This document shows positions 1-64,000 of a stretch of DNA of 64,000 nucleotides, piece after piece. Positions within the stretch are counted from its first letter, which is position 1; every line of letters begins with the position of its first letter. The position numbers were made by a program, and so were the translations under genes. This stretch comes from Aliidiomarina haloalkalitolerans (GTDB lineage Bacteria > Pseudomonadota > Gammaproteobacteria > Enterobacterales > Alteromonadaceae), in the NCBI RefSeq assembly GCF_003987315.1, contig NZ_PIPI01000001.1, forward strand, positions 1-64,000, in the 5' to 3' direction. The notes beneath the pieces were generated by a model, which was not told where the DNA came from, searched no databases, and saw only the letters and a program-made list of their open reading frames with translations.

Positions 1-729
1 CGCCTTAGCGAGTTTAAGTCGGGCTTTTGCACGACCTTTGCTACCTTTCTTGCAGCGTGATAAGGCTTTTTGTTTTCGGCGCAGATTGGCACTGGCTTTC
101 TTCAAAAAGCGTGGATTCGGTTTTTTCGTGCCGTTTGAATCTATAGCAAGATGTGTTAAACCCATATCCAATCCGAGCACTTGAGCAGCATTCAGGCTTT
201 GAATGGGCGCAGGAGCTTCTTGCCCATCGTCATGCAGTATTGAGGCATAGTATTCACCTGTCACGGTACGGGACAGGGTGATGCTTTTCAGTTTTCCTTC
301 AATCTTACGATGAATACGCGCTCTGATGGGCTGCTTTAACTTCGGCACTTTAATCCAGTCATCACCACAATCAACGCTCATGCAATGATAGCTGGACTGT
401 CTGCTGTGCTTGCGCTTGAACTTGGGATAACGAGAAGGCAGTTTGGGATCAAAGAAACGTTGAAAGGCTTTATCCAGATTGATACATGCCTGCTGGAGTG
501 CAATCGAATCAAAATCTTTGAGCCAGTGATACTTACGTGACTTTTTTGCGACAGAAAGCAGAGGCTTTAGGTCTTTCTTGGCGTTGAGTTTAAGTCCGTG
601 GCGTTTGTATTGTGAACTTATGACATGCAAAGCCTTGTTGTATGCAAAGCGCACAGAGCCGAACTGGCGGTTTAAAAATTCCGCCTGCTCAGGTGTTGGA
701 TAGATACGCACTTTAATGGCTTTGTTCAT
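1..729 (-). CDS. TnpB-type transposase/RNA-guided nuclease, 3' part cut off by window edge
   Basis: An open frame runs on the minus strand from an ATG at 727-729 through the left edge of the window, giving 243 codons without a stop. The N-terminus starts MNKAIKVRIYPTPEQ, followed by FGSVRFAYNKAL, the usual helix-turn-helix start of IS200/IS605 OrfB/TnpB proteins. Near residue 203 it reads LGLDMGLTHLAIDSNG, the first RuvC-like catalytic aspartate motif, followed by a Lys/Arg-rich stretch. Members of the family are about 370-400 residues, so the second half (other RuvC residues, zinc finger, and the 3' end that would encode the guide RNA) lies outside. No tnpA gene lies in the 145 bp before it, so if the element is intact it is of the tnpB-only (IS1341-like) kind. 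Family assignment is firm; whether it is intact cannot be judged. Confidence 0.9.
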   Translation of the reverse strand, partial: MNKAIKVRIYPTPEQAEFLNRQFGSVRFAYNKALHVISSQYKRHGLKLNAKKDLKPLLSVAKKSRKYHWLKDFDSIALQQACINLDKAFQRFFDPKLPSRYPKFKRKHSRQSSYHCMSVDCGDDWIKVPKLKQPIRARIHRKIEGKLKSITLSRTVTGEYYASILHDDGQEAPAPIQSLNAAQVLGLDMGLTHLAIDSNGTKKPNPRFLKKASANLRRKQKALSRCKKGSKGRAKARLKLAKA

Positions 730-768
730 ACTGTATATAATACCAGTTAATTGGTGTGATACAATCCA

Positions 769-816
769 TAACTGCGAGCAGTTATCCGCTTATATCCCCG
801 CCCGATTGGGCGAGGG
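769..816. repeat. Hairpins at the probable end of the TnpB element
   Basis: Two inverted repeats lie between the transposase start and upp. One is TAACTGC/GCAGTTA at 769-784. The other has CCCCGCCC at 796-803 paired with GGGCGAGGG at 808-816, with one bulged A, and is followed by TTTACGCGG. GC-rich hairpins close to the ends are typical of IS200/IS605 elements, whose ends are recognised as folded single strands. The exact element boundary cannot be fixed without an empty site for comparison. Confidence 0.55.
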
Positions 817-874
817 TTTACGCGGAAATTGCTAACTGCATTCACTTCTGCCAACTTAAAAACCTTGGTGACTT

Positions 875-1504
875 ATGACTTTGCAAGTAATTAATCATCC
901 GCTGGTGCAGCACAAACTCGGTTTGATGCGGGCGCAAGATATCAGTACCAAAGCGTTCCGCGAACTCGCCAATGAGCTGGGCAACTTACTCACTTATGAA
1001 GCAACCAAAGACCTCGAACTCGAAGACCAAACCATCGAAAGTTGGAGTGGCGAACAGATCGCGGTGAAGCAGATTAAAGGTAAGAAAATCACAGTCGTGC
1101 CGATTTTGCGCGCTGGTATGGGTATGCTCGACGGTGTTTTGCAGTTGATTCCGAGTGCCAAGGTTAGCGTGGTCGGTTTGTATCGTGACGAAGAAACCCT
1201 CGAGCCAGTGCCGTATTACGCTAAGTTTGCAAGTAACATGAGCGAACGTATGGCCTTGGTAATCGACCCCATGCTGGCGACGGGTGGCACCATGGTCGCT
1301 ACACTGGATATGCTCAAAGAGCAGGGCTGTAGCGAAATTCGGGTGCTGGTGTTAGTGGCTGCTCCGGAAGGTGTAAAGCGTGTACTTGATGCTCATCCGG
1401 ACGTGACCATTTTTGCTGCTGGGCATGATCAGTGCTTAAACGAACATGGTTATATTTTACCGGGTCTTGGCGACGCCGGTGACAAGATTTTCGGCACGAA
1501 ATAA
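875..1504 (+). CDS. upp: Uracil phosphoribosyltransferase
   Basis: This cytoplasmic pyrimidine-salvage enzyme converts uracil and PRPP to UMP. The 209-residue product has the normal family length. It shows the start [19 protein letters not shown], the substrate-site segment PILRAGMGM near residue 76, the PRPP-binding loop [11 protein letters not shown] at about 129-139, and the C-terminal uracil-binding region [11 protein letters not shown]. The ATG at 875 fits the family N-terminus; a Shine-Dalgarno sequence is weak. No purine or uracil permease gene follows, unlike the upp-uraA arrangement of E. coli. A transposase end lies about 45 bp upstream, so expression may depend on a short native leader or on sequences in the element (inference). 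Confidence 0.97.
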
Positions 1505-1587
1505 GTCGCTCGTCGAGGGCAAAATATTTATTCAATTGTGATACACTCGAGCGCTTATCGAGTTGTTCATTAAGGAATTGTTTGGCA

Positions 1588-3255
1588 ATGGCTCAATACA
1601 TCTACAGTATGCTGCGCGTGAGTAAAGTTGTTCCTCCGAAGCGCACAATTTTAAAAGATATTTCATTAAGTTTTTTCCCAGGTGCAAAAATTGGTGTGCT
1701 TGGTTTAAACGGTGCCGGTAAATCGACGTTACTACGCATTATGGCGGGTGTGGATACCGAGTTCGAAGGTGAAGCGCGGCCACAACCGGGTATCAAAATT
1801 GGTTACTTACCGCAGGAGCCGCAGCTCGATCCGAGCAAGACGGTGCGTGAAATCGTTGAAGAAGCGGTGGCTGACGTTAAAAATGCACTGACTGAGTTAG
1901 ACGCGATTTACGCGGCTTATGCCGAAGAAGACGCAGATTTCGACGCCTTGGCCAAGCGCCAGGGTGAGCTTGAAGCAATTCTGCAAGCGAAAGAAGGGCA
2001 CAACTTAGACAACGCCCTTGAGCGGGCAGCCGATGCACTGCGGTTACCACCGTGGGATGCAAAAATCGAGCACCTGTCGGGTGGTGAGCGGCGTCGCGTC
2101 GCAATTTGTCGCTTGTTGCTGGAAAAACCAGACATGTTGTTGCTCGACGAACCGACTAACCACCTTGACGCCGAGTCAGTCGCTTGGTTAGAGCGCTTCT
2201 TACATGATTACGAAGGCACTGTTGTGGCGATTACCCACGACCGCTACTTCTTAGACAACGTCGCGGGTTGGATTCTTGAGCTTGACCGTGGTTACGGTAT
2301 TCCATGGGAAGGTAACTATTCGAGCTGGCTGGAACAGAAAGATGCCCGTTTGGCGCAAGAAGAGCGCACCGAAGCGGCTCGTCAGAAGTCGATTAAGAAA
2401 GAACTTGAGTGGGTGCGGCAGAATCCGAAAGGTCGTCAGGCGAAGAGCAAGGCTCGTTTGGCACGCTTTGAAGAGCTGCAGTCAGGTGATTACCAATCGC
2501 GGAATGAAACGAACGAGTTGTATATTCCTCCGGGACCACGCCTTGGCGATAAAGTATTAGACGTGAGTGGCTTGAAGAAGAGCTATGGCGACCGAGTACT
2601 CATTGACGATTTGAGCTTTAGCATGCCAAAAGGCGCGATTGTCGGCATTATCGGTCCGAACGGTGCGGGTAAGTCGACGTTGTTCCGGATGATTTCTGGT
2701 AAAGAACAGCCAGATGCGGGCACGATTGAAGTGGGTGATACCGTACATTTGGCGTCGGTTGATCAGTTCCGTGACGATATGGATCCGAAAAAGACCGTGT
2801 GGGAAGAAGTGTCTGACGGTTTAGACATTATTCGTATCGGTAGCTATGAAGTACCAAGTCGAGCGTATGTTGGCCGTTTTAACTTCCGTGGTAACGACCA
2901 GCAGAAACGAATTGGTGAGCTGTCGGGTGGTGAGCGCAACCGGGTGCATTTAGCCAAGCTATTAAAAGCCGGCGGCAACTTGTTGCTCCTTGACGAACCG
3001 ACCAACGACCTTGACGTTGAAACTTTGCGGGCATTGGAAGAGGCCTTGTTGGAATTCCCGGGCGCGGCTATGGTGATTTCACACGACCGTTGGTTCCTTG
3101 ACCGGATTGCTACGCATATTCTTGATTATCGCGACGAAGGGAAAGTGTCCTTCTTCGAAGGTAACTACACCGAATATGAAGAGTATATGAAGAAAACTTT
3201 TGGTGCCGATGCGATGGAACCTCATCGCGTGAAATATAAGAAAATCACAAAATAA
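1588..3255 (+). CDS. ettA: EttA, energy-dependent translational throttle ABC-F ATPase
   Basis: A soluble ABC-F protein with two ATPase domains that binds the ribosomal E site and couples entry into elongation to the ATP/ADP ratio. Starting at the ATG at 1588 the product is 555 residues, the same as E. coli EttA. A TTG two codons upstream is possible but less likely. Both halves have a Walker A motif (GLNGAGKST near residue 39; GPNGAGKST in the second half), an LSGGE signature and a DEPTNHLD or DEPTNDLD Walker B. Between them is the arm/linker, with KELEWVRQNPKGRQAKSKARLARFEEL. An AAGGA lies 11 bases before the ATG. A strong terminator follows, so it is probably transcribed alone. Confidence 0.97.
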   Translation: MAQYIYSMLRVSKVVPPKRTILKDISLSFFPGAKIGVLGLNGAGKSTLLRIMAGVDTEFEGEARPQPGIKIGYLPQEPQLDPSKTVREIVEEAVADVKNALTELDAIYAAYAEEDADFDALAKRQGELEAILQAKEGHNLDNALERAADALRLPPWDAKIEHLSGGERRRVAICRLLLEKPDMLLLDEPTNHLDAESVAWLERFLHDYEGTVVAITHDRYFLDNVAGWILELDRGYGIPWEGNYSSWLEQKDARLAQEERTEAARQKSIKKELEWVRQNPKGRQAKSKARLARFEELQSGDYQSRNETNELYIPPGPRLGDKVLDVSGLKKSYGDRVLIDDLSFSMPKGAIVGIIGPNGAGKSTLFRMISGKEQPDAGTIEVGDTVHLASVDQFRDDMDPKKTVWEEVSDGLDIIRIGSYEVPSRAYVGRFNFRGNDQQKRIGELSGGERNRVHLAKLLKAGGNLLLLDEPTNDLDVETLRALEEALLEFPGAAMVISHDRWFLDRIATHILDYRDEGKVSFFEGNYTEYEEYMKKTFGADAMEPHRVKYKKITK

Positions 3256-3265
3256 CTGGCGCTAA

Positions 3266-3300
3266 GAAAAAAGCCAGAACGTGATGTTCTGGCTTTTTTA
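3266..3300 (+). terminator. Rho-independent terminator after ettA
   Basis: A perfect 9-bp stem AGCCAGAAC/GTTCTGGCT (3272-3280 with 3286-3294) with a GTGAT loop is followed by TTTTTTA. An A-run precedes the stem. Confidence 0.93.
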
Positions 3301-3356
3301 TTCAATTTATCGCAAGCAAGTTTTAAACAATAACGATTATATCCGAACACCATGAA

Positions 3357-5225
3357 GTGGGGGCGCGTATGTGGTGGCTAGCGGTATTGCTACTGGCAAA
3401 CGAAAGTGACGATGCGATAGAGCACATAAAAATTAAGGGGCAGGCGACCGAACGGGTGGCTGAGGTGATGCCAGTGCAAGTGATCTCGCGAAACGAAATC
3501 GCGCGTTTGCAGGGCGGCGCAATTACACCATTGCTGCGGCAAATTGCTGGCGCCGATGTGATGACCACCGGCTTATTTGGCGGCCAAACCAGCATTATGA
3601 TGCAAGGCGGTGCGAGTTCGCATGTGTTGGTGTTGATCGATGGCCAGCCGATTACCAGTCCGACGCTCGGTACAGCGTCGCTACAAAACCTCCATCCTGA
3701 TGATATTGAACGGATTGAAATTACCCGCGGTGCGCGTGCTTCAACCTATGGTGGCAACAGCATGGCTGGGGTGATTCATATTTATACCCGGCAAGCGCAA
3801 GAAAACACCGCCAGTATACGTATTCGTCATGGTGCCTATAATTTCCGGGAAGCAGCTTTCACTGCCAGTCACCGTACTGAACGCTTTAACCAACAAGTGA
3901 ACTTAGTTCGACGTTGGTATGAAGGCTACGACCTGACCACCGATACCGAGTTCGGTAACGAAGGGCTTGATGGCGCGCACGCGACCAACTTAACGTGGAA
4001 TGCGAAGTGGCAGGTGAACGACAACAATCAGTTTTCGGCGCGTTTATTTGATATTAATTCGCGAGCGGAATATGACCAAGACTGCTTAGACCCAGATAGT
4101 TTTGAACGGGTTTATTGTTTGCCAGCGGTGCGCGTGAAGCAGCAGGGCTTACAAACACAATTGCAGCAAAAATTGCAATCGGGCGTGACCCAGACGTTTC
4201 AGTTTGGTCATTTTGAAGAGCGCTCGACAACCACCGATGGTGCCGAACTACCACAAACTTGGTTAGGCTATAGTGACGTGCTCGACACCGAGCGCCAGAC
4301 CTTTAACTGGCAACGCCGAGTGCCGCTTGCAGGCGGTAATCAAGCCATTAGCTATGGCGTCGACTGGGATCGCGAACAAGCGTCCATGCAGCCAGAGAGC
4401 TACGGTAGCAAGTCGCGCCAAACCAATAGTGTTTTCTCCGATTATTTTTGGCGCTATCCAGATTGGCAGTTGAGCGCCGGCGGACGGCTGGCGCACAACT
4501 CTCAATATGGCAGTAAGCTTACCCACTCAGTGGACTTGTCGTTAATGCCTATTGAGCTGTGGAAGTTTGGGGTTAGCCATAGTAGTGGCTACCGCCCGCC
4601 GACCTTTAATGACTTGTATTGGCCCGGTTCTGGTAATCCAGACTTACGACCCGAAAGCTCGAATACCTTGTCAGCGTATGCGCGGCATTATATTCGGGCC
4701 GGTATGTTGGAAGCGTCGCTGTTTTATTCGGACTTTAGCAACCTGATTGTCTGGCATTCGCCCACTGAGGGTGGTTTATGGCAGCCGGCTAATATCGGCG
4801 GTGCGACTGCCCAAGGTTTAACCTTACGTTGGGAACATAACTGGCGGCAATGGCGTGTGCGTGCGCACGCAACGGTGCAGGACACTGAGGACAAAGCAAC
4901 GGGTACCCGTTTGCTCAATCGCGCTCACAGCTTTGGCACCATCACGGTGAGCCAAGGCTTTGCTGACGGCGTGATGTCGCTCGATTTCGTGGCGCATGGT
5001 AGCCGTCGTGTGTCGATGCTCGATAATGGCCGCGAAGCTGGCACGTGGACGCTGAATGGGCGTTGGGAGCAGGCTTTCTCCCGCGAGTGGATGTTCTATT
5101 TAAGCCTCGACAACATTTTCGATAACGAGTACGAATTTCGACCTGGCTACAACGAGCCGCGTCGACAGTTCCGTATTGGCATTTCCTACCATTTCCGTGC
5201 TAAAGAAGGTATGATACAGCCTTAA
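3357..5225 (+). CDS. TonB-dependent outer-membrane receptor, BtuB-like
   Basis: Predicted outer-membrane gated channel driven by TonB. An N-terminal plug (about residues 25-140) contains PVQVISRNEIARLQG, LVLIDGQPI and IERIEITRGARASTYGGNSMAGVIHI, all hallmarks of the BtuB/CirA group; the rest is a 22-strand barrel type sequence ending FRIGISYHF. Nine residues (RAKEGMIQP) follow the usual terminal aromatic residue, which is unusual because outer-membrane barrels normally end on it. The start is uncertain. The frame opens with GTG at 3357; an ATG at 3369 gives a very short hydrophobic leader, MWWLAVLLLA. BtuB-like size and sequence suggest vitamin B12 or a similar corrinoid, but no cobalamin riboswitch is visible in the roughly 55 bp upstream, so the substrate is not assigned. 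Confidence 0.85.
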   Translation: MGARMWWLAVLLLANESDDAIEHIKIKGQATERVAEVMPVQVISRNEIARLQGGAITPLLRQIAGADVMTTGLFGGQTSIMMQGGASSHVLVLIDGQPITSPTLGTASLQNLHPDDIERIEITRGARASTYGGNSMAGVIHIYTRQAQENTASIRIRHGAYNFREAAFTASHRTERFNQQVNLVRRWYEGYDLTTDTEFGNEGLDGAHATNLTWNAKWQVNDNNQFSARLFDINSRAEYDQDCLDPDSFERVYCLPAVRVKQQGLQTQLQQKLQSGVTQTFQFGHFEERSTTTDGAELPQTWLGYSDVLDTERQTFNWQRRVPLAGGNQAISYGVDWDREQASMQPESYGSKSRQTNSVFSDYFWRYPDWQLSAGGRLAHNSQYGSKLTHSVDLSLMPIELWKFGVSHSSGYRPPTFNDLYWPGSGNPDLRPESSNTLSAYARHYIRAGMLEASLFYSDFSNLIVWHSPTEGGLWQPANIGGATAQGLTLRWEHNWRQWRVRAHATVQDTEDKATGTRLLNRAHSFGTITVSQGFADGVMSLDFVAHGSRRVSMLDNGREAGTWTLNGRWEQAFSREWMFYLSLDNIFDNEYEFRPGYNEPRRQFRIGISYHFRAKEGMIQP

Positions 5226-5275
5226 ATATTGACCCTACGCCGCATGCTGTCGGCATTATTTTTTGAGGAGTTCGC

Positions 5276-6541
5276 ATGTCTGGTTCTGCAATGACTATCG
5301 CTGGATTTGATCCAGAATTATGGGCGGCTATGCAAGCCGAAGTTCAGCGTCAGGAAGAGCACATCGAGTTAATTGCTTCGGAAAATTATACCAGCCCACG
5401 CGTGCTGGAAGCACAAGGTTCGCAGCTCACCAACAAATATGCCGAAGGTTACCCAGGTAAGCGTTACTACGGCGGCTGTGAGTATGTCGATATTGCTGAG
5501 AATTTAGCGATTGAGCGCGCAAAAGAATTGTTTGGCGCGAAGTACGCAAACGTCCAGCCACATGCTGGCTCACAAGCCAACACCGCGGCGTTTATGGCAC
5601 TGTGTAAAGCAGGTGACACGGTATTAGGCATGAGCTTGGCGCATGGCGGTCATTTAACGCACGGTTCGCACGTGAATTTCTCTGGTATCAACTACAATGC
5701 CGTGCAGTATGGTCTGAACGACGCAACTGGCGAAATCGATTATGACCAGGTGCGTCAGCTGGCGCATGAGCACAAGCCGAAGATGATCATCGCTGGTTTC
5801 TCGGCGTATTCAGGCATTGTTGACTGGCAGAAATTCCGTGAAATCGCTGACGAAGTCGGCGCTTATTTGTTGGTCGATATGGCTCACGTTGCTGGCCTTG
5901 TGGCTGCAGGTTTGTACCCAAACCCAGTGCCAATTGCCGACGTAGTCACCACAACCACACATAAAACCTTGGCTGGCCCGCGTTCAGGCTTAATCTTGTC
6001 TGGTAAAGACGACCCAGAGTTACACAAAAAGCTCAACAGTGCGGTATTCCCGGGCAACCAAGGTGGCCCATTAATGCACGTGATCGCAGCGAAAGCGGTG
6101 GCGTTCAAAGAAGCCTTGCAGCCGGAGTTTAAAGAGTACCAGAAGCAGGTGTTGAAGAACGCCAAAGCCATGGTGCGGGTGATGCAAGAGCGCGGCTATA
6201 GGATTGTTTCGAACGGCACTGAAAACCATTTGTTCTTGGTTGATTTAATCGACAAAGACATTACTGGTAAAGACGCCGATGCAGCGCTTGGACGTGCGTA
6301 TATTACGGTGAATAAAAACTCGGTTCCGAATGATCCGCGGTCACCGTTTGTTACCTCTGGCTTACGCTTAGGAACGCCAGCGATTACCCGTCGTGGTTTC
6401 CAAGAAGCAGAAGCTGAGCAAGTGGCACATTGGATTTGTGACGTGCTAGATGCAGTTGCAGCTGGCGACAGCGAAGGCGTGGAAGCGCGCGTGCGTGACG
6501 AAGTTAAAGCGTTGTGTGCACGTTTCCCTGTTTACGCCTAA
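5276..6541 (+). CDS. glyA: Serine hydroxymethyltransferase
   Basis: This PLP enzyme interconverts serine and glycine and charges tetrahydrofolate with one-carbon units. The 421-residue product carries [14 protein letters not shown] at the N-terminus, the folate/active-site segment [17 protein letters not shown] and the PLP lysine K230 in [12 protein letters not shown]. Its ending, ARFPVYA, resembles E. coli GlyA. GAGGAG lies just before the ATG at 5276. nrdR begins 35 bp downstream with no terminator between, so glyA may head a one-carbon/nucleotide/riboflavin operon. Confidence 0.98.
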
Positions 6542-6576
6542 GCTAAACAGGTTAGGTTAACGGCTAGAGGGTTGCT

Positions 6577-7026
6577 ATGCATTGTCCATTTTGTGACGAA
6601 CAAGACACCAAAGTGATTGACTCACGCTTAGTCGCGGACGGTATGTCGGTGCGCCGGCGGCGTGAGTGCAATGCATGCAAAGAGCGTTTTACGACGTTCG
6701 AAAGTGCTGAATTAGTGATGCCGCGGGTGATTAAAAGCAATGGCGCCCGCGAACCCTTTAATGAAGATAAACTGCGTGCAGGCTTGCTGCGCTCGCTCGA
6801 GAAGCGGCCTGTAAGTCTCGAAGCCATGGAACAAACGATTAACCGAATTAAGTCGAAACTGCGGGCGACTGGTGAGCGTGAAGTGTCGAGCAAACTGATT
6901 GGTTCGTTGGTCATGGACCAATTGAAGCAGCTCGATAAAGTCGCCTACATTCGGTTCGCCTCGGTGTATCGCTCGTTTGAGGATATTCGTGAGTTCGGTG
7001 AGGAAATTGCGCGTTTAGATGACTAA
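6577..7026 (+). CDS. nrdR: NrdR transcriptional repressor of ribonucleotide reductase genes
   Basis: NrdR senses ATP/dATP and represses nrd genes by binding NrdR boxes. The 149 residues contain an N-terminal zinc ribbon with C3-x2-C6 and C31-x2-C34, an arginine-rich DNA-binding part ([19 protein letters not shown]) and an ATP-cone domain from about residue 48 ([18 protein letters not shown]). Length and sequence match E. coli NrdR closely. Its last 8 bases overlap the start of ribD, the standard gammaproteobacterial arrangement. Confidence 0.97.
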
Positions 7027-8293
7027 CATGCCGTTTACGCCAGCTGATCAATTCTTTATGCAATACGCCCTCGAGCTTGCCGCCCGAGGGCGTTTTACCA
7101 CGCATCCGAATCCAAATGTTGGTTGTGTGATTGTCGCCGCTGAGCAGGTTGATTTGTCAGCCGGTCCGCAGCAGTGGCGAGACTGCATTGTTGGCGCCGG
7201 CTTTCATGAGCGCGCGGGCGGTCCTCACGCGGAAGTCTTTGCTTTGCGGGCAGCCGGTGACCGGGCGCGTGGCGCAACTGCCTATGTGACCCTAGAGCCG
7301 TGCAGTCATCATGGACGCACACCGCCTTGTGCAGAAGCACTGCTGAAGGCAGCGGTCGGCCGTGTCGTGGTGGCGATGCAGGACCCATTCCCGGCGGTTT
7401 CTGGTCGTGGCATTGAATTGCTGCGCAATGCTGGAATTCAGGTGGATGTAGGTCTTTTAAGTGATGAAGCGTTTGCTGTTTCTGCGGCGTTTTTTACCAA
7501 AGTGGCCAAGCAACGCCCATTCGTCCAGGTCAAGCTTGCCGCTTCCATGGACGGTAAAACCGCTTTGGCTTCCGGTGAAAGTAAGTGGATTACCAGTCCG
7601 CAGGCGCGTCGTGATGTGCAAGTTGGACGCGCTCAGGCGGGAGCGATTTTGTCTGGTGCAGGGACTGTATTAGCGGATGACCCGAGCCTGAATGTGCGGG
7701 TTGAAGAATTCCCTGCGGATGTTTTGTATTTTCAAGAGCAGCCGCAGGCTGAACAACTGCGTGGCAGCGAACATCTTGATCCGGCGTTGAAGAAATCGAT
7801 GCAGGCCTTTGCGCCGCAAACTGGTGTTGCGCCGAAACATGTGCGCCAACCGTTACGGGTGATCATTGATCATCGTGGCGAAATTTCGCCACAGGCACGC
7901 ATTTTTCAAGACCAAAACCCAGTTTGGATCGTACGTACTCAGGCGTTAGATGTGGCTTTACCAGCGCATGCGCAGGAAATCATCGTTGCCGCTGGCGCAG
8001 ATGGCAAAGTGTCTTTGCCAGCGCTGCTAGAAAAGCTTGCAACAGCGAATATTCTGTCGGTTTGGGTCGAAAGCGGTGCGCGATTGGCAGGGGCTTTGTT
8101 AGATGCCAATTTAGTGGATGAACTGATTTTATATCAAGCACCGAAGTTTTTAGGCAGCGGCGCAAAAGAGTTATTAACCATGACTGGGCCAACTAAAATG
8201 GCTGCAGTGCAAGAATGGCAAGTTGTGGCTTGTCAGCAAGTGGGACCAGATTTAAAAATTACCATGCGCCCCGACGGCGCACTAGCTAAATGA
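7019..8293 (+). CDS. ribD: RibD, bifunctional riboflavin biosynthesis deaminase/reductase
   Basis: RibD deaminates the pyrimidine formed from GTP and then reduces its ribose side chain. The deaminase half has the zinc ligands H70 in [11 protein letters not shown] (with the catalytic E72) and C95/C104 in [13 protein letters not shown]. The reductase half has [12 protein letters not shown] and [15 protein letters not shown]. At 424 residues it is about 55 longer than E. coli RibD. The extra length sits in two places: a short insert before the zinc site ([15 protein letters not shown]) and about 40 residues after NVRVEEF. It overlaps nrdR by 8 bp. A second ATG at 7028 is an alternative start. 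The riboflavin synthase gene ribE, often next, is absent. Confidence 0.95.
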
Positions 8294-8305
8294 GGGTGAA
8301 GTAGC

Positions 8306-9421
8306 ATGTCGAGTTTGAATAGTACGGCCGAAATTATTGCCGATATGAAAGCGGGCAAGATGGTCATTCTCATGGATGATGAAGATCGCGAGAACGAAGG
8401 CGACCTGATTATGGCCGCCGAGTGCGTTACACCTGAAGCGATCAACTTTATGGCGCGTTATGGTCGTGGCCTGATTTGTTTGACGCTGACCGAAGAGCGT
8501 TGCCAACAGTTGCGTCTGCCGCTCATGGTTGGGCAAAACAATTCACCGTATGCGACCAATTTTACTGTATCGATTGAAGCGGCGCATGGCGTCACGACGG
8601 GTATTTCTGCCAGTGATCGGGCGAAAACCGTATTGGCTGCGGTTGCTGCCGATGCGAAACCAACCGACTTGGTTATGCCAGGGCATATTTTCCCCTTAAA
8701 AGCCCGCCAAGGCGGCGTTTTAAACCGCGCAGGGCATACGGAAGCGGGTTGTGATTTAGCGCGCATGGCAGGCTATGAGCCAGCCGCAGTGATTGTCGAA
8801 ATTCTCAATGAAGACGGCACCATGGCGCGTCGTCCTGACCTCGAGAAGTTTGCTGCTGAACACGATTTAAAAATTGGCACAATTGCCGATTTAATTGAAT
8901 ACCGTTCCATGAAAGAGCACACAGTTGAGCGCGTGGCGCAATGTAAACTGCCTACTGCGTATGGTGAGTTCGATTTAGTCACCTACCAAGATACGGTCGA
9001 TGGCCAAGTACACTTTGCGCTTGTCAGTGGCGAAGTGCAGGGCGACCAACCGACTTTAGTACGGGTGCATTTGCAAGACACCTTTAACGACTTATTAGCG
9101 ACGGAGCGCGCGAGCCGCCGCAGTTGGCCGGTGTACCGTGCAATGCGGAAAATTGCCGAAGAAGGTGGTGTGTTTGTGATGTTGAGCAAACAACAAAGTC
9201 CACAAGACTTAATTGAGCAGGTCCGTTTCTTTGAGCAAGAAGATAAAGGCGAAGTGCAGCGTTCGGCGACGAAAAGCAAAGAGTCACGTAACGTCGGTGT
9301 CGGCTCGCAGATCTTGGCTGACCTCGGAGTGCACCAAATGCGCTTATTGAGTTCGCCACGGAAGTACTCAGCGCTGTCTGGTTTCGGCTTAGAAGTGGTC
9401 GAATTTATCGAAGACAAGTAA
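8306..9421 (+). CDS. ribBA: 3,4-dihydroxy-2-butanone 4-phosphate synthase with degenerate GTP cyclohydrolase II-like domain
   Basis: The N-terminal half (about 1-200) is a complete Rib[11 protein letters not shown] at residues 24-33 is the acidic metal-binding loop, with HAMMxx-type segments such as [15 protein letters not shown] later. It makes the four-carbon riboflavin precursor from ribulose 5-phosphate. The C-terminal half (about 207-371) aligns in outline with GTP cyclohydrolase II, but the region that should carry the zinc-binding cysteines (SECLTGDxxxSxRCDCG in RibA) reads [19 protein letters not shown] and has none. It is therefore unlikely to hydrolyse GTP. This architecture is known in Proteobacteria as RibBX; the name ribBA is kept for the domain layout. 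It starts 12 bp after ribD. Confidence 0.93.
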
Positions 9422-9468
9422 GGACTGGTGACTTATTCGCCAGTTAGGCGCAGTTTGCTTGAGTTAGG

Positions 9469-9497
9469 TTGAGTTTATGCCTGCTTTCAAGCATAAT
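9469..9497 (+). promoter_or_regulatory. Sigma-70 promoter of the 4.5S RNA gene
   Basis: TTGAGT at 9469-9474 and CATAAT at 9492-9497 are separated by 17 bp. The CATAAT hexamer ends 7 bases before the first base of the predicted RNA at 9505, the expected distance to a start site. Confidence 0.65.
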
Positions 9498-9504
9498 GCG
9501 CGGC

Positions 9505-9617
9505 GGTGACCCCATTGGTCCCCTCGCAACATGAACCAGCGAACCCGGTCAGGCCCGGAAGGGAGCAGCCGTAGTTGGGGTAATGTGTGCCGGGGTGTGG
9601 CTGGTGGGGTCATCACC
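9505..9617 (+). ncRNA. ffs: 4.5S RNA of the signal recognition particle
   Basis: The roughly 113-nt RNA contains the invariant SRP tetraloop and internal-loop region, GTCAGGCCCGGAAGGGAGCAGCC at about 9549-9571. Its ends pair as one long rod: GGTGACCCC at 9505-9513 with GGGGTCATCACC at 9606-9617. It binds Ffh and directs inner-membrane protein targeting. Sequence and length resemble E. coli 4.5S RNA. A short T-rich stretch (CCTTTCTA) follows the closing helix and may serve as terminator. Confidence 0.95.
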
Positions 9618-9818
9618 TTTCTATCGTGTGAATTGTTATGTCACGCCGCTGCACACTCTCTTTAGCGATATCACACTGAAACAGAACGATAAAATCCTCT
9701 TTGCTTTAATTCCTCCTTGTTTGTCTGGACTGACCAGTGTTATGGTGCTGCCATTGACTATTTATTTGTGTGCGTGCGCGATTCGTTCGCCGAGCCGCAA
9801 CTCAACGAGGAATCATTC

Positions 9819-10562
9819 ATGTCTGAGCATGTCATTGTCACCGAAGCGAATAAAATCCTGACGGTACAACTTAATCGACCAGAAAAACGCAATGCATTAA
9901 CCCAAGCCATGTACGCGACCATGACGCAAGCTTTGCAAGATGCGAATGCGCGTGATGATATTGCGGCGGTGGTTTTTTCTGGCGCGGGCGACTTATTCTG
10001 CGCGGGTAATGACCTCGGTGATTTTCTGCGTCACGGTGAGCTCAAGCCAGACTCGCCAGTGTTTCAATTTTTACAGACGATTTCGACCGTTGATGTAACG
10101 GTTGTTGCTGCTGTGCAAGGCGCTGCAGTTGGCATTGGAACCACCTTGTTGCTGCATTGTGATTTGGTGTATGCCGCCGAAGGCACCAAGTTTGTGATGC
10201 CATTTGTGGATATGGGCTTGGTACCAGAAGCCGCTTCAAGTCAATTACTGCCAGCTTTGTGTGGGCACTTGAAGGCTGCGGAGTTGTTACTGTTGGCCGA
10301 GACGATCGACGCGCAGAAAGCTTATGAATTCAATATGGTGAATCAGGTTGTGCCGGCATCAGAGCTAGCAGCAACCATCGCAGACGTTAGTGCGCGATTA
10401 GCAGCGAAGCCAGTGCGGTCGTTGCGTTTAAGCAAAAAACTTATGAAAGTTCAGCCGGAAGCCGTACCAGCACGCATTCAGCGCGAGTTAAAATATTTTC
10501 TGACGGTTTTGGCTAGTGCAGAAACTCAGCAAATTATTGCGGCGAAAGCACAGCGTAAATAG
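9819..10562 (+). CDS. Enoyl-CoA hydratase/isomerase family protein
   Basis: A crotonase-fold enzyme acting on 2-enoyl- or 3-enoyl-CoA esters. The ATG at 9819 follows AACGAGG and gives 247 residues; an upstream in-frame extension back to 9717 has no ribosome site and is not part of the gene. The two oxyanion-hole segments FCAGNDL (60-66) and GAAVGIG (101-107) and the acidic GLVPEAASSQLLP (133-145, Glu137) are present. The single glutamate and the PEAASS context resemble the isomerase/PaaG-like side of the family more than classical hydratases. Genes of a full beta-oxidation complex are absent here, so the pathway is not fixed. Confidence 0.88.
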   Translation: MSEHVIVTEANKILTVQLNRPEKRNALTQAMYATMTQALQDANARDDIAAVVFSGAGDLFCAGNDLGDFLRHGELKPDSPVFQFLQTISTVDVTVVAAVQGAAVGIGTTLLLHCDLVYAAEGTKFVMPFVDMGLVPEAASSQLLPALCGHLKAAELLLLAETIDAQKAYEFNMVNQVVPASELAATIADVSARLAAKPVRSLRLSKKLMKVQPEAVPARIQRELKYFLTVLASAETQQIIAAKAQRK

Positions 10563-10594
10563 CCTGTGGGTTTTCACCTAAGCTGGATAAATAG

Positions 10595-10625
10595 AAAAAG
10601 GCAGTTCCAATTGGAACTGCCTTTT
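10595..10625. terminator. Bidirectional terminator between converging genes
   Basis: AAAAAGGCAGTTCC (10595-10608) and GGAACTGCCTTTTT (10612-10625) form a perfect stem with T-runs on both strands. It lies between the enoyl-CoA hydratase gene and the converging FabH-like gene. Confidence 0.93.
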
Positions 10626-10662
10626 TAATGAGGTGTACGGATAACCGTGATTAACTTTCTGC

Positions 10663-11751
10663 TTAAGACTCTGCTTTAGCTGCTGCAGCTTTGGCGCCTT
10701 CGAATAGAGGCAGGATGAGGTCTAAGGCGCTTTGGTTGGCACCTTGTTCCAAGGTCATTTGGTTATTCTGCAGTGGCGTTACGCGCTCGCCCCATTTAAT
10801 CAGACCTGCGCCACAAGTTAAGCCGCCACCGAAGACTGCCGAAATAATCGAGTCACCCGGTTTCACCATGCCGGTTTCGAGCGCTTCGGTATAGGCAATG
10901 GGTAGGGTTGCCGAAGAGGTGTTACCATATTTTTGGATATTCACCATGGTTTTCTCTTCTGGGACTTTACACATCTTCGCTAAGAAATCGATGAGGCGTT
11001 TATTCGCTTGGTGCGGAATAAGTACGTCGATATCGTCAACACTCAAGCCAGTTTCTTGGAACACGGCTTCAACGGCTGCGCTCATGCCTTTCACGGCGCG
11101 CTTGAAGATTTCCTGACCAATAAAGTTGAACGGCATAACGCCATCAAAGTTATACCGGTCGAAACTCATGCCAAAGTCGAGCGACAAGACGTCACGCGCA
11201 TCGGCATCACAACTGACTTTTGATGCTAATAAACCAGCGTGGTTGTCGGAGGCTTCAAGAACCATGGCACCGGCACCGTCACCGAACAACACGGCGCTTT
11301 CGCGCTTGGTCCAGTCGAGGATCCGGGTGAGACGTTCGGCACCAATAATCAGTACTTTTTTGTGCATACCCATGCGAATGCTCGATGTGGCAAAGTGCAT
11401 GGCATAGAAAAAACTACTGCAGGCGGCGTTTAAGTCGAATGCGGCGGCATTTTTTGCGCCAATTTCTTGTTGCACTTTCGACGCCACATTGGGAATGATT
11501 TCGTCGGCAGTACAGGTACCGACGATGATTAAATCGATTTCTAACGGGTCGAGATCAGCAGCAGCCAGCGCATTACGCGCCGCTACAGTAGCTAGGGCCG
11601 AGGTGCCTACTGCACTCACACGCCGCTCTTCAATCCCGGTTCGTGTACGAATCCATTCATCGGAGGTATCTAAAAATGTCGCCAGGTCGTTATTGGTCAT
11701 AACTGCTGGTGGTACACATTTACCCCAACCGGTGATTTCTGCAAATTTCAT
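10663..11751 (-). CDS. Beta-ketoacyl-ACP synthase III-like protein (FabH family)
   Basis: A thiolase-fold condensing enzyme. The catalytic triad is complete: C111 in NAACSSF, H247 in IPHQANKR and N277 in KYGNTSSA. The start MKFAEITGWG at 11751 is preferred over an upstream ATG (11766) because AAGGTAG lies just before it. The resulting 362 residues exceed E. coli FabH (317) by a C-terminal tail of about 35 residues rich in Leu, Ala, Glu and Lys. The gene stands alone, away from plsX/fabD/fabG, so it may be a second KAS III with a special primer or acyl substrate, not the housekeeping FabH (inference). Confidence 0.88.
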   Translation of the reverse strand: MKFAEITGWGKCVPPAVMTNNDLATFLDTSDEWIRTRTGIEERRVSAVGTSALATVAARNALAAADLDPLEIDLIIVGTCTADEIIPNVASKVQQEIGAKNAAAFDLNAACSSFFYAMHFATSSIRMGMHKKVLIIGAERLTRILDWTKRESAVLFGDGAGAMVLEASDNHAGLLASKVSCDADARDVLSLDFGMSFDRYNFDGVMPFNFIGQEIFKRAVKGMSAAVEAVFQETGLSVDDIDVLIPHQANKRLIDFLAKMCKVPEEKTMVNIQKYGNTSSATLPIAYTEALETGMVKPGDSIISAVFGGGLTCGAGLIKWGERVTPLQNNQMTLEQGANQSALDLILPLFEGAKAAAAKAES

Positions 11752-11870
11752 GAACACTACCTTCATTACTTTTGCGCTGATTTAACTGTGCAGCGCGTGA
11801 CTCTTCAGGAACAATCGTATACCTTTATTGCCCATAAGAAAACGAACGAATAGAAAAAAGGACAACTCGA

Positions 11871-12434
11871 ATGCGCCGACTGCTCGCTGTTTGTTTCTCT
11901 GGTTTGCTATTGGCCGGTTGTGCCACTTCTCCGCAAATGCCGGAAACCGTCCAAATCAATCTACCCTTGCGGTTATCCTCACCGACACAACATTTACCGT
12001 TAATTCAATTGCAGGTGCAAGATCAGCGTGGGCAAAGCCATGTATTGCGTGTGGAACATAATCAAGATCATGCAGAGTTTGCCACGACCAACGTCCCTCT
12101 GGCTACTCTGATCAGTGAGGAACTGGCGAAACATTGGCGAATTTCGAGCCAATCTCCGTTGCAATTGACGCTATATATTGAAGATGCACTCATTCGAGTG
12201 CAGCACGTTAATCAAGAATATCAAACAAGCCAAACCATCCGCCTGCGCTTACAGGGGCAGCACCGCAATCATACCATTACGCGGCGATACCAAACTGTCA
12301 TTACGGGAGCGCCGCTGCGGACCGCTGATTACGAACGTTGGCAACGAAGTTTTAATCAAGGTTTAACGGACACGATTCAGCAACTACTGGATGATCCAGA
12401 ACTGCAACAATGGCTGCGCCAACAGTCACAGTAG
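11871..12434 (+). CDS. YajG-like outer-membrane lipoprotein
   Basis: The 187-residue product starts MRRLLAVCFSGLLLAGCATS. LLAGC is a clear lipobox, so after cleavage the cysteine at residue 17 would be lipidated. The body contains LRLSSPTQHLPLIQLQVQDQRGQ and an ending with a GLTDTIQQLLDDPELQQWL helix, as in the YajG family of uncharacterised lipoproteins. AAAGGA precedes the ATG. It is divergent from the FabH-like gene with about 119 bp between starts, which must hold both promoters. The function is unknown. Confidence 0.82.
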   Translation: MRRLLAVCFSGLLLAGCATSPQMPETVQINLPLRLSSPTQHLPLIQLQVQDQRGQSHVLRVEHNQDHAEFATTNVPLATLISEELAKHWRISSQSPLQLTLYIEDALIRVQHVNQEYQTSQTIRLRLQGQHRNHTITRRYQTVITGAPLRTADYERWQRSFNQGLTDTIQQLLDDPELQQWLRQQSQ

Positions 12435-12540
12435 CGACTGTTTAGCGACTTTGTTTAGCGACACTCGCACGCTGAGGTTGACCCTAACAGCCGACTTACT
12501 TCACAGTTACTTTGTATTCAGAAAATGAGTGAGGACATGC

Positions 12541-13152
12541 ATGAAAACATTCTTTATTAGCTTAGTCACCCTGTGCGCTCTTGCATTGAGTAGCGTTGGC
12601 AGTCCTGCCGCAGCGGTTGATATTCAGAAGGACAATCTTTATCCGCGGGTGAAGTTTGTCACCAATAAAGGCGAGATGATTGTTGAGCTAGATCGCTGGC
12701 GCGCACCGGTGACTGTCGATCACTTTTTAACCCATGTGGTGTCAGGTAGCTATGACAGCACCTTATTTCACCGTGTGGTGGACAACTTTGTGGTGCAGGG
12801 CGGTGGTTACAAAACCGATTGGACGCCGTTGCCAGAAGGGGACACAGTGATTAATGAGTCGGGCAATGGGCTACCGAACCGGTTCGGTACTATTGCGATG
12901 GCGCGGCAGCAAGATCCGCATTCAGCGCGTCGCCAGTTTTATTTTAATACCAACGATAACGACAGCTTAAATCCAAATCCTCGCCGTTGGGGCTACGCCG
13001 TGTTTGGGCGGGTGGTCGAGAACGAAGAGTTATTGCGGGAGCTGATGGCGGTTGCAACTGATTTTAACGAAGAAGTTAACTTCCCAGACGTACCGGTCGA
13101 GCCGATCGTTTTAATGCGCGTTGAGTTGTTACCTGAACCACAGGCAGAATAA
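12541..13152 (+). CDS. Periplasmic peptidyl-prolyl cis-trans isomerase, cyclophilin type
   Basis: The protein helps folding of proline-containing exported proteins. From the ATG at 12541 (GAGG six bases upstream) it is 203 residues with a signal peptide of about 26 residues (hydrophobic core, ending SPAAA). Cyclophilin motifs follow: FLTHVVSGSYDSTLFHRVVDNFVVQGGG, IAMARQQDPHSARRQFYFN and GYAVFGRVVE, carrying the active-site Arg, Phe and Gln positions. The next gene, ampG, starts 3 bp after its stop. A similar cyclophilin-ampG pair is plausible in related marine species, though I cannot check it here. Confidence 0.92.
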   Translation: MKTFFISLVTLCALALSSVGSPAAAVDIQKDNLYPRVKFVTNKGEMIVELDRWRAPVTVDHFLTHVVSGSYDSTLFHRVVDNFVVQGGGYKTDWTPLPEGDTVINESGNGLPNRFGTIAMARQQDPHSARRQFYFNTNDNDSLNPNPRRWGYAVFGRVVENEELLRELMAVATDFNEEVNFPDVPVEPIVLMRVELLPEPQAE

Positions 13153-13155
13153 TTA

Positions 13156-14844
13156 GTGTCGAAGCGCAATCCAACAGCGACGCCAGATCCAATCACCGGG
13201 CGTACAGGCGATATCAGTCGAGCGCCAGTCGGTTGGGCGAGCATCTTTCGGTTTTATAGTCAGCGTCGACTGCTGACTATTTTCCTGCTCGGCATGGCCA
13301 GTGGCTATCCGTGGGTGATGATCGGCTCATCGATGACGGCCTGGCTGAACGAAATGGGCTTCACCCGCGCCACCATTGGCTATTTCGGCGCAGTCTTTGC
13401 GGCGTACTCGGTCAACTTTCTGTGGTCGCCTTTGGTTGACCGGATTAAAGTACCGCTGCTGAGCGACTGGCTAGGCCACCGTCGTGGCTGGATTTTGTTT
13501 TGCCAGTTTGGTGTAGCCGCAGCCTGTTTTGGTCTGGCACATATCGACTTTACCGAAAGCTTGCGGTTTGCCGGTATGGTGGCGCTGACCATTGCGATTT
13601 TCTCGGCAACCCAAGACATTGCGATTGATGCTTACCGAATTGATTCGGTCGGTGAGCACGAAGCGCGCGTGCAGTCTGCAGCAGCAGCCATGGCCACAGC
13701 AGGTTGGTGGACGGGCTTTGCAGGCTTGGGAGCGATTCCTTTCTTTTTGACGGACACGTCGGGTACCTCAGCTTTCTTTTTGCAAGGCATGGAATGGGCG
13801 CAAGTGTATCAGTGGCTTGCAGTCGTAATGCTGTTGCTGAGTGCGGGCGTGTGGTTAGCCCAAGAGCCGAAAACCGCGCGCGGCGCAAAACAGCGCGAAG
13901 CGGAATTGCACTATCAGCAAATTGCGGCAGCGCAACCTCGGCAAATGGCGGCATTGATGCTCTTGGCCGTGGCCATGTTGCTGCTCATTATTGCAGCCAT
14001 TAGTGGGCAAGTTGGCGGCGTCGGCTGGTTGTTTTGGCTAGCGCTGATGGTTGCCGCCTTGGTGCCATTGGCAAAAACACTGGTTCGTTTTCAAACGCCG
14101 ACTGCGGGCGCTATCACAACAACGCCAGTTCGGATTAGCCTCGGTCATCGGACGGTGGCATGGTTAGTGGTGACTTTGGTCGAGCCTTTGGCGGAATTTT
14201 TCCGTCGCAACGGCGTGCGCTTTGCACTGTCGATCTTATTGTTCGTGTTGTTGTTTAAAGTTGGTGAAGCGTTTCTCGGGCGCATGTCAATTGTGTTTTA
14301 CCAAGAGGTCGGGTTTACCAATGCTGAGATTGGCTTGTACTCGAAATTGGTGAACTGGTGGGTAACCATTGCTTTTGCGCTGATTGGCTCGTACGTCAAC
14401 ATGCGCATTGGTATTCTCAAAGGCTTGTTTATTGGTGGCAGTGCCATGGCTGCGAGTAACTTACTGTTCTCGGCTTTGGCATTGGTGGGGCCGGATAAAA
14501 CCCTTTTATTGGCTGCGGTAATTACTGACGGTTTTACCTCAGCGTGGTCGACGGTTGCCTTTGTGGCCTTAATTAGTTTAATGGCGAACCGTGCGTTTAC
14601 GGCGACGCAATATGCATTGATGGCCTCAATCGGTACCCTTGGGCGCACGGTTTTGGCGGCATACAGTGGTGTTGTCGTTGACTGGCTCGATGGTAATTGG
14701 GCGGTGTTTTTCCTCCTGACCACCGTCATGGTGATTCCGAGTTTGCTATTCTTATGGTTCATCCGCCGTGATGTGCAGCGCCTTGAAGATGCGAGTCGCG
14801 AGCGGCAAGCGGCATGGGACAAAGAGAATGGGGATTCACTATGA
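13156..14844 (+). CDS. ampG: AmpG-type muropeptide permease
   Basis: Major-facilitator inner-membrane transporter importing anhydromuropeptides for cell-wall recycling. The product is 562 residues with about 14 hydrophobic segments. The N-terminal part has GMASGYPWVMIGSSMTAWL, GYFGAVFAAYSVNFLWSPLVDR and the DIAIDAYRID segment that marks the AmpG family. The start is GTG, 3 bp after the cyclophilin stop. It is longer than E. coli AmpG (491) because of a loop and extra hydrophobic segments around residues 240-330. Its stop overlaps the start of the ketopantoate reductase-like gene (ATGA). Confidence 0.92.
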   Translation: MSKRNPTATPDPITGRTGDISRAPVGWASIFRFYSQRRLLTIFLLGMASGYPWVMIGSSMTAWLNEMGFTRATIGYFGAVFAAYSVNFLWSPLVDRIKVPLLSDWLGHRRGWILFCQFGVAAACFGLAHIDFTESLRFAGMVALTIAIFSATQDIAIDAYRIDSVGEHEARVQSAAAAMATAGWWTGFAGLGAIPFFLTDTSGTSAFFLQGMEWAQVYQWLAVVMLLLSAGVWLAQEPKTARGAKQREAELHYQQIAAAQPRQMAALMLLAVAMLLLIIAAISGQVGGVGWLFWLALMVAALVPLAKTLVRFQTPTAGAITTTPVRISLGHRTVAWLVVTLVEPLAEFFRRNGVRFALSILLFVLLFKVGEAFLGRMSIVFYQEVGFTNAEIGLYSKLVNWWVTIAFALIGSYVNMRIGILKGLFIGGSAMAASNLLFSALALVGPDKTLLLAAVITDGFTSAWSTVAFVALISLMANRAFTATQYALMASIGTLGRTVLAAYSGVVVDWLDGNWAVFFLLTTVMVIPSLLFLWFIRRDVQRLEDASRERQAAWDKENGDSL

Positions 14845-15824
14845 CGCAGTGGGTTGTGGTTGGTACCGGCGCCCTAGGCATGCAGTGGGCGCAAGCTTTG
14901 CATGATAGTGGCGAAGCGGTAAGCCTGTATGTGCGCGACAGCGAGGCTGCTGTGGTGCGCCTGCAAACAACCCAAAATAGCCAAGTACGTGAATTGAGTT
15001 TGCCGCGCTGTCAAAGTGCCAAAGATGCTGGCGCAGACGCAGTTTGGTTACTCTTTGTTAAAGCCTGGCAATTGGAGCCTTTGTTACGGCAGCTACAAGG
15101 TGAAGGGCTTGCCGACGACGCGACTTTGATTGTCAGTCATAATGGCCTTGGCGCCGGCGAAGCGTATCTGGCTCAGCAACCGAATTGGCAGGTGTATGAT
15201 TTGGTAACCACCCATGGTGCTTGGCGGCAGAATCGTTACCATTCGGTGTTAGCGGGATTAGGGCAAAGTTGGATAGGTCGGCGGCAACCGACCGCATGCG
15301 CTGGCACCGAAAGCTCAGCTAGCACTGAAAGCTCAGCTAGCACTGAAAGCTCAGCAGGTTCAGTATCTGGATCAGAACCGCCTCATTGGCTCGACAAGTT
15401 AGCAGCGGCATGGCCACCACTGCAGTGGGACGCAGACATTGAGCAACGGCGCTGGCGCAAATTGGCGGTGAATTGCGCGATTAATCCTTTGGCGACGTTA
15501 GCCGGTGGCGTCAATGGTGTGTTGCGCAGCGAAGAGGCACGGGCGCAGATTCGTGCAATTTGCGAAGAGATCGCAAATGTGAATCCCATGCTCGATGCAG
15601 ACGAGTTAGTTGCCGAAGTGCAGCAAGTGATCCGAGCAACTGCGGGCAATCGCTGTAGTATGCTACAGGATATTGAAGCGCAACGAGCAACCGAAATAGA
15701 TTACCTAAACGGTTATGTGTGCGAACAAGGTCAACAACGGCAGGTTTTTACGCGCGTCAACTGTGAAGTTGCTGAGAGAATTCGTCAGCTTGAGCTGAAA
15801 TCAGGCGTTCGCTCACTTGAGTAA
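14841..15824 (+). CDS. Ketopantoate reductase-like protein (PanE/ApbA family)
   Basis: NADPH-dependent reductase of the 2-dehydropantoate family, which supplies pantoate for coenzyme A. The ATG at 14841 overlaps the ampG stop and gives 327 residues. The dinucleotide fold starts at once with GTGALG (8-13). The C-terminal helical domain holds WRKLAVNCAINPL with the catalytic lysine and later NRCSMLQDIEAQRATEIDYLNG, including the Glu typical of PanE. An insert of about 25 residues, made mostly of Ser, Thr, Glu and Gly, lies between the two domains and contains a tandem repeat. Paralogues with other 2-oxo acid substrates exist, so the symbol is left open. Confidence 0.85.
   Translation: MTQWVVVGTGALGMQWAQALHDSGEAVSLYVRDSEAAVVRLQTTQNSQVRELSLPRCQSAKDAGADAVWLLFVKAWQLEPLLRQLQGEGLADDATLIVSHNGLGAGEAYLAQQPNWQVYDLVTTHGAWRQNRYHSVLAGLGQSWIGRRQPTACAGTESSASTESSASTESSAGSVSGSEPPHWLDKLAAAWPPLQWDADIEQRRWRKLAVNCAINPLATLAGGVNGVLRSEEARAQIRAICEEIANVNPMLDADELVAEVQQVIRATAGNRCSMLQDIEAQRATEIDYLNGYVCEQGQQRQVFTRVNCEVAERIRQLELKSGVRSLE
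15306..15358 (+). repeat. 18-bp tandem repeat inside the panE-like gene
   Basis: Three copies, the last one base short, of an 18-bp unit (ACTGAAAGCTCAGCTAGC and close variants) encode TESSAS repeats in frame. The repeat lies in a loop between conserved domains. Confidence 0.9.
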
Positions 15825-15949
15825 ACTTAACAAAGGTTATACTAATTTGTTAGCTGTTTGTTATTTGATGTGTGTAAAAATGTTACTAGCGATAACTAAC
15901 TTGGTGATTTCCAAAAATAATTCGAATAAGAAAAAAGGAAAACGGTAGT

Positions 15950-17035
15950 ATGAGTAAGAAGTATGACCCAGTGTATTACGGTGACTATTTAGGTTTAGAT
16001 CGCTTATTGTCAGCACAACAGCCGGTCAGCCCTAAATACGGTCCGGAAGCGCATGAAGAAACGCTATTTATCATCGTGCACCAAGCCTATGAACTGTGGT
16101 TTAAGCAGATTATTCATGAGCTACGTTCAATTTTGCGCATCTTTGGCCAAGCAGAAATTGCCGATGAGCAATTGATGACGCTCGTGCACCGGCTGCAGCG
16201 TATTGTCACCATTCAAGAATTACTGAATCAACAGATTAATGTCATGGAAACCATGACGGCGCAGGAGTTTCTCGAGTTTCGAGATTTCTTAGTGCCAGCG
16301 TCTGGATTTCAAAGTATTCAGTTTAAGGAAATCGAAATCTCTTTAGGGGTTAAGCGCGACAAACGGATCGCCTTTGACCAAGCGTCTTTTTATAACCGGA
16401 TTAATGACCAAGACCGCGCGTATCTGGAACAATTAGAAGAGAAACCGGATTTGTTCGCCATGGTGGATGCGTGGCTCGCTCGGATGCCGTTTCTTGAGCA
16501 GGATGACTTTAAGTTCTGGCAACATTATCAAGCGGCCATCGAAAGTCAGATTCAGCATGAAGAGGATATTGTTCGCGAAAATCCGCTGCTGAGTGACGAA
16601 GAAAAAGCGAGCGAACTAAGTGAACTGGCTAGTAGTCGCGCGAATTTTGCTGCGCTGTTTGACCGTGATTTATATACGGCTATGCAAGAAGACGGCCGCG
16701 TTCGGCTGTCACAACGAGCGATGCAAGCCGCTTTGTTTATTCACTTATATCGCGAAGAGCCAGCGTTCAACTTGCCGTATCAAGTACTCAATGCGCTCAC
16801 TGACCTCGACGAAAACCTAACCATTTGGCGTTATCGACATGCCATGATGGTGCAACGTATGCTAGGGTCAAAGATAGGCACAGGCGGTTCGTCAGGGCAT
16901 GATTATCTGAAACGGACAACGGAGAAAAACCGAATTTTTGCTGACTTTATGAACCTGGCGACGTATTTAGTACCGAAGAAGACATTGCCAGAATTACCGC
17001 GTAATGTTCACGCGAGCTTACGACGAGGACGTTAA
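15950..17035 (+). CDS. kynA: Tryptophan 2,3-dioxygenase
   Basis: A heme enzyme that opens the indole ring of tryptophan to N-formylkynurenine, the first step of kynurenine catabolism. The 361 residues include H44 in VHQAYELWFKQIIHEL, the substrate-binding R111 in EFRDFLVPASGFQS, the heme-ligand H297 in WRYRHAMMVQRM, and TGGSSG at 311-316. AAAAGGAAAA precedes the ATG at 15950. No kynureninase or formamidase gene is nearby, so the rest of the pathway must lie elsewhere. Its stop overlaps the start of the next small gene (TAATG), indicating translational coupling. Confidence 0.93.
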   Translation: MSKKYDPVYYGDYLGLDRLLSAQQPVSPKYGPEAHEETLFIIVHQAYELWFKQIIHELRSILRIFGQAEIADEQLMTLVHRLQRIVTIQELLNQQINVMETMTAQEFLEFRDFLVPASGFQSIQFKEIEISLGVKRDKRIAFDQASFYNRINDQDRAYLEQLEEKPDLFAMVDAWLARMPFLEQDDFKFWQHYQAAIESQIQHEEDIVRENPLLSDEEKASELSELASSRANFAALFDRDLYTAMQEDGRVRLSQRAMQAALFIHLYREEPAFNLPYQVLNALTDLDENLTIWRYRHAMMVQRMLGSKIGTGGSSGHDYLKRTTEKNRIFADFMNLATYLVPKKTLPELPRNVHASLRRGR

Positions 17036-17316
17036 TGTTTACTGGAATTGACGAAACCCGAGGAAAAACCGAAGCAGTGTTTGCGCGCTTACGTGAGCGC
17101 GCAGCCCTGTTTCCGCCTGAGTTAACCCATGAGTGGTTTGACCAGGGTTTATTTAAAACCCGCAGCACCCAGGTGATGGATTATTTGGCAGAAGCGGAAA
17201 AAAACGCTCAAGCGTTACATGAATTACGAGCCGACTCGCCGGTGTATGGCTTCATGAATAACGTCGTACAACAACAGCTTAGCGCCTTAGTACAAGCCCT
17301 TTATCGACCCTCCTGA
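17035..17316 (+). CDS. Small protein resembling the N-terminal part of primosomal protein PriC
   Basis: A 93-residue gene coupled to tryptophan 2,3-dioxygenase by a TAATG overlap. The middle, FDQGLFKTRSTQVMDYL followed by AEAEKNAQALHELRAD, resembles the FDxxLFxTRxTxLxxxLDEAxxNLxAL segment of the PriC N-terminal domain. The end, VVQQQLSALVQAL, resembles its last helix. PriC helps reload DnaB at stalled forks and is about 175 residues in E. coli; the C-terminal half is missing here. The match is by eye and moderate. Alternatively it may be an unrelated helical partner of the dioxygenase. Confidence 0.5.
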   Translation: MFTGIDETRGKTEAVFARLRERAALFPPELTHEWFDQGLFKTRSTQVMDYLAEAEKNAQALHELRADSPVYGFMNNVVQQQLSALVQALYRPS

Positions 17317-17704
17317 CTAACATATCTAAAAGCCTCGGCCTAGCGGGCTATTTGCCTGCTGTCGCAAATTCTTTACGATTTATCGACATTTACTTCACGA
17401 TTTCTTCACATAGGTTGCGTAAAAAGGCAAATTTACCCTTGCATACCTTATACGTTTTGATATAGTCAGGTCGTTGAGGGCGTTAAAAGCAGGAAAATTT
17501 GCCACATCTTTGTGACAATTTAACTTCTTTAAAGTTCTCACAGAGTTTGTTACAACCTTGTGTACTTTTGAGTCATCCCGTTCGCGGGGTGTCAGAAAAG
17601 TAAAAAATAGAGCAACAGGAGCCACGAGGCTTCGACCCGTTTACTCGGCATGTGCCAGTAAACTAAACCTAAAAATCACTTAATGTGATCCAGGGAGAAA
17701 CTAC
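17317..17704. other. Intergenic region upstream of the large TonB-dependent receptor
   Basis: These 388 bases are AT-rich and contain no credible gene. They must carry the receptor's promoter and 5' leader. An inverted repeat TCAC-TTAAT-GTGA lies about 20 bases before the receptor start, and CAGGGAG just before the ATG serves as ribosome site. I could not assign a promoter or operator with confidence. Confidence 0.5.
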
Positions 17705-20485
17705 ATGTACACCAATAATAAATTAGCTAAGTCTATCCGCTTAGCACTAATGTTTGGTGCGACTGCTACTGCGATGACAGGCATTGCCTCAGCGCAGGAC
17801 CAGGAGCAGGAAGAAGAAGCAGCAGAGCGCGTTGAACGTATCCAGGTAACTGGTTCACGTATTCAACGTACGGACATGGAAGGTGCACTACCAGTAACCG
17901 TTATCGACCGTCAGTCGATCGAACTATCTGGTGAGATTTCTGCAGCTGACCTTATCCGTAACACAACCTTTAACAGCGCTGGTTCATTCCGTCCGCAGTC
18001 TGGTTCTTCAGCGCAGGGCGTGAGCCAGGTTAACATGCGTGGTCTTGGTGCGAGCCGTACACTTGTACTTGTTGACGGTCGTCGTTTAACGATGTCTCCT
18101 TCAACCGGTTCTTCGCAAGATTTAAACTCAATTCCTATGGGTGCCATTGAGCGTATCGAAATTCTGTCTGACGGTGCGTCAGCGGTTTACGGTTCTGATG
18201 CAATCGGTGGTGTAATCAACGTTATCACTCGCCGTGACTTCAACGGTGCTGAGTTAACGATTGGTGCCGGCCAAGTTTCAGTTCCAGCTGACGGCGGTGA
18301 CCGTGAGAACGGTTCTGCGGTATTTGGCGCATCTTCAGACACAACTAGCATCATCGGTGGTGTTTCTTGGAACAAGCGTGAAATCATTTTTGAGCGTGAC
18401 TACCCGTGGGTACAGCCAGGTTCATCTGTGTATGGTAACAACTACTTCGCAGCAACTAACCCGGAAAACCATTGGGGTCTGAATCCGGATACAGGCAACC
18501 CTATTGCTCCACCAATTATGGAAGTACCAGGTGGCTGTGCCGAAGACAACTTCTTCAACCTAACAGTTGGTGGTTTAGAGCGTTGCCAATATAACTTCAA
18601 CGCGACTAACGCGAACGAAGCATCAACTTCGAACGAAGCGTTGTTTGTTAAAGTTCAACACGACATCAACAACGACTGGCGTTTATATTCTAACGCGAAT
18701 ATCGCTCGTACTAGCTCTTTCGGTCGTTACGCTCCAGCCCCAGACACGAATGGCTTCTACCCAAGCTTAGTGACTCCAGCAAGCAGCTATAATAACCCAA
18801 CTAACCCAGATGCGTGGTTATATGACCCACGTAACCCAAATGCAGTTGCATTTGATCGTGACTTGGTTGGTCCAAATGTACCGGTTTACTTCTATCACCG
18901 TTTTGCTGCCATGGGTAACCGTGACAGCGAAGTTGACAACGAAAACGTTGACTTCTTAGTCGGTGCTGAAGGTCGTTGGGGCGGACTGGACATCGACTTC
19001 GGTGTTCGTCGTGTTCGTAACAAAACCTCTGACATTGGTAACGGGTACTTATCAGCAACCACTGCATGGTCAAACGTAAATGACTTTAACCCAGGTTACT
19101 GTTCAGATGGTTCTTTTGACGCGTCTTGCCGCTTCGGTTATGACATCCAAAACCCATCGAACAACCCACAAGACGTACTGTCTGCTGGTGTTGTAACTAT
19201 TTCACGTATCTCTACCTTCGACATCGATGAAATCTATGCGTCTGCAGGTTTCGAAATCGCTGAAATCGGCGGTGGCATGATGCAAGGTTTTGTTGGTATC
19301 GAGCGTCGTGACGAGCGTTATCAAGATAAGTATGACTCACAGTCAGAAGCTGGCTTGGTTGGTGGTTCTGCAGGTAGTTCTGCAGGTGGCGGCCGTGACG
19401 TAACTGCTGCTTACTTCGAAATCTTAGCACCATTGACGTATGACCTTGAGTTATCTGTCGCTGGTCGTTTCGATGACTACTCTGACTACGGTTCAGACTT
19501 CTCACCAAAAGTGAGCGTACGCTGGCAGCCAATGGACAACTTGTTGCTCCGTGGTTCTTATGGCTTAGGTTTCCGTGCACCAACGCTTGACGTGTTAACT
19601 CAGTTAACGTCGTTCTCAGCTGACTCAGTGCGCGATCCAGTTACTTGTGAAATCTTATCAGGTGACCCAGCAGCAGCGTGTCAGATCAACGCGTTCTACA
19701 TTGCTAACCCAGACCTGAGCTCTGAGTCATCAACTCAGTACTCATTGTGTGTGGCTTATCAGCCAATCGAGTGGTTGAACTTCACTGTTGATTACTACAA
19801 CATTGAAATCGATGATCGTATTCGTTCATACACCTCACAGAACTTGATCGACGCGGAAGCTGCGGGCGACCCAATTCCTGATGGTCTTGGTGTAACTCGT
19901 GGTGCTGATGGCCGTATCACGCGCATCGACGCTGGTTTCGGTAACGCAGGTACTTTAGAAACTTCTGGTTTAGACATTAACGTTCGTACTCAATTCGACT
20001 TCGGTGATATGGGTGCATTAACGTCTAACTTGAACGTGTCGCACATTTTTGATTACAAAACTGACGGCGGCCGTAACGAAGTGAAAGACCGTGGTTTACC
20101 ACAACAGCGTATCACCTTGCAGAACCAGTACTCTTGGGGTGACTTCACTGCAGCGTGGAACATCAACGTCATCGGTACTCAGTACACCTTCGTTGAAGCG
20201 CGTAACGCTGAAGGCGAATTCCCGAACTGTACTAATGCTGGTGCAGGCGTAACCACAGCTCGTTGTGGTAACTGGGGTACGTGGACAACTCACGATCTGC
20301 AGTTAAGCTATAACACTCCGTGGAACGGTCGTGTGACTGTTGGCGCACAGAACATCTTCGAAAAATTACCGAAGATTGACGTGATCGACGGTCCAGAATA
20401 CGGCTTCGGTGGTCGTGGCTACAACTTCAACCTGTACAATGCGTTTGGTCGCGTAACTTACGTTCGTTACACTCAGCGTTTCTAA
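17705..20485 (+). CDS. Large TonB-dependent receptor
   Basis: A 926-residue outer-membrane receptor. A signal peptide (cleavage near TGIASA-QD) is followed by an acidic stretch, then VERIQVTGSRIQRTDMEGALPVTVIDRQSI, typical of the plug start. The plug ends with IERIEILSDGASAVYGSDAIGGVINVITRRDF. The barrel ends FGRVTYVRYTQRF with the expected terminal phenylalanine, and the segment LLRGSYGLGFRAPTLDVL is typical of late barrel strands. Receptors of this class in marine bacteria import peptides, oligosaccharides or metal chelates; the substrate cannot be told from sequence. A terminator closes the gene, and a complete TonB operon follows about 540 bp downstream. Confidence 0.93.
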   Translation: MYTNNKLAKSIRLALMFGATATAMTGIASAQDQEQEEEAAERVERIQVTGSRIQRTDMEGALPVTVIDRQSIELSGEISAADLIRNTTFNSAGSFRPQSGSSAQGVSQVNMRGLGASRTLVLVDGRRLTMSPSTGSSQDLNSIPMGAIERIEILSDGASAVYGSDAIGGVINVITRRDFNGAELTIGAGQVSVPADGGDRENGSAVFGASSDTTSIIGGVSWNKREIIFERDYPWVQPGSSVYGNNYFAATNPENHWGLNPDTGNPIAPPIMEVPGGCAEDNFFNLTVGGLERCQYNFNATNANEASTSNEALFVKVQHDINNDWRLYSNANIARTSSFGRYAPAPDTNGFYPSLVTPASSYNNPTNPDAWLYDPRNPNAVAFDRDLVGPNVPVYFYHRFAAMGNRDSEVDNENVDFLVGAEGRWGGLDIDFGVRRVRNKTSDIGNGYLSATTAWSNVNDFNPGYCSDGSFDASCRFGYDIQNPSNNPQDVLSAGVVTISRISTFDIDEIYASAGFEIAEIGGGMMQGFVGIERRDERYQDKYDSQSEAGLVGGSAGSSAGGGRDVTAAYFEILAPLTYDLELSVAGRFDDYSDYGSDFSPKVSVRWQPMDNLLLRGSYGLGFRAPTLDVLTQLTSFSADSVRDPVTCEILSGDPAAACQINAFYIANPDLSSESSTQYSLCVAYQPIEWLNFTVDYYNIEIDDRIRSYTSQNLIDAEAAGDPIPDGLGVTRGADGRITRIDAGFGNAGTLETSGLDINVRTQFDFGDMGALTSNLNVSHIFDYKTDGGRNEVKDRGLPQQRITLQNQYSWGDFTAAWNINVIGTQYTFVEARNAEGEFPNCTNAGAGVTTARCGNWGTWTTHDLQLSYNTPWNGRVTVGAQNIFEKLPKIDVIDGPEYGFGGRGYNFNLYNAFGRVTYVRYTQRF

Positions 20486-20533
20486 GCAGACGCTCACGTT
20501 CGTGAGTTGAAGCAACAGGTATAAAACAAGCAG

Positions 20534-20561
20534 ACCGGCTCTTTCGAGAGCCGGTTTTTTT
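20534..20561 (+). terminator. Rho-independent terminator after the receptor gene
   Basis: ACCGGCTCT (20534-20542) pairs with AGAGCCGGT (20547-20555) across a TTCG tetraloop, followed by a run of seven T. Confidence 0.95.
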
Positions 20562-21028
20562 GTCATAAAAATTTAAGAAAAATGCGATAGACTGGCGTTT
20601 GGCGTTGCCAATGTGCTCCTACCAGTTGATGCGTTCAACCTCATCATGGTGTCTCTCTGGCAAGTAAAGAGGGCGTAAACTTGCCTGATTGCATAAATTT
20701 TGAACTATTCTTGATGAGCAGGTTCATAATATTCTCTGGAGACCACGCAATTTTGTGTAAAGCAAGGAATAAACATGGGTAAATCAAAGGAATTTTACCG
20801 GTTCGATTGAGTAACCGAAAAATGATTGAAAATGCCCGGTTGACACGCTTGGCGGGTTCGTGGGAGTATTCAGGCAATGCTATTTTCGCGAAATAGCGTA
20901 TATTTGGTGTAGAAAAACCTTTTTCATCACTCACACAACTGGGTCCTTAGCTTTACCAGGTGATGTTCGCAATTTTGTTCTAAACCTCGTAAGCAACGGA
21001 TGAAGTTAAGTCAAATTGGTTGGGAACT
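20562..21028. other. Intergenic region upstream of the TonB operon
   Basis: No supported gene lies in these 467 bases. A perfect inverted repeat GCTATTT-TCGCG-AAATAGC occupies 20879-20897. A TTGACA hexamer occurs at 20840-20845 but lacks a convincing -10 partner. The region probably contains the promoter and control sites of the DUF3450-TonB operon. A minus-strand open frame of 96 codons has no ribosome site or recognisable similarity. Confidence 0.5.
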
Positions 21029-21817
21029 ATGACCACAGTAATCAAACGAAGCAAAATCGCTGCCGCCGTGGTAGGTGTGATGGCGCTGACAGGGGTAGGA
21101 CTAGCTTCTGCTAGCAATCCTACTTTGTCACAGTTACAAGCTGAGCAAACGCAAACTAACCGCGCTCAGGTTGCCTCTCAAGAGCGTATCGACTCTTTGT
21201 TCGAGCAAAGCCGTGAACTACTCGGTGAATACCGTGCAGTTGTTGCGGAATTCGAAGCTCTGAAACTTTATAACGATCACGTACAAGCGTTGGTTGACGA
21301 CCAAAACGCGACCTTAGCGTCGTTGCAGCGTCAAATCGACGGTATCGAAGAAACACGTCAAGGCGTGGTTCCTTTGATGTACAAAATGATCGATTCATTA
21401 GACGAATTCGTTCAGCTGGATATTCCAATCCACCGTGAGCAGCGGGAGCGTCGAGTTGAGCGTCTACGTGACCTAATGACTCGTTCTAACGTGACTGACT
21501 CTGAGAAGTTCCGTCAAATCGTTGAAGCATACCAAATCGAGATGGATTACGGCGTTGGTCTAATCGCGTATCAGGGTACCCTGAGCTACGGCGGTCAAGA
21601 CATCGCGGTTGATTACTTCCACCTTGGCCGTGTTGCATTCTTAGCTCAGTCACTCGATATGCGTAATGCATGGTTGTGGGATAACACAGCCCGTGAGTGG
21701 ACTCGTGTTGATGACTCATTCCTGAGCCCGTTAACTCAAGCTATCCGTATGTCACGTCGTCAAACTGCGTATGACGTGGTACGTCTGCCAATCTTTGCCG
21801 CGGAGAATGCAGAATGA
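21029..21817 (+). CDS. DUF3450 family periplasmic coiled-coil protein
   Basis: First gene of the TonB operon. The 262-residue product starting at ATG 21029 has a signal peptide (IAAAVVGVMALTGVGLASAS) and a long helical region with heptad character (LQAEQTQTNRAQVASQERIDSLFEQSREL). A conserved C-terminal part follows, with QLDIPIHREQRERRVERLRDLM and IAYQGTLSYGGQDIAVDYFHLGRVAFLAQS. This arrangement defines DUF3450, found almost only next to TtpC-ExbBD-TonB genes in marine gammaproteobacteria. It is probably a periplasmic partner of the TonB motor. Its stop overlaps the next start (ATGA). Confidence 0.88.
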   Translation: MTTVIKRSKIAAAVVGVMALTGVGLASASNPTLSQLQAEQTQTNRAQVASQERIDSLFEQSRELLGEYRAVVAEFEALKLYNDHVQALVDDQNATLASLQRQIDGIEETRQGVVPLMYKMIDSLDEFVQLDIPIHREQRERRVERLRDLMTRSNVTDSEKFRQIVEAYQIEMDYGVGLIAYQGTLSYGGQDIAVDYFHLGRVAFLAQSLDMRNAWLWDNTAREWTRVDDSFLSPLTQAIRMSRRQTAYDVVRLPIFAAENAE

Positions 21818-23181
21818 AACAAGTAGTTAAAAACCTTATGGTTGCCGCGGCTGGTTTAACCCTAGCGGCATCAGCAGCCTTCGGTGCTTCGGCACAAGAA
21901 GCGCGTACACTTGACCAGTTGTTGCAACAAGTTCAGCAACAACGTGCAGCAATGCAGCGTATCGATGAAGCCCGTGAGCGTGAGTTCATGAGCGATCGTG
22001 CTGACAAGCAAGCACTTTTGCGTCAAGCGCAACAACAACTGCGTAACGAGCAGCAACGCAGCACGCGTCTGCAAGAAGAATACGCACAAAATGAAATTAA
22101 CATCGCTAACAAAGAAACCGAACTTGATAACATGGTCGGTACTTTGGGTGAAATCTTCGGTGTTATCCGTGGTGCCGCTTCTGACACTATCGGTCGTATC
22201 TCTACGTCTATCGTAAGTGCTCAGTACCCAGACCGTCACTTGGTTCTGGAAAGCTTAGCGCAAGCGCGTGAGTTACCAAACATCGGTGAACTCGAAGAGC
22301 TATGGTTAGCACTTCTAACTGAAATGACTGAATCAGGTAAAGTTGCTCGCTATCAAGGCGAAGTTACTCTGCTTGACGGTGGTTCAGAAGTTCGTGACGT
22401 TATTCGTATCGGTGCATTCAACCTGATTTCTGACGGTGAATACTTACTGTACAACGACGCCACTCAACAAATTCAGCCGATTGCTCGTCAACCAGCTGGT
22501 CACATTTTACGTGCAGCGTCTAACTTCGAAAACACCAACTCTGGCTTTGCCGGTGTGTTCGTTGACCCTTCACGTGGCCAGATCTTGAGCTTGTTAACGC
22601 AGAAAGCGACATTGTCTGAGCGTTATCACCAAGGTCAGACCGTTGGTTATGCAATCACTGTTGTTCTTATCCTTGGTTTCGTGATCGCAATCTACAAGTT
22701 AGTGACCCTAACTGCTGTAGGTGGTGCAATCCGTCGTCAGTTGAAGAACCCTCAGAACCCTTCAGACAAGAACCCACTGGGTCGTATCTTGAAGGTGTAC
22801 CATGAGAACCCGAACACTGATGCTGAAAACCTTGAGCTGAAACTTGACGAAGCGATTCTACGTGAAACGCCGAAAGTTGAAGCTGGTGTGAACATCATCA
22901 AGATCCTTGCAGCAATCGCGCCGCTTATGGGTCTATTAGGTACGGTAGTTGGTATGATTGGTACCTTCCAATCAATCACACTATTCGGTACTGGTGACCC
23001 GCGGATCATGGCAGGTGACATCTCAATGGCACTTGTAACGACTGCGATGGGTCTGATTGCAGCACTACCGCTTATCGTAATCCACTCAATTGTGGCTTCG
23101 AAGAGCAAATCAATTCTGCACATTCTTGATGAGCAGGCAGCTGGCATCGTCGCTTCTCACGCAGAGAAGAAGGGAGCGTAA
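21814..23181 (+). CDS. TtpC-like MotA/TolQ/ExbB proton-channel protein with periplasmic domain
   Basis: The 455-residue product has a signal peptide (to about ASA-QEA), a glutamine-rich coiled coil (about 30-110), a periplasmic domain, a membrane segment near 285-305 (YAITVVLILGFVIAIYKL) and a C-terminal MotA/TolQ/ExbB domain. That domain has IIKILAAIAPLMGLLGTVVGMIGTFQSI and ISMALVTTAMGLIAALPLIVIHS. This layout matches TtpC, the fourth component of the Vibrio TonB2 system, which that system needs for siderophore uptake. It lies between DUF3450 (4-bp overlap) and exbB (3-bp gap). Confidence 0.9.
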   Translation: MKQVVKNLMVAAAGLTLAASAAFGASAQEARTLDQLLQQVQQQRAAMQRIDEAREREFMSDRADKQALLRQAQQQLRNEQQRSTRLQEEYAQNEINIANKETELDNMVGTLGEIFGVIRGAASDTIGRISTSIVSAQYPDRHLVLESLAQARELPNIGELEELWLALLTEMTESGKVARYQGEVTLLDGGSEVRDVIRIGAFNLISDGEYLLYNDATQQIQPIARQPAGHILRAASNFENTNSGFAGVFVDPSRGQILSLLTQKATLSERYHQGQTVGYAITVVLILGFVIAIYKLVTLTAVGGAIRRQLKNPQNPSDKNPLGRILKVYHENPNTDAENLELKLDEAILRETPKVEAGVNIIKILAAIAPLMGLLGTVVGMIGTFQSITLFGTGDPRIMAGDISMALVTTAMGLIAALPLIVIHSIVASKSKSILHILDEQAAGIVASHAEKKGA

Positions 23182-23184
23182 GCT

Positions 23185-23712
23185 ATGCAATTGTACCTGA
23201 TGGGACTATGGGAAACTGTCAGGGATTTTATTGGCACAGGTGGTGACGTTTTATACCTGGTGTTCATCGCGCTACTGATCATGTGGATCGTTATGGTCGA
23301 GCGTTGGTGGTATCTCCTTGGTGTGTTCCCGAAGGAGCGGGATCGCATCATCAAGGAGTGGAATGCACGAGAAGACACCACCTCCTGGTACGCACATAGA
23401 ATCCGTGATGCATGGGTTTCCGAAGCGTCCGAAAAACTGTCAGCGCGGATGCTGCTGCTGAAGACAATGATTGCCATTTGTCCGTTAATCGGTCTACTTG
23501 GTACGGTTACTGGTATGATCGCTGTATTTGAAATTATGGCGGTACAAGGTACAGGTAACCCACGTCTTATGGCGGGTGGTATCTCAATGGCAACAATTCC
23601 GACAATGGCGGGAATGGTTGCAGCACTATCAGGTATGTTCTTTGCTCAGCGCCTTGATGCGCGTGCGAAAGCGGCAAAAGAGCAATTAATTGATAGTCTG
23701 CCTCATCATTAA
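23185..23712 (+). CDS. exbB: ExbB-type proton channel subunit
   Basis: Inner-membrane channel of the TonB motor. At 175 residues it is a short ExbB like that of Vibrio TonB2 systems. Three membrane segments are visible: VLYLVFIALLIMWIVMVERWW, MTIAICPLIGLLGTVTGMIAVFEIM and ISMATIPTMAGMVAALSGMFF. The GLLGTVTGMI motif lines the proton path. The second ExbB-like protein in this operon after the TtpC-like protein. Confidence 0.92.
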   Translation: MQLYLMGLWETVRDFIGTGGDVLYLVFIALLIMWIVMVERWWYLLGVFPKERDRIIKEWNAREDTTSWYAHRIRDAWVSEASEKLSARMLLLKTMIAICPLIGLLGTVTGMIAVFEIMAVQGTGNPRLMAGGISMATIPTMAGMVAALSGMFFAQRLDARAKAAKEQLIDSLPHH

Positions 23713-23724
23713 GAGAGAAGAATT

Positions 23725-24126
23725 ATGGCACGTAAACGTTTACGCGAAGAGGAAGAAGCAACACTAGACATGACGCCGATGCTCGACATCGTCTTCATCA
23801 TGTTGATCTTCTTCATCGTAACAACATCGTTTGTGAAAGAAGCAGGTATTGATGTAAATCGTCCTGAAGCAGCACAAGCGACTCAGAAACCTTCGGCCAA
23901 CATCTTTATCGCTATCCGTGAAAACGGTGAGGTATGGATGGATCGCCGCCAGGTCGACGTCGAGCGGGTTGCCGCTAACTTGGAACGTCTCCTTGCTGAA
24001 CAGCCTACCGATATGGTGGTTATTCAAGCAGACGAAAATGCCCGTCATGGTATTGTCGTGAAGGTGATGGACCAAATTAAAGAAGCCGGCATTGCCCAAA
24101 TTTCGATAGCAGCGGAGAACGATTAA
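23725..24126 (+). CDS. exbD: ExbD/TolR-type proton channel subunit
   Basis: A 133-residue protein with a short charged N-terminus (ARKRLREEEEATLDMTPML), one membrane helix MLDIVFIMLIFFIVTTSFV and a periplasmic domain. The aspartate in TPMLDIVFIML is the proton-carrying residue of ExbD/TolR proteins. It starts 12 bp after exbB with an AGAGAGAAG ribosome site and ends 2 bp before tonB. Confidence 0.95.
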   Translation: MARKRLREEEEATLDMTPMLDIVFIMLIFFIVTTSFVKEAGIDVNRPEAAQATQKPSANIFIAIRENGEVWMDRRQVDVERVAANLERLLAEQPTDMVVIQADENARHGIVVKVMDQIKEAGIAQISIAAEND

Positions 24127-24128
24127 TT

Positions 24129-24743
24129 ATGGTACGCATCTTAGTATCAATACTACTAGGCGCTGCTGTTACCTTCCTGCTGTTTGTCTTTATGGCATTT
24201 TTGATCAGTGGTGGGGCGCAGCGGGCAGAACCGCCTGAAGCACCTGCCACGATCGATATTGTCGGTGCACCACCGGAATCGGAAGAGTCTACGCGTCGTC
24301 GGACGCCGCCGCCTCCTCCGGAGCCGCCAGAGCAGCCGCCAGAGAGTCCTCCTCAGGAACCTCAAGCGTCTGACGATGCAGTGTCATTTAATCTTGACAT
24401 TGGTGGTGTAGATCTCGGTGGCGCGAACACTGGCCTGGGTGACCCAGGTGCAGGTTTAGGCCGCGATGGTGATGCTCAACCGATTGTTCGGGTAGAGCCT
24501 CGTTATCCGCCGGCTGCGGCACGAGATGGCATCGAAGGATGGGTAAGACTGCGCTTTACGATTGACGAAACCGGTGGCGTAACGGATATCGAAGTTATTG
24601 AAGCGAATCCGCGTCGGGTATTTGACCAAGAAGCTCGCCGTGCACTAGCACGCTGGCGTTATGCGCCAAAAGTGGTGGATGGTCGTCCGCAACGTCAAGA
24701 AGGTTTGACAGTTCAACTCGACTTTACAATGGACGGGAACTAA
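24129..24743 (+). CDS. tonB: TonB energy-transducing protein
   Basis: TonB spans the periplasm and passes inner-membrane energy to outer-membrane receptors. The 204 residues show an N-terminal anchor (VSILLGAAVTFLLFVFMAFLI), a Pro/Glu-rich spacer (RTPPPPPEPPEQPPESPPQEP at roughly 58-78) and a C-terminal domain. The latter includes VRVEPRYPPAAARDGIEGWVRLRF and ARRALARWRYAPK, as in the TonB C-terminal domain. The spacer is short, as in TonB2-type proteins, with a glycine-rich stretch (GGVDLGGANTGLGDPG) after it. Confidence 0.94.
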   Translation: MVRILVSILLGAAVTFLLFVFMAFLISGGAQRAEPPEAPATIDIVGAPPESEESTRRRTPPPPPEPPEQPPESPPQEPQASDDAVSFNLDIGGVDLGGANTGLGDPGAGLGRDGDAQPIVRVEPRYPPAAARDGIEGWVRLRFTIDETGGVTDIEVIEANPRRVFDQEARRALARWRYAPKVVDGRPQRQEGLTVQLDFTMDGN

Positions 24744-24746
24744 CCT

Positions 24747-26069
24747 ATGAAAACTATCACATCGACAATTGGTGCTGTGGTCTTCGCGATGGGTTTAACT
24801 CTGTCCGCACCACAGGCGCAACAAGCGGCATCTCCTGACGTTGGGTTTGATATCCCAACGCCAGAACAAGTCCAACGTGCACGGGACAACCGTCGCTCGC
24901 AGGCCTTGGGTGAGCGTGTCGCTCGTCGTGTTATGGCATCGTTTGAAGCGTACGAAGCAGGTGATATGCAAACAGCTCTGAATGAGCTTGAGCAAATTCC
25001 TACTCGCGGCGCAACAGATTATGACCGCGCATACGTGGCGCGTTTCAAAGGTACTTTGTTAGCAGGCTTGGAAGATGACCCAACTGGTATTCCGCGCGCG
25101 ATCCGCGAGTTGGAAACAGCAGTCGCTCCAGACGTGTTAAGCTTTAGTGACCAGTCGAACGCTTTGCAACTTCTCGGTAATCTTTATCTAATTGAAGAGA
25201 ACTTTGAAGGCGCAATCACCATGTTCCGTCGTTACCTGCAATTCGTGGGTGAGTGGAATCCAGATGTACTTATCCGGATGGCCTCTGCACACATGGAACT
25301 GAAGCAGTACGACCGCGTGATCCCTTTTGCTGAGCGCGCAATTCTTAACCAGCCGGAACCAAACCGGAACCCGTATGTGTTAATGATTGCAGCTTACTAC
25401 GAGAGTGGTCAGGTCCCTCAGGCAATCTCTGTGTTGGAGCGCGGTGTACAAGTGCTTCCTGCGGAGAAAGGCTGGTGGGTGCAGTTGGGCATGTTCTACA
25501 TGTTAAACGAGAACTATGACAACGCTTTGTCTACCATGCGTATTGCCTACGACGCAGGTTACTTTACTCGTGAAAACGACTACCGTGCTTTGTATCAGTT
25601 ACTGAACAACAGCGGTGTGCCGTTCCACGCAGCGGAGTTAATGCGCCGTCACTTAGACAATGGCAACGTAACCAAGACAGCTCAGAACTTCTCAATGGCT
25701 GCACGTTCATATCACACTGCCCGCGAGTTCCGTCGCGCAGCTGAAATGTACCGTGAAGCAATTGGCGTAGCCGAGAGTGAGTCTGATATTCGCGATTATT
25801 ATCGCCGTATTGGTGAAGCGTTGTTGTTAGCTGAGCGTTATCGTGAAGCAGCTCCGGCTTTCCAAGAAGCGATTAACCGTGTACCGCAAGGTGAAGACGC
25901 TGGTCGTTTGTATATGTCGTTAGCGGAAGCTTACTTCTACAGCAACCAGTATCGCCAAGCGTATCAAGCTGCACAAAGCGCAACTCGCTTTAGCAGCACA
26001 CGCCGTAACGCGAGCAGCTGGGCTGAATATATTAAATCGACTGCAGAACGTCGCGGTTCAAGCATTTAA
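24747..26069 (+). CDS. Periplasmic TPR-repeat protein of the TonB operon
   Basis: The 440-residue product has a signal peptide (MGLTLSAPQAQQA region) followed by repeated TPR-like helix pairs across most of its length. Examples are GNLYLIEENFEGAITMFRRYL, WVQLGMFYMLNENYDNALSTM and RIGEALLLAERYREAAPAFQEAI. Such a protein closes TonB2-type operons with DUF3450 in marine gammaproteobacteria and probably acts as a periplasmic scaffold. It follows tonB by 3 bp and is the last gene before a terminator, so the six genes 21029-26069 form one operon. Confidence 0.9.
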   Translation: MKTITSTIGAVVFAMGLTLSAPQAQQAASPDVGFDIPTPEQVQRARDNRRSQALGERVARRVMASFEAYEAGDMQTALNELEQIPTRGATDYDRAYVARFKGTLLAGLEDDPTGIPRAIRELETAVAPDVLSFSDQSNALQLLGNLYLIEENFEGAITMFRRYLQFVGEWNPDVLIRMASAHMELKQYDRVIPFAERAILNQPEPNRNPYVLMIAAYYESGQVPQAISVLERGVQVLPAEKGWWVQLGMFYMLNENYDNALSTMRIAYDAGYFTRENDYRALYQLLNNSGVPFHAAELMRRHLDNGNVTKTAQNFSMAARSYHTAREFRRAAEMYREAIGVAESESDIRDYYRRIGEALLLAERYREAAPAFQEAINRVPQGEDAGRLYMSLAEAYFYSNQYRQAYQAAQSATRFSSTRRNASSWAEYIKSTAERRGSSI

Positions 26070-26093
26070 TATTCACAGCTAGTGATCGAATTG

Positions 26094-26125
26094 AAAGCCC
26101 TTGTGCGTAAGCGCAAGGGCTTTTT
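26094..26125 (+). terminator. Rho-independent terminator of the TonB operon
   Basis: GCCCTTG-TGC and GCG-CAAGGGC (26097-26120) form a stem of about 10 bp with a GTAA loop, followed by TTTTT. Confidence 0.92.
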
Positions 26126-26217
26126 GTTATTTGTTCGGTAGGCGAGGGAACTTTCTTAAATGTTCAGGATCAGATATGATCGTAACCCACATAAATAATT
26201 CAATTGAGGATTAATGA

Positions 26218-26343
26218 ATGGCTGGGCAAGAAAACTTTAAGGAGCAAACCGGCGGTTTACACTGGCTGCTCGTAGTCTTAGTGTTTGTTGGTATTGCTTT
26301 ATTACCAGTAGTTCTGCGCTTAATCTCATTATTCACTGCTTAA
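26218..26343 (+). CDS. 41-residue single-span membrane protein
   Basis: A short frame begins with ATG at 26218 after TTGAGGATTA, a good ribosome site, and ends with TAA at 26341-26343. The product is hydrophilic at first (MAGQENFKEQTGGLHWL) and then has one membrane segment, LVVLVFVGIALLPVVLRLISL. It lies between the TonB operon terminator and a CheY-like gene 69 bp downstream. I do not recognise a family. The ribosome site and clean hydrophobic span support a real gene. Confidence 0.6.
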   Translation: MAGQENFKEQTGGLHWLLVVLVFVGIALLPVVLRLISLFTA

Positions 26344-26412
26344 GTTATACGGTCCAAACCGACGACTGAGTAGTTTTGATTCGCAAGCGAATCACTTTCT
26401 TAAGGGGTAGAC

Positions 26413-26793
26413 ATGGCATTGTCTTTGTTATTGGTTGAAGATAACGCACGGACGCGTGAGCAGATCTTAGAGATGCTGGCGAATTCAGGGTTTCAAGTGA
26501 CTGTCGCCGTCGACGGATTAGACGGCTTAAACCGGGCAAGAAAAGAATGCTTCGATATCGTGCTTCTTGACCATAAAATGCCGTTAATGGACGGCTATAT
26601 GTTGTTGAAAAACCTCCGCGAGGAGCCTGAGTACGACTCAACGCCTTTAGTTTTTATGACGACGTCGGAGCCGAATCAAGTGGCCGATAAAGCGGTTCGC
26701 TTTGGCGCTACCGTGGTGCTTGGTAAGCCTTTGCAAGCCGATGTTTTAATTTCTCATTTGCGCGATCTGACCAAACGACGCGTTGTTGCCTGA
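26413..26793 (+). CDS. Single-domain response regulator, CheY-like
   Basis: The 126 residues are one receiver domain without an output domain. The acidic pocket E9/D10 (LVEDN), phosphoacceptor D53 in VLLDHKMPLMDG, T84 in FMTTSEP and K105 in VLGKPLQ are all present, so it should be phosphorylated. It probably passes signals by protein contact. No histidine kinase is adjacent; the nearest in the window is at 50.5 kb. AAGGGG precedes the ATG. apt follows 10 bp later and may be cotranscribed. Confidence 0.9.
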   Translation: MALSLLLVEDNARTREQILEMLANSGFQVTVAVDGLDGLNRARKECFDIVLLDHKMPLMDGYMLLKNLREEPEYDSTPLVFMTTSEPNQVADKAVRFGATVVLGKPLQADVLISHLRDLTKRRVVA

Positions 26794-26803
26794 GTAACTA
26801 CGA

Positions 26804-27361
26804 ATGACTCATTATACCGCTGCCGATATGCGCAGTAATTATATTGCGCGCCGCATCACACCGGTTGAAAACTTTCCGAAGCCGGGTATACGTTTTCGCG
26901 ATATTACCCCGGCATTACAAGACCCACGAGCATTGCGCAACAGTATCGATTTGTTCGCTGAACGTTATGACAACATGGGCTTAACCCAAGTTGTTGCCGT
27001 GGAAGCTCGCGGTTTTATTTTCTCTGCCGCACTCGCAGACCGTTTGGGGATTGGTTTAACGCTCATTCGTAAAGCGGGTAAATTGCCGCGTGACGTGTTC
27101 TCGGCAAGTTATATGCTCGAGTACGGCGACGATGTTCTCGAGTTGCACAAAGACGCCCTGAAGCCGCGTGACAAGGTTATCATCATGGATGACATGCTCG
27201 CCACTGGCGGGACTATCTCTGCTGCGGTGGATTTAGTTCGCAAGACACCGGCGACGATTATGGAAACTGCGTTTGTCTGTGAATTATTATATTTAGGCGG
27301 GCGTAAAAAGCTCGATCAAATGGGTATTAACAGTTACGCTATTTGTGCGTTCGACGAATAA
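26804..27361 (+). CDS. apt: Adenine phosphoribosyltransferase
   Basis: This purine-salvage enzyme makes AMP from adenine and PRPP. The 185-residue product has FPKPGIRFRDITPAL near residues 24-38, VEARGFIFSAALA, and the PRPP loop VIIMDDMLATGGT at 125-137. Position immediately upstream of dnaX is the same as in E. coli. Confidence 0.96.
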   Translation: MTHYTAADMRSNYIARRITPVENFPKPGIRFRDITPALQDPRALRNSIDLFAERYDNMGLTQVVAVEARGFIFSAALADRLGIGLTLIRKAGKLPRDVFSASYMLEYGDDVLELHKDALKPRDKVIIMDDMLATGGTISAAVDLVRKTPATIMETAFVCELLYLGGRKKLDQMGINSYAICAFDE

Positions 27362-27398
27362 TAAAATCCGATAATAATCATAAAATAATGGAGGCGGC

Positions 27399-30023
27399 AT
27401 GAGTTACCAAGTGCTGGCACGGAAATGGCGACCACGGAATTTTACCGAAGTGGTTGGACAACAACACGTGTTGCAGGCACTCACGAATGCCTTAACTCAT
27501 CAGCGCCTCCATCATGCTTATTTACTGACAGGAACTCGCGGCGTCGGTAAAACCACCATCGCTCGAATTCTGTCACGCAGCCTAAACTGTGAAATCGGTA
27601 TTACGGCCACCCCGTGTGGCGAATGTTCATCCTGTGTCGACATTGAAGCAGGCCGTTTCGTCGACTTGATGGAGATTGATGCAGCGTCACGGACCAAGGT
27701 CGAAGACACTCGCGAAATTCTTGAGAACGTGCAGTACCGGCCAACCAGTGGCCGCTACAAGGTCTACCTCATTGACGAAGTGCACATGCTCTCTCGGCAT
27801 AGTTTTAATGCGCTGTTGAAAACCCTCGAAGAGCCGCCTCCCCATGTGATTTTCTTGCTAGCGACGACCGATCCGGACAAGTTGCCAGTGACTGTGTTGT
27901 CGCGCTGTTTGCAGTTTAATTTACGCGGGCTCACCCGAGACGAAATTAGTGGCCAGCTTGAACATATTCTGCAAGCAGAGCAAATTCCGTATGACGCGGC
28001 TGCGTTGTCGCTGTTAGCGCGCTCGGCGAACGGCAGCATGCGTGATGCTTTAAGCTTAACCGACCAAGCCATTGCCCAAGGCAATCAGGCCGTACGCGAA
28101 GATGTGGTCGCGCAAATGCTGGGTCGGATTGATGCGCATAATTTACTGGAGTTGGTTGCAGCCGTGCATAGCGGTGATGTGACTAAAACGTTGACCATGT
28201 TACGTGAGTTAGCTCAGCGAGTGCCGGATGTGGCTGGAATTTTAGCGGAGTTACAAGGGCTATTGCATCAACTTGCGCTGGTACAAGTGGCGCCAAGCTT
28301 GCTCGATTCAGAGTTATTGGCGCAAAGGGAACAGCTACAGGCGTTGGCCGCAGAAATTCCGGCGCCGGCGTTGCAAGTTTATTACCGTTTAGTTATTGAA
28401 GGCCGTCGCGAGTTGCCGTTTGCGGCAGATACCATGAGCGGGGTCGAAATGACCTTGTTGCGCTTAGTCGCGTTTCGTCCTCAGGTTGCGGGGGCAACGA
28501 CGCCGGGAAAGCCAGCAAAGGTTGAAGAAAAGCAGGTTGCTGAACCTGCGACAAATTATGACGCTGAAGCGACTGATAAACCGGCCGCACCTTCTGTTGA
28601 AGAGTCTGCAGTTGCAGAGGCTGAGGTTGTGGTGCCTGAGGTTGCAGAGTCTGAGGTTACAGAGTCTTCAGAAAAAGCGCCTTCGGTTGCCGAGTCTGCA
28701 GTTTTAGAGCAGTCGACAGCAGAGCCTGCACCTGCAGAACCTCAAACCGTTGCGACCGCTGATACAGTACCCAAGCAAGATGTCATGACGAGTTCGGCTC
28801 AACAGGCATCTGTTCAAGCTTCTCCAGTTGCGCCAGGAACTGCTCAGCCAGTGTCGAAGGATCATGAAGCAAGGCAGGATAGTGCAGCTGAATTTCCATT
28901 TGCTGATGACGACGAAGATGATGATTTGATGGCCTTGCATGCCCAACAGCAAGAGCTAGAGCAGCAGGCTCATTCCTACCAAATGCAAGCTCAGCAGTCG
29001 CAAGCACAGCAGTCACAAGAGCAGCAGTCACAAGAGCAACAGGCTACAGCGAACCATAAGCCGGCAGGCGGTGCTCGACAAGCAGCTCAGCAGGTAACAG
29101 AAACAACGTCGTCAGCAATGCCCGAGACGCCTTCCGGGTCAACGGCTTCAGGCTTGGCCAGTTTAATTGCAACGCGTGATGCGCTGTCTCGCAAGAATCG
29201 CCGTGAACCGACTGTCGTGAATTCGGGGCAACGCATTGCAGCGCAAGTGCCAGAAACCGCAGGAGAGCAGATAAAGCCTGAAACGCACGCTACAGAAACG
29301 GCAGTAGAGCAGATAAAGCCTGAAACGCACGCTACAGAAACGGCAGTAGAGCAGAAAAAGCCTGGAACAGCGGAGCTGTTAGTAGAGCCTGATTCTGCAG
29401 TACAATCAAAATCCGAGTCTGTGGCGCAAGTTCAAGTGTTAGCTGAGCAAACTGCATCAGAGCCTTCGCCAGAGCCAGCACCAAAACTAGCGCCAGAGCT
29501 TTCACCAAAACCTTCGCCAAAGCCTTCGCCAAAACCTTCGCCAAAGCCTGCCTCAGGGGTGGCGACTGCTATAACAGCAACGCACGATCAAGCGGCGCAA
29601 GCGCCAACCGAGCAAGCCAAAAGCACTGCAGACGACGGCGAAATTCGTTTTGCCGCCCAAGTTGACGAATGGAGTGCATTGGTTGATCGTCTCGAGGTTG
29701 TTGGGCGAACTCGACAAGTGTTATTGAACGCCTACCTGCAGCGGTCTGAACAGGGTTTACGTTTAGTCGTGGACGAGTCACAACGTGCCTTACTGTCGGG
29801 GCATATGGAAGCGAGTTTGCGACATGAGCTCGGTAAAGTCCTCGATGCCAATCAGCTACACATTGAACTCGGTCAACCCGAAAAAACGCCATTTCAGATT
29901 CAACAAGACATTGATGCGCAGCGTTTAGCAGCGGCAAAACAGCGATTGGACGAACACCCGGCTATTCAGCGCTTGCAATCGGAGCTGGCAGCCCAAATAT
30001 CTGACGTACGCGTACTGCATTAA
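27399..30023 (+). CDS. dnaX: DNA polymerase III tau subunit (clamp loader)
   Basis: The 874-residue product carries the AAA+ clamp-loader core. Walker A is GTRGVGKT (45-52), the zinc module uses C64, C73, C76 and C79, and DEVH (126-129) is Walker B. SRC (sensor/arginine finger) and domain III follow to about residue 370. The C-terminal tau domain (about 740-874; DDGEIRFAAQVDEWSALVDRLEV) binds the polymerase and DnaB. The protein is about 230 residues longer than E. coli tau (643) because of a linker of roughly 370 residues made of Glu, Ala, Gln, Ser, Pro and Thr. That linker includes several repeat arrays. No clear A AAA AAG frameshift signal for gamma was found. Confidence 0.95.
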   Translation: MSYQVLARKWRPRNFTEVVGQQHVLQALTNALTHQRLHHAYLLTGTRGVGKTTIARILSRSLNCEIGITATPCGECSSCVDIEAGRFVDLMEIDAASRTKVEDTREILENVQYRPTSGRYKVYLIDEVHMLSRHSFNALLKTLEEPPPHVIFLLATTDPDKLPVTVLSRCLQFNLRGLTRDEISGQLEHILQAEQIPYDAAALSLLARSANGSMRDALSLTDQAIAQGNQAVREDVVAQMLGRIDAHNLLELVAAVHSGDVTKTLTMLRELAQRVPDVAGILAELQGLLHQLALVQVAPSLLDSELLAQREQLQALAAEIPAPALQVYYRLVIEGRRELPFAADTMSGVEMTLLRLVAFRPQVAGATTPGKPAKVEEKQVAEPATNYDAEATDKPAAPSVEESAVAEAEVVVPEVAESEVTESSEKAPSVAESAVLEQSTAEPAPAEPQTVATADTVPKQDVMTSSAQQASVQASPVAPGTAQPVSKDHEARQDSAAEFPFADDDEDDDLMALHAQQQELEQQAHSYQMQAQQSQAQQSQEQQSQEQQATANHKPAGGARQAAQQVTETTSSAMPETPSGSTASGLASLIATRDALSRKNRREPTVVNSGQRIAAQVPETAGEQIKPETHATETAVEQIKPETHATETAVEQKKPGTAELLVEPDSAVQSKSESVAQVQVLAEQTASEPSPEPAPKLAPELSPKPSPKPSPKPSPKPASGVATAITATHDQAAQAPTEQAKSTADDGEIRFAAQVDEWSALVDRLEVVGRTRQVLLNAYLQRSEQGLRLVVDESQRALLSGHMEASLRHELGKVLDANQLHIELGQPEKTPFQIQQDIDAQRLAAAKQRLDEHPAIQRLQSELAAQISDVRVLH
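29265..29354 (+). repeat. 42-bp tandem repeat in the dnaX linker
   Basis: Two identical 42-bp units (29265-29306 and 29307-29348) and the start of a third encode VEQIKPETHATETA repeats. Nearby linker parts also repeat: QSQAQQSQEQQSQEQQ around 28990-29040 and a run of P(K/E)PSPKPSPK around 29460-29550. Confidence 0.95.
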
Positions 30024-30109
30024 CGGTTGACGTTCCGTCCATGAGGGCCCTGTGGTATGCTTTCAGCACATTGTCCGAAGATTTTTTTGATTAAGAAGAG
30101 AGAAAAAGC

Positions 30110-30442
30110 ATGTTCAAAGGTGGTTTAGGTAACATGATGAAGCAGGCGCAGCAGATGCAGGAAAAAATGCAGCAGGCGCAGGCAGAAATCGCTCGTATGG
30201 AAGTCACTGGTGAGGCGGGTGCGGGCATGGTTAAAGTCACCATGTATGGTAACCACAACGTTAAACGTGTGGCTATCGACCCAAACTTGTTTGGTGACGA
30301 AGACGACCGTGAAATGCTCGAAGACTTAATTGCTGCAGCAACCAATGACGCAGTGCGTCGGGTTGAAGAAGCAACCAAAGAGAAGATGGGCTCAATTGCT
30401 GGTGGTATGGGTTTGCCGCCGGGCATGAAACTACCATTTTAA
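30110..30442 (+). CDS. ybaB: YbaB/EbfC nucleoid-associated protein
   Basis: A small DNA-binding protein (110 residues) usually encoded between dnaX and recR. It starts [22 protein letters not shown], then has [19 protein letters not shown], and a C-terminal helix, with [10 protein letters not shown] as the ending. AGAGAGAAAAAGC precedes the ATG. Forms the conserved dnaX-ybaB-recR unit. Confidence 0.96.
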
Positions 30443-30449
30443 TTGCCGC

Positions 30450-30477
30450 TTAGGCCGGCCTTGTCGCCGTTTTCCCG
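30450..30477. repeat. GGCCGGCC-containing intergenic element, copy 1
   Basis: TTAGGCCGGCCTTGTCGCCG then TTTTCCCG lies between ybaB and recR. It aligns over about 28 bases, with roughly five differences, to the sequence at 33170-33198 after htpG. It may be an extragenic repeat unit. Confidence 0.5.
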
Positions 30478-30506
30478 TAACCTTTCATCATGAAGAAGTC
30501 TGACTC

Positions 30507-31109
30507 ATGAAAACATACAGTCCAGCGATTTCAGCATTGATTGACGCCCTAAGGGTGTTACCGGGTGTGGGACAAAAAACGGCGCAACGGATGGCCTTCC
30601 AGTTGCTTGAAAAGCAACGAGACGGCGCAGCAAAGCTCGCAGATAGCCTATCCCATGCACTCGAAGTGGTTGGGCGCTGCTCCTCTTGCCGAACCCTCAC
30701 CGAAGCTGATATCTGCTCGATTTGTGCTGACCCAGTGCGAGCCGAGGAAAAACTCTTGTGTATTGTTGAATCACCAGCTGATGTGTTGGCGGTTGAGCAA
30801 ACTAGTCAGTTTCGTGGCCAGTATTTTGTGCTGATGGGGCGGCTGTCGCCACTCGATGGCATTGGCCCCGCTGACATTGGCTTGGATTTACTGGAACAGC
30901 GCTTCGAACAAGGCAACATCGACGAAGTTATTTTGGCAACCAATCCAACCATGGAAGGCGATGCAACCGCATATTTTATTGCCGACCTTGCCCGCCGCTA
31001 TCAGATTAAAACCTCCCGCATTGCCCATGGCGTCCCGGTCGGTGGAGAACTCGAATATGTCGACCACACGACCCTAGGTCATGCCTTCTCTGGGCGCAAA
31101 ACGTTCTAA
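30507..31109 (+). CDS. recR: Recombination protein RecR
   Basis: RecR acts with RecF and RecO to load RecA on gapped DNA. The 200 residues contain an N-terminal helix-hairpin-helix ([17 protein letters not shown]), a zinc finger with C58, C61, C70 and C73, a Toprim domain from about residue 80 ([15 protein letters not shown], with [16 protein letters not shown]) and the C-terminal [17 protein letters not shown] motif. Length and order are typical. Confidence 0.97.
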
Positions 31110-31110
31110 T

Positions 31111-31156
31111 TGAAAATTTTCCGTGAAAATTTTTGCTTGAAATTTTTCGCTTGAAA
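31111..31156. repeat. Degenerate 13-14-bp tandem repeat upstream of htpG
   Basis: TGAAAATTTTCCG, TGAAAATTTTTGCT, TGAAATTTTTCGCT and TGAAATAAGG begin at 31111, 31124, 31138 and 31152. The last two boundaries each create a CTTGAAA box. Confidence 0.7.
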
Positions 31157-31178
31157 TAAGGTCTGCTGATCCCCATGT
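31150..31178 (+). promoter_or_regulatory. Sigma-32 heat-shock promoter of htpG
   Basis: CTTGAAA at 31150-31156 and CCCCATGT at 31171-31178 are separated by 14 bp, matching the sigma-32 consensus (CTTGAAA, 11-16 bp, CCCCATNT) almost perfectly. It lies about 45 bp before the htpG start. Confidence 0.88.
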
Positions 31179-31223
31179 GATAACTAGGGTTAATCAACTT
31201 AGTTATTCAGGAGAGAAATCACC

Positions 31224-33140
31224 ATGGCTGATAGTCAGCATGCTGAAAAACACGGGTTTCAGACGGAAGTAAAACAGCTTTTGCATCTGATGATTCATTC
31301 GCTGTATTCAAATAAGGAAATTTTCCTGCGGGAATTAATCTCAAACGCTTCTGACGCGGCCGATAAGCTGCGCTTTAAAGCGTTACAGAATAATGACCTG
31401 TTTGAAGGTGATGCAGAACTGCGCGTGCGCTTGAGTGTCGATAAAGACGCACGCACGATAACCATTAGTGATAACGGTATCGGCATGACCCGCGACGAGG
31501 TTATGAGCAACCTCGGCACGATCGCGAAGTCGGGTACCAAAGAATTCTTTAGCCAATTGTCTGGCGACCAAGCGAAAGACTCACAGCTAATCGGTCAGTT
31601 CGGGGTTGGTTTCTACTCGGCGTTTATTGTTGCCGACCGCGTCACGGTGCGCACGCGTGCGGCAGGAGTTGCTGCGGCAGAAGGTGTCGAGTGGCAGTCG
31701 GAAGGTGATGGCGAATTTACCATTGCAGCATTAAACAAACCGTCACGTGGCACTGAAATCACCTTGCATCTGCGGGAAGGTGAAGAAGAGTTTCTGGACA
31801 GCTGGAAACTCCGCTCGATTGTGACTACCTATTCAGACCATCTGAATATTCCAGTGCAAATGTGGCAGGACGAAACCCCTGAGCGCGACGGCCCAGACGG
31901 TGAGAAAATCCCTGCAGAGCCGGGTCAATGGGAAACTGTGAATGCCGGTAAAGCACTGTGGCTGCGCGAGAAAGCGGACATCAGCGAAGACGAATACAAA
32001 GAGTTTTATAAGAGTGTTGCCCATGACTTCGATGAGCCGTTGCTGTGGTCACACAATAAGGTCGAAGGTAAGCATGAGTACACGAGCTTGCTGTACATTC
32101 CAAAGCGAGCGCCGTGGGACTTATGGAACCGTGACAATCAAAAAGGCATTAAGCTTTATGTGCAGCGGGTGTTCATTATGGACGACGCTGAGCAGTTTAT
32201 GCCGACCTACCTACGCTTTGTCCGCGGTTTGATTGACTCGAATGATTTACCGTTGAACGTGTCGCGGGAAATTCTGCAAGACAACAAAGTCACGCGTGCT
32301 ATGCGCAGCGGAAATACGAAGAAAGTGTTGCAGAGCTTGGCGAAATTAGCGCGTGATGACCAAGAAGCTTATGCGAGTTTCTGGGATAACTTCGGTAATG
32401 TCCTAAAAGAAGGTCCAGCTGAAGACCAAGCGAATATTGAGCGAATTTGTGAGTTGTTGCGCTTTGCAAGTACCCATGAAGACAGTGACAAGCAGCGCGT
32501 GTCGCTTGATAGCTATATTGAGCGCATGAAAGAAGGCCAGGACAAGATCTACTACATTGTTGCGGATAGCTACGAAGCTGCGAAGAACAATCCAGCCTTG
32601 GAAATCTTCCGTAAGAAAGGCGTTGAAGTCTTGTTGTTGTCAGATCGTATCGACGAATGGTTAATGAGCCATCTTGATGAGTACCAAGAGAAGAAATTCC
32701 AGTCGGTCACGCGTGGTGATTTAGACCTCGGCAGCATGGAAGACGAGGCGGAGAAGCAAGAGCACGAACAGCTTGAGAAAGACTTTGAAGCGACGGTTGA
32801 ACGGTTCAGCAAAACGCTTGGTGAGAAAGTGAAGAAAGTGCGAGTGACGCACCGTTTAACGGATTCACCGGCGTGTATTGTCACCGACGAGAACGACATG
32901 TCGACACAAATGGCGAAGCTGATGGAAGCGGCCGGGCAGAAAGTGCCAGAAACGAAATATATTTTCGAGTTAAACCCGGATCATCCGCTCGTCCAACGCA
33001 TTGCCAATGAGCAAGACGACGCACGTTTTGGTGAGTGGGCGGAAGTCCTGCTTGACCAAGCGACGTTAGCGGAACGGGGTAGCTTGAAAGACCCGAGCAG
33101 TTTCGTTCGCCGTTTGAATAAGCTGATGTTGGCGATGTAA
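31224..33140 (+). CDS. htpG: Chaperone HtpG (bacterial Hsp90)
   Basis: A cytoplasmic ATP-dependent chaperone of 638 residues. The ATP-binding domain has [30 protein letters not shown] and [13 protein letters not shown]. The middle domain has [25 protein letters not shown] and [11 protein letters not shown]; the C-terminal dimer domain is complete. CAGGAGAG precedes the ATG at 31224. Transcription from a sigma-32 type promoter explains heat induction. It lies between recR and adk, as in E. coli. Confidence 0.98.
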
Positions 33141-33169
33141 CTTACCGCTTTCGAGGTAAGTACAACGGT

Positions 33170-33220
33170 TAAGGCCGGCCATGTCGCGGTTTTTCGCCAT
33201 ATGCGACGATGGTCGGCCTT
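33170..33220. repeat. GGCCGGCC element copy 2, forming a long hairpin after htpG
   Basis: TAAGGCCGGCCATGTCGCGG resembles the ybaB-recR element. Here it also pairs with downstream sequence: AAGGCCGGCCATGTCGC (33171-33187) with GCGACGATGGTCGGCCTT (33203-33220), giving a long stem with small mismatches. The T-run after it is weak (GTTATTTG), so termination is only possible. Confidence 0.6.
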
Positions 33221-33289
33221 GTTATTTGAGGGCTTGAAAGGTAAAGTTGAGCGCATTATTTTCGAGACTTTCTAAAACTTGTCTTTTAA

Positions 33290-33958
<669 letters not shown>

Positions 33959-34038
33959 TTGGCCACAGGCACGAACTCGGTTACGCACCTGCTGTGACTT
34001 GGTGCTCGAGTTAGCTGCGAAGAAAGCGTAGAATAAGG

Positions 34039-34075
34039 CCCGGACAACTTCGGTTGGTCCGGGTTTCATTTTTTA
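34039..34075 (+). terminator. Rho-independent terminator after adk
   Basis: CCCGGAC-AAC (34039-34048) pairs with GTT-G-GTCCGGG (34053-34063) around TTCG, with one bulged G, followed by TTTCATTTTTTA. Confidence 0.88.
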
Positions 34076-34112
34076 ATTGCCTGCAGTAACGGCACGATGC
34101 AAGGAATACGTG

Positions 34113-34502
34113 ATGATTTTACCTATAACAAGTTTATTTGCAGGGTTATTGACGCTGTTGTTGTTAGTGCTGTCAATTCGGATTATTCGCCTGCGCTGGC
34201 GTGACAAAGTCGGCATTGGCACCGGTGAAAGCTTGGACTTAAAAGTCGCCGTGCGCATTCACGGTAACTTTACTGAATATGTGCCGTTAGCTTTGATCTT
34301 ATTAGCTCTGCTCGAATGGCAAGGTTTAAGCGCACTGTGGCTGTATGGGCTTGGTGGTTTGCTGTTTGTCGCCCGCGTTAATCATGCGATTGGCCTGACT
34401 AAAACCGCTGGTGTCAGTATTTACCGTACTATCGGAGTTCTAGGCACGTTCTTAATGCTGCTGATTGCAGCGATTCATTTGATTATTTTAGCGCTGGCTT
34501 AA
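34113..34502 (+). CDS. MAPEG family membrane protein
   Basis: The ATG at 34113 follows AAGGAATACGTG and gives 129 residues with four membrane spans. The segment SLDLKVAVRIHGNFTEYVPLALILLALLE, with the R-x-x-x-N-F-x-E-Y-x-P pattern, defines the MAPEG family (membrane-associated eicosanoid and glutathione metabolism proteins). Bacterial members such as YecN are uncharacterised or show glutathione transferase activity. The substrate is unknown. Confidence 0.85.
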   Translation: MILPITSLFAGLLTLLLLVLSIRIIRLRWRDKVGIGTGESLDLKVAVRIHGNFTEYVPLALILLALLEWQGLSALWLYGLGGLLFVARVNHAIGLTKTAGVSIYRTIGVLGTFLMLLIAAIHLIILALA

Positions 34503-34526
34503 GCGCAGAAGTTGGCAAGGTTTGGC

Positions 34527-35423
34527 ATGAATATCGTTGCATTACACAGCTCGCAAAGTCACTCGGGGCAGTGGAAAAACCTGCACAAAGCGTTGCTTGT
34601 TGAGGGTTTGCTTGCAGGCTCTGAAACGGCTGACGCGGGCACGACGACTGCAAGCATGGTTAGCAAAAGCACAGCTCAGGTACACGAATTTTTCGCCCCT
34701 GATTTAATCGGTTATGGTCGCGGTGCGCCGGTGAGCAAAGAGGCGGTCGATTTTCGCCTTGCCGATGAGCTGGCAGCGCTGACTGCTGACTCATCACAGC
34801 TGCCGTTCGCTGCGCGCCCAGGTCAAGAGCCTGTCGTGTTAGTTGGGCACTCGTATGGCGGCGCGTTGGCGTTGCAATGGGCGTTGCGCTATCCAGAGCA
34901 AGTGCGTGGTTTGGTGTTGTATGAACCGGTTAGTTTTCATGTCTTGCCAGCCGATAGTCCCGCACGCGCCGAAATTGTGGCGATTGCCGAGCAAATGGAC
35001 AACTTAAGTCTGGCCGAAGCTGCTGCGAGCTTTGTCGATTATTGGAATACCCCCGGCTATTTTGCTCGCTTACCAGAGCGGGCGCGAAGCCAAATGGTGA
35101 CGCAGCAAGCAAAAGTACAAGCGGACTTCCATGCGTTACTGGATGAGGCAACCGAGCTTGCTGACTATGCTGCGTTGCGCATGCCGGTGGTGTTAGTGCA
35201 TGGTACCGAATCTCCATTGTCGAGTCAGACTGTGGCGCAATGCTTGGCAGCAACAATACCTCATTGTCTGCACTTAGATGTGGCAGCAGGACATATGGCG
35301 CCACTGACGCAGGCTACAGTGGTGAACCCGCTGTTAGTGAACGGCTTGCGTTATGTGTTGCAAGCGAGTGCGAGCCCTGAGTCAACGCACAGCGTTCAGC
35401 AATCTGCCGCAGTTGACGGGTAG
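34527..35423 (+). CDS. Alpha/beta-hydrolase
   Basis: The 298-residue product (ATG at 34527) has the nucleophile elbow VLVGHSYGGALAL with S109, an acid in the region of VLVHGTESPLSS, and a late histidine in DVAAGHMAPLT, the standard triad of the fold. A serine/threonine/alanine-rich insert (SETADAGTTTASMVSKSTAQV) sits between the first strands at about residues 32-52. It is 11 bp upstream of the cysteine desulfurase gene. Substrate unknown; carboxylesterase, thioesterase or C-C hydrolase are all possible. Confidence 0.82.
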   Translation: MNIVALHSSQSHSGQWKNLHKALLVEGLLAGSETADAGTTTASMVSKSTAQVHEFFAPDLIGYGRGAPVSKEAVDFRLADELAALTADSSQLPFAARPGQEPVVLVGHSYGGALALQWALRYPEQVRGLVLYEPVSFHVLPADSPARAEIVAIAEQMDNLSLAEAAASFVDYWNTPGYFARLPERARSQMVTQQAKVQADFHALLDEATELADYAALRMPVVLVHGTESPLSSQTVAQCLAATIPHCLHLDVAAGHMAPLTQATVVNPLLVNGLRYVLQASASPESTHSVQQSAAVDG

Positions 35424-35434
35424 CGAGTCAAGCT

Positions 35435-36619
35435 ATGAATCTTCGTTCAGATTTTCCGCTGTTTCAGGCCCAACCGGATTTAGTCTATCTAGACAGCGCT
35501 TCGTCCTGTCAGGTGCCTGAAGTTGTAGTGACAGCAATGGCCGATTATTTGCGTTATCACCATGCTAATGTACACCGCGGTAATTACCAACTGAGCCAAG
35601 CAGCGACTGCCATGTATGAAGCTGCTCGGGAGCGCGTCGCAGTGTTTTTTAACAGCAGTGCTGCACAGGTTGTCTTCACCAAAGGCACGACGGATAGTCT
35701 GAATTTGCTTGCTGCTGGCCTCGCTGAACGGGTGCAAGCAGGCGACAATGTGGTGGTGAGTTTAGCAGAGCATCATGCTAATTTTTTACCCTGGCAGCAG
35801 TTGTGTGCCGCCAAAGGCGCTGAGCTGAGAGTGATTCCGCTGGCAACCGATGGTACGTTCGCCAATCTGCCCATAGACCAACGCACGCGTGTGGTGGCGG
35901 TGACCCACGCGAGTAACGTGCTGGGTGTGGTCAACGAACTGACGGATATTACTGCAGCAGCGCAAGCAGTGGGCGCTTATGTGGTGGTTGACGCCGCTCA
36001 GACGGCCGCACATCTGACTCTTGAGCCGACGGCTTTGGGTATCGATGCTTTAGCGTTTTCTGGACATAAAGTGTATGGGCCAACCGGCATCGGCGCCCTG
36101 TGGTTGAGCCCGCGCGCGGTAGCCGAGTTACCGCTGTATCAAGTGGGTGGTGGTATTGTGCGCACGGTCAGTGCGACGCACAGTGACTATGTGCAAGGTG
36201 TCCAGCGTTTTGAGCCAGGCACGCCGAATTTGGTTGGTATTGCTGGCTTAGTGGCGGCCTTGGACTTCCTTGCGGCGGCGCGCGCACAGGGCAGCCATGC
36301 TTACTTGCGCGATTTAACTCAGCAGTTGCTCAGTATGCTTAAAGATTTTCCGCAATTACGGCTGTTGCCGCATGGCGATGGCACGATTCCAGTGGTGAGT
36401 GTGACCAGCGACGATCCGGATGTGCATCGGAATGATCTCGCTATGCTGCTCGACCAGCAACAGATTGCCGCACGTAGCGGTCATCATTGCGCACAGCCGT
36501 TGGTGCAGCATTACACGACACAAGGCTGTTTGCGCTTTTCACTCGGTGTTTATAATCAGGCGACTGACATTCAGCGCTTGCAGCAAGGTTTAAGCAAAGC
36601 GTTTGCTTTGCTCGGGTAG
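35435..36619 (+). CDS. Cysteine desulfurase, SufS/CsdA group
   Basis: A PLP enzyme that removes sulfur from cysteine as a persulfide for Fe-S clusters or other sulfur carriers. The 394 residues include VVDAAQT (187-190 region), the PLP lysine K212 in FSGHKVYGPTG and the catalytic C352 in AARSGHHCAQP, the arrangement of group II (SufS/CsdA) enzymes. No sufE, csdE, sufBCD or csdL gene is adjacent, so which partner it serves is open. Lies between a hydrolase and a MATE transporter gene, probably in one transcript. Confidence 0.93.
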   Translation: MNLRSDFPLFQAQPDLVYLDSASSCQVPEVVVTAMADYLRYHHANVHRGNYQLSQAATAMYEAARERVAVFFNSSAAQVVFTKGTTDSLNLLAAGLAERVQAGDNVVVSLAEHHANFLPWQQLCAAKGAELRVIPLATDGTFANLPIDQRTRVVAVTHASNVLGVVNELTDITAAAQAVGAYVVVDAAQTAAHLTLEPTALGIDALAFSGHKVYGPTGIGALWLSPRAVAELPLYQVGGGIVRTVSATHSDYVQGVQRFEPGTPNLVGIAGLVAALDFLAAARAQGSHAYLRDLTQQLLSMLKDFPQLRLLPHGDGTIPVVSVTSDDPDVHRNDLAMLLDQQQIAARSGHHCAQPLVQHYTTQGCLRFSLGVYNQATDIQRLQQGLSKAFALLG

Positions 36620-36651
36620 CGCACGTTTGTTGATTTGAGGTATGCAAAGTC

Positions 36652-38007
36652 ATGCGACATCTTTGGCCAGAAACAAAAAAACTTGGCTTACTTACTGGCC
36701 CGATTTTAATCGCGCAATTAACCCAGATGATGATGGGTGTGGTCGACACCTTGATGTCAGGCCGAGTGGGGCCGACCGATCTAGCTGCGGTGGCTGTAGG
36801 CGGCGCGATCTGGATTCCGCTGACCTTGATCATTTTTGGTTTTGGTTTGTCCTTGGCGCCTGTCGTTTCGCATTGTGATGGTGCTGGTGACCGTTCCCAA
36901 CTCGGTCGCCACCTGCAACAGAATCTCTATACGTGTATCATTGCCGCGCTACTCACCGGCCTACTGATGTATTTAGCGCCGTCGGTGCTTGCCGTGATGG
37001 ACGTCGAGCCAGAATTTCGGCGCATGACCTTGGACTATTTGCACTATATTGTGTGGGGTTTACCAGCGTTTGTTCTGTATGTGGTGCTGCGCAACTTCTG
37101 TGAAGGCTTGTCGCATACCATGCCGTCGTTAGTGATTGGCGTTATTGGCCTGCTTATCAACATCCCTGCAAACTATGTCTTTATCTACGGCAAGCTCGGC
37201 ATGCCTGCATTGGGTGGCGCTGGTTCTGGCATTGCGTCGGCGCTTGTTCTGTGGGGGATGGCATTGAGCTTGTTGCTCTATGTGGTGTTGTCAAAGCGCT
37301 ATCGTCCAGTGATGCCGTTCCGTCGTTTTTATCCACCGAATTGGGACGACATGTGGCACTTCACCCGGATCGGTTTTCCAATTTCAATGTCGTTGTTTTT
37401 CGAAACTTCATTGTTTGCTGCGGTGGCGATTTTAATAGCACCATTAGGTGCGATTATGGTGTCAGGCCACCAGATTGCCTTAAACGTGTCGTCGATTGTG
37501 TATATGTTCCCACTCAGTTTAAGTATGGCGGTGACCTTGCGGGTTGGTTTTGCACTCGGTTCGCGGCAGCCGGACGATGCCATGAATGCCTATAAAGTGG
37601 CCATGCTGCTTGGCCTCAGTTTTGCGACGATTAATGGACTGGGCATGTGGCTGGGCGGACGTTGGTTAGCAAGTTTTTACACCGAAAACACGGAAATTAT
37701 TCAGTTGGCGGGGACTTTGCTTGGTTTAGCGGCGATTTTCACCATTTCCGACACCTTCCAAGCGATTTCGATTGGCGCACTGCGTGGTTATAAAGATACC
37801 CGCGCGGCGATGGTCGTCACGCTGATTGCCTATTGGCCGTTTGGCTTGACGGTGGGGATTATCTTGGCTTTGACCGATTTGATTGTGCCGCGCATGGGTG
37901 CAGCCGGCTTTTGGATTGGCTTTATTTCCGGCTTAAGTGTCGCGGCCGTGCTGTTGACCTTGCGCTTGTTCCGCGTCCACTCTGCTTGGGTGGCGAAACA
38001 TAATTAG
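36652..38007 (+). CDS. MATE family efflux transporter
   Basis: An inner-membrane antiporter of 451 residues with 12 predicted spans in two similar halves. The start, TKKLGLLTGPILIAQLTQMMMGVVDTLMSGRVG, is typical of NorM-like MATE proteins, which export drugs or dyes against Na+ or H+. Similarity to NorM (for example VLRNFCEGLSHTMPSLVIGVIGLL) is strong. It starts 32 bp after the desulfurase gene. Confidence 0.93.
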   Translation: MRHLWPETKKLGLLTGPILIAQLTQMMMGVVDTLMSGRVGPTDLAAVAVGGAIWIPLTLIIFGFGLSLAPVVSHCDGAGDRSQLGRHLQQNLYTCIIAALLTGLLMYLAPSVLAVMDVEPEFRRMTLDYLHYIVWGLPAFVLYVVLRNFCEGLSHTMPSLVIGVIGLLINIPANYVFIYGKLGMPALGGAGSGIASALVLWGMALSLLLYVVLSKRYRPVMPFRRFYPPNWDDMWHFTRIGFPISMSLFFETSLFAAVAILIAPLGAIMVSGHQIALNVSSIVYMFPLSLSMAVTLRVGFALGSRQPDDAMNAYKVAMLLGLSFATINGLGMWLGGRWLASFYTENTEIIQLAGTLLGLAAIFTISDTFQAISIGALRGYKDTRAAMVVTLIAYWPFGLTVGIILALTDLIVPRMGAAGFWIGFISGLSVAAVLLTLRLFRVHSAWVAKHN

Positions 38008-38179
38008 CAGCACGCTCTCACTGGCAGTGACTAACTGGCGGCTCTGAATGTTCATGATTCGAATGATTAAAGCCTAAATCGCTTTCATCCTGAAATTCCG
38101 TTGTTTAAACGCAATATTTATGGCCTTCTGAGGTGTACCCCGTATATTGAATTTTTGTTAAATCTACGGGTCAAGTTTC

Positions 38180-40708
38180 ATGCCACAAAATCGTCGTTCT
38201 CCTCTACGTTTATCTCCGCTGGTGCTCGCGCTCGCAGCGGCCTCTTGTGTGACAGTCGCAATTGCTGATGTCCCACTTGTGCAACCGGGTGCCCCAGGGC
38301 AGCCCAGTCGTCAAATCAGTGCTGAAGATGCAATTCAGCTGGTGTCTGCGCGGTTCACGACTGCCGACGTGAAGTTCATGCAAGACATGATTCCACATCA
38401 CCAGCAAGCGTTGGATATGACGGCTCTCCTTGCAGAACGAACCAGCAGTAATGCCATGGTCGAGTTGGCTTCGCGAATCGAGCGTACGCAAGTCGATGAA
38501 ATTGAATACATGACGCAATGGCTTGCAGAGCGCGGACAAACTGTGCCGAGTCGCGATTGGAGTGAACATACGGATCACGGTCATCATGGTCACCACGGAC
38601 ATCACGGTCATGAAGAGCACAGCGGCCATCAAATGATGGAAGGGATGGCAACGCCTGAGCAAATGGAGGCGTTAGCCGCGTCGACTGGGCCTGATTTCGA
38701 CCGGATGTTCCTTGAACTCATGATCAAACACCACGAAGGTGCATTGACCATGGTGGGTGATTTGTTACGTCATCGAGGTGCTGCGGAAGAAGCCGAGTTA
38801 TTTGAATTTGTCAATGAAGTTAAGAACGAGCAAGAAGCTGAAATAGGGCGAATGCTTGTTATGCTTGCTGGCTATTCGCCTGATCCACGGGCCGGCCTCG
38901 CCGCGGGGTTCCGTGATGCTGGTGAAGCCATTTGGAACATGGAATTACTTGCTGCCTTACCGAAGCCAACGGGCTTCTATGATCCAGAAAATCCAGCCGG
39001 CCTGCCTGCAAGCCGCTTACGTGAGCTTGCTAAAGCCGCTGAAGAAAATGATGCCGAGCGCACTGAAGCCGCTGCCGAAGCAAATACTGAAGGAGAAACG
39101 CCAACGCGTTCACGCGGTTCAAGCGATCGTCCGACGTTACTCGATTTCGCCAACACCGACATGGCATTCTCGGATAACACGCTTGTCGTGGGTAGCTATC
39201 ACGGCTTCAAAATTTATGACATTAGTCGTCATGGTGAACCCGAGCTCATCAGTGCCGTCGTTTGTCCGGGTGGCCAAGGTGACGTGTCAATCGTCGGTGA
39301 CTTACTGATTATGTCGGTTGAACAAGGCAGTGGTCGTTTAGATTGCGGATTACGTGGTGTCGCAGGGCAAGTGAGTGAAGAGCGCTTCCGCGGTCTGCGT
39401 ATTTTCGACATCAGTGACTTGACCATGCCGGTGCAAGTGGGCGCGGTGCAAACCTGCCGTGGTTCACACACCCACACGGTCGTTGCGAACGACGATAATC
39501 GTTTGATTGTTTATAACTCAGCAACCAGCTTTGTGCGTGAAGATGAAGAGCTCGAAGGCTGTCTGAATAAAGACCCATTCCGCGATGATCGCACAGCGTT
39601 GTTCCGCATCGATGTCATCGAGATTCCAATCGATCGCCCACAAGACTCACGCATTATTCATAGTCCAGCAGTTTTTGCGGACCCTAACACCGGTAACCTC
39701 GCAGGTCTATGGGAGCGTGGTGACCATGGTCCGGGTACGCAAACGACGAATGAAACGAATCATTGCCATGACATCACTGTATTCCCAGCAGCGAACCTCG
39801 CCGCCGGTGCGTGTTCAGGGAATGGTATTCTTTTTGATATCACGGACCCAGTGAATCCAGTGCGGATTGACGATGTGGTTGACCCAGGCTTTGCATATTG
39901 GCACTCAGCAACGTTCAGTAACGACGGTAGCAAAGTGATCTTCACGGATGAGTGGGGTGGTGGCACTCGTCCTCGTTGCCGTGCATCCGACCCGATGCAC
40001 TGGGGCGCCAATGCCATCTACGACATTGTCGACAATCAGCTCGTGTTCCGCAGCTATTACAAACTGCCAGCACCGCAAAGCGACACTGAAAACTGTGTTG
40101 CGCACAATGGTTCGCTCTTGCCGGTACCTGGTCGCGACGTCATGGTTCAAGCCTGGTATCAAGGTGGTGTCTCGGTGTTTGACTTCACGGATTCATCGAA
40201 CCCGTTTGAGATTGCGTATTTCGATCGCGGCCCTATTGATGAGAAAGCCTTGGTGACCGGTGGTTATTGGTCAACCTACTGGTATCGTGGCCTTGTTTAC
40301 GGTACTGAAATTGTCCGTGGTTTGGATGTTCTTGAGCTGGTACCGAGTGATTATATCAGCGCGAACGAGCTTGCTGCTGCCCGGTTGGTTGATAAGGGCA
40401 AGGAGTTTAATCCGCAGTTGCAAGAAACACTGAGCTGGCCGGCTGAACCAGTGATTGCACTCGCTTACAGAGACCAGCTGCAACGTTCTAACCGTCTTAG
40501 CGAAGCACAAGTGACGCAACTGACCAGCATGCTTGAAGAAACCGAGCAAGCGCTTGAGCGGGGTCGTCGTAATCGCGGATTATCTAATCGTCTGAATAGT
40601 ATGGCGGCGGACATGAAGCGTGAGGCAAATTCCCGTGAAGGAATTGATCGCCAGCGTTTGCACGGCCTTGGTGAGACACTCGAAGGGCTTGCTGCTCGCT
40701 TACGTTAA
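38180..40708 (+). CDS. Exported DUF305 - histidine-rich - LVIVD beta-propeller fusion protein
   Basis: The 842-residue product has a signal peptide (to about AIA-DVP, residue 30; a weak lipobox AASC at 20-23 is an alternative). It then has a DUF305 four-helix domain (50-235) with the paired histidines FMQDMIPHHQQALDM (H73/H74) and FLELMIKHHEGALTM (H184/H185). Between the two halves lies a histidine-rich insert, 12 His in residues 130-150. From about 320 to 760 repeated LVIVD-type blades occur (LVVGSYHGFKIYDISRHGEPELI, RGLRIFDISDLTMPVQV, VSVFDFTDSSNPFEIAYFD). A helical tail follows. DUF305 proteins are linked to copper or other metal stress in some bacteria; a periplasmic metal-binding or sensing role is inferred. 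Confidence 0.9.
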   Translation: MPQNRRSPLRLSPLVLALAAASCVTVAIADVPLVQPGAPGQPSRQISAEDAIQLVSARFTTADVKFMQDMIPHHQQALDMTALLAERTSSNAMVELASRIERTQVDEIEYMTQWLAERGQTVPSRDWSEHTDHGHHGHHGHHGHEEHSGHQMMEGMATPEQMEALAASTGPDFDRMFLELMIKHHEGALTMVGDLLRHRGAAEEAELFEFVNEVKNEQEAEIGRMLVMLAGYSPDPRAGLAAGFRDAGEAIWNMELLAALPKPTGFYDPENPAGLPASRLRELAKAAEENDAERTEAAAEANTEGETPTRSRGSSDRPTLLDFANTDMAFSDNTLVVGSYHGFKIYDISRHGEPELISAVVCPGGQGDVSIVGDLLIMSVEQGSGRLDCGLRGVAGQVSEERFRGLRIFDISDLTMPVQVGAVQTCRGSHTHTVVANDDNRLIVYNSATSFVREDEELEGCLNKDPFRDDRTALFRIDVIEIPIDRPQDSRIIHSPAVFADPNTGNLAGLWERGDHGPGTQTTNETNHCHDITVFPAANLAAGACSGNGILFDITDPVNPVRIDDVVDPGFAYWHSATFSNDGSKVIFTDEWGGGTRPRCRASDPMHWGANAIYDIVDNQLVFRSYYKLPAPQSDTENCVAHNGSLLPVPGRDVMVQAWYQGGVSVFDFTDSSNPFEIAYFDRGPIDEKALVTGGYWSTYWYRGLVYGTEIVRGLDVLELVPSDYISANELAAARLVDKGKEFNPQLQETLSWPAEPVIALAYRDQLQRSNRLSEAQVTQLTSMLEETEQALERGRRNRGLSNRLNSMAADMKREANSREGIDRQRLHGLGETLEGLAARLR

Positions 40709-40714
40709 TCACTA

Positions 40715-40735
40715 GCGCGGTGCGATGCACCGCGT
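40715..40735 (+). terminator. Hairpin directly after the DUF305 fusion gene
   Basis: CGCGGTGC-GAT-GCACCGCG at 40716-40734 is a perfect 8-bp stem, followed by TTGACTTTTCTT. It may terminate weakly; a better terminator lies about 50 bp on. Confidence 0.65.
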
Positions 40736-40768
40736 TGACTTTTCTTACTCTAAAAAATGCTGGGCAAT

Positions 40769-40805
40769 GCCCTAATGCTTGTCAGATAGGCATTAGGGCT
40801 TTAAT
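40769..40805 (+). terminator. Terminator-like hairpin upstream of the hipBST module
   Basis: GCCCTAATGC (40769-40778) pairs perfectly with GCATTAGGGC (40790-40799) across an 11-base loop, followed by TTTAATCACTTTT. It insulates the downstream module. Confidence 0.8.
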
Positions 40806-40927
40806 CACTTTTAACGGAGTTAAACTGCCGAATTTGTAACGAAGTGCGCAATAGTTATTTAAATCATGCAAAAAAGGTATCTCAGTAACAATTAAAGTTA
40901 AAAATTGTCTTTAGCTTACCAATTCGT

Positions 40928-40949
40928 GTATATTTTATACATATATGTA
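40928..40949 (+). promoter_or_regulatory. Palindromic operator candidate upstream of hipB
   Basis: GTATA-TTT-TATAC (40928-40940) overlaps the perfect palindrome TACATATATGTA (40938-40949), 16 bases before the hipB ATG. HipB-type antitoxins dimerise and repress their own operon through palindromes near the promoter, so this AT-rich pair is the likely binding and promoter region. It does not match the E. coli HipB box. Confidence 0.55.
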
Positions 40950-40964
40950 ATTGGAGTGCTTTTT

Positions 40965-41282
40965 ATGAGTCGGTTAATCGACGTAAACGAGAATATTGAG
41001 CACGCGCTTGAACAGTTGAAAATAGCGGTGCAAGACGCGATTAGGCATAGTGCGACGTCTGCCGATAGGCCGTTTACACATATTGACGATATCTCTGAGT
41101 TGGTCGCTGTTTATCGAAAAGAGCATGGCTTGAGCAAAGGCGATTTTACTTTAATGGCTGGCGTGACACCGCACACCATGCGTCGTTTTGAGAACGAGCC
41201 TACATCGATGCGCGTGGATACCTTGATGAGCATCCTCCAGTCTTTTGGCATGACACTCTACGCGGGGCCGATCGATGAATAA
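40965..41282 (+). CDS. hipB: HipB-like DNA-binding protein of a tripartite HipBST module
   Basis: From ATG 40965 (TTGGAGTG upstream) the 105-residue product has a helical N-terminus (NENIEHALEQLKIAVQDAIRHS) and a helix-turn-helix of the Xre/HipB type from about residue 44. The latter reads VAVYRKEHGLSKGDFTLMAGVTPHTMRRFENEPTSMRVDTLMSILQSFGMTLY. An upstream in-frame extension to 40905 lacks a ribosome site. It probably represses the operon and bridges HipS and HipT. Its last 8 bases overlap the next gene. Confidence 0.85.
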   Translation: MSRLIDVNENIEHALEQLKIAVQDAIRHSATSADRPFTHIDDISELVAVYRKEHGLSKGDFTLMAGVTPHTMRRFENEPTSMRVDTLMSILQSFGMTLYAGPIDE

Positions 41283-41625
41283 GATCAGACGTGAACGAGT
41301 CGGCTTCGTGTGGGCGAATGGACGTCTGGCTGGTACTTTAAGCGAAGTCAGCGATGGCTTGCGGTTTGAATACCAGTTTCAATACGACCAAAATTACCTC
41401 CTGAATGGCAGTCCAATTGGCCATCATTTCCCACTCCAAGAGCAGCCTTTTGTATCTGATGTATTACCGCCATTCTTTGAAAACCTGACAAGTGAAGGTT
41501 GGATACGACGCTATCAAAGCGCAAAAGCCCGAACTGACAAGCAAGACTCGTTTGGCCTTTTGTTAGCAAACGGGCGCGACCTGATTGGCGCTGTCAGTGT
41601 CACTCCGCAGCCAAAGGAGGCGTGA
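41275..41625 (+). CDS. hipS: HipS-like antitoxin, free-standing HipA N-terminal subdomain
   Basis: The 116-residue product corresponds to the N-terminal subdomain 1 of HipA: GFVWANGRLAGTLSEVSDGLRFEYQFQYDQN then PIGHHFPLQEQPFVSDVLPPFFENLTSEGWIR, ending NGRDLIGAVSVTP. In ordinary HipA this is fused to the kinase. In HipBST systems it is a separate protein that acts as the antitoxin against HipT. It overlaps hipB by 8 bp and the hipT start by one base (TGATG). The frame contains no frameshift-like remnant, and hipT has its own perfect ribosome site, so the split looks natural. Confidence 0.85.
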   Translation: MNKIRRERVGFVWANGRLAGTLSEVSDGLRFEYQFQYDQNYLLNGSPIGHHFPLQEQPFVSDVLPPFFENLTSEGWIRRYQSAKARTDKQDSFGLLLANGRDLIGAVSVTPQPKEA

Positions 41626-42635
41626 TGGGTATTTGCCTCGGAACGCTCAAACCGACCGCCGATTCGCAATTAACCGAAGGCTTTAGCAGGCGGTTCGTTA
41701 AATCGATGTTTGGATTGCCATCGCTGCCGGTTGGCGGTTTAACCATTGCGATGACTGCAAGTGAGTTCGAACGTCAAGCGGGACCTTATCTTGAGGGGCA
41801 ATCGATTTCTGGCGTGCAGCGAAAAGTGATGGTGCGACTTGAGGGGAATAAGCTTGTACCCGCTCAAGGCAATGGCGATTACATTTTAAAGCCGACGCCA
41901 CCAACTATCTCTCATTTGCCAGAAAATGAACATGCGATGATGAACCTTGCTCGTGCGGTGGGCTTACACGCACCGGATTGTGCGGTGATTCCCTTTGAGG
42001 ACGGAGAGTTTGGTTATATTACCAAACGATTTGACAAGCTTGCGGATGGGCAACGTCTTTTCGTTGAAGACGCAGCTTCACTGTGTCAGGCCCATTCATC
42101 GAACAAAGGCGACCATGACATGTGGTCATACGAATTGGCGATTCGAATCATGTATGAAGCAGCGGGTCGAAAAGCCCCGGTTATCATGAAAGGACTGCAG
42201 CAAGTTCTGTTCGCGTACTTGGTGGGCAATAATGATTTGCACCTAAAAAACTTCGCGATGTACCGCAAGCCGAACTCAGCCAGCACCACGATGTTCGACT
42301 TTACTCCAATGTATGATGTGCTATCGGTTTTCCCGTACCCCGAATACAATCTTGCAGATTACCTGACGTTGTCACTCAACGAAGCAGAACGAGCGGGGAC
42401 TTTCTCGCCGGAATATGAGCACTTCGGTTATTACACCAAACAAGATTTTGTTGCTCTTGGCCAAACGCTCGGTTTGAACGAGAAGGCGGCGACAGCGTTT
42501 GTGACCGTATTGACCGACAAGGTTGAAAAACACCTCAAACCAATTGTCCAAGCTTCGCTGATGCCAGAACCAATGCAAAGGGTCATCATGGAAGAGATTG
42601 AAAACCGAATTGCTTGCTTACGACGAGCGCTTTAA
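41625..42635 (+). CDS. hipT: HipT-like serine/threonine kinase toxin
   Basis: The 336-residue product (ATG at 41625, after AAGGAGG four bases upstream) is the HipA C-terminal kinase without subdomain 1. LEGQSISGVQRKVMVRL contains the SIS motif (S60/S62), placed like the paired autophosphorylated serines of E. coli HipT. Catalytic motifs are GNNDLHLKNFAM (general base Asp and Mg-binding Asn) and FDFTPMYDVLSV (DFG equivalent). Known HipT phosphorylates tryptophanyl-tRNA synthetase; HipA targets GltX. The target here is not known. A GTG at 41622 is a less likely start. The histidine operon terminates toward it from the right. Confidence 0.9.
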   Translation: MGICLGTLKPTADSQLTEGFSRRFVKSMFGLPSLPVGGLTIAMTASEFERQAGPYLEGQSISGVQRKVMVRLEGNKLVPAQGNGDYILKPTPPTISHLPENEHAMMNLARAVGLHAPDCAVIPFEDGEFGYITKRFDKLADGQRLFVEDAASLCQAHSSNKGDHDMWSYELAIRIMYEAAGRKAPVIMKGLQQVLFAYLVGNNDLHLKNFAMYRKPNSASTTMFDFTPMYDVLSVFPYPEYNLADYLTLSLNEAERAGTFSPEYEHFGYYTKQDFVALGQTLGLNEKAATAFVTVLTDKVEKHLKPIVQASLMPEPMQRVIMEEIENRIACLRRAL

Positions 42636-42714
42636 ACCCGCTTACGATGCAATCACGATTCGATTTTCTAATCGTTTACCTTTAACCCAAGTCCATAGAA
42701 GGAAGCGCGCAGCG

Positions 42715-43344
42715 CTATTTTTTGCGTGCGCGCAAGACGTCGATGACATCACTGAGCTGTAAGTCGCGGGCTTGCAACACCACAGTTAAGTGGTAGAGCA
42801 AATCAGCGCTTTCGTTGAGCAGGGCGTCGTCGTCTTGGGCAACGGCGGCGAGCGCCACTTCGACACCTTCTTCACCGACTTTTTGTGCACAGCGGCGAAT
42901 ACCGCTCGCGAGTAGCTCGGCGGTGTAGCTGCTGCCCGCATCACCGTTGGCGAGTTCTGCTTTGCGCTGTTTGACGGTGTTCTCCAGCTCGATCAATTCA
43001 CTGATGGCTGGGAACTCCGGCGGTAACCAACAGCTTTCAGTGCCTAAGTGGCAAGTTGGGCCGTGTGGCTTGGCCAACACCAACAGTGAGTCCTGATCGC
43101 AATCAGCAGTGACGGATACCAGCTCCAGCACGTGTCCTGAGCTTTCCCCTTTGGTCCACAAGCGCTGCTTACTGCGGCTGAAGAAAGTAACTTGACCGCT
43201 CTGCATGGTATGGGTCAGCGCTTCACGGTTCATGTAGCCCTGCATGAGGACACGGCCGCTGATGCTGTCTTGCACTATTGCGGGCAAAAGGTCTTCCATT
43301 TTTTGCCAAGCGAGTTGGTCGAGGTTTTTACCATCAACAATCAT
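42715..43344 (-). CDS. hisIE: HisIE, phosphoribosyl-AMP cyclohydrolase/phosphoribosyl-ATP pyrophosphatase
   Basis: Bifunctional enzyme of steps 2 and 3 of histidine synthesis. Residues 1-115 are the cyclohydrolase (VLMQGYMNREAL, FFSRSKQRLWTKGESSGHVL, ADCDQDSLLVL, with metal-binding Cys and Asp residues). Residues about 118-209 are the pyrophosphohydrolase (YTAELLASGIRRCAQKVGEEGVEVALAAV and NESADLLYHLTVVL, a MazG-like acidic helix set). AAGGGA precedes the ATG. It is the last gene of the his operon, but here it is separated from hisF by 204 bp filled with repeats instead of overlapping it as in E. coli. Confidence 0.96.
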   Translation of the reverse strand: MIVDGKNLDQLAWQKMEDLLPAIVQDSISGRVLMQGYMNREALTHTMQSGQVTFFSRSKQRLWTKGESSGHVLELVSVTADCDQDSLLVLAKPHGPTCHLGTESCWLPPEFPAISELIELENTVKQRKAELANGDAGSSYTAELLASGIRRCAQKVGEEGVEVALAAVAQDDDALLNESADLLYHLTVVLQARDLQLSDVIDVLRARKK

Positions 43345-43404
43345 GTTGGTTCCCTTCTAAAATGAATTCTGTTCAGGTTAGGCCTGCTATAAAGTGAATA
43401 TTAT

Positions 43405-43436
43405 TCATGTTGAGCCTAACTCATGTTGAGCCTAAC
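43405..43436. repeat. 16-bp tandem repeat in the hisF-hisIE gap
   Basis: TCATGTTGAGCCTAAC occurs twice in a row (43405-43420 and 43421-43436). Weaker relatives (GAGCCTGATTGTG and so on) follow to about 43470. Confidence 0.9.
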
Positions 43437-43477
43437 TAAGTGTGACTGAGCCTGATTGTGCCGAGCGAATCGCCTTA

Positions 43478-43561
43478 GGCTGAATCCCCTAAGGCCGAAT
43501 CCCCTATGGCCTAATACCCTAAGGCCTAATACCCTAAGGCCTAATACCCTAAGGCCTAATA
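43478..43561. repeat. 15-bp tandem repeat reaching into the end of hisF
   Basis: Five units of GGCCTAATACCCTAA or close variants start at 43478, 43493, 43508, 43523 and 43538. A partial sixth runs from 43553. The last three are identical. On the minus strand the partial unit provides the last two sense codons of hisF (Arg-Pro), and the next unit provides its stop codon. Confidence 0.95.
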
Positions 43562-44322
43562 ATTACGCCCGCGCTACGCAGTTCTGTTTTTAAGTCCCGT
43601 ATGGCAATGACACCTTTATGAAAAACCGATGCCGCGAGCGCACCGTCGACGTTGGCGTGTTGAAACACCTCGATAAAATGTTCAACCGCACCGGCACCGC
43701 CAGAGGCGATGAGTGGCACATTGCAGGCTGCGCGAATCGCTTTTAACTGTTGAATGTCATAGCCATTGCGCACGCCGTCTTGATTCATACAGTTCAGCAC
43801 GATTTCACCGGCACCGCGCGCGATCACCTCTTGCACCCAATCGGCGGTTTGCCAGCTGGTTTTCTGCGTGCGAGTCTCGTCACCAGTGAATTGATAGACG
43901 TCGTAGGTGCCGGTCTCTTGGTTATAAAAGCTGTCAATACCAATGACAACGCACTGCTGTCCAAACTCAGAAACCAGTTCGTTAATTAGCTCAGGGCGGC
44001 GCAGAGCCGGTGAATTGACCGAGATTTTATCCGCGCCCATGGCCAGAATTTCGCGCGCTTGCTCGATACTTTGAATACCGCCAGCGACCGCAAAAGGGAT
44101 ATTAATCACTTCGGCAACGCGGCTGACCCAGGACTTGTCGACCACGCGACCATCGGACGATGCGGTGATGTCGTAAAAGACTAATTCATCAGCACCTTCT
44201 TCGGCGTAGCGTTTCGCCAGAGGCACAATGTCTCCAACAATTTCGTGGTTACGGAACTGCACGCCTTTAACGACTTGGCCGTCACGGACGTCGAGGCACG
44301 GAATTATGCGTTTTGCCAGCAT
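43549..44322 (-). CDS. hisF: HisF, imidazole glycerol phosphate synthase cyclase subunit
   Basis: With HisH it forms IGP and AICAR. The ATG at 44322 follows CCGGAGG and gives 257 residues starting [20 protein letters not shown]; catalytic Asp11 is visible and the second acid is in VIGIDSFY. The (beta/alpha)8 phosphate sites [12 protein letters not shown] and [11 protein letters not shown] are present. The frame runs 66 bases further upstream, inside hisA, but without family similarity. It overlaps hisA by 19 bp. Its 3' end is built from the tandem repeat described above. Confidence 0.97.
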
Positions 44323-45041
44323 GTGAGTGCCTCCGGTAAGGTGAATTGGCCGGTCAGCAGCGATTTGCCGAGAATGACACTGTCGCAATTGGCGCTTTTT
44401 AATGTTTCCAGCTCAGCTAAGCTAGCAACACCGCCGGACGCTTGCCAGATAATGCTCGGATAGGCGCGTTTGAGATCGCGGTAAAGCTCGACATTGCTAC
44501 CCGCTAAGGTGCCGTCGCGGCTGATATCGGTGCAAAGTACATGCTTCAAACCACGTACTTGGTAGCGGTCGAGCACGTCTTCTAGACGAACTTCACTGGT
44601 GCTTTGCCAGCCATGGGTGGCGAGCCAGCGGTTGCCTTGCTGGTCAATATTGATATCAAGCGCTAAGACAATCGCTTCCGGGCCAAACTCGTCAAGCCAA
44701 CCTAAGACTTCGTCAACAGCAGTGACGGCTTTCGAGCCAATCACAGCGCGTTGAACACCAGCGGCTAGTAGGTTAGCGACGTCGTCGCGGCTGCGAATAC
44801 CGCCGCCAGTTTGAATCGGTAAGCCAGTCACGGTGACAATTTCAGTGAGTAAGTTCAGCTGGCGTTTACTAGTATCGCGGGCGCCGTCGAGGTCGACTAA
44901 ATGAAGAAATTCTGCGCCTTCATCACGATACTGCAGTGCAACAGCCACCGGATTGCTGTTGTACGTGGTTTGCTGGTTAAAGTCACCTTTGAGCAGGCGA
45001 ACGACGTTACCGTCAATTAAATCGAGAGCTGGAATTAGCAT
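44304..45041 (-). CDS. hisA: HisA, ProFAR isomerase
   Basis: A 245-residue (beta/alpha)8 isomerase. [21 protein letters not shown] holds the catalytic Asp7; the other motifs include [17 protein letters not shown] and [12 protein letters not shown], with [12 protein letters not shown] near the end. It overlaps hisH by 7 bp and hisF by 19 bp. Confidence 0.97.
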
Positions 45042-45658
45042 GTAAACTCCAAGAAATTCTGTAAAACACGCGCACCGTCGGCGCCAGAGCGTTCAGGGTG
45101 AAATTGCACACCGAGGAAATTGCCATTGGCAATGGCCGCAGCAAACGGTTGGCCATAATCACAGCTGGCAATGGTGGCGCCGTCAACCGGTGCGGCAAAG
45201 CTGTGGACAAAGTAAAACCATGGCTGTTCGAGACCTTGAAACAGAGGGTGGTCGCTGACTTCAGTGCGGTTCCAACCCATGTGCGGTAAAGGCAAACCGG
45301 CTTGGCTGCGTAACCGCTCAATGTGCGTCGGAATGACACCAAGTGCAGGCACTGGCTCTGCGGCACGAGTTTCAGTTGAATAACGCGTCAGCATTTGCAT
45401 GCCCAAACAAATGCCGAGCACCGGCTGTGTTAAGTTTTGCAAGGTGCTGACTAAGTCGATCTCGTGCAAGGCGCGCATGGCGGCTTCAGCAGTGCCTACG
45501 CCGGGTAAAACCACACGCTCTGCATTGCGGATGACTTCTGGGTCAGCACTAATGACGGGTTCAACGCCGAGGCGGCGAAATGCAAACGCCACCGAGGCTA
45601 AGTTGGCAACCCGGGTATTGACGATAACCAAGTTGTTGTTTACGGCGGACGTACTCAT
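45035..45658 (-). CDS. hisH: HisH, glutaminase subunit of IGP synthase
   Basis: Supplies ammonia from glutamine to HisF. The 207 residues contain the nucleophile C84 in GICLGMQML and the H187/E189 pair in VQFHPERSG, completing the glutamine amidotransferase triad. PHMGWN is also conserved. It overlaps hisB by 4 bp. Confidence 0.97.
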
Positions 45659-46728
45659 GCCAAAACACCCTTACTCGAGGGCATTTCATTGCCTTGACGC
45701 CGAATGGCCTGACGTAGGGCGCGGCCAAAGACTTTAAACAGGCCCTCTACTTGGTGGTGAGCGTTGCCTTCGGTGGTGCTTAAGTGCAACGAGATTTTCA
45801 TGCTGTCGCACAGCGAACGGAAAAAGTGCGGCACCATTTGCGTCGCCAATTGACCCACGTTCTCGGCGCTAAAGTCGGCGTCGAAAACCAAATAGGGACG
45901 ACCTGAAATATCGAGCACACATTCGGCGCGGCATTCGTCCATTGGTAAGACAAAACCGAAGCGGCCAATGCCACGTTTGTCACCAAGGGCTTTGTGTAAT
46001 GCTTCGCCCAACGCTAACGCAGTGTCTTCGACACTGTGGTGATCGTCGATGTGGAGGTCGCCGTCGACGGTGACTTGTAAGGAAAATCCGCCGTGGGTGG
46101 CAATTTGCTCAAGCATGTGGTCGAAGAAGCCAATGCCGGTCGCAAGTTTCACCGGACCCGCTTCGTCGAGGTTTACTTGTACACGAATGTCGGTCTCGCG
46201 GGTGGTACGAACAACTTCAGCAGTGCGTGGCTTGGTGGTCAATTGCTTAACGATTTGCGCCCAACCATTGACGCCACGCTCGTAGCGAATACCGGCGATA
46301 CCCATGTTTTCTGCCAATTCAAGGTCAGTTTGACGGTCGCCAATGACAGCGGACGTGGTGAAGTCGACTTTACCTTGTTGCAAGTAGTCTTTCACCAAAC
46401 CGAGCTTGGGTTTACGGCAGCTGCAGTTGTCTTCTGGGAAGTGTGGGCAAATTAGCACGTCGTCGAAGCGAATACCGTGGGCGGTAAAAAGATCCATCAT
46501 GGCGTTGTGCGGTGGATCAAAGTCCGCCTGCGGGAAACTGTCGGTGCCAAGTCCGTCTTGATTGCTGACCATCACCAAGCGATAGCCGGCAGCTTGGAGG
46601 TCTTGTAGGGCGTTAATGACGCCTGGTTCGTACACAAGTTTTGCGAGGCTATCGAGTTGTTTGTCGACCGCTGGTTCTTCCACTAAGGTGCCGTCACGAT
46701 CGATAAAGAGAATTTTTTGCTGACTCAT
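45655..46728 (-). CDS. hisB: HisB, histidinol-phosphatase/imidazoleglycerol-phosphate dehydratase
   Basis: A bifunctional protein (357 residues). The N-terminal HAD-type phosphatase has [12 protein letters not shown] and a zinc loop with cysteines ([15 protein letters not shown]). The dehydratase domain from about residue 165 has the two histidine motifs [14 protein letters not shown] and [17 protein letters not shown]. Bifunctional HisB is typical of gammaproteobacteria. There are 2 bp between hisC and hisB. Confidence 0.97.
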
Positions 46729-46730
46729 GG

Positions 46731-47888
46731 TTATGCTCCTGCCTTGCTGGCTTTAAAGTCATCAAGGACTGCCAGTAACTGTTGATTTTCGCTGGCGCTG
46801 CCGACGGTAATACGGACGCAATTGCTGAGGCCAACTTGCGACGATTGATTACGAATCAGAACACCGGCTTGAATACAGTGTTGCATCAATGCATCGGCGT
46901 CATTCACGCTAACAAGAATAAAGTTAGTCACAGAATTGTGTACCCGTTTCACCCACGGATAACCCTGTAATGCTAGTGCGAGTTTAGCGCGCTCGGCAAT
47001 GGTTTGCGCGGTATTTGTTTGCACCCGAGCTTGTTCTTGCGAGCTCAACGCCTGCTGCGCCACCTGAATACTTAAATCTGGCAATGGGTACGGCGCGAGA
47101 ACCGGCAATAACGCCTGAACTAAATCCGCGTTAGTAAGCGTAAAGCCAACTCGAATGCCGGCTAAGCCGAATGCTTTTGACAGTGTGCGCATGACAATCA
47201 CGTGCGGGTTTTGATCAATCGCCGCAACCATCGAAACGTTCGAGTTGCCCTGCAGCGTATTGGAGTTCGCATAGGCAGCCGGTGACCGCGCTTGGGCGAA
47301 CTCAATGTAAGCTTCGTCGATAACCACAAGAGCCCGATTCTGACATAGCTCGATAACGCGCTGCATGCTGTCACGTTGCAAAGCATTGCCAAGTGGGTTC
47401 GACGGGTTACATAAAAACACCACTTTAATGCCAGGCTCGTTGTTGAGTGCTTGTTCAATACCATCAAGGTCCAGCTGCCAAGTATCGGCAAGCAGCGGCA
47501 CAGCAACGGTTTCATTGTTATTAATAGCCGCACTAATGGCGTACATGCCATAGGTTGGCGGGCAAATCAGAATTTTGTCACGACCTGGCTCGCAAAAGGT
47601 GCGAATGAGTAACTCAATGCTTTCGTCGCTACCTCGGTGGCTGATTACTTGCTTCGCGGCAACACCAGCATAGTCGGCATAGGCCTGATTCAGCGCCTGG
47701 TTTTGAAAGTCGGGGTAGCGATTCAAACCTTCGGTTTTGACACTGTAGGTTTGCGAGTAGGGCGACTCGTTAGCATTTAACCAGACGCTGCCGCCGGACA
47801 TGCTGCGCCGTGCTGACGCGTAGGGCGTAAACAAACGTAAGTGCTCACGCATGAGCGTATTGACTAAGTTTGCAACGGCGGTGCTCAT
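46731..47888 (-). CDS. hisC: HisC, histidinol-phosphate aminotransferase
   Basis: A PLP aminotransferase of 385 residues. It shows [31 protein letters not shown] and the PLP-lysine region [15 protein letters not shown]. Slightly longer than E. coli HisC (356), with an insert around residues 205-222 ([16 protein letters not shown]). It overlaps hisD by 4 bp. Confidence 0.96.
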
Positions 47889-49243
47889 GAACGTGACTCC
47901 TGTGATAATTGCTCTGCGGCTAGGTCAGCTTGCATGCGCGGGCTTTCAAGGCGCAAGGAAACCGCACGTAAGTGAGCGTCTAACTGCTCTTCTGCGGCTA
48001 GGTCAATCAGTGTTTGACCAAGATCTTGAAGGCCTTGTGCTGAGACGGTTTGTACCGTGTAACGGCGATAAAAGTCGAGCAAACCTAGACTGCTGTAATT
48101 GCGGGCGAAGCCGTACGTTGGCAACACATGGTTGGTACCGGTGGCATAGTCACCGCCAGACTCTGGGGTATAGTGACCGACAAAAATAGAACCAGCATTG
48201 GTTAACTTGGGTAAGTAACTGTCGGTATCGTCAAATTGCAGCAATAAGTGTTCAGGCGCGTAGGCTTGACTAATGGCTACCGCTTCGGTTAGGTCACGGG
48301 TAAGAATCAACGCACTTGCACTTAACGCTTGTTGGGCAATGGACTGCCGCGGCAATGCAGCGAGCTGTTCACTCAGCTCGACTTTTACTTGTTCAATCAG
48401 CGTGCGGCTCGGCGACAACAGAATCACTTGCGAGTCAGGGCCGTGCTCTGCTTGTGAAAGCAAATCAGCGGCTACAAAGGCAGGCTCGGCGCTGTCATCG
48501 GCGATAACCAAAATTTCCGACGGTCCTGCAGGCATATCAATGGCTGGGCCGCCAGCAATTTGGCTGACCTGCTGCTTGGCTTCGGTGACATAGGAATTGC
48601 CAGGCCCAAAAATTTTGTCCACTTTGGTGATGCTTTCGGTGCCCAACGCTAATGCGGCAATCGCTTGCGCGCCACCGCCTAAGCAAACTTGGGTGATACC
48701 GCATTTAATTGCGGCATAACAAATTGCCGGCGAAAGCTGACCGCCGGCACTTGGCGGGCTGATCAGAATGCGTTCTTGGCAATTCGCAATTTGGGCCGGA
48801 ATTCCGAGCATGAGGACCGTGCTTGGTAAGCTGGCGCTGCCACCCGGAATATATAATCCAACGCGCTCAAGGGGCTGAAAGCGTTGCTCACAGACGATAC
48901 CTGGCATGGTTTCAACCTGCACGTTTTGCGGTTGCTGAGCGAGGTGAAACTGGCGAATGTTGTTGTATGCTTGGTCGATTGCACGTTGCACTGCCGGACT
49001 CGCTTGCTCAGCGAGGGCAGCAACAGTTGCCATCGGCAGCACCGGACTGGCTAAACGCACACCGTCAAATTGCGCGGTGTAGTCGAGCAGCGCCTGATCA
49101 CCTTGGCTGGCAACGCGGTCGATAATGTCGCGCACTTGTGCTTGCAAACGTGCACTGACGGCTTGCACCGGGCGCGCAAGAGCCGCACTGCGTTCGGCCG
49201 CCGATGCGTCTTGCCAGTTGATCACTTGAATGTCGGTTGCCAT
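47885..49243 (-). CDS. hisD: HisD, histidinol dehydrogenase
   Basis: A zinc enzyme catalysing the last two oxidations to histidine (452 residues). Conserved parts include GLYIPGGSASLPSTVLML, KVDKIFGPGNSYVTEAK, DMPAGPSEILVIAD, LSQAEHGPDSQVIL and the final AGSIFVGHYTPESGGDYATGTNHVLPT. There is a GGAA/AAAC-weak ribosome site; translation is probably coupled to hisG, 4 bp upstream. Confidence 0.97.
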   Translation of the reverse strand: MATDIQVINWQDASAAERSAALARPVQAVSARLQAQVRDIIDRVASQGDQALLDYTAQFDGVRLASPVLPMATVAALAEQASPAVQRAIDQAYNNIRQFHLAQQPQNVQVETMPGIVCEQRFQPLERVGLYIPGGSASLPSTVLMLGIPAQIANCQERILISPPSAGGQLSPAICYAAIKCGITQVCLGGGAQAIAALALGTESITKVDKIFGPGNSYVTEAKQQVSQIAGGPAIDMPAGPSEILVIADDSAEPAFVAADLLSQAEHGPDSQVILLSPSRTLIEQVKVELSEQLAALPRQSIAQQALSASALILTRDLTEAVAISQAYAPEHLLLQFDDTDSYLPKLTNAGSIFVGHYTPESGGDYATGTNHVLPTYGFARNYSSLGLLDFYRRYTVQTVSAQGLQDLGQTLIDLAAEEQLDAHLRAVSLRLESPRMQADLAAEQLSQESRS

Positions 49244-49247
49244 GGTT

Positions 49248-50144
49248 TTACCCCATCATTTTCTCAATTGGCATGACTAGAATCGAACTACAGCCTAATG
49301 CTTTCAGTTGTTCCATGGTTTCCCAGAATAAGTTCTCGGTACTGACCACGTGTACGGCAACTTGCTCGTCAGTGTGACTTAGGGGCAACACAGTCGGCCG
49401 CTCGGCGCCGGGTAAAATGGCTTCGACTTCGGTGAGTTTGTCTTTTGGTGCGTGCAGCATAATGTATTTGCTCTCTTTCGCGAGCTGCACACCGTCAAGA
49501 CGAGCTAATAATTTGCTGACTAGCTTCTGCTTCTCGTCACTTAATGACTCGCTGCGCTGAATAATTTGCACCTGGGAGCGGAAAATTACTTCTTGCTCAA
49601 CTAAGCCATTGGCTTCCAGGGTTGCACCGGTTGATACTAAATCGCAAATAGCGTCAGCTAAGCCCGCCCGCGGCGCGACTTCAACAGACCCGGTGAGCAT
49701 GACTGGCTTGGCTTGAATACCTTGGGTGGCCAAGTAGCTTTCCAGAATGCGTGGATAGGTGGTGGCGATTTTACTGCCATTAAGGTCAGTTAAACCTTGG
49801 TAGTTGGTTTCTTTGGGCACGGCGATGCTCAACCGGCAGAAGCCGAAATCGAGCCGACGCAAGGACTGAAAACTGCTTGGCTGATTCTTAATGCTGCGCT
49901 CGAGACGCTCTTCTTCAAGCACGTTTTCACCCACTAAGCCGAGGTCGACAACGCCGTCCATCACTAAGCCAGGGATATCGTCGTCACGAACACGCAATAA
50001 ATCAATTGGGTGACTGGTGCTGTGGGCCATTAAACGCTGCTCGTGAAGGTTAAACTTGACGCCACAGGCTTCAAGAAGCTTCAGTGACTCTTTGCTGAGT
50101 CGACCAGATTTTTGCACTGCAATCGTTAAACGTTCACTGCTCAT
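49248..50144 (-). CDS. hisG: HisG, ATP phosphoribosyltransferase (long form)
   Basis: The first and feedback-controlled enzyme of histidine synthesis. At 298 residues it is the long form with a C-terminal regulatory domain, so no HisZ is needed. The substrate region is [25 protein letters not shown] and the phosphate loop ([18 protein letters not shown]) are conserved. The regulatory domain starts near residue 225 with [21 protein letters not shown]. First structural gene of the operon, about 180 bp after the leader peptide. Confidence 0.97.
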
Positions 50145-50233
50145 TGGGTTTCACCTTATTTGCTTGATTTCAAAACTGTTTCAATAAAAAGTTAAATTCG
50201 ATTCGTGTGTTGCTGCTATGGGCGGCGAAGACA

Positions 50234-50267
50234 TGAAAAAAGCCCCGGAAGGTACGCTTCCGGGGCT
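50234..50267 (-). terminator. Attenuator of the histidine operon
   Basis: On the minus strand AGCCCCGGAAG and CTTCCGGGGCT (50241-50251 with 50257-50267) form a perfect 11-bp stem with a 5-base loop, followed by TTTTTT (50235-50240). It lies between the His-rich leader peptide and hisG. Upstream sequence (50270-50320), including GGAAGGT and ACCTTCC, can form competing hairpins. This is the arrangement of ribosome-mediated attenuation. Confidence 0.93.
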
Positions 50268-50323
50268 CAAGAATCAAAGGGGCTCAGGAAGGTACCAAAG
50301 GACCTTCCTCATGCAGAAGGCCG

Positions 50324-50413
50324 CTAGAGGAAATGATGATGGTGATGCACAGCAACGCCAGAGCAGAGGCTCTGTTTTGCGTTCATTGCTGATTGTGCAC
50401 CATATAAATTCAT
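50324..50413 (-). CDS. hisL: HisL leader peptide with five consecutive histidines
   Basis: A 29-codon frame begins with ATG at 50411-50413, six bases after AGGA, and ends with TAG at 50324-50326. The peptide ends GVAVHHHHHFL. A second in-frame ATG is at 50384-50386. Stalling of the ribosome at the His codons when charged tRNA-His is scarce would block the terminator and let transcription reach hisG. The function follows the well-known E. coli hisL model. Confidence 0.92.
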   Translation of the reverse strand: MNLYGAQSAMNAKQSLCSGVAVHHHHHFL

Positions 50414-50506
50414 TTCCGTTCCTATCTTTTAGTTGGCACTGCTGCTAGCTGGCACTGCTGCCATGGAGTCCGCTTAAATCTGAACAAGTCTGCTTAAGTT
50501 GTATGG

Positions 50507-50534
50507 ATTTTACCGACTCAAGTTCAGATTGCAA
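50507..50534 (-). promoter_or_regulatory. Probable promoter of the histidine operon
   Basis: On the minus strand TTGCAA (50529-50534) and TAAAAT (50507-50512) are 16 bp apart. Transcription would start near 50500, some 85 bases before the leader peptide. Between them and hisL the sequence TGGCACTGCTGC occurs twice (50434-50445, 50450-50461). Confidence 0.55.
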
Positions 50535-50549
50535 GTACTTTCTTGCAGT

Positions 50550-52577
50550 TTAAAGTTTGCGCGGCAGCATTAACGTGAAGGTCGTACCGACACCTACGGT
50601 GCTTTCCACAGAAATATCGCCTTTCAGTTTTTGCCGAACTAAGTTGTACACAATCGGCATACCTAAACCTGTGCCGCCTTCACTACGCTTGGTGGTAAAG
50701 AACGGATCATAAATTTGACCCAAGATGATCTCGTCCATACCGACGCCGTTATCACTAAAACGCAAACGCACTTGATTACCTGCGGCGGTCTCGGCCGACA
50801 AGGTCAAAATGGCTGGTTCATCGGCGCTGCGCTGATGGAATGCATGACGAATGGCATTGGTGACTAAGTTGGTAATGATCTGCGCCATGGCCCCTGGAAT
50901 GGTGGTCATGACAATGTCATCAGCCATCTCGACCTTGTACACAATACCGGCACGTCGCAGTTCGATCGACAGGGTCGACATGACTTCTTCGAGATAGGTT
51001 TTGAGATTAATCTCACGTTTCTCAGCAACCATTTGGTCAACGGCAATTTGCTTAAAGTTACTAATCAGTTCACCCACCCGCGACAGGTTTTTCTGGGTGA
51101 GGCTTAAGCTGTCGGTGCTGCGCTCGATAAAGCCACTGAGTTGGTCTCGCGTGAGTTGTCCCTGTTCGAGTTGCTCTTTCAAAATCGCGAGACGGTCATG
51201 CACCATGCTGGTACCTGTGATGGCAACGCCGAGTGGGGTGTTAACCTCATGGGCAACACCGGCAACGAGGTTACCGAGTGCGGCCATTTTCTCAGACTCG
51301 ACCAGCTTGTCTTGGGCGTCACGTAATTCATCGAGCGTTAGCAACAGCTTGCCTGCTGTTTTCCGCTTATTCAGGAACATGACAACGGTTGTGACGGCCA
51401 TGACTAAGGCGATTAGAAACGCAAAACCAATGGCCCACAGGTACAAGCGTTGGCGGTCGATCGTGCGCTCGCGCGACTCGAGTAATGCCAATTGTTCGTC
51501 AAGGGCGGTGCGCTGATCGCGCAGCTGCTGTTGTTGCACTGCAAGGACGTTACGGTTGGCTAAAATGCGCTCGGCTAACTCGTCACTTTCTTGTTGTTTT
51601 TGGCGCAATTGAAACTCTTTTTGGCGCAGCTGCACTTGCTGCTCTTCAAGCGCTTGCTCACTGCGACGCAGGGTAATTTGAATTTGCCGTAACTGCTCTT
51701 CGCGTTCAAATAACAACTGTCGCTGACCGTCGAGCTCACGGAGTAACTCTTGTAAGGCAGTTTGCTGGGAGTCCATCACCTGCTGTTTGTCTTCGAGCGT
51801 GCCTTGCTGCGCTCGCAGCACATTGTCACGTTCGCGCACGGTTTGCTCGAGTAAGTCGATGCGATTTAATAGTTGCCGATTTTCGGCGCGGCTTTGTTCG
51901 AGTTCGCTGGTTAAACCATTGACCTGTTGTTGTAAGTCCGCCGCGCGCGCTTGCGCACGGCGAGCCATCACGGCCATTTCCAACTCGTTGCCGCGCAGCA
52001 TGAGCAGGTCGCCAGAGGCGCGCAAACCGGTACTTTCAATACGATCGGAATTAACCTGAAAGCCGAGGCGATTCTGAGTGGTGACGACCAGATTGATCAT
52101 CATGTCATCGCGCACTGGCGAGTGTTCGGTGATCACCAGAATTGCTCGGCCGCGCACGGCATTGAAACTACTATTGAGCAAGTGCGAAGCACCGGTACCA
52201 ATATACAAAACATCCACTTCACTGCCGCCACTTGGTCGTGTGACTTCAACGACTTCAATGCGTAAACCGCGAATACTGCCCAATGGCGAATTACGTAATT
52301 CTTGATAGACTTGCGGGCTGCCGAGGACCCCAATCGTCAAGCTTTCACGCACGGATTCATTCGGCCAGGTGACGTAATGAACAACATTCGCCAAATAGGC
52401 GGCACGCATTTCTTCCGCCGATATAGGCGTGGTTGCTTGCCCTTGAGCCTGTGCAACTGCACTCGTTAGCCCGAACGAGCAACAGGCTATGAGCAGCAAA
52501 ATGCGCAATTGATGAATGAAATTACTCGGCATAAGTGTCGGCATCCAAGTCTGAATATGAAATAATGCCCCTAGCAT
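50550..52577 (-). CDS. YfiR-domain, coiled-coil sensor histidine kinase
   Basis: An inner-membrane sensor of 675 residues if the first ATG is used. A signal peptide (ILLLIACCSFGLTSAVAQA, 26-44) is followed by a YfiR/DUF4154 domain (50-195; MRAAYLANVVHYVTWPNES, VDVLYIGTGAS, GRAILVITEHSPVRDDMMINLV). Then comes a glutamine-rich coiled coil (about 200-375), one membrane helix (380-403) and a histidine kinase with H443 in VAGVAHEVNTPLG. ATP-site boxes are LVTNAIRHAFHQ, FSDNGVGMDE and GGTGLGMPIVYNLV. A start at the ATG at 52532 would leave a better signal peptide and more room for yoaA's promoter. No response regulator is adjacent. Confidence 0.9.
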   Translation of the reverse strand: MLGALFHIQTWMPTLMPSNFIHQLRILLLIACCSFGLTSAVAQAQGQATTPISAEEMRAAYLANVVHYVTWPNESVRESLTIGVLGSPQVYQELRNSPLGSIRGLRIEVVEVTRPSGGSEVDVLYIGTGASHLLNSSFNAVRGRAILVITEHSPVRDDMMINLVVTTQNRLGFQVNSDRIESTGLRASGDLLMLRGNELEMAVMARRAQARAADLQQQVNGLTSELEQSRAENRQLLNRIDLLEQTVRERDNVLRAQQGTLEDKQQVMDSQQTALQELLRELDGQRQLLFEREEQLRQIQITLRRSEQALEEQQVQLRQKEFQLRQKQQESDELAERILANRNVLAVQQQQLRDQRTALDEQLALLESRERTIDRQRLYLWAIGFAFLIALVMAVTTVVMFLNKRKTAGKLLLTLDELRDAQDKLVESEKMAALGNLVAGVAHEVNTPLGVAITGTSMVHDRLAILKEQLEQGQLTRDQLSGFIERSTDSLSLTQKNLSRVGELISNFKQIAVDQMVAEKREINLKTYLEEVMSTLSIELRRAGIVYKVEMADDIVMTTIPGAMAQIITNLVTNAIRHAFHQRSADEPAILTLSAETAAGNQVRLRFSDNGVGMDEIILGQIYDPFFTTKRSEGGTGLGMPIVYNLVRQKLKGDISVESTVGVGTTFTLMLPRKL

Positions 52578-52595
52578 ATCGTAAAGGACGTCCTG

Positions 52596-54521
52596 ATGTC
52601 AGAGGTTACTGCAGTTTTTGCACCCGAGGGAGCACTCAGTAAAGCATTACCCGGTTTTCAACCCCGCCCCGCCCAACAGCAAATGGCAGCGGCGATTACG
52701 CAATTGCAAAAAGCGGGCGAGCAGCTTGTGGTGGAAGCGGAAACCGGAACTGGTAAAACATTTGCTTATTTAGCACCGGCGTTGCTGCAAAGTGGCAAGG
52801 TCATTTTGTCGACCGGAACGCGCAATCTTCAAGAACAATTATTTCATCGCGATTTACCGCAATTGCGCGCGGCGTTAGCGCCACGCAAAGTCGCAGCGCT
52901 GCTAAAAGGGCGCAGTAACTATTTGTGTCTGAATCGGATGGAACAGGTTATTCGTTATCCGGGTGAAGTCGATAGCGAGATCCTCGCTCAACTGCAAATT
53001 ATTCGCGATTGGGCAAACCGGACCAAAACCGGCGATTTGGGTGAAATTGCTGAACTGGCGGAAGATTCGCCGGCATTACCACGAGTCACGAGCACCATAG
53101 ATAACTGCCTTGGCCGGGAATGTCCGCAGTACGAAGACTGCTATTTGGTGAAAGCGCGCAAAGAAGCACTGGAAGCGGACATTGTTGTCGTTAATCATCA
53201 TTTGTTCTGTGCTGATCTGGTTTTAAAAGATACCGGTTTCGGTGAGTTAATTCCGGCCGCCGATTTGATTGTTTTCGACGAAGCACATCAGCTCCCAGAT
53301 ATCGCCAGTCAGTATTTCAGTGAAACCGTGTCGACGCGCATGATCGTCGACCTGTGTAAGGATCTGCAGCTGTTGTACCGCACTGAAGTGCGCGACGCCC
53401 GGCCATTGTCGCAAATTGCCGATCAACTTGAACGCTCAGCTCGGGATTTACGTCTGACCTTTGCGGTAGACCCAGAACGCGGTAATTGGCGCGACGCGCT
53501 AGCGACAGAACAAACCGGTGTGGCCGTGCAACGGTTAGCGGACATGCTGCAGCGGGCATTGGATATTTGCCGCAATTTGTTGGGGCGGAGTAAAGAACTC
53601 GATCAGTGCTATGAGCGCCTCGATCTCATTCACAAGCGTTGGCAATTACTGCAAAATACTCAGGTTACCGGTTACAGTTATTGGTACGAAACGACACCGC
53701 GGCATTTAAGTGTGCATCGCACGCCACTGTCGGTTGCTGAACCTTTCGGTCGCCAGCTTGAAGCACAAGAAGCGCGCTGGGTATTTACGTCTGCGACGCT
53801 GACCGTGAATGGCTCGTTCACGTTTTTTAATCAGCGTTTAGGGCTTGGTTTAACACCTGCAAAACTACATACACTGGTGCTCGACAGTCCGTTTGATTTT
53901 CAAAAACAAGCCTTGTTGTGTTTACCGCGCTATTTGCCGGAACCCAATTCGCGCGACATGAGTCAGGCGCTGGTGCAGTTAGTTGAAGAAGTTGTGGCAG
54001 CGAACCATGGCGGCACTTTTGTGCTGTTTACCAGTCATCGGATGTTGCAACTGGTCGCCAAAGCGTTGCGTAACGATACGGATCGGCTGGTTTTAGTGCA
54101 GGGAACCTCGAGCAAGCGCGAGTTGTTAAATCAGTTTGTGGCGGCAGAAAATGCGATATTGCTGGGTACCAGTTCCTTCTGGGAAGGGGTTGATGTGCGT
54201 GGCGATGCGTTGCGTTGTGTGATTATTGATAAGCTCCCCTTTAGTTCGCCGGACGAGCCGCTGTTGCAGGCGCGCGTTGAAGATTGTCGCTTGAAGGGCG
54301 AAGACCCGTTTGCCGCCATTCAAATTCCCCAGGCCGTGATTGCGATGAAGCAAGGGGCGGGGCGTTTGGTGCGGGATGTCAATGACCGCGGTGTCTTGAT
54401 CATCTGCGATAATCGAATGGTCACGAAACAGTATGGACAAACATTTATTGCGAGTTTACCGCCGATGCAGCGCACGCGGTCGCTCGCTAAAGCGTTAGAG
54501 TTTTTGAGGAACGTCGAATGA
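52596..54521 (+). CDS. yoaA: YoaA, DinG-family iron-sulfur DNA helicase
   Basis: An XPD-like superfamily 2 helicase for DNA repair; E. coli YoaA works with the HolC subunit of polymerase III. The 641 residues contain Walker A ETGTGKT (49-55), four cysteines for a 4Fe-4S cluster (C111, C171, C176, C182), the DEAH box (228-231), FTSATL and the C-terminal motif QGAGRLVRDVNDRGVLIICD. AAAGGACGTCC precedes the ATG. Divergent from the sensor kinase; overlaps tsaB by 4 bp (ATGA). Confidence 0.95.
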   Translation: MSEVTAVFAPEGALSKALPGFQPRPAQQQMAAAITQLQKAGEQLVVEAETGTGKTFAYLAPALLQSGKVILSTGTRNLQEQLFHRDLPQLRAALAPRKVAALLKGRSNYLCLNRMEQVIRYPGEVDSEILAQLQIIRDWANRTKTGDLGEIAELAEDSPALPRVTSTIDNCLGRECPQYEDCYLVKARKEALEADIVVVNHHLFCADLVLKDTGFGELIPAADLIVFDEAHQLPDIASQYFSETVSTRMIVDLCKDLQLLYRTEVRDARPLSQIADQLERSARDLRLTFAVDPERGNWRDALATEQTGVAVQRLADMLQRALDICRNLLGRSKELDQCYERLDLIHKRWQLLQNTQVTGYSYWYETTPRHLSVHRTPLSVAEPFGRQLEAQEARWVFTSATLTVNGSFTFFNQRLGLGLTPAKLHTLVLDSPFDFQKQALLCLPRYLPEPNSRDMSQALVQLVEEVVAANHGGTFVLFTSHRMLQLVAKALRNDTDRLVLVQGTSSKRELLNQFVAAENAILLGTSSFWEGVDVRGDALRCVIIDKLPFSSPDEPLLQARVEDCRLKGEDPFAAIQIPQAVIAMKQGAGRLVRDVNDRGVLIICDNRMVTKQYGQTFIASLPPMQRTRSLAKALEFLRNVE

Positions 54522-55294
54522 GTGAGCCAAAGTTATTGGCAATAGACAGTGCAACCGAATACTGTTCGGTTGCGTATAGTGATGGTGAACAGCTGGTATT
54601 TCGCGGGCAAGAAGCACCGCGGCAACATGCGGACTTATTACTGCCGTTTGTTCAGCAAGTTCTTGCAGAAGCGGGCAGTAGCCTGGCTGAATTGGATGCC
54701 ATTATTGTCGGGCGTGGCCCGGGTAGCTTTACCGGTGTACGCATTGCCGCTGGGATTGCGCAAGGCCTGGCATTCAGTCAACGTATTCCTTTAGTTGGCG
54801 TGTCGAGTTTGCAGGCGATGGCGCAACAGGCTTGGCGTTTAGGGCAAGTGTCACAGGTTCTTGCTGCTATTGATGCGCGCATGGGCGAGGTGTATGCGGG
54901 AACCTACCAGGTTGAAAATGGTCTGATGGTTGCACAGCATGCAGAAGTGGTGTGCGCGCCAAATACGATCGTCACTGCGCTCGACATGGCTGGCAACATG
55001 GCTGGCAACACAGCTGCCAATGTAGCTGCCAAGAAAGAGCAACGTAGTGAATGGTATGGCGTTGGTACGGGCTTTGTCACCTATGCGGCAGAACTCGCTG
55101 AGGCACTGGCCAATGTGGGGGCTACAGTTGTGGCAACCCATGCAGAAGCAACAGTGCATTTCCCGCATGCGATTGATATGTTAGCACTTGGTCGCGACGC
55201 ATTTTTGCGCGGTCAGGCGGTACCAGCAAGTGAATTTGAACTGCATTATGTCCGGAATGAAGTGACATGGCAGAAACTGCCGGGGCGTGGCTAG
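54518..55294 (+). CDS. tsaB: TsaB, tRNA threonylcarbamoyladenosine synthesis protein
   Basis: Partner of TsaD and TsaE in making the t6A modification of ANN-decoding tRNAs. The product is 258 residues: LLAIDSATEYCSVAYSDG, ADLLLPFVQQVLAEAG, IIVGRGPGSFTGVRIAAGIAQGLAF and AAIDARMGEVYAGTY are the family core. It is longer than E. coli TsaB (231), partly because of an alanine/asparagine-rich repeat at residues about 157-172. Coupled to yoaA by a 4-bp overlap and followed by slp, as in E. coli. Confidence 0.95.
   Translation: MSEPKLLAIDSATEYCSVAYSDGEQLVFRGQEAPRQHADLLLPFVQQVLAEAGSSLAELDAIIVGRGPGSFTGVRIAAGIAQGLAFSQRIPLVGVSSLQAMAQQAWRLGQVSQVLAAIDARMGEVYAGTYQVENGLMVAQHAEVVCAPNTIVTALDMAGNMAGNTAANVAAKKEQRSEWYGVGTGFVTYAAELAEALANVGATVVATHAEATVHFPHAIDMLALGRDAFLRGQAVPASEFELHYVRNEVTWQKLPGRG
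54985..55032 (+). repeat. 12-bp tandem repeat inside tsaB
   Basis: Four 12-bp units (two of ATGGCTGGCAAC, then ACAGCTGCCAAT and GTAGCTGCCAAG) encode MAGN-MAGN-TAAN-VAAK in frame. Confidence 0.9.
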
Positions 55295-55345
55295 GCGTAA
55301 GAGCCGAGACGCGCGCGAGCAAGGTTGTTGCCGAGGAGGTAGCTC

Positions 55346-56020
55346 ATGAAAATCGACACCCTGAATTTTGGTTTTTGGAAATGGATCCTGAGTGCCAGTG
55401 CTGCACTGCTGTTATTGAGCGGCTGTGCTGCACGGTTACCAGAAAATATTCGTACAACCGACGAAAGCCTGACCAATTTTTCTACCGTGATGGCCAGCCC
55501 TGAAGCGACTCAAGGTGACTTGGTGCGCTGGGGCGGGGTCATTGCCGAGGTACGTAACCGCGCCGAGCACTCCGAAATCGAAGTGGTGTTTTTCACCTTG
55601 CGTGGCACGGGCCGTCCGTATGTCAGTGACCAAACTCCAGGCCGTTTCCGGGTGCGCGTTGAAGGCTTTGCTGACCCTGAAGTGTATGCCCGTGGCCGTT
55701 CGATTACGGTGCTAGGTACTTACCAAAGCATGGTCGAAGACACCATTGACGAGTTTGTTTATCGTTTTCCATTAGTGCGCGCGCAGGGCGTCCATTTGTG
55801 GTCAGAAGAGCCGCAGCGCGTGGATGTCTGGCATCATGACATGTATTCGCCTTGGTATCGCCACCGCTTGTACGGCACCGGCCCGTACCGCGTACACCCA
55901 TACTACTTCCCTTATGGTGTGCGCCATGTCGATGACCAGCGCGACCAGCGTCCACCGACCCAGCAAGCACCGCAGCAACGGCCACAGATGCAACGTGAAC
56001 CTGTGCGGCAGCAGCATTGA
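55346..56020 (+). CDS. slp: Slp family outer-membrane lipoprotein
   Basis: The 224-residue product has a lipobox LLSGC (cysteine at residue 27) and the Slp pattern DLVRWGGVIAEVRN, ITVLGTYQ and AQGVHLWSE. The family is induced by starvation in E. coli. Unlike E. coli Slp it has a tail of about 60 residues rich in His, Tyr, Arg, Pro and Gln (HRLYGTGPYRVHPYYFP, then QQAPQQRPQMQREPVRQQH). GAGG lies about 10 bases before the ATG. Its place between tsaB and fadD matches E. coli yeaY. Confidence 0.87.
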   Translation: MKIDTLNFGFWKWILSASAALLLLSGCAARLPENIRTTDESLTNFSTVMASPEATQGDLVRWGGVIAEVRNRAEHSEIEVVFFTLRGTGRPYVSDQTPGRFRVRVEGFADPEVYARGRSITVLGTYQSMVEDTIDEFVYRFPLVRAQGVHLWSEEPQRVDVWHHDMYSPWYRHRLYGTGPYRVHPYYFPYGVRHVDDQRDQRPPTQQAPQQRPQMQREPVRQQH

Positions 56021-56922
56021 GGGCGGTTCAATTTAACCTCCCGTATATTCAACTCGCGGGAGTCCATGCGCAATTTCCGAGTACAGCACCACGGACGGTG
56101 CTGGCGCTGCATGGTTGGTTAGACAATGCGGCAAGCTTTACCCCACTGTTGCAAGAATTGGAAATTCAAGCCCAGCTGGAATCCACAGCCGAAACCGCTG
56201 CGCAACCGCATACCCTCGACCTGATTGCACTTGATTTTGCTGGCCACGGCCATTCCGATCATCGGCCGCAAGGTGCGTGGTATTACTTCACCGAATACGT
56301 TGCCGATGTGATTGCATTAATTCAACAACAGCAGCAACAACAGCAGTGGTCGAATCTAGAATTGCTCGGCCATAGTATGGGTGGCTATGTGGCACAACTC
56401 GTGGCGGCAGCATTGCCAGACCAAGTGCAACGTGTGACTGCAATTGAAGCCATGGGATTGTGGCTCGGCCAAGGTGGCAACCTTGTCACTCATCTGCAAA
56501 AAGCCACCGCACAGCGCAGCGAATTGCGCAGCAAAGCCGCTCCCTGCTATAAAGACCTACAACGTTTAGTCAATCTGCGTGCTGAGTTAAACGATCTGAC
56601 GCCAGATTTAGCGCGTTTATTAATTGAGCGCAGCGTGGTGACCACTGAACGCGGATTTGAGTGGCGTGTTGATCCCCGAGTTCGGTTGCCCTCACCAATT
56701 CGCTTTACAGCAGCGCATGCGGTCGATATGTTAGAGAATATTCGCTGTCCGTTACACGTTGTGCTCGGCGACAGCGGCCATAACGACTTGCATCAAGCGA
56801 TTCAAAACTGGCAACATCATGTTCAACAATTGACGACACTGACGATAGAAGGCGGGCATCATGCACATATGCAAAGCCCAGCTGACATTGCACGAATTTT
56901 GCTCGATCGTGCAGGATCGTGA
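56017..56922 (+). CDS. Alpha/beta-hydrolase
   Basis: A 301-residue hydrolase. LALHGWLDNAASF, DFAGHGHSDHR and the nucleophile elbow LLGHSMGGYVAQLVA are visible, with the late histidine in EGGHHAHMQSP. The frame opens with TTG at 56017, overlapping the slp stop (TTGA). No better start gives the N-terminal strand QFNLPYIQLAG, so the TTG is accepted with reserve. A run of nine Gln (CAA/CAG) lies near residue 103-111. Likely cotranscribed with slp. The substrate is unknown. Confidence 0.82.
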   Translation: MRAVQFNLPYIQLAGVHAQFPSTAPRTVLALHGWLDNAASFTPLLQELEIQAQLESTAETAAQPHTLDLIALDFAGHGHSDHRPQGAWYYFTEYVADVIALIQQQQQQQQWSNLELLGHSMGGYVAQLVAAALPDQVQRVTAIEAMGLWLGQGGNLVTHLQKATAQRSELRSKAAPCYKDLQRLVNLRAELNDLTPDLARLLIERSVVTTERGFEWRVDPRVRLPSPIRFTAAHAVDMLENIRCPLHVVLGDSGHNDLHQAIQNWQHHVQQLTTLTIEGGHHAHMQSPADIARILLDRAGS

Positions 56923-56951
56923 GGCGATCAAGGCCGATTAACGCTATGATC

Positions 56952-56968
56952 GACTGGTCGGATATGAG
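56952..56968 (+). promoter_or_regulatory. FadR-type operator upstream of fadD
   Basis: GACTGGTCGGATATGAG resembles the E. coli FadR site AACTGGTCNGACCAGTT. The left half ACTGGTC and the central NGA match exactly; the right half is poor. It lies about 60 bp before fadD, where repression by FadR would be expected. fadR is in the same window. Confidence 0.5.
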
Positions 56969-57029
56969 AAGATGACGTGTTATTCGTGACTATTATTTAA
57001 AAAAATTACGTAAATCAGGAGCGTTCACG

Positions 57030-58685
57030 GTGGATAAGATTTGGCTGGAACGGTATCCAAATGGGGTGCCAAAAGAAATCGATCCGGATCACTATGCTTC
57101 GTTAGTCGAAATTTTCGAAGAAAGTGCACAAAAATATCGTGACCACGTTGCATTCAGCAACATGGACACAGACATCACCTATGGTGAACTGGACCAGTTA
57201 ACAGAGAAGTTTGCTGCCTACTTGCAATCAATCGGCTTGAAAAAGGGCGATCCAGTTGCCGTGATGATGCCAAACTTATTGCAATATCCGGTCGCCTTGT
57301 TCGGGATTCTGCGTGCGGGCATGACGGTTGTGAATGTCAATCCACTCTATACAGCGCGGGAACTGAAGCATCAGTTGACCGACTCGAAGAGTAAGGCGAT
57401 TGTGATTCTGAAAAACTTCGCCCACACCTTAGCGAAGATTGAAAAAGACGTCAGCCTCGACAAAGTTATCCTGACTAGCATTGGTGATATGTTGCCAGTG
57501 CCGAAGCGTTGGATTGTCAATTTAGTCGTCAAGTACGTGAAGAAAATGGTACCGGCTTATAGCCTGTCGAACACGGTTGAGTTCAACGATGTACTGGTCG
57601 AAGGTGCGAAGAATTCGTATTCACGGCCAGAAGTGAAAGGCGACGATCTCGCTTTCCTACAATACACAGGTGGAACCACTGGGGTGTCGAAAGGCGCGAT
57701 GCTGACTCATCGCAACATGGTCGCCAACCTTGATCAAATTTCAGCCTTTATTCTGCCTCGCTTAAGTGACGGTAAAGAAGTGGTCATTACTGCGTTACCG
57801 CTGTACCACATCTTTGCGTTAACGGCGAATTGCTTGGCGTTTTTGAAATTTGGTGGCAAGAATATCTTGATCACCAATCCGCGCGATATGCCTGCGTTTG
57901 TGAAAGAACTCGGCAAGCACAAGTTCACCATGATTTCCGGTGTAAATACCTTGTTTAACGGCTTGTTACATACTCCCGGCTTCAAAGACCTTGACTTTGC
58001 TCATTTAAAAATCGCCTTAGGTGGTGGTATGGCTGTGCAACGTGCGGTCGCAGAAAACTGGGAAAAAGTCACCGGTACTGCGCTGTTAGAAGGTTATGGT
58101 TTGACCGAATGCTCACCGGTCGTGACTGCGAACCCGTTTGATATTGAGCATTATACGGGCTCCATTGGTATTCCATTGCCTTCGACTGACTGTAAAATCG
58201 TCGATGAAGACGGTAATGAGTTGCCAATGGGTGAACCGGGTGAACTGTGGGTGAAAGGTCCGCAGGTCATGGCGGGTTATCTCGGACGTCCGGAAGACAC
58301 TGACAAGGCGATCAAAGACGGTTGGTTCGCAACCGGTGATATGGCGACTGTGGATGAGCATGGCTTCTTCCGCATTGTTGACCGCAAAAAAGATATGATT
58401 TTGGTGTCAGGCTTTAATGTCTACCCGAATGAAATTGAAGACGTGGTTGCAAGTCATCCGAAGGTATTGGAAGTTGCCGCAGTTGGTGTACCGCACGAGT
58501 CGTCAGGTGAAGTCGTCAAGATTGTCGTTGTGAAGAAAGACCAATCGCTTGCTGAAAAAGAGCTGATTGATTTCTGCCGCGAGAATTTAACGGCGTATAA
58601 AGTGCCGAAACTCGTTGAGTTCCGTGACGAATTACCGAAAACGAACGTGGGCAAAATTCTGCGTCGTGAATTACGGGATGATTAA
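57030..58685 (+). CDS. fadD: FadD, long-chain fatty acyl-CoA synthetase
   Basis: Activates fatty acids with ATP and CoA at the inner membrane. The 551-residue product begins with GTG at 57030 after AGGAGCG and shows [18 protein letters not shown] as in E. coli FadD. AMP-binding motifs are [18 protein letters not shown] (about 211-228), [51 protein letters not shown] and a C-terminal [13 protein letters not shown] with the catalytic lysine. rnd starts at its stop codon (TAATG). Confidence 0.97.
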
Positions 58686-59884
58686 TGACAAGTGCAAGTC
58701 AAGACAACTCGGCCTCAGCGGCCGAGTCTGCAACTGACGACCGCATGTCCGATTATCGGATGATAAACGCCACTGGGGAACTGGTGGCGTTTTGCGATCG
58801 AGCGGCTGCGAAAGGTTATGTGATCGTCGATACCGAGTTTGTGCGCACACGCACTTACTATGCGCAGTTAGGCCTAGTGCAAGCAAGTTGCGCCGGTGAA
58901 GCCGTGCTGATTGACCCGCTCAACGGCGTGGATTTGCAACCCTTGTGGCAACTGCTTAGCAGTGGTGTGGAAGTGATTCTGCATGCGGGCGGTGAAGACT
59001 TAGAGTTGTTCCATCGTTACGACGCATTACCCAAAAAGCTGTTTGACAGCCAAGTCGCACATGCGTTCTTAACGGACGGCAGTCAAATTGGTTATGCCGG
59101 ATTAGTTGAGAAGATGCTCGGGATTGCAGTCGATAAAAGCCAAAGCCGCACAGACTGGTTGCAGCGCCCATTGAGTAAAGCGCAGCTTGATTATGCGGCA
59201 GCGGATGTCATTTATCTGGAACGCTTGCAAGTCGAGTTGAAGGAACAAGTTGAACAACTGCCATTTGCCGACTTGGTGTGGCAAGAGTGTCGTGAGCAAG
59301 TGCAAAAGCGTGCGCGCGATGTGGCGCCTCAGGTTGCTTGGCGCGATATTGGCGGTGTTAGCTTATTGCCTGGCACTGGTCGTGCAATTCTGCGTGAACT
59401 TGCTGCTTGGCGCTTGCAAACAGCACGGACCAATGATGTCGCTTTACCCTTTATTCTGCGTGATCCGGTGATGGTTGAGATAGCGCGAACGCGCCCGCAA
59501 AATCGCCATCAATTAGGGCAAATTGCTGATATTCACCCGCGTTCGCTGCGTTTGTATGGCGATGCGGTATTGTCCTGTGTGGCTGCAGGAGAGGCTGTTC
59601 CCGCAAGTGAGCAACCGGAAGATATTCCGCGTTATGATCAACTGCCTGGCTATAAACGCTTTTTTAAAGCAGCCAAGGCGCTGTTTGCAGACGTGGCTGA
59701 AGAAACTGGTATCCCAGTGTCGTTGCTTGGTTCTCGTAAGCAAATTAACGACGTCTTTGTGTATGCGCATTTTACCAGTGAGGCGAGCAAATCCTTGATT
59801 GCCAAGCCGGATCTCTGTAGTGGCTGGCGCGCCGATTTATTGGTGGATGGTTTGCAAGCACTATTGGCCGAAAGTAAGCGTTAG
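58685..59884 (+). CDS. rnd: Ribonuclease D
   Basis: A 3'-5' exonuclease trimming tRNA ends. The 399 residues include the DEDD exonuclease: D49/E51 in VIVDTEFVRTRTYYAQLGLVQ, the second Asp in HAGGEDLELF, and the last Asp in LDYAAADVIYLERLQ. HRDC domains follow (AWRDIGGVSLLPGTGRAILRELAAWR). A 20-residue Ser/Ala/Asp-rich N-terminal extension precedes the usual start; an ATG at 58745 is the alternative. TAATG coupling to fadD supports the upstream start. Confidence 0.95.
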   Translation: MTSASQDNSASAAESATDDRMSDYRMINATGELVAFCDRAAAKGYVIVDTEFVRTRTYYAQLGLVQASCAGEAVLIDPLNGVDLQPLWQLLSSGVEVILHAGGEDLELFHRYDALPKKLFDSQVAHAFLTDGSQIGYAGLVEKMLGIAVDKSQSRTDWLQRPLSKAQLDYAAADVIYLERLQVELKEQVEQLPFADLVWQECREQVQKRARDVAPQVAWRDIGGVSLLPGTGRAILRELAAWRLQTARTNDVALPFILRDPVMVEIARTRPQNRHQLGQIADIHPRSLRLYGDAVLSCVAAGEAVPASEQPEDIPRYDQLPGYKRFFKAAKALFADVAEETGIPVSLLGSRKQINDVFVYAHFTSEASKSLIAKPDLCSGWRADLLVDGLQALLAESKR

Positions 59885-59895
59885 GAATAACCGCA

Positions 59896-60165
59896 ATGTT
59901 TTGTCGTATTTTGAAGTCTCCCCGTAAAGCCGATACTTACTTGTATTTGCCGATGGACGCAGAGCTTGGTGATTTACCTTTGCCGCTGCAACAGTTGTTT
60001 ATTCCTGAATTGGAAGTCACCCGCATGGCGATCAGCCCAAACCGTCAATTTGCCCGCATTAGTGGTGTAAAGTTGCTGGAACACCTAGAAGACCCCGGGT
60101 ACTATTTGCAAATGCCACTGCCGGTTGAGAATCTGCTCGACAGCCACAAAGCAGACCGTCGGTAG
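59896..60165 (+). CDS. ycgL: YcgL domain protein
   Basis: A small cytoplasmic protein (89 residues) of unknown function. MFCRILKSPRKADTYLYLP and the helical PELEVTRMAISPNRQFAR followed by GYYLQMPLP match the YcgL family. It follows rnd by 11 bp and precedes a lytic transglycosylase. Confidence 0.93.
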   Translation: MFCRILKSPRKADTYLYLPMDAELGDLPLPLQQLFIPELEVTRMAISPNRQFARISGVKLLEHLEDPGYYLQMPLPVENLLDSHKADRR

Positions 60166-60192
60166 TTCGTTGTTCTGAAGAGAGGAAGATTT

Positions 60193-61224
60193 ATGCGGTT
60201 ATTCGGTGTTCAGTTCGGTCATGTTTTGCGACATGTAGCGCTACTACTGGTGTTCTCGTTATTGATATTTGCAGGCAAAGCCCTAGTGAGTGGGAAGGCG
60301 CAAGCCAATGACGTCGATGTTGCGGGTTTTCCTGACTATGTCGAACAATTAAAAGTTGAAGCTCGTGAACACGGCATCTCGGCAGATGCCATTGCGCGGG
60401 CGTTTACTGATGTTGAGTTTTATCAGCGAGCAGTAAGTGCCGACCGCAACCAACCAGAGTTTACCATTACCCTCGACACTTATTTGCCGCGCGCTGTTCC
60501 TGATTGGAAAGTCCAGCAGGGCGTACGTAAATACCGTGAGCACCGTGAACTACTCGAGCGAATTGGTGCTGAATATGGCGTACAGCCACGCTTTATTGTC
60601 GCCTTGTGGGGTGTCGAAACCAACTATGGTGGTTTCACCGGCAACTTCAAAGTGGTGTCTGCGTTAGCAACGTTAGCGTACGAAGGTCGCCGTGAAGCGT
60701 TCTTTAAACGTCAGTTAATGCAAGCACTAGAAATTATTGACGCTGGCCATATCGAACCAGAGCAAATGCGCGGATCGTGGGCAGGAGCGATGGGCCAAAC
60801 CCAGTTTATGCCAAGTTCGTTCTTGTCGTATGCGGTTGATGGTGACGGCGATGGTAAAATCGATATTTGGAATAGCTTCCCTGATGTGTTCGCATCTGCG
60901 GCGAACTACTTAGCTCAAGTGGGTTGGGATGACAGCAAAACCTGGGGACGGCAAGTTCGTTTACCGGCTGGTTTTGATACCGAGTTAGCTGGCCTTAACA
61001 CCAAAAAATCACTGGCGGAATGGCAAGAGCTTGGCATTCGTCGCTATGACGGCTCAGCGTTACCGACTCGAGATATTCAAGCGTCTGTGATTATGCCTGA
61101 CGGCGTTGATGGCCGTATTTACTTGGCTTATCACAACTGGGACGTGCTGATGCGTTGGAACCGCTCGAATTACTTCGTTGCTGCGGTTGGTACGCTTGCC
61201 GATCGCATTCAAATGGGACTGTAA
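60193..61224 (+). CDS. MltB-like lytic murein transglycosylase
   Basis: The enzyme cleaves peptidoglycan glycan strands with formation of 1,6-anhydromuramic ends. The 343 residues have an N-terminal hydrophobic stretch (VLRHVALLLVFSLLIFAGKALVSG) that acts as signal or anchor; no lipobox is present. The catalytic Glu is E142 in ALWGVETNYG, followed by GSWAGAMGQTQFMPSSFLSYAVDGDGDGKIDIW, the MltB family signature. AmpG in this window would import the products (functional link by inference). Confidence 0.93.
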   Translation: MRLFGVQFGHVLRHVALLLVFSLLIFAGKALVSGKAQANDVDVAGFPDYVEQLKVEAREHGISADAIARAFTDVEFYQRAVSADRNQPEFTITLDTYLPRAVPDWKVQQGVRKYREHRELLERIGAEYGVQPRFIVALWGVETNYGGFTGNFKVVSALATLAYEGRREAFFKRQLMQALEIIDAGHIEPEQMRGSWAGAMGQTQFMPSSFLSYAVDGDGDGKIDIWNSFPDVFASAANYLAQVGWDDSKTWGRQVRLPAGFDTELAGLNTKKSLAEWQELGIRRYDGSALPTRDIQASVIMPDGVDGRIYLAYHNWDVLMRWNRSNYFVAAVGTLADRIQMGL

Positions 61225-61228
61225 GTGC

Positions 61229-62035
61229 ATGTTAGCACCGCTGCCTATTGGGAAAATGGTCTGTGTTGGGCGCAATTATGGCGCCCACGCTGCCGAGCTT
61301 GGCAATGCCATTCCCGAGCAACCCTTGCTGTTTATGAAGCCCGCAAGCGCGTGGCAGCCGCTGTATGGCTTTGTCGACGGTAAGGACGCTGAGCGCCAAC
61401 GTCGGACAAATATTGTGCATATCCCGCAGGGACTGGGCTCCTGTCACCATGAGCTTGAGCTGACACTGCTCATTGGTGAGCATTTAAGTTCTGATTCAAT
61501 CTCCGCACAAGCTGCGACAGCAAATGTCGCACTGAAAGCCATTGCAGGTGTTGGCCTAGGGCTCGACCTAACCTTACGCGACCTGCAAGAGCAACTGAAA
61601 CGACAAGGACAGCCATGGGAGCGGGCAAAGGCTTTTGCTGGCAGTGCGCCGCTTACCGAGTTTATTGCGGTTGAAGACCTTGGTGTTAACCTTGACGAGC
61701 TGAGCTTTACCTTGCACCGCAACGGTTCGTTGCAGCAGCATGGCAAAGTCAGTGACATGATCTTCCCGATTGCGCAGTTAGTCCTCGATATAGCCACAAC
61801 ATTTAGCTTGCAACCGGGCGATATTATTTTTACCGGTACACCGGCTGGCGTTAGTGCTTTGCATGCGGGCGATGAACTAGTGCTAGCATTGCAGGCAGGT
61901 GAACAGGAATTTACTTGGCAGGCACACGTTGCGGATGCCACCGCTAACGCTGCTAACACCACCGCTAACGCTGCTAACACCACCGCTAACGCTACAGCCA
62001 CCACTAACGCGCAGGGGCAGCGGCAAGGTGAGTAG
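61229..62035 (+). CDS. ycgM: Fumarylacetoacetate hydrolase family protein, YcgM-like
   Basis: A metal-dependent C-C bond hydrolase or oxaloacetate tautomerase/decarboxylase type enzyme. The ATG at 61229, 4 bp after the transglycosylase stop, gives 268 residues beginning MLAPLPIGKMVCVGRNYGAHA. HELELTLLIGEHL carries the metal-binding glutamates, with GLGLDLTLRDLQ and GDIIFTGTPAGVS as later motifs. About 25 residues of Ala, Asn and Thr repeats end the protein. It lies in the ycgL-ycgM-ycgN order of E. coli. Exact substrate not known. Confidence 0.88.
   Translation: MLAPLPIGKMVCVGRNYGAHAAELGNAIPEQPLLFMKPASAWQPLYGFVDGKDAERQRRTNIVHIPQGLGSCHHELELTLLIGEHLSSDSISAQAATANVALKAIAGVGLGLDLTLRDLQEQLKRQGQPWERAKAFAGSAPLTEFIAVEDLGVNLDELSFTLHRNGSLQQHGKVSDMIFPIAQLVLDIATTFSLQPGDIIFTGTPAGVSALHAGDELVLALQAGEQEFTWQAHVADATANAANTTANAANTTANATATTNAQGQRQGE
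61941..62004 (+). repeat. 21-bp tandem repeat at the 3' end of the ycgM-like gene
   Basis: CCGCTAACGCTGCTAAC recurs with a 21-bp period at 41, 62 and (partly) 83 beyond 61900. It encodes TANAANT repeats at the C-terminus of the hydrolase. Confidence 0.9.
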
Positions 62036-62531
62036 CGAAAAACCGAATGCCGCAGCGTTTTGGCAAACTAAGTCACTGCCAGACATGACACCGCAAGAGT
62101 GGGAGTCGCTGTGTGATGGCTGTGGCAAGTGCTGTTTACATAAGCTGTTAGACGAGCGCGATGACCTGCCGGAAGACGCGCCTATGCAGCTTGGCGAAGA
62201 TTTACATTACACCCACGTTGCGTGCAAACTCCTGAATACCGAGCAGGGCGGCTGTCGTCATTACCCGATTCGCCATCGCTTTGTGCCCGGTTGTGTGCAG
62301 CTCACTGCTGATGACCTCGACAGCATTCATTACATGCCGCCAAGTTGCGCTTATCGGCGCTTACACGAAGGCCGCGGTTTACCAAGTTGGCACCCCTTGT
62401 TACATGATGGTTCGCGGGCAGCGATGGAAGCAGCCGGAATGGCAGTTACAGGTTATCCCGTAACCAGTGATGAACGGGATGAGCCAAGCGAAGCGACCAT
62501 TGTGACTTGGCCGCTGCACGACTGTGATTAA
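62028..62531 (+). CDS. ycgN: YcgN family cysteine-cluster protein
   Basis: The GTG at 62028, which overlaps the upstream stop by 8 bp, gives 167 residues beginning MSSEKPNAAAFWQTKSL. EWESLCDGCGKCCLHKL is the cysteine cluster of the family (UPF0260), with further Cys in HVACKLLN, GGCRHY and PGCVQL, suggesting a bound Fe-S or zinc centre. A longer frame reading back through the repeats is not real. E. coli YcgN starts in the same manner, about 15 residues before the WESLCDGCG motif. Confidence 0.92.
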   Translation: MSSEKPNAAAFWQTKSLPDMTPQEWESLCDGCGKCCLHKLLDERDDLPEDAPMQLGEDLHYTHVACKLLNTEQGGCRHYPIRHRFVPGCVQLTADDLDSIHYMPPSCAYRRLHEGRGLPSWHPLLHDGSRAAMEAAGMAVTGYPVTSDERDEPSEATIVTWPLHDCD

Positions 62532-62537
62532 GTTTGG

Positions 62538-63080
62538 TTAAATTCGCCGAGTTGCGAACAAACGCGCCGCTATCACGACAACGGCTAGGCCAAGAAAAAT
62601 ACTAAAAATAATCTGCATCCACTCGGGCATATTCAGGCCGAATAAACGCCAACCGTCATCACCACACATGCCAGTAATGGCAAACACACTCGGTAACCAT
62701 TCATGCAAAGGCGCCCAACTGGGGAAGTTCGGATAAGCAGAACAGCTGGTAAACAACGGGTTTGCTTCGCGCTGAAACCATAAATGGTAGTTAGCAGACG
62801 ACAAGCCCGCCCAAGCGCTGCCAATCCAGCCCGTAAAGGCCACAAGACGTACCGCAAAATATTGCGGTGCCGCAGCGCCTAGCCACGCAAACAACGCGAT
62901 ACCAATCATGGCGGTGCGTTGGTAAATACATTGCTCACAGGGGTTTTGCTCGTTGACGTGCTGCATGTACAACGCGGTTAACACCAAGCCTGTCGCAGCC
63001 GCAGCTAAGAGCAGCCAAGGCCAACGTTTTTGCGGCCATGAGCCTAAATGTTCGAGAATTGATTTCGAGTTGATGTTCAT
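62538..63080 (-). CDS. dsbB: DsbB, disulfide-bond oxidoreductase
   Basis: An inner-membrane quinone-linked protein that reoxidises DsbA. The 180 residues have four membrane spans, with the first periplasmic pair C48-x-x-C51 (NPCEQCIYQR) and the second pair C113 and C139 in TSCSAYPNF and TGMCGDDGW. Both are needed for electron transfer. The gene converges with ycgN (6 bp between stops) and diverges from fadR. Confidence 0.95.
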   Translation of the reverse strand: MNINSKSILEHLGSWPQKRWPWLLLAAAATGLVLTALYMQHVNEQNPCEQCIYQRTAMIGIALFAWLGAAAPQYFAVRLVAFTGWIGSAWAGLSSANYHLWFQREANPLFTSCSAYPNFPSWAPLHEWLPSVFAITGMCGDDGWRLFGLNMPEWMQIIFSIFLGLAVVVIAARLFATRRI

Positions 63081-63136
63081 ATCTGTAATCTTCGTTAAGA
63101 AACTCAGTGGCGATTAATTGAAACATGCTATCATAA

Positions 63137-63153
63137 AACTTGTCCGACCATTG
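63137..63153 (+). promoter_or_regulatory. FadR-type operator between dsbB and fadR
   Basis: AACTTGTCCGACCATTG matches the E. coli FadR palindrome AACTGGTCNGACCAGTT at 13 of 16 specified positions. It lies about 65 bp before the fadR start, where it could control fadR itself. Confidence 0.65.
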
Positions 63154-63218
63154 TGAGCAAGTTACAATCCGATATTGCCCTTAATGTATTCTGAAATTTG
63201 TAGCAAAGAAAGGCACTT

Positions 63219-63929
63219 ATGTTTATTAAAGCAAAAAGTCCTGCAGGGTTTGCAGAGGAATTTATCGTAAAGTCGATCTGGAAAGGTGACTTTGCGCCGG
63301 GCTCGATCCTGCCGGCTGAACGTGAGTTGTCTGAACTCATCGGCGTGACGCGTACCACATTACGTGAAGTATTACAGCGCTTGGCGCGCGACGGCTGGTT
63401 GACAATTCAACACGGCAAGCCAACTCGGGTGAACAACTTTTGGGAAACCTCAGGTTTGAATATTCTCGAAACGCTTGCGCGTCTTGACGAAGAAGGTATG
63501 CCGGATTTAGTTGACCATTTATTGTCAGCGCGCACGAATATCAGTGCGATTTATATCCGCCAAGCCATTCGCCACAATCCTGAGCGCGCCGCAGAAGTAT
63601 TGCGTGCAGCCCAAACCTTAGAAGACAGTCCCAAGGCGTTCGCCGATTTTGACTATCAACTCAACCACGAATTGGCACTTGCCTCTGGCAATCCGATTTA
63701 TGTACTGGTATTAAATGGGTTCAAGGGACTGTATGCGCGCATTGGCCAATTTTACTTTTCTGAAAGTAAAGGCCGTGAGCTTGCACGTAATTACTATGAA
63801 GAGCTTTTAAAGTTGGTTGAAGCGAAAGACTATAATGGCGCACTCGGTTTAGTCCGTCAGTATGGTTATGACTCGGCCGCAATTTGGAAAGATCTTCGCG
63901 ACTCAATTCCTGAGAATCTTGTCGACTAG
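63219..63929 (+). CDS. fadR: FadR, fatty-acid metabolism regulator
   Basis: A GntR-family regulator released from DNA by acyl-CoA. The 236-residue product has the winged helix ([61 protein letters not shown]; about 12-70) and an acyl-CoA-binding helical C-terminal domain with [25 protein letters not shown]. FadR represses beta-oxidation and activates fabA/fabB in E. coli; here fadD and fadR itself have operator candidates. AAAGGCAC precedes the ATG. Confidence 0.97.
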
Positions 63930-63938
63930 CACGTCTGA

Positions 63939-63985
63939 TTAGTCATCGTGCGACTCGACCAACAACAAGAGACGCACGATGCTAA
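63939..63985. repeat. Long hairpin after fadR
   Basis: TTAG-T-CATCGTGCG (63939-63952) pairs with CGCACGATG-CTAA (63973-63985), leaving a 20-base loop and one bulge. On the plus strand no T-run follows inside the window (A-run instead), so its role as terminator is unclear. Confidence 0.5.
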
Positions 63986-64000
63986 CCATAAAAAAAACCT

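Follow-up and report, generated by a model that had tools for sequence, protein, structure and literature searches.

The protein encoded at this locus raises the question of what is done by an apparently exported chain of 842 residues in which a DUF305 domain and a beta-propeller are joined. The gene lies on contig NZ_PIPI01000001.1 of Aliidiomarina haloalkalitolerans (assembly GCF_003987315.1), of which positions 1–64,000 of the forward strand, referred to here as the window, were analysed. An initial annotation, made from the sequence alone, had assigned no function to the combination of DUF305 with LVIVD repeats, and none was found in the literature searched. No paper in that literature, from which subscription journals are mostly absent, deals with DUF305 and LVIVD together, and none of the titles listed in the searches concerns this type of DUF305-propeller protein. 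The papers PMC4520260 and PMC5114695, matched by the text term DUF305, concern DUF3050 or DUF3051 in their available portions.

The gene and the features outside the propeller are as follows.

38180..40708, + strand: DUF305-propeller gene, open reading frame with ATG start, 842 aa
38180..38266, + strand: signal-peptide-like N-terminus, residues 1–29, recognised by eye from the translation
38267..38317, + strand: leader, residues 30–46, with a PxVQPGAPG-type motif well conserved among homologues
38366..38863, + strand: DUF305 domain, residues 63–228 (PF03713, E 2.4e-40, 138.5 bits against a cut-off of 27)
38396..38401, + strand: first HH pair, H73-H74, invariant in 39 aligned rows
38567..38629, + strand: His-rich loop within DUF305, residues 130–150, 11 His by composition count; varies among homologues
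38729..38734, + strand: second HH pair, H184-H185, invariant in 39 aligned rows
40448..40702, + strand: C-terminal helical tail, residues 757–841, from the structure model; optional in the family

Translation from the ATG bore out the open reading frame, and the PF03713 score leaves the DUF305 assignment far above its cut-off. The two HH motifs that had been pointed out are also confirmed, whereas the description of the histidine run needs to be amended. A run of 12 His in 21 residues had been reported; the actual maximum is 11 (2000 shuffles of the protein never exceeded 6). The run falls between the two HH halves of DUF305, inside the PF03713 match, and the order given by the initial annotation, DUF305 followed by the His segment and then the propeller, is therefore to be corrected. 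The loop stressed there as a metal-binding element does exist, but it is highly variable: across 39 rows, the stretch aligned to residues 115–165 contains from 3 to 15 His. In the structure model, residues 132–150 have a pLDDT below 50. As for the tail, it is helical in the model as described, though optional among homologues, being nearly absent past query residue 760 in 7 of the 39 aligned rows (one of the seven, L017, is cut by a contig end). FIMAH was considered as an identity for the tail and rejected (E 0.34, 12 bits against a cut-off of 24.8).

The DUF305 domain is the only match to that family in the window genome. It is related to the structure of the copper-binding protein CopM (5fej; phmmer E 8.7e-10), albeit the score against the CopM family metallochaperone model NF049983 (63.5 bits) is below the NCBI cut-off of 90. 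According to the accessible part of its description, CopM has two DUF305 HH motifs and binds Cu(I) in the periplasm with a KD of about 3e-16 (PMC4335983). The earlier proposal that the DUF305 part is exported and binds metal is thus plausible and partly backed, by the signal-peptide-like N-terminus as judged by eye, by the invariant HH pairs and many invariant Met in the 39-row alignment, and by the kinship with CopM.

The propeller was modelled alone, and its conserved residues were compared with those of the phosphotriesterase of Sphingobium TCM1 (Sb-PTE). The relevant features are listed below; conservation refers to an alignment of 62 rows, one of which is a duplicate (L069 is identical to L054).

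39128..40354, + strand: seven-bladed propeller, residues 317–725 (pLDDT 80.3, pTM 0.85)
39281..39283, + strand: D368, candidate carboxylate of the metal site (D in 61 of 62 rows, one gap)
39467..39475, + strand: H430-T-H432, candidate ligands, blade 3 (H430 in 62 of 62 rows, H432 in 61 of 62)
39767..39769, + strand: H530, candidate ligand, blade 4 (62 of 62)
39902..39904, + strand: H575, candidate ligand, blade 5 (62 of 62), aligned with Sb-PTE H389
39947..39952, + strand: D590-E591 (62 of 62 each), E591 aligned with Sb-PTE E407
40103..40105, + strand: H642, candidate ligand, blade 6 (61 of 62, one gap), with the same 20-residue spacing to a GG as Sb-PTE H475

D327 is likewise kept in all 61 ungapped rows of the 62, and eight propeller Cys are invariant or almost so, suggesting disulphides. 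Overall identity to the window propeller ranges from 59 to 90% in a 26-row alignment (A2). H432, H530, H575 and H642 each come second in their strand of the model, and the strands that bear them can be read as the first strands of four consecutive predicted blades; the blade count of seven is likewise a reading of the strand list of the model. A propeller was thus predicted as the initial annotation had it, but its LVIVD label stays under the Pfam cut-off (PF08309, E 0.096, 12.5 bits against 20.2). The nearest NCBIfam model, TIGR04312 (choice-of-anchor B), scored 43.7 bits with the whole protein and 47.1 with the propeller alone, against a cut-off of 100. By structure comparison (VIA-align) the propeller superimposes on the WD40 chain 8r57_g with a Z-score of 29.5 and an rmsd of 2.4 over 280 residues. 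Judged from its sequence conservation, the propeller looks like the carrier of a metal site of its own that resembles an active site. Its strong conservation, this apparent site and the kinship with a binuclear metallohydrolase described below indicate that it was probably wrong to stress, as was done before, a role of the propeller as a platform for docking or substrate binding.

The choice-of-anchor B genes (L078–L107) were found in 34 of the 116 relatives searched. Their conserved AHN, HD, HSGW, DELDE and DHNG motifs recall the same candidate metal site. No paper using the phrase choice-of-anchor B was found in the literature searched.

A Foldseek search with the propeller alone placed Sb-PTE (5hrm) at rank 1 (E 1.0e-13, query TM 0.66, 15% identity), the next different entry being a designed propeller (9.8e-12). 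In a profile search of the PDB at E ≤ 10 only two entries were retrieved, both of Sb-PTE (E 0.0019 and 0.0039). When the propeller was compared with Sb-PTE by hhalign, the latter represented by an alignment of three sequences only, the probability was 96.9, and 96.0 for the last three blades alone. 5hrm was absent among the 50 matches listed for the whole protein by Foldseek and among the 50 listed by VIA for each model. The metal ligands of Sb-PTE, the structure of which is reportedly the subject of Mabanglo 2016, we take to be E201, H258, H389, E407 and H475, with E201 and H258 forming the N-terminal pair; a plasmid copy of the enzyme carries E, H, H, E and H at these five positions. hhalign paired H575 with H389 and E591 with E407. 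H642 and H475 both lie 20 residues before a GG, with hhalign placing H642 ahead of an insertion. For the upstream blades, hhalign put H432 on H317, one blade out, and another comparison put H530 on H258. In single-sequence blade scoring the co-linear register came third of seven, with 199 against 211 and 204 for the two better ones (shuffle mean 143, sd 10). We consider kinship between the window propeller and Sb-PTE probable on these comparisons. A full Sb-PTE-like ligand set in the propeller is a candidate and unproven, the upstream ligands being left unfixed by the sequence.

A gene for a TCM1-type phosphotriesterase, annotated as hypothetical (L109:2476–4227; 98.7% identical over a 154-residue query), was met on a conjugative plasmid of Sphingobium xenophagum, with a gene for an IS6100 transposase nearby; the plasmid comes from e-waste sediment.

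A genome scan with patterns from the whole protein yielded 45 loci with relatives in Gammaproteobacteria, Alphaproteobacteria and Acidobacteriota, carriers including Idiomarinaceae, Wenzhouxiangella, Pseudohongiella, Brevundimonas, Qipengyuania, Acidobacteriota and others. Both modules share one frame in 38 of the 45. The architecture is thus not confined to the window genome, and the literature searched offers no known role for it. At four loci, all from Acidobacteriota, the modules are two genes: the propeller ATG comes 2 to 5 nt after the DUF305 frame ends, and both proteins start with a signal-peptide-like stretch of their own (by eye). Contig ends cut two further loci, leaving the propeller only (L035) or DUF305 only (L043), and in a Brevundimonas subvibrioides MAG (L036:9121–12228) the frame is broken in the second half of DUF305, by an assembly error or a real loss.

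As a scan with the whole protein favours fusions, searches were also made with the propeller only. In a phylum sample, 11 of 299 genomes matched at 1e-5; nine of these matches were strong, the genomes holding 10 propellers, and the two weak ones (G038, 7.8e-7; G179, 1.6e-6) came from genomes with choice-of-anchor B genes. In a class sample, four of 369 genomes matched at 1e-30, including that of the window. Every one of the 13 distinct strong propellers was accompanied by DUF305, fused in 10 cases and encoded by the preceding gene in three. The pairing is therefore no artefact of the query. No DUF305 turned up in the 30 choice-of-anchor B loci, each spanning about 4 kb, nor near genes of the TCM1 enzyme, so that a metal centre of this kind can work without it. 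In genome G075 two propellers of the family occur (L070 and L077); DUF305 is fused to one of them and encoded by the gene before the other.

On a tree built from 59 propellers, the fused or separate state has to change twice, both changes being forced by well-supported branches; separate genes are basal in it under a midpoint root, used for drawing only. Within the genus of the window, the gene is present in 6 of 17 genomes. Two sequences from the family of the window (L053 and L054) group with an alphaproteobacterial sequence in a mostly alphaproteobacterial clade, and their position apart from the branch of the window suggests horizontal transfer. A search of plasmids with the whole protein gave a single match, a Nonomuraea replicon of 11.85 Mb that is catalogued as a plasmid. 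In Nonomuraea gerenzanensis (L108:5061–8726) a DUF305 gene is divergent to two propeller genes, the second of which encodes L at the position of H432 and keeps H430. Counting this split form, the two-module family, hitherto uncharacterised, is present in at least three phyla. Architecture, conservation and the DUF305 pairing are shown computationally, as is a probable remote kinship with Sb-PTE.

The neighbouring genes are uninformative on function. Among the 45 loci and the window, no other gene cluster is common to more than five loci. Pfam searches of 20 nearby genes gave unrelated families (e.g. M1 peptidase, pyruvate kinase, pseudouridine synthase and acyl-CoA dehydrogenase) and no metal-resistance family; five of the 20 had no Pfam match at 1e-5. 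Scans of positions 37900–41000 for promoter-like sites (one, shuffle mean 2.7) and terminator-like sites (four, shuffle mean 3.4) were at chance level. Just downstream, at 40905–42635 on the + strand, three open reading frames follow one another. The first, of 125 aa, encodes an HTH protein (weak HTH_26 match under the cut-off); the second, of 116 aa, encodes the N-terminal domain of HipA on its own (Couple_hipA), and the third a HipA_C protein of 337 aa. Their order presumably resembles that of the tripartite HipBST toxin-antitoxin arrangement.

Since the conserved His of the propeller are reminiscent of the metal centre in an enzyme known to split phosphate esters, the DUF305-propeller protein is probably an uncharacterised metal enzyme that brings its own metal-handling partner. 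From the above we infer metal binding, the identity of the metal, its transfer between modules, catalysis and the substrate. In the mechanism that we prefer, and to which we give an even chance, the protein is an exported two-module metalloprotein in which DUF305 buffers metal and the propeller metal centre catalyses a reaction, most likely ester hydrolysis. Equipped with HH pairs, Met and a His-rich loop, the DUF305 module would capture and buffer a transition metal outside the cytoplasm, which by analogy with CopM may be copper, and would serve the propeller to which it is fused as an obligate metal-handling partner. The propeller would hold its metal centre at the channel mouth, between His from four consecutive blades and carboxylates, and use it for catalysis. 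The most likely reaction appears to be hydrolysis of an ester, maybe a phosphoester, with the aid of the metal, because among solved structures the nearest relative is the phosphotriesterase of Sphingobium TCM1 with its binuclear metal centre. This enzyme, the known member of the propeller hydrolase fold, we take to be Mn-dependent. A CopM-like copper chaperone beside such a fold is an unexplained mismatch and counts against the hydrolase reading. We put forward, more tentatively, that there is a widespread natural family of exported propeller metalloenzymes with a dedicated metallochaperone, encoded at first by neighbouring genes and fused at least twice, which would be a natural relative of the phosphotriesterase that degrades flame retardants. 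To our knowledge, the protein would then be the first metalloenzyme with a CopM-like chaperone in its own polypeptide.

The main rival explanation, in our opinion an unlikely one, makes the protein a copper oxidoreductase like the SBP56/MtoX methanethiol oxidases, with copper on the His ring of the propeller and DUF305 as the copper chaperone. The resemblance of DUF305 to a Cu(I) chaperone fits such a role, as do the portions available of two reports, which describe MtoX and SELENBP1 as propeller enzymes of seven blades that depend on copper and have essential His, and in which mtoX adjoins a gene for a SCO1/SenC copper chaperone (PMC5739008, PMC10362175). However, the profile search of the PDB gave phosphotriesterase only, and the window propeller did not match the MtoX model NF052453 at E ≤ 1. 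Membership of SBP56/MtoX, which the His pattern had suggested, was rejected for lack of a sequence match at E ≤ 1, and copper oxidation stays as a rival mechanism only. SBP56 chains were also absent among the 50 matches listed for each of the structure searches, an absence that is not decisive.

It seems rather less probable that both modules merely bind metal for sequestration or resistance, the propeller being extra capacity or a sensor rather than a catalyst. The copper sensitivity of copM mutants, stated in the accessible part of PMC4335983, and the variable, buffer-like composition of the His-rich loop would suit such a function, but the invariant carboxylates and the enzyme kinship favour catalysis over sequestration, and the neighbourhood described above adds neither a shared cluster nor a metal-resistance family. 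Least convincing is a binding scaffold, in which the propeller would be a platform for docking or substrate binding and its His and Cys would have structural roles: the VIA matches with the highest Z-scores are mostly WD40 scaffolds and the eight near-invariant Cys point to disulphides, but one His at an equal strand position in four consecutive predicted blades, together with H575 and E591 aligned to what we take to be metal ligands of an enzyme, would not be expected of a plain scaffold.

On the preferred reading of a metal enzyme with its own metal-handling module, the protein matters in several respects. We know of few roles assigned to DUF305 beyond CopM. That all strong cases found combine DUF305 with this one type of propeller provides the domain with a concrete partner and a testable job, namely metal supply or buffering for an exported enzyme. 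The propeller is relevant, too, to the role in nature of two groups: the relatives of the TCM1 phosphotriesterase, which is itself of use against organophosphate flame retardants, and the uncharacterised choice-of-anchor B proteins, whose motif set it shares in part.

Four known systems can be compared with the window protein. CopM of Synechocystis (PDB 5fej and others) shares the DUF305 domain with its two HH halves and many Met; in the accessible text on it, CopM is a protein of about 196 residues in which the propeller is absent (PMC4335983), and the long His-rich loop is a feature of the window protein, unlike CopM. SBP56, SELENBP1 and MtoX likewise place a His metal site on a propeller, and MtoX is, in the available portions of its descriptions, exported and linked to a copper chaperone gene (PMC5739008, PMC10362175), but their HH and HxxH motifs differ from the pattern of one His per blade seen in the window. 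The choice-of-anchor B proteins align with the last three blades of the window propeller, H575, D590-E591 and H642 mapping onto the motifs HSGW, DELDE and DHNG, respectively, and they have extra C-terminal domains, unlike the window protein. Finally, Sb-PTE (PDB 5hrm, 5ioj), a binuclear-metal phosphotriesterase or haloalkylphosphorus hydrolase, shares the propeller fold and a remote sequence similarity of about 15% identity, the likeness in ligands comprising two aligned positions (H575 with H389, E591 with E407) and one matched by spacing (H642 with H475); DUF305 is absent from three loci with Sb-PTE-like genes, whereas it is fused to the propeller of the window.
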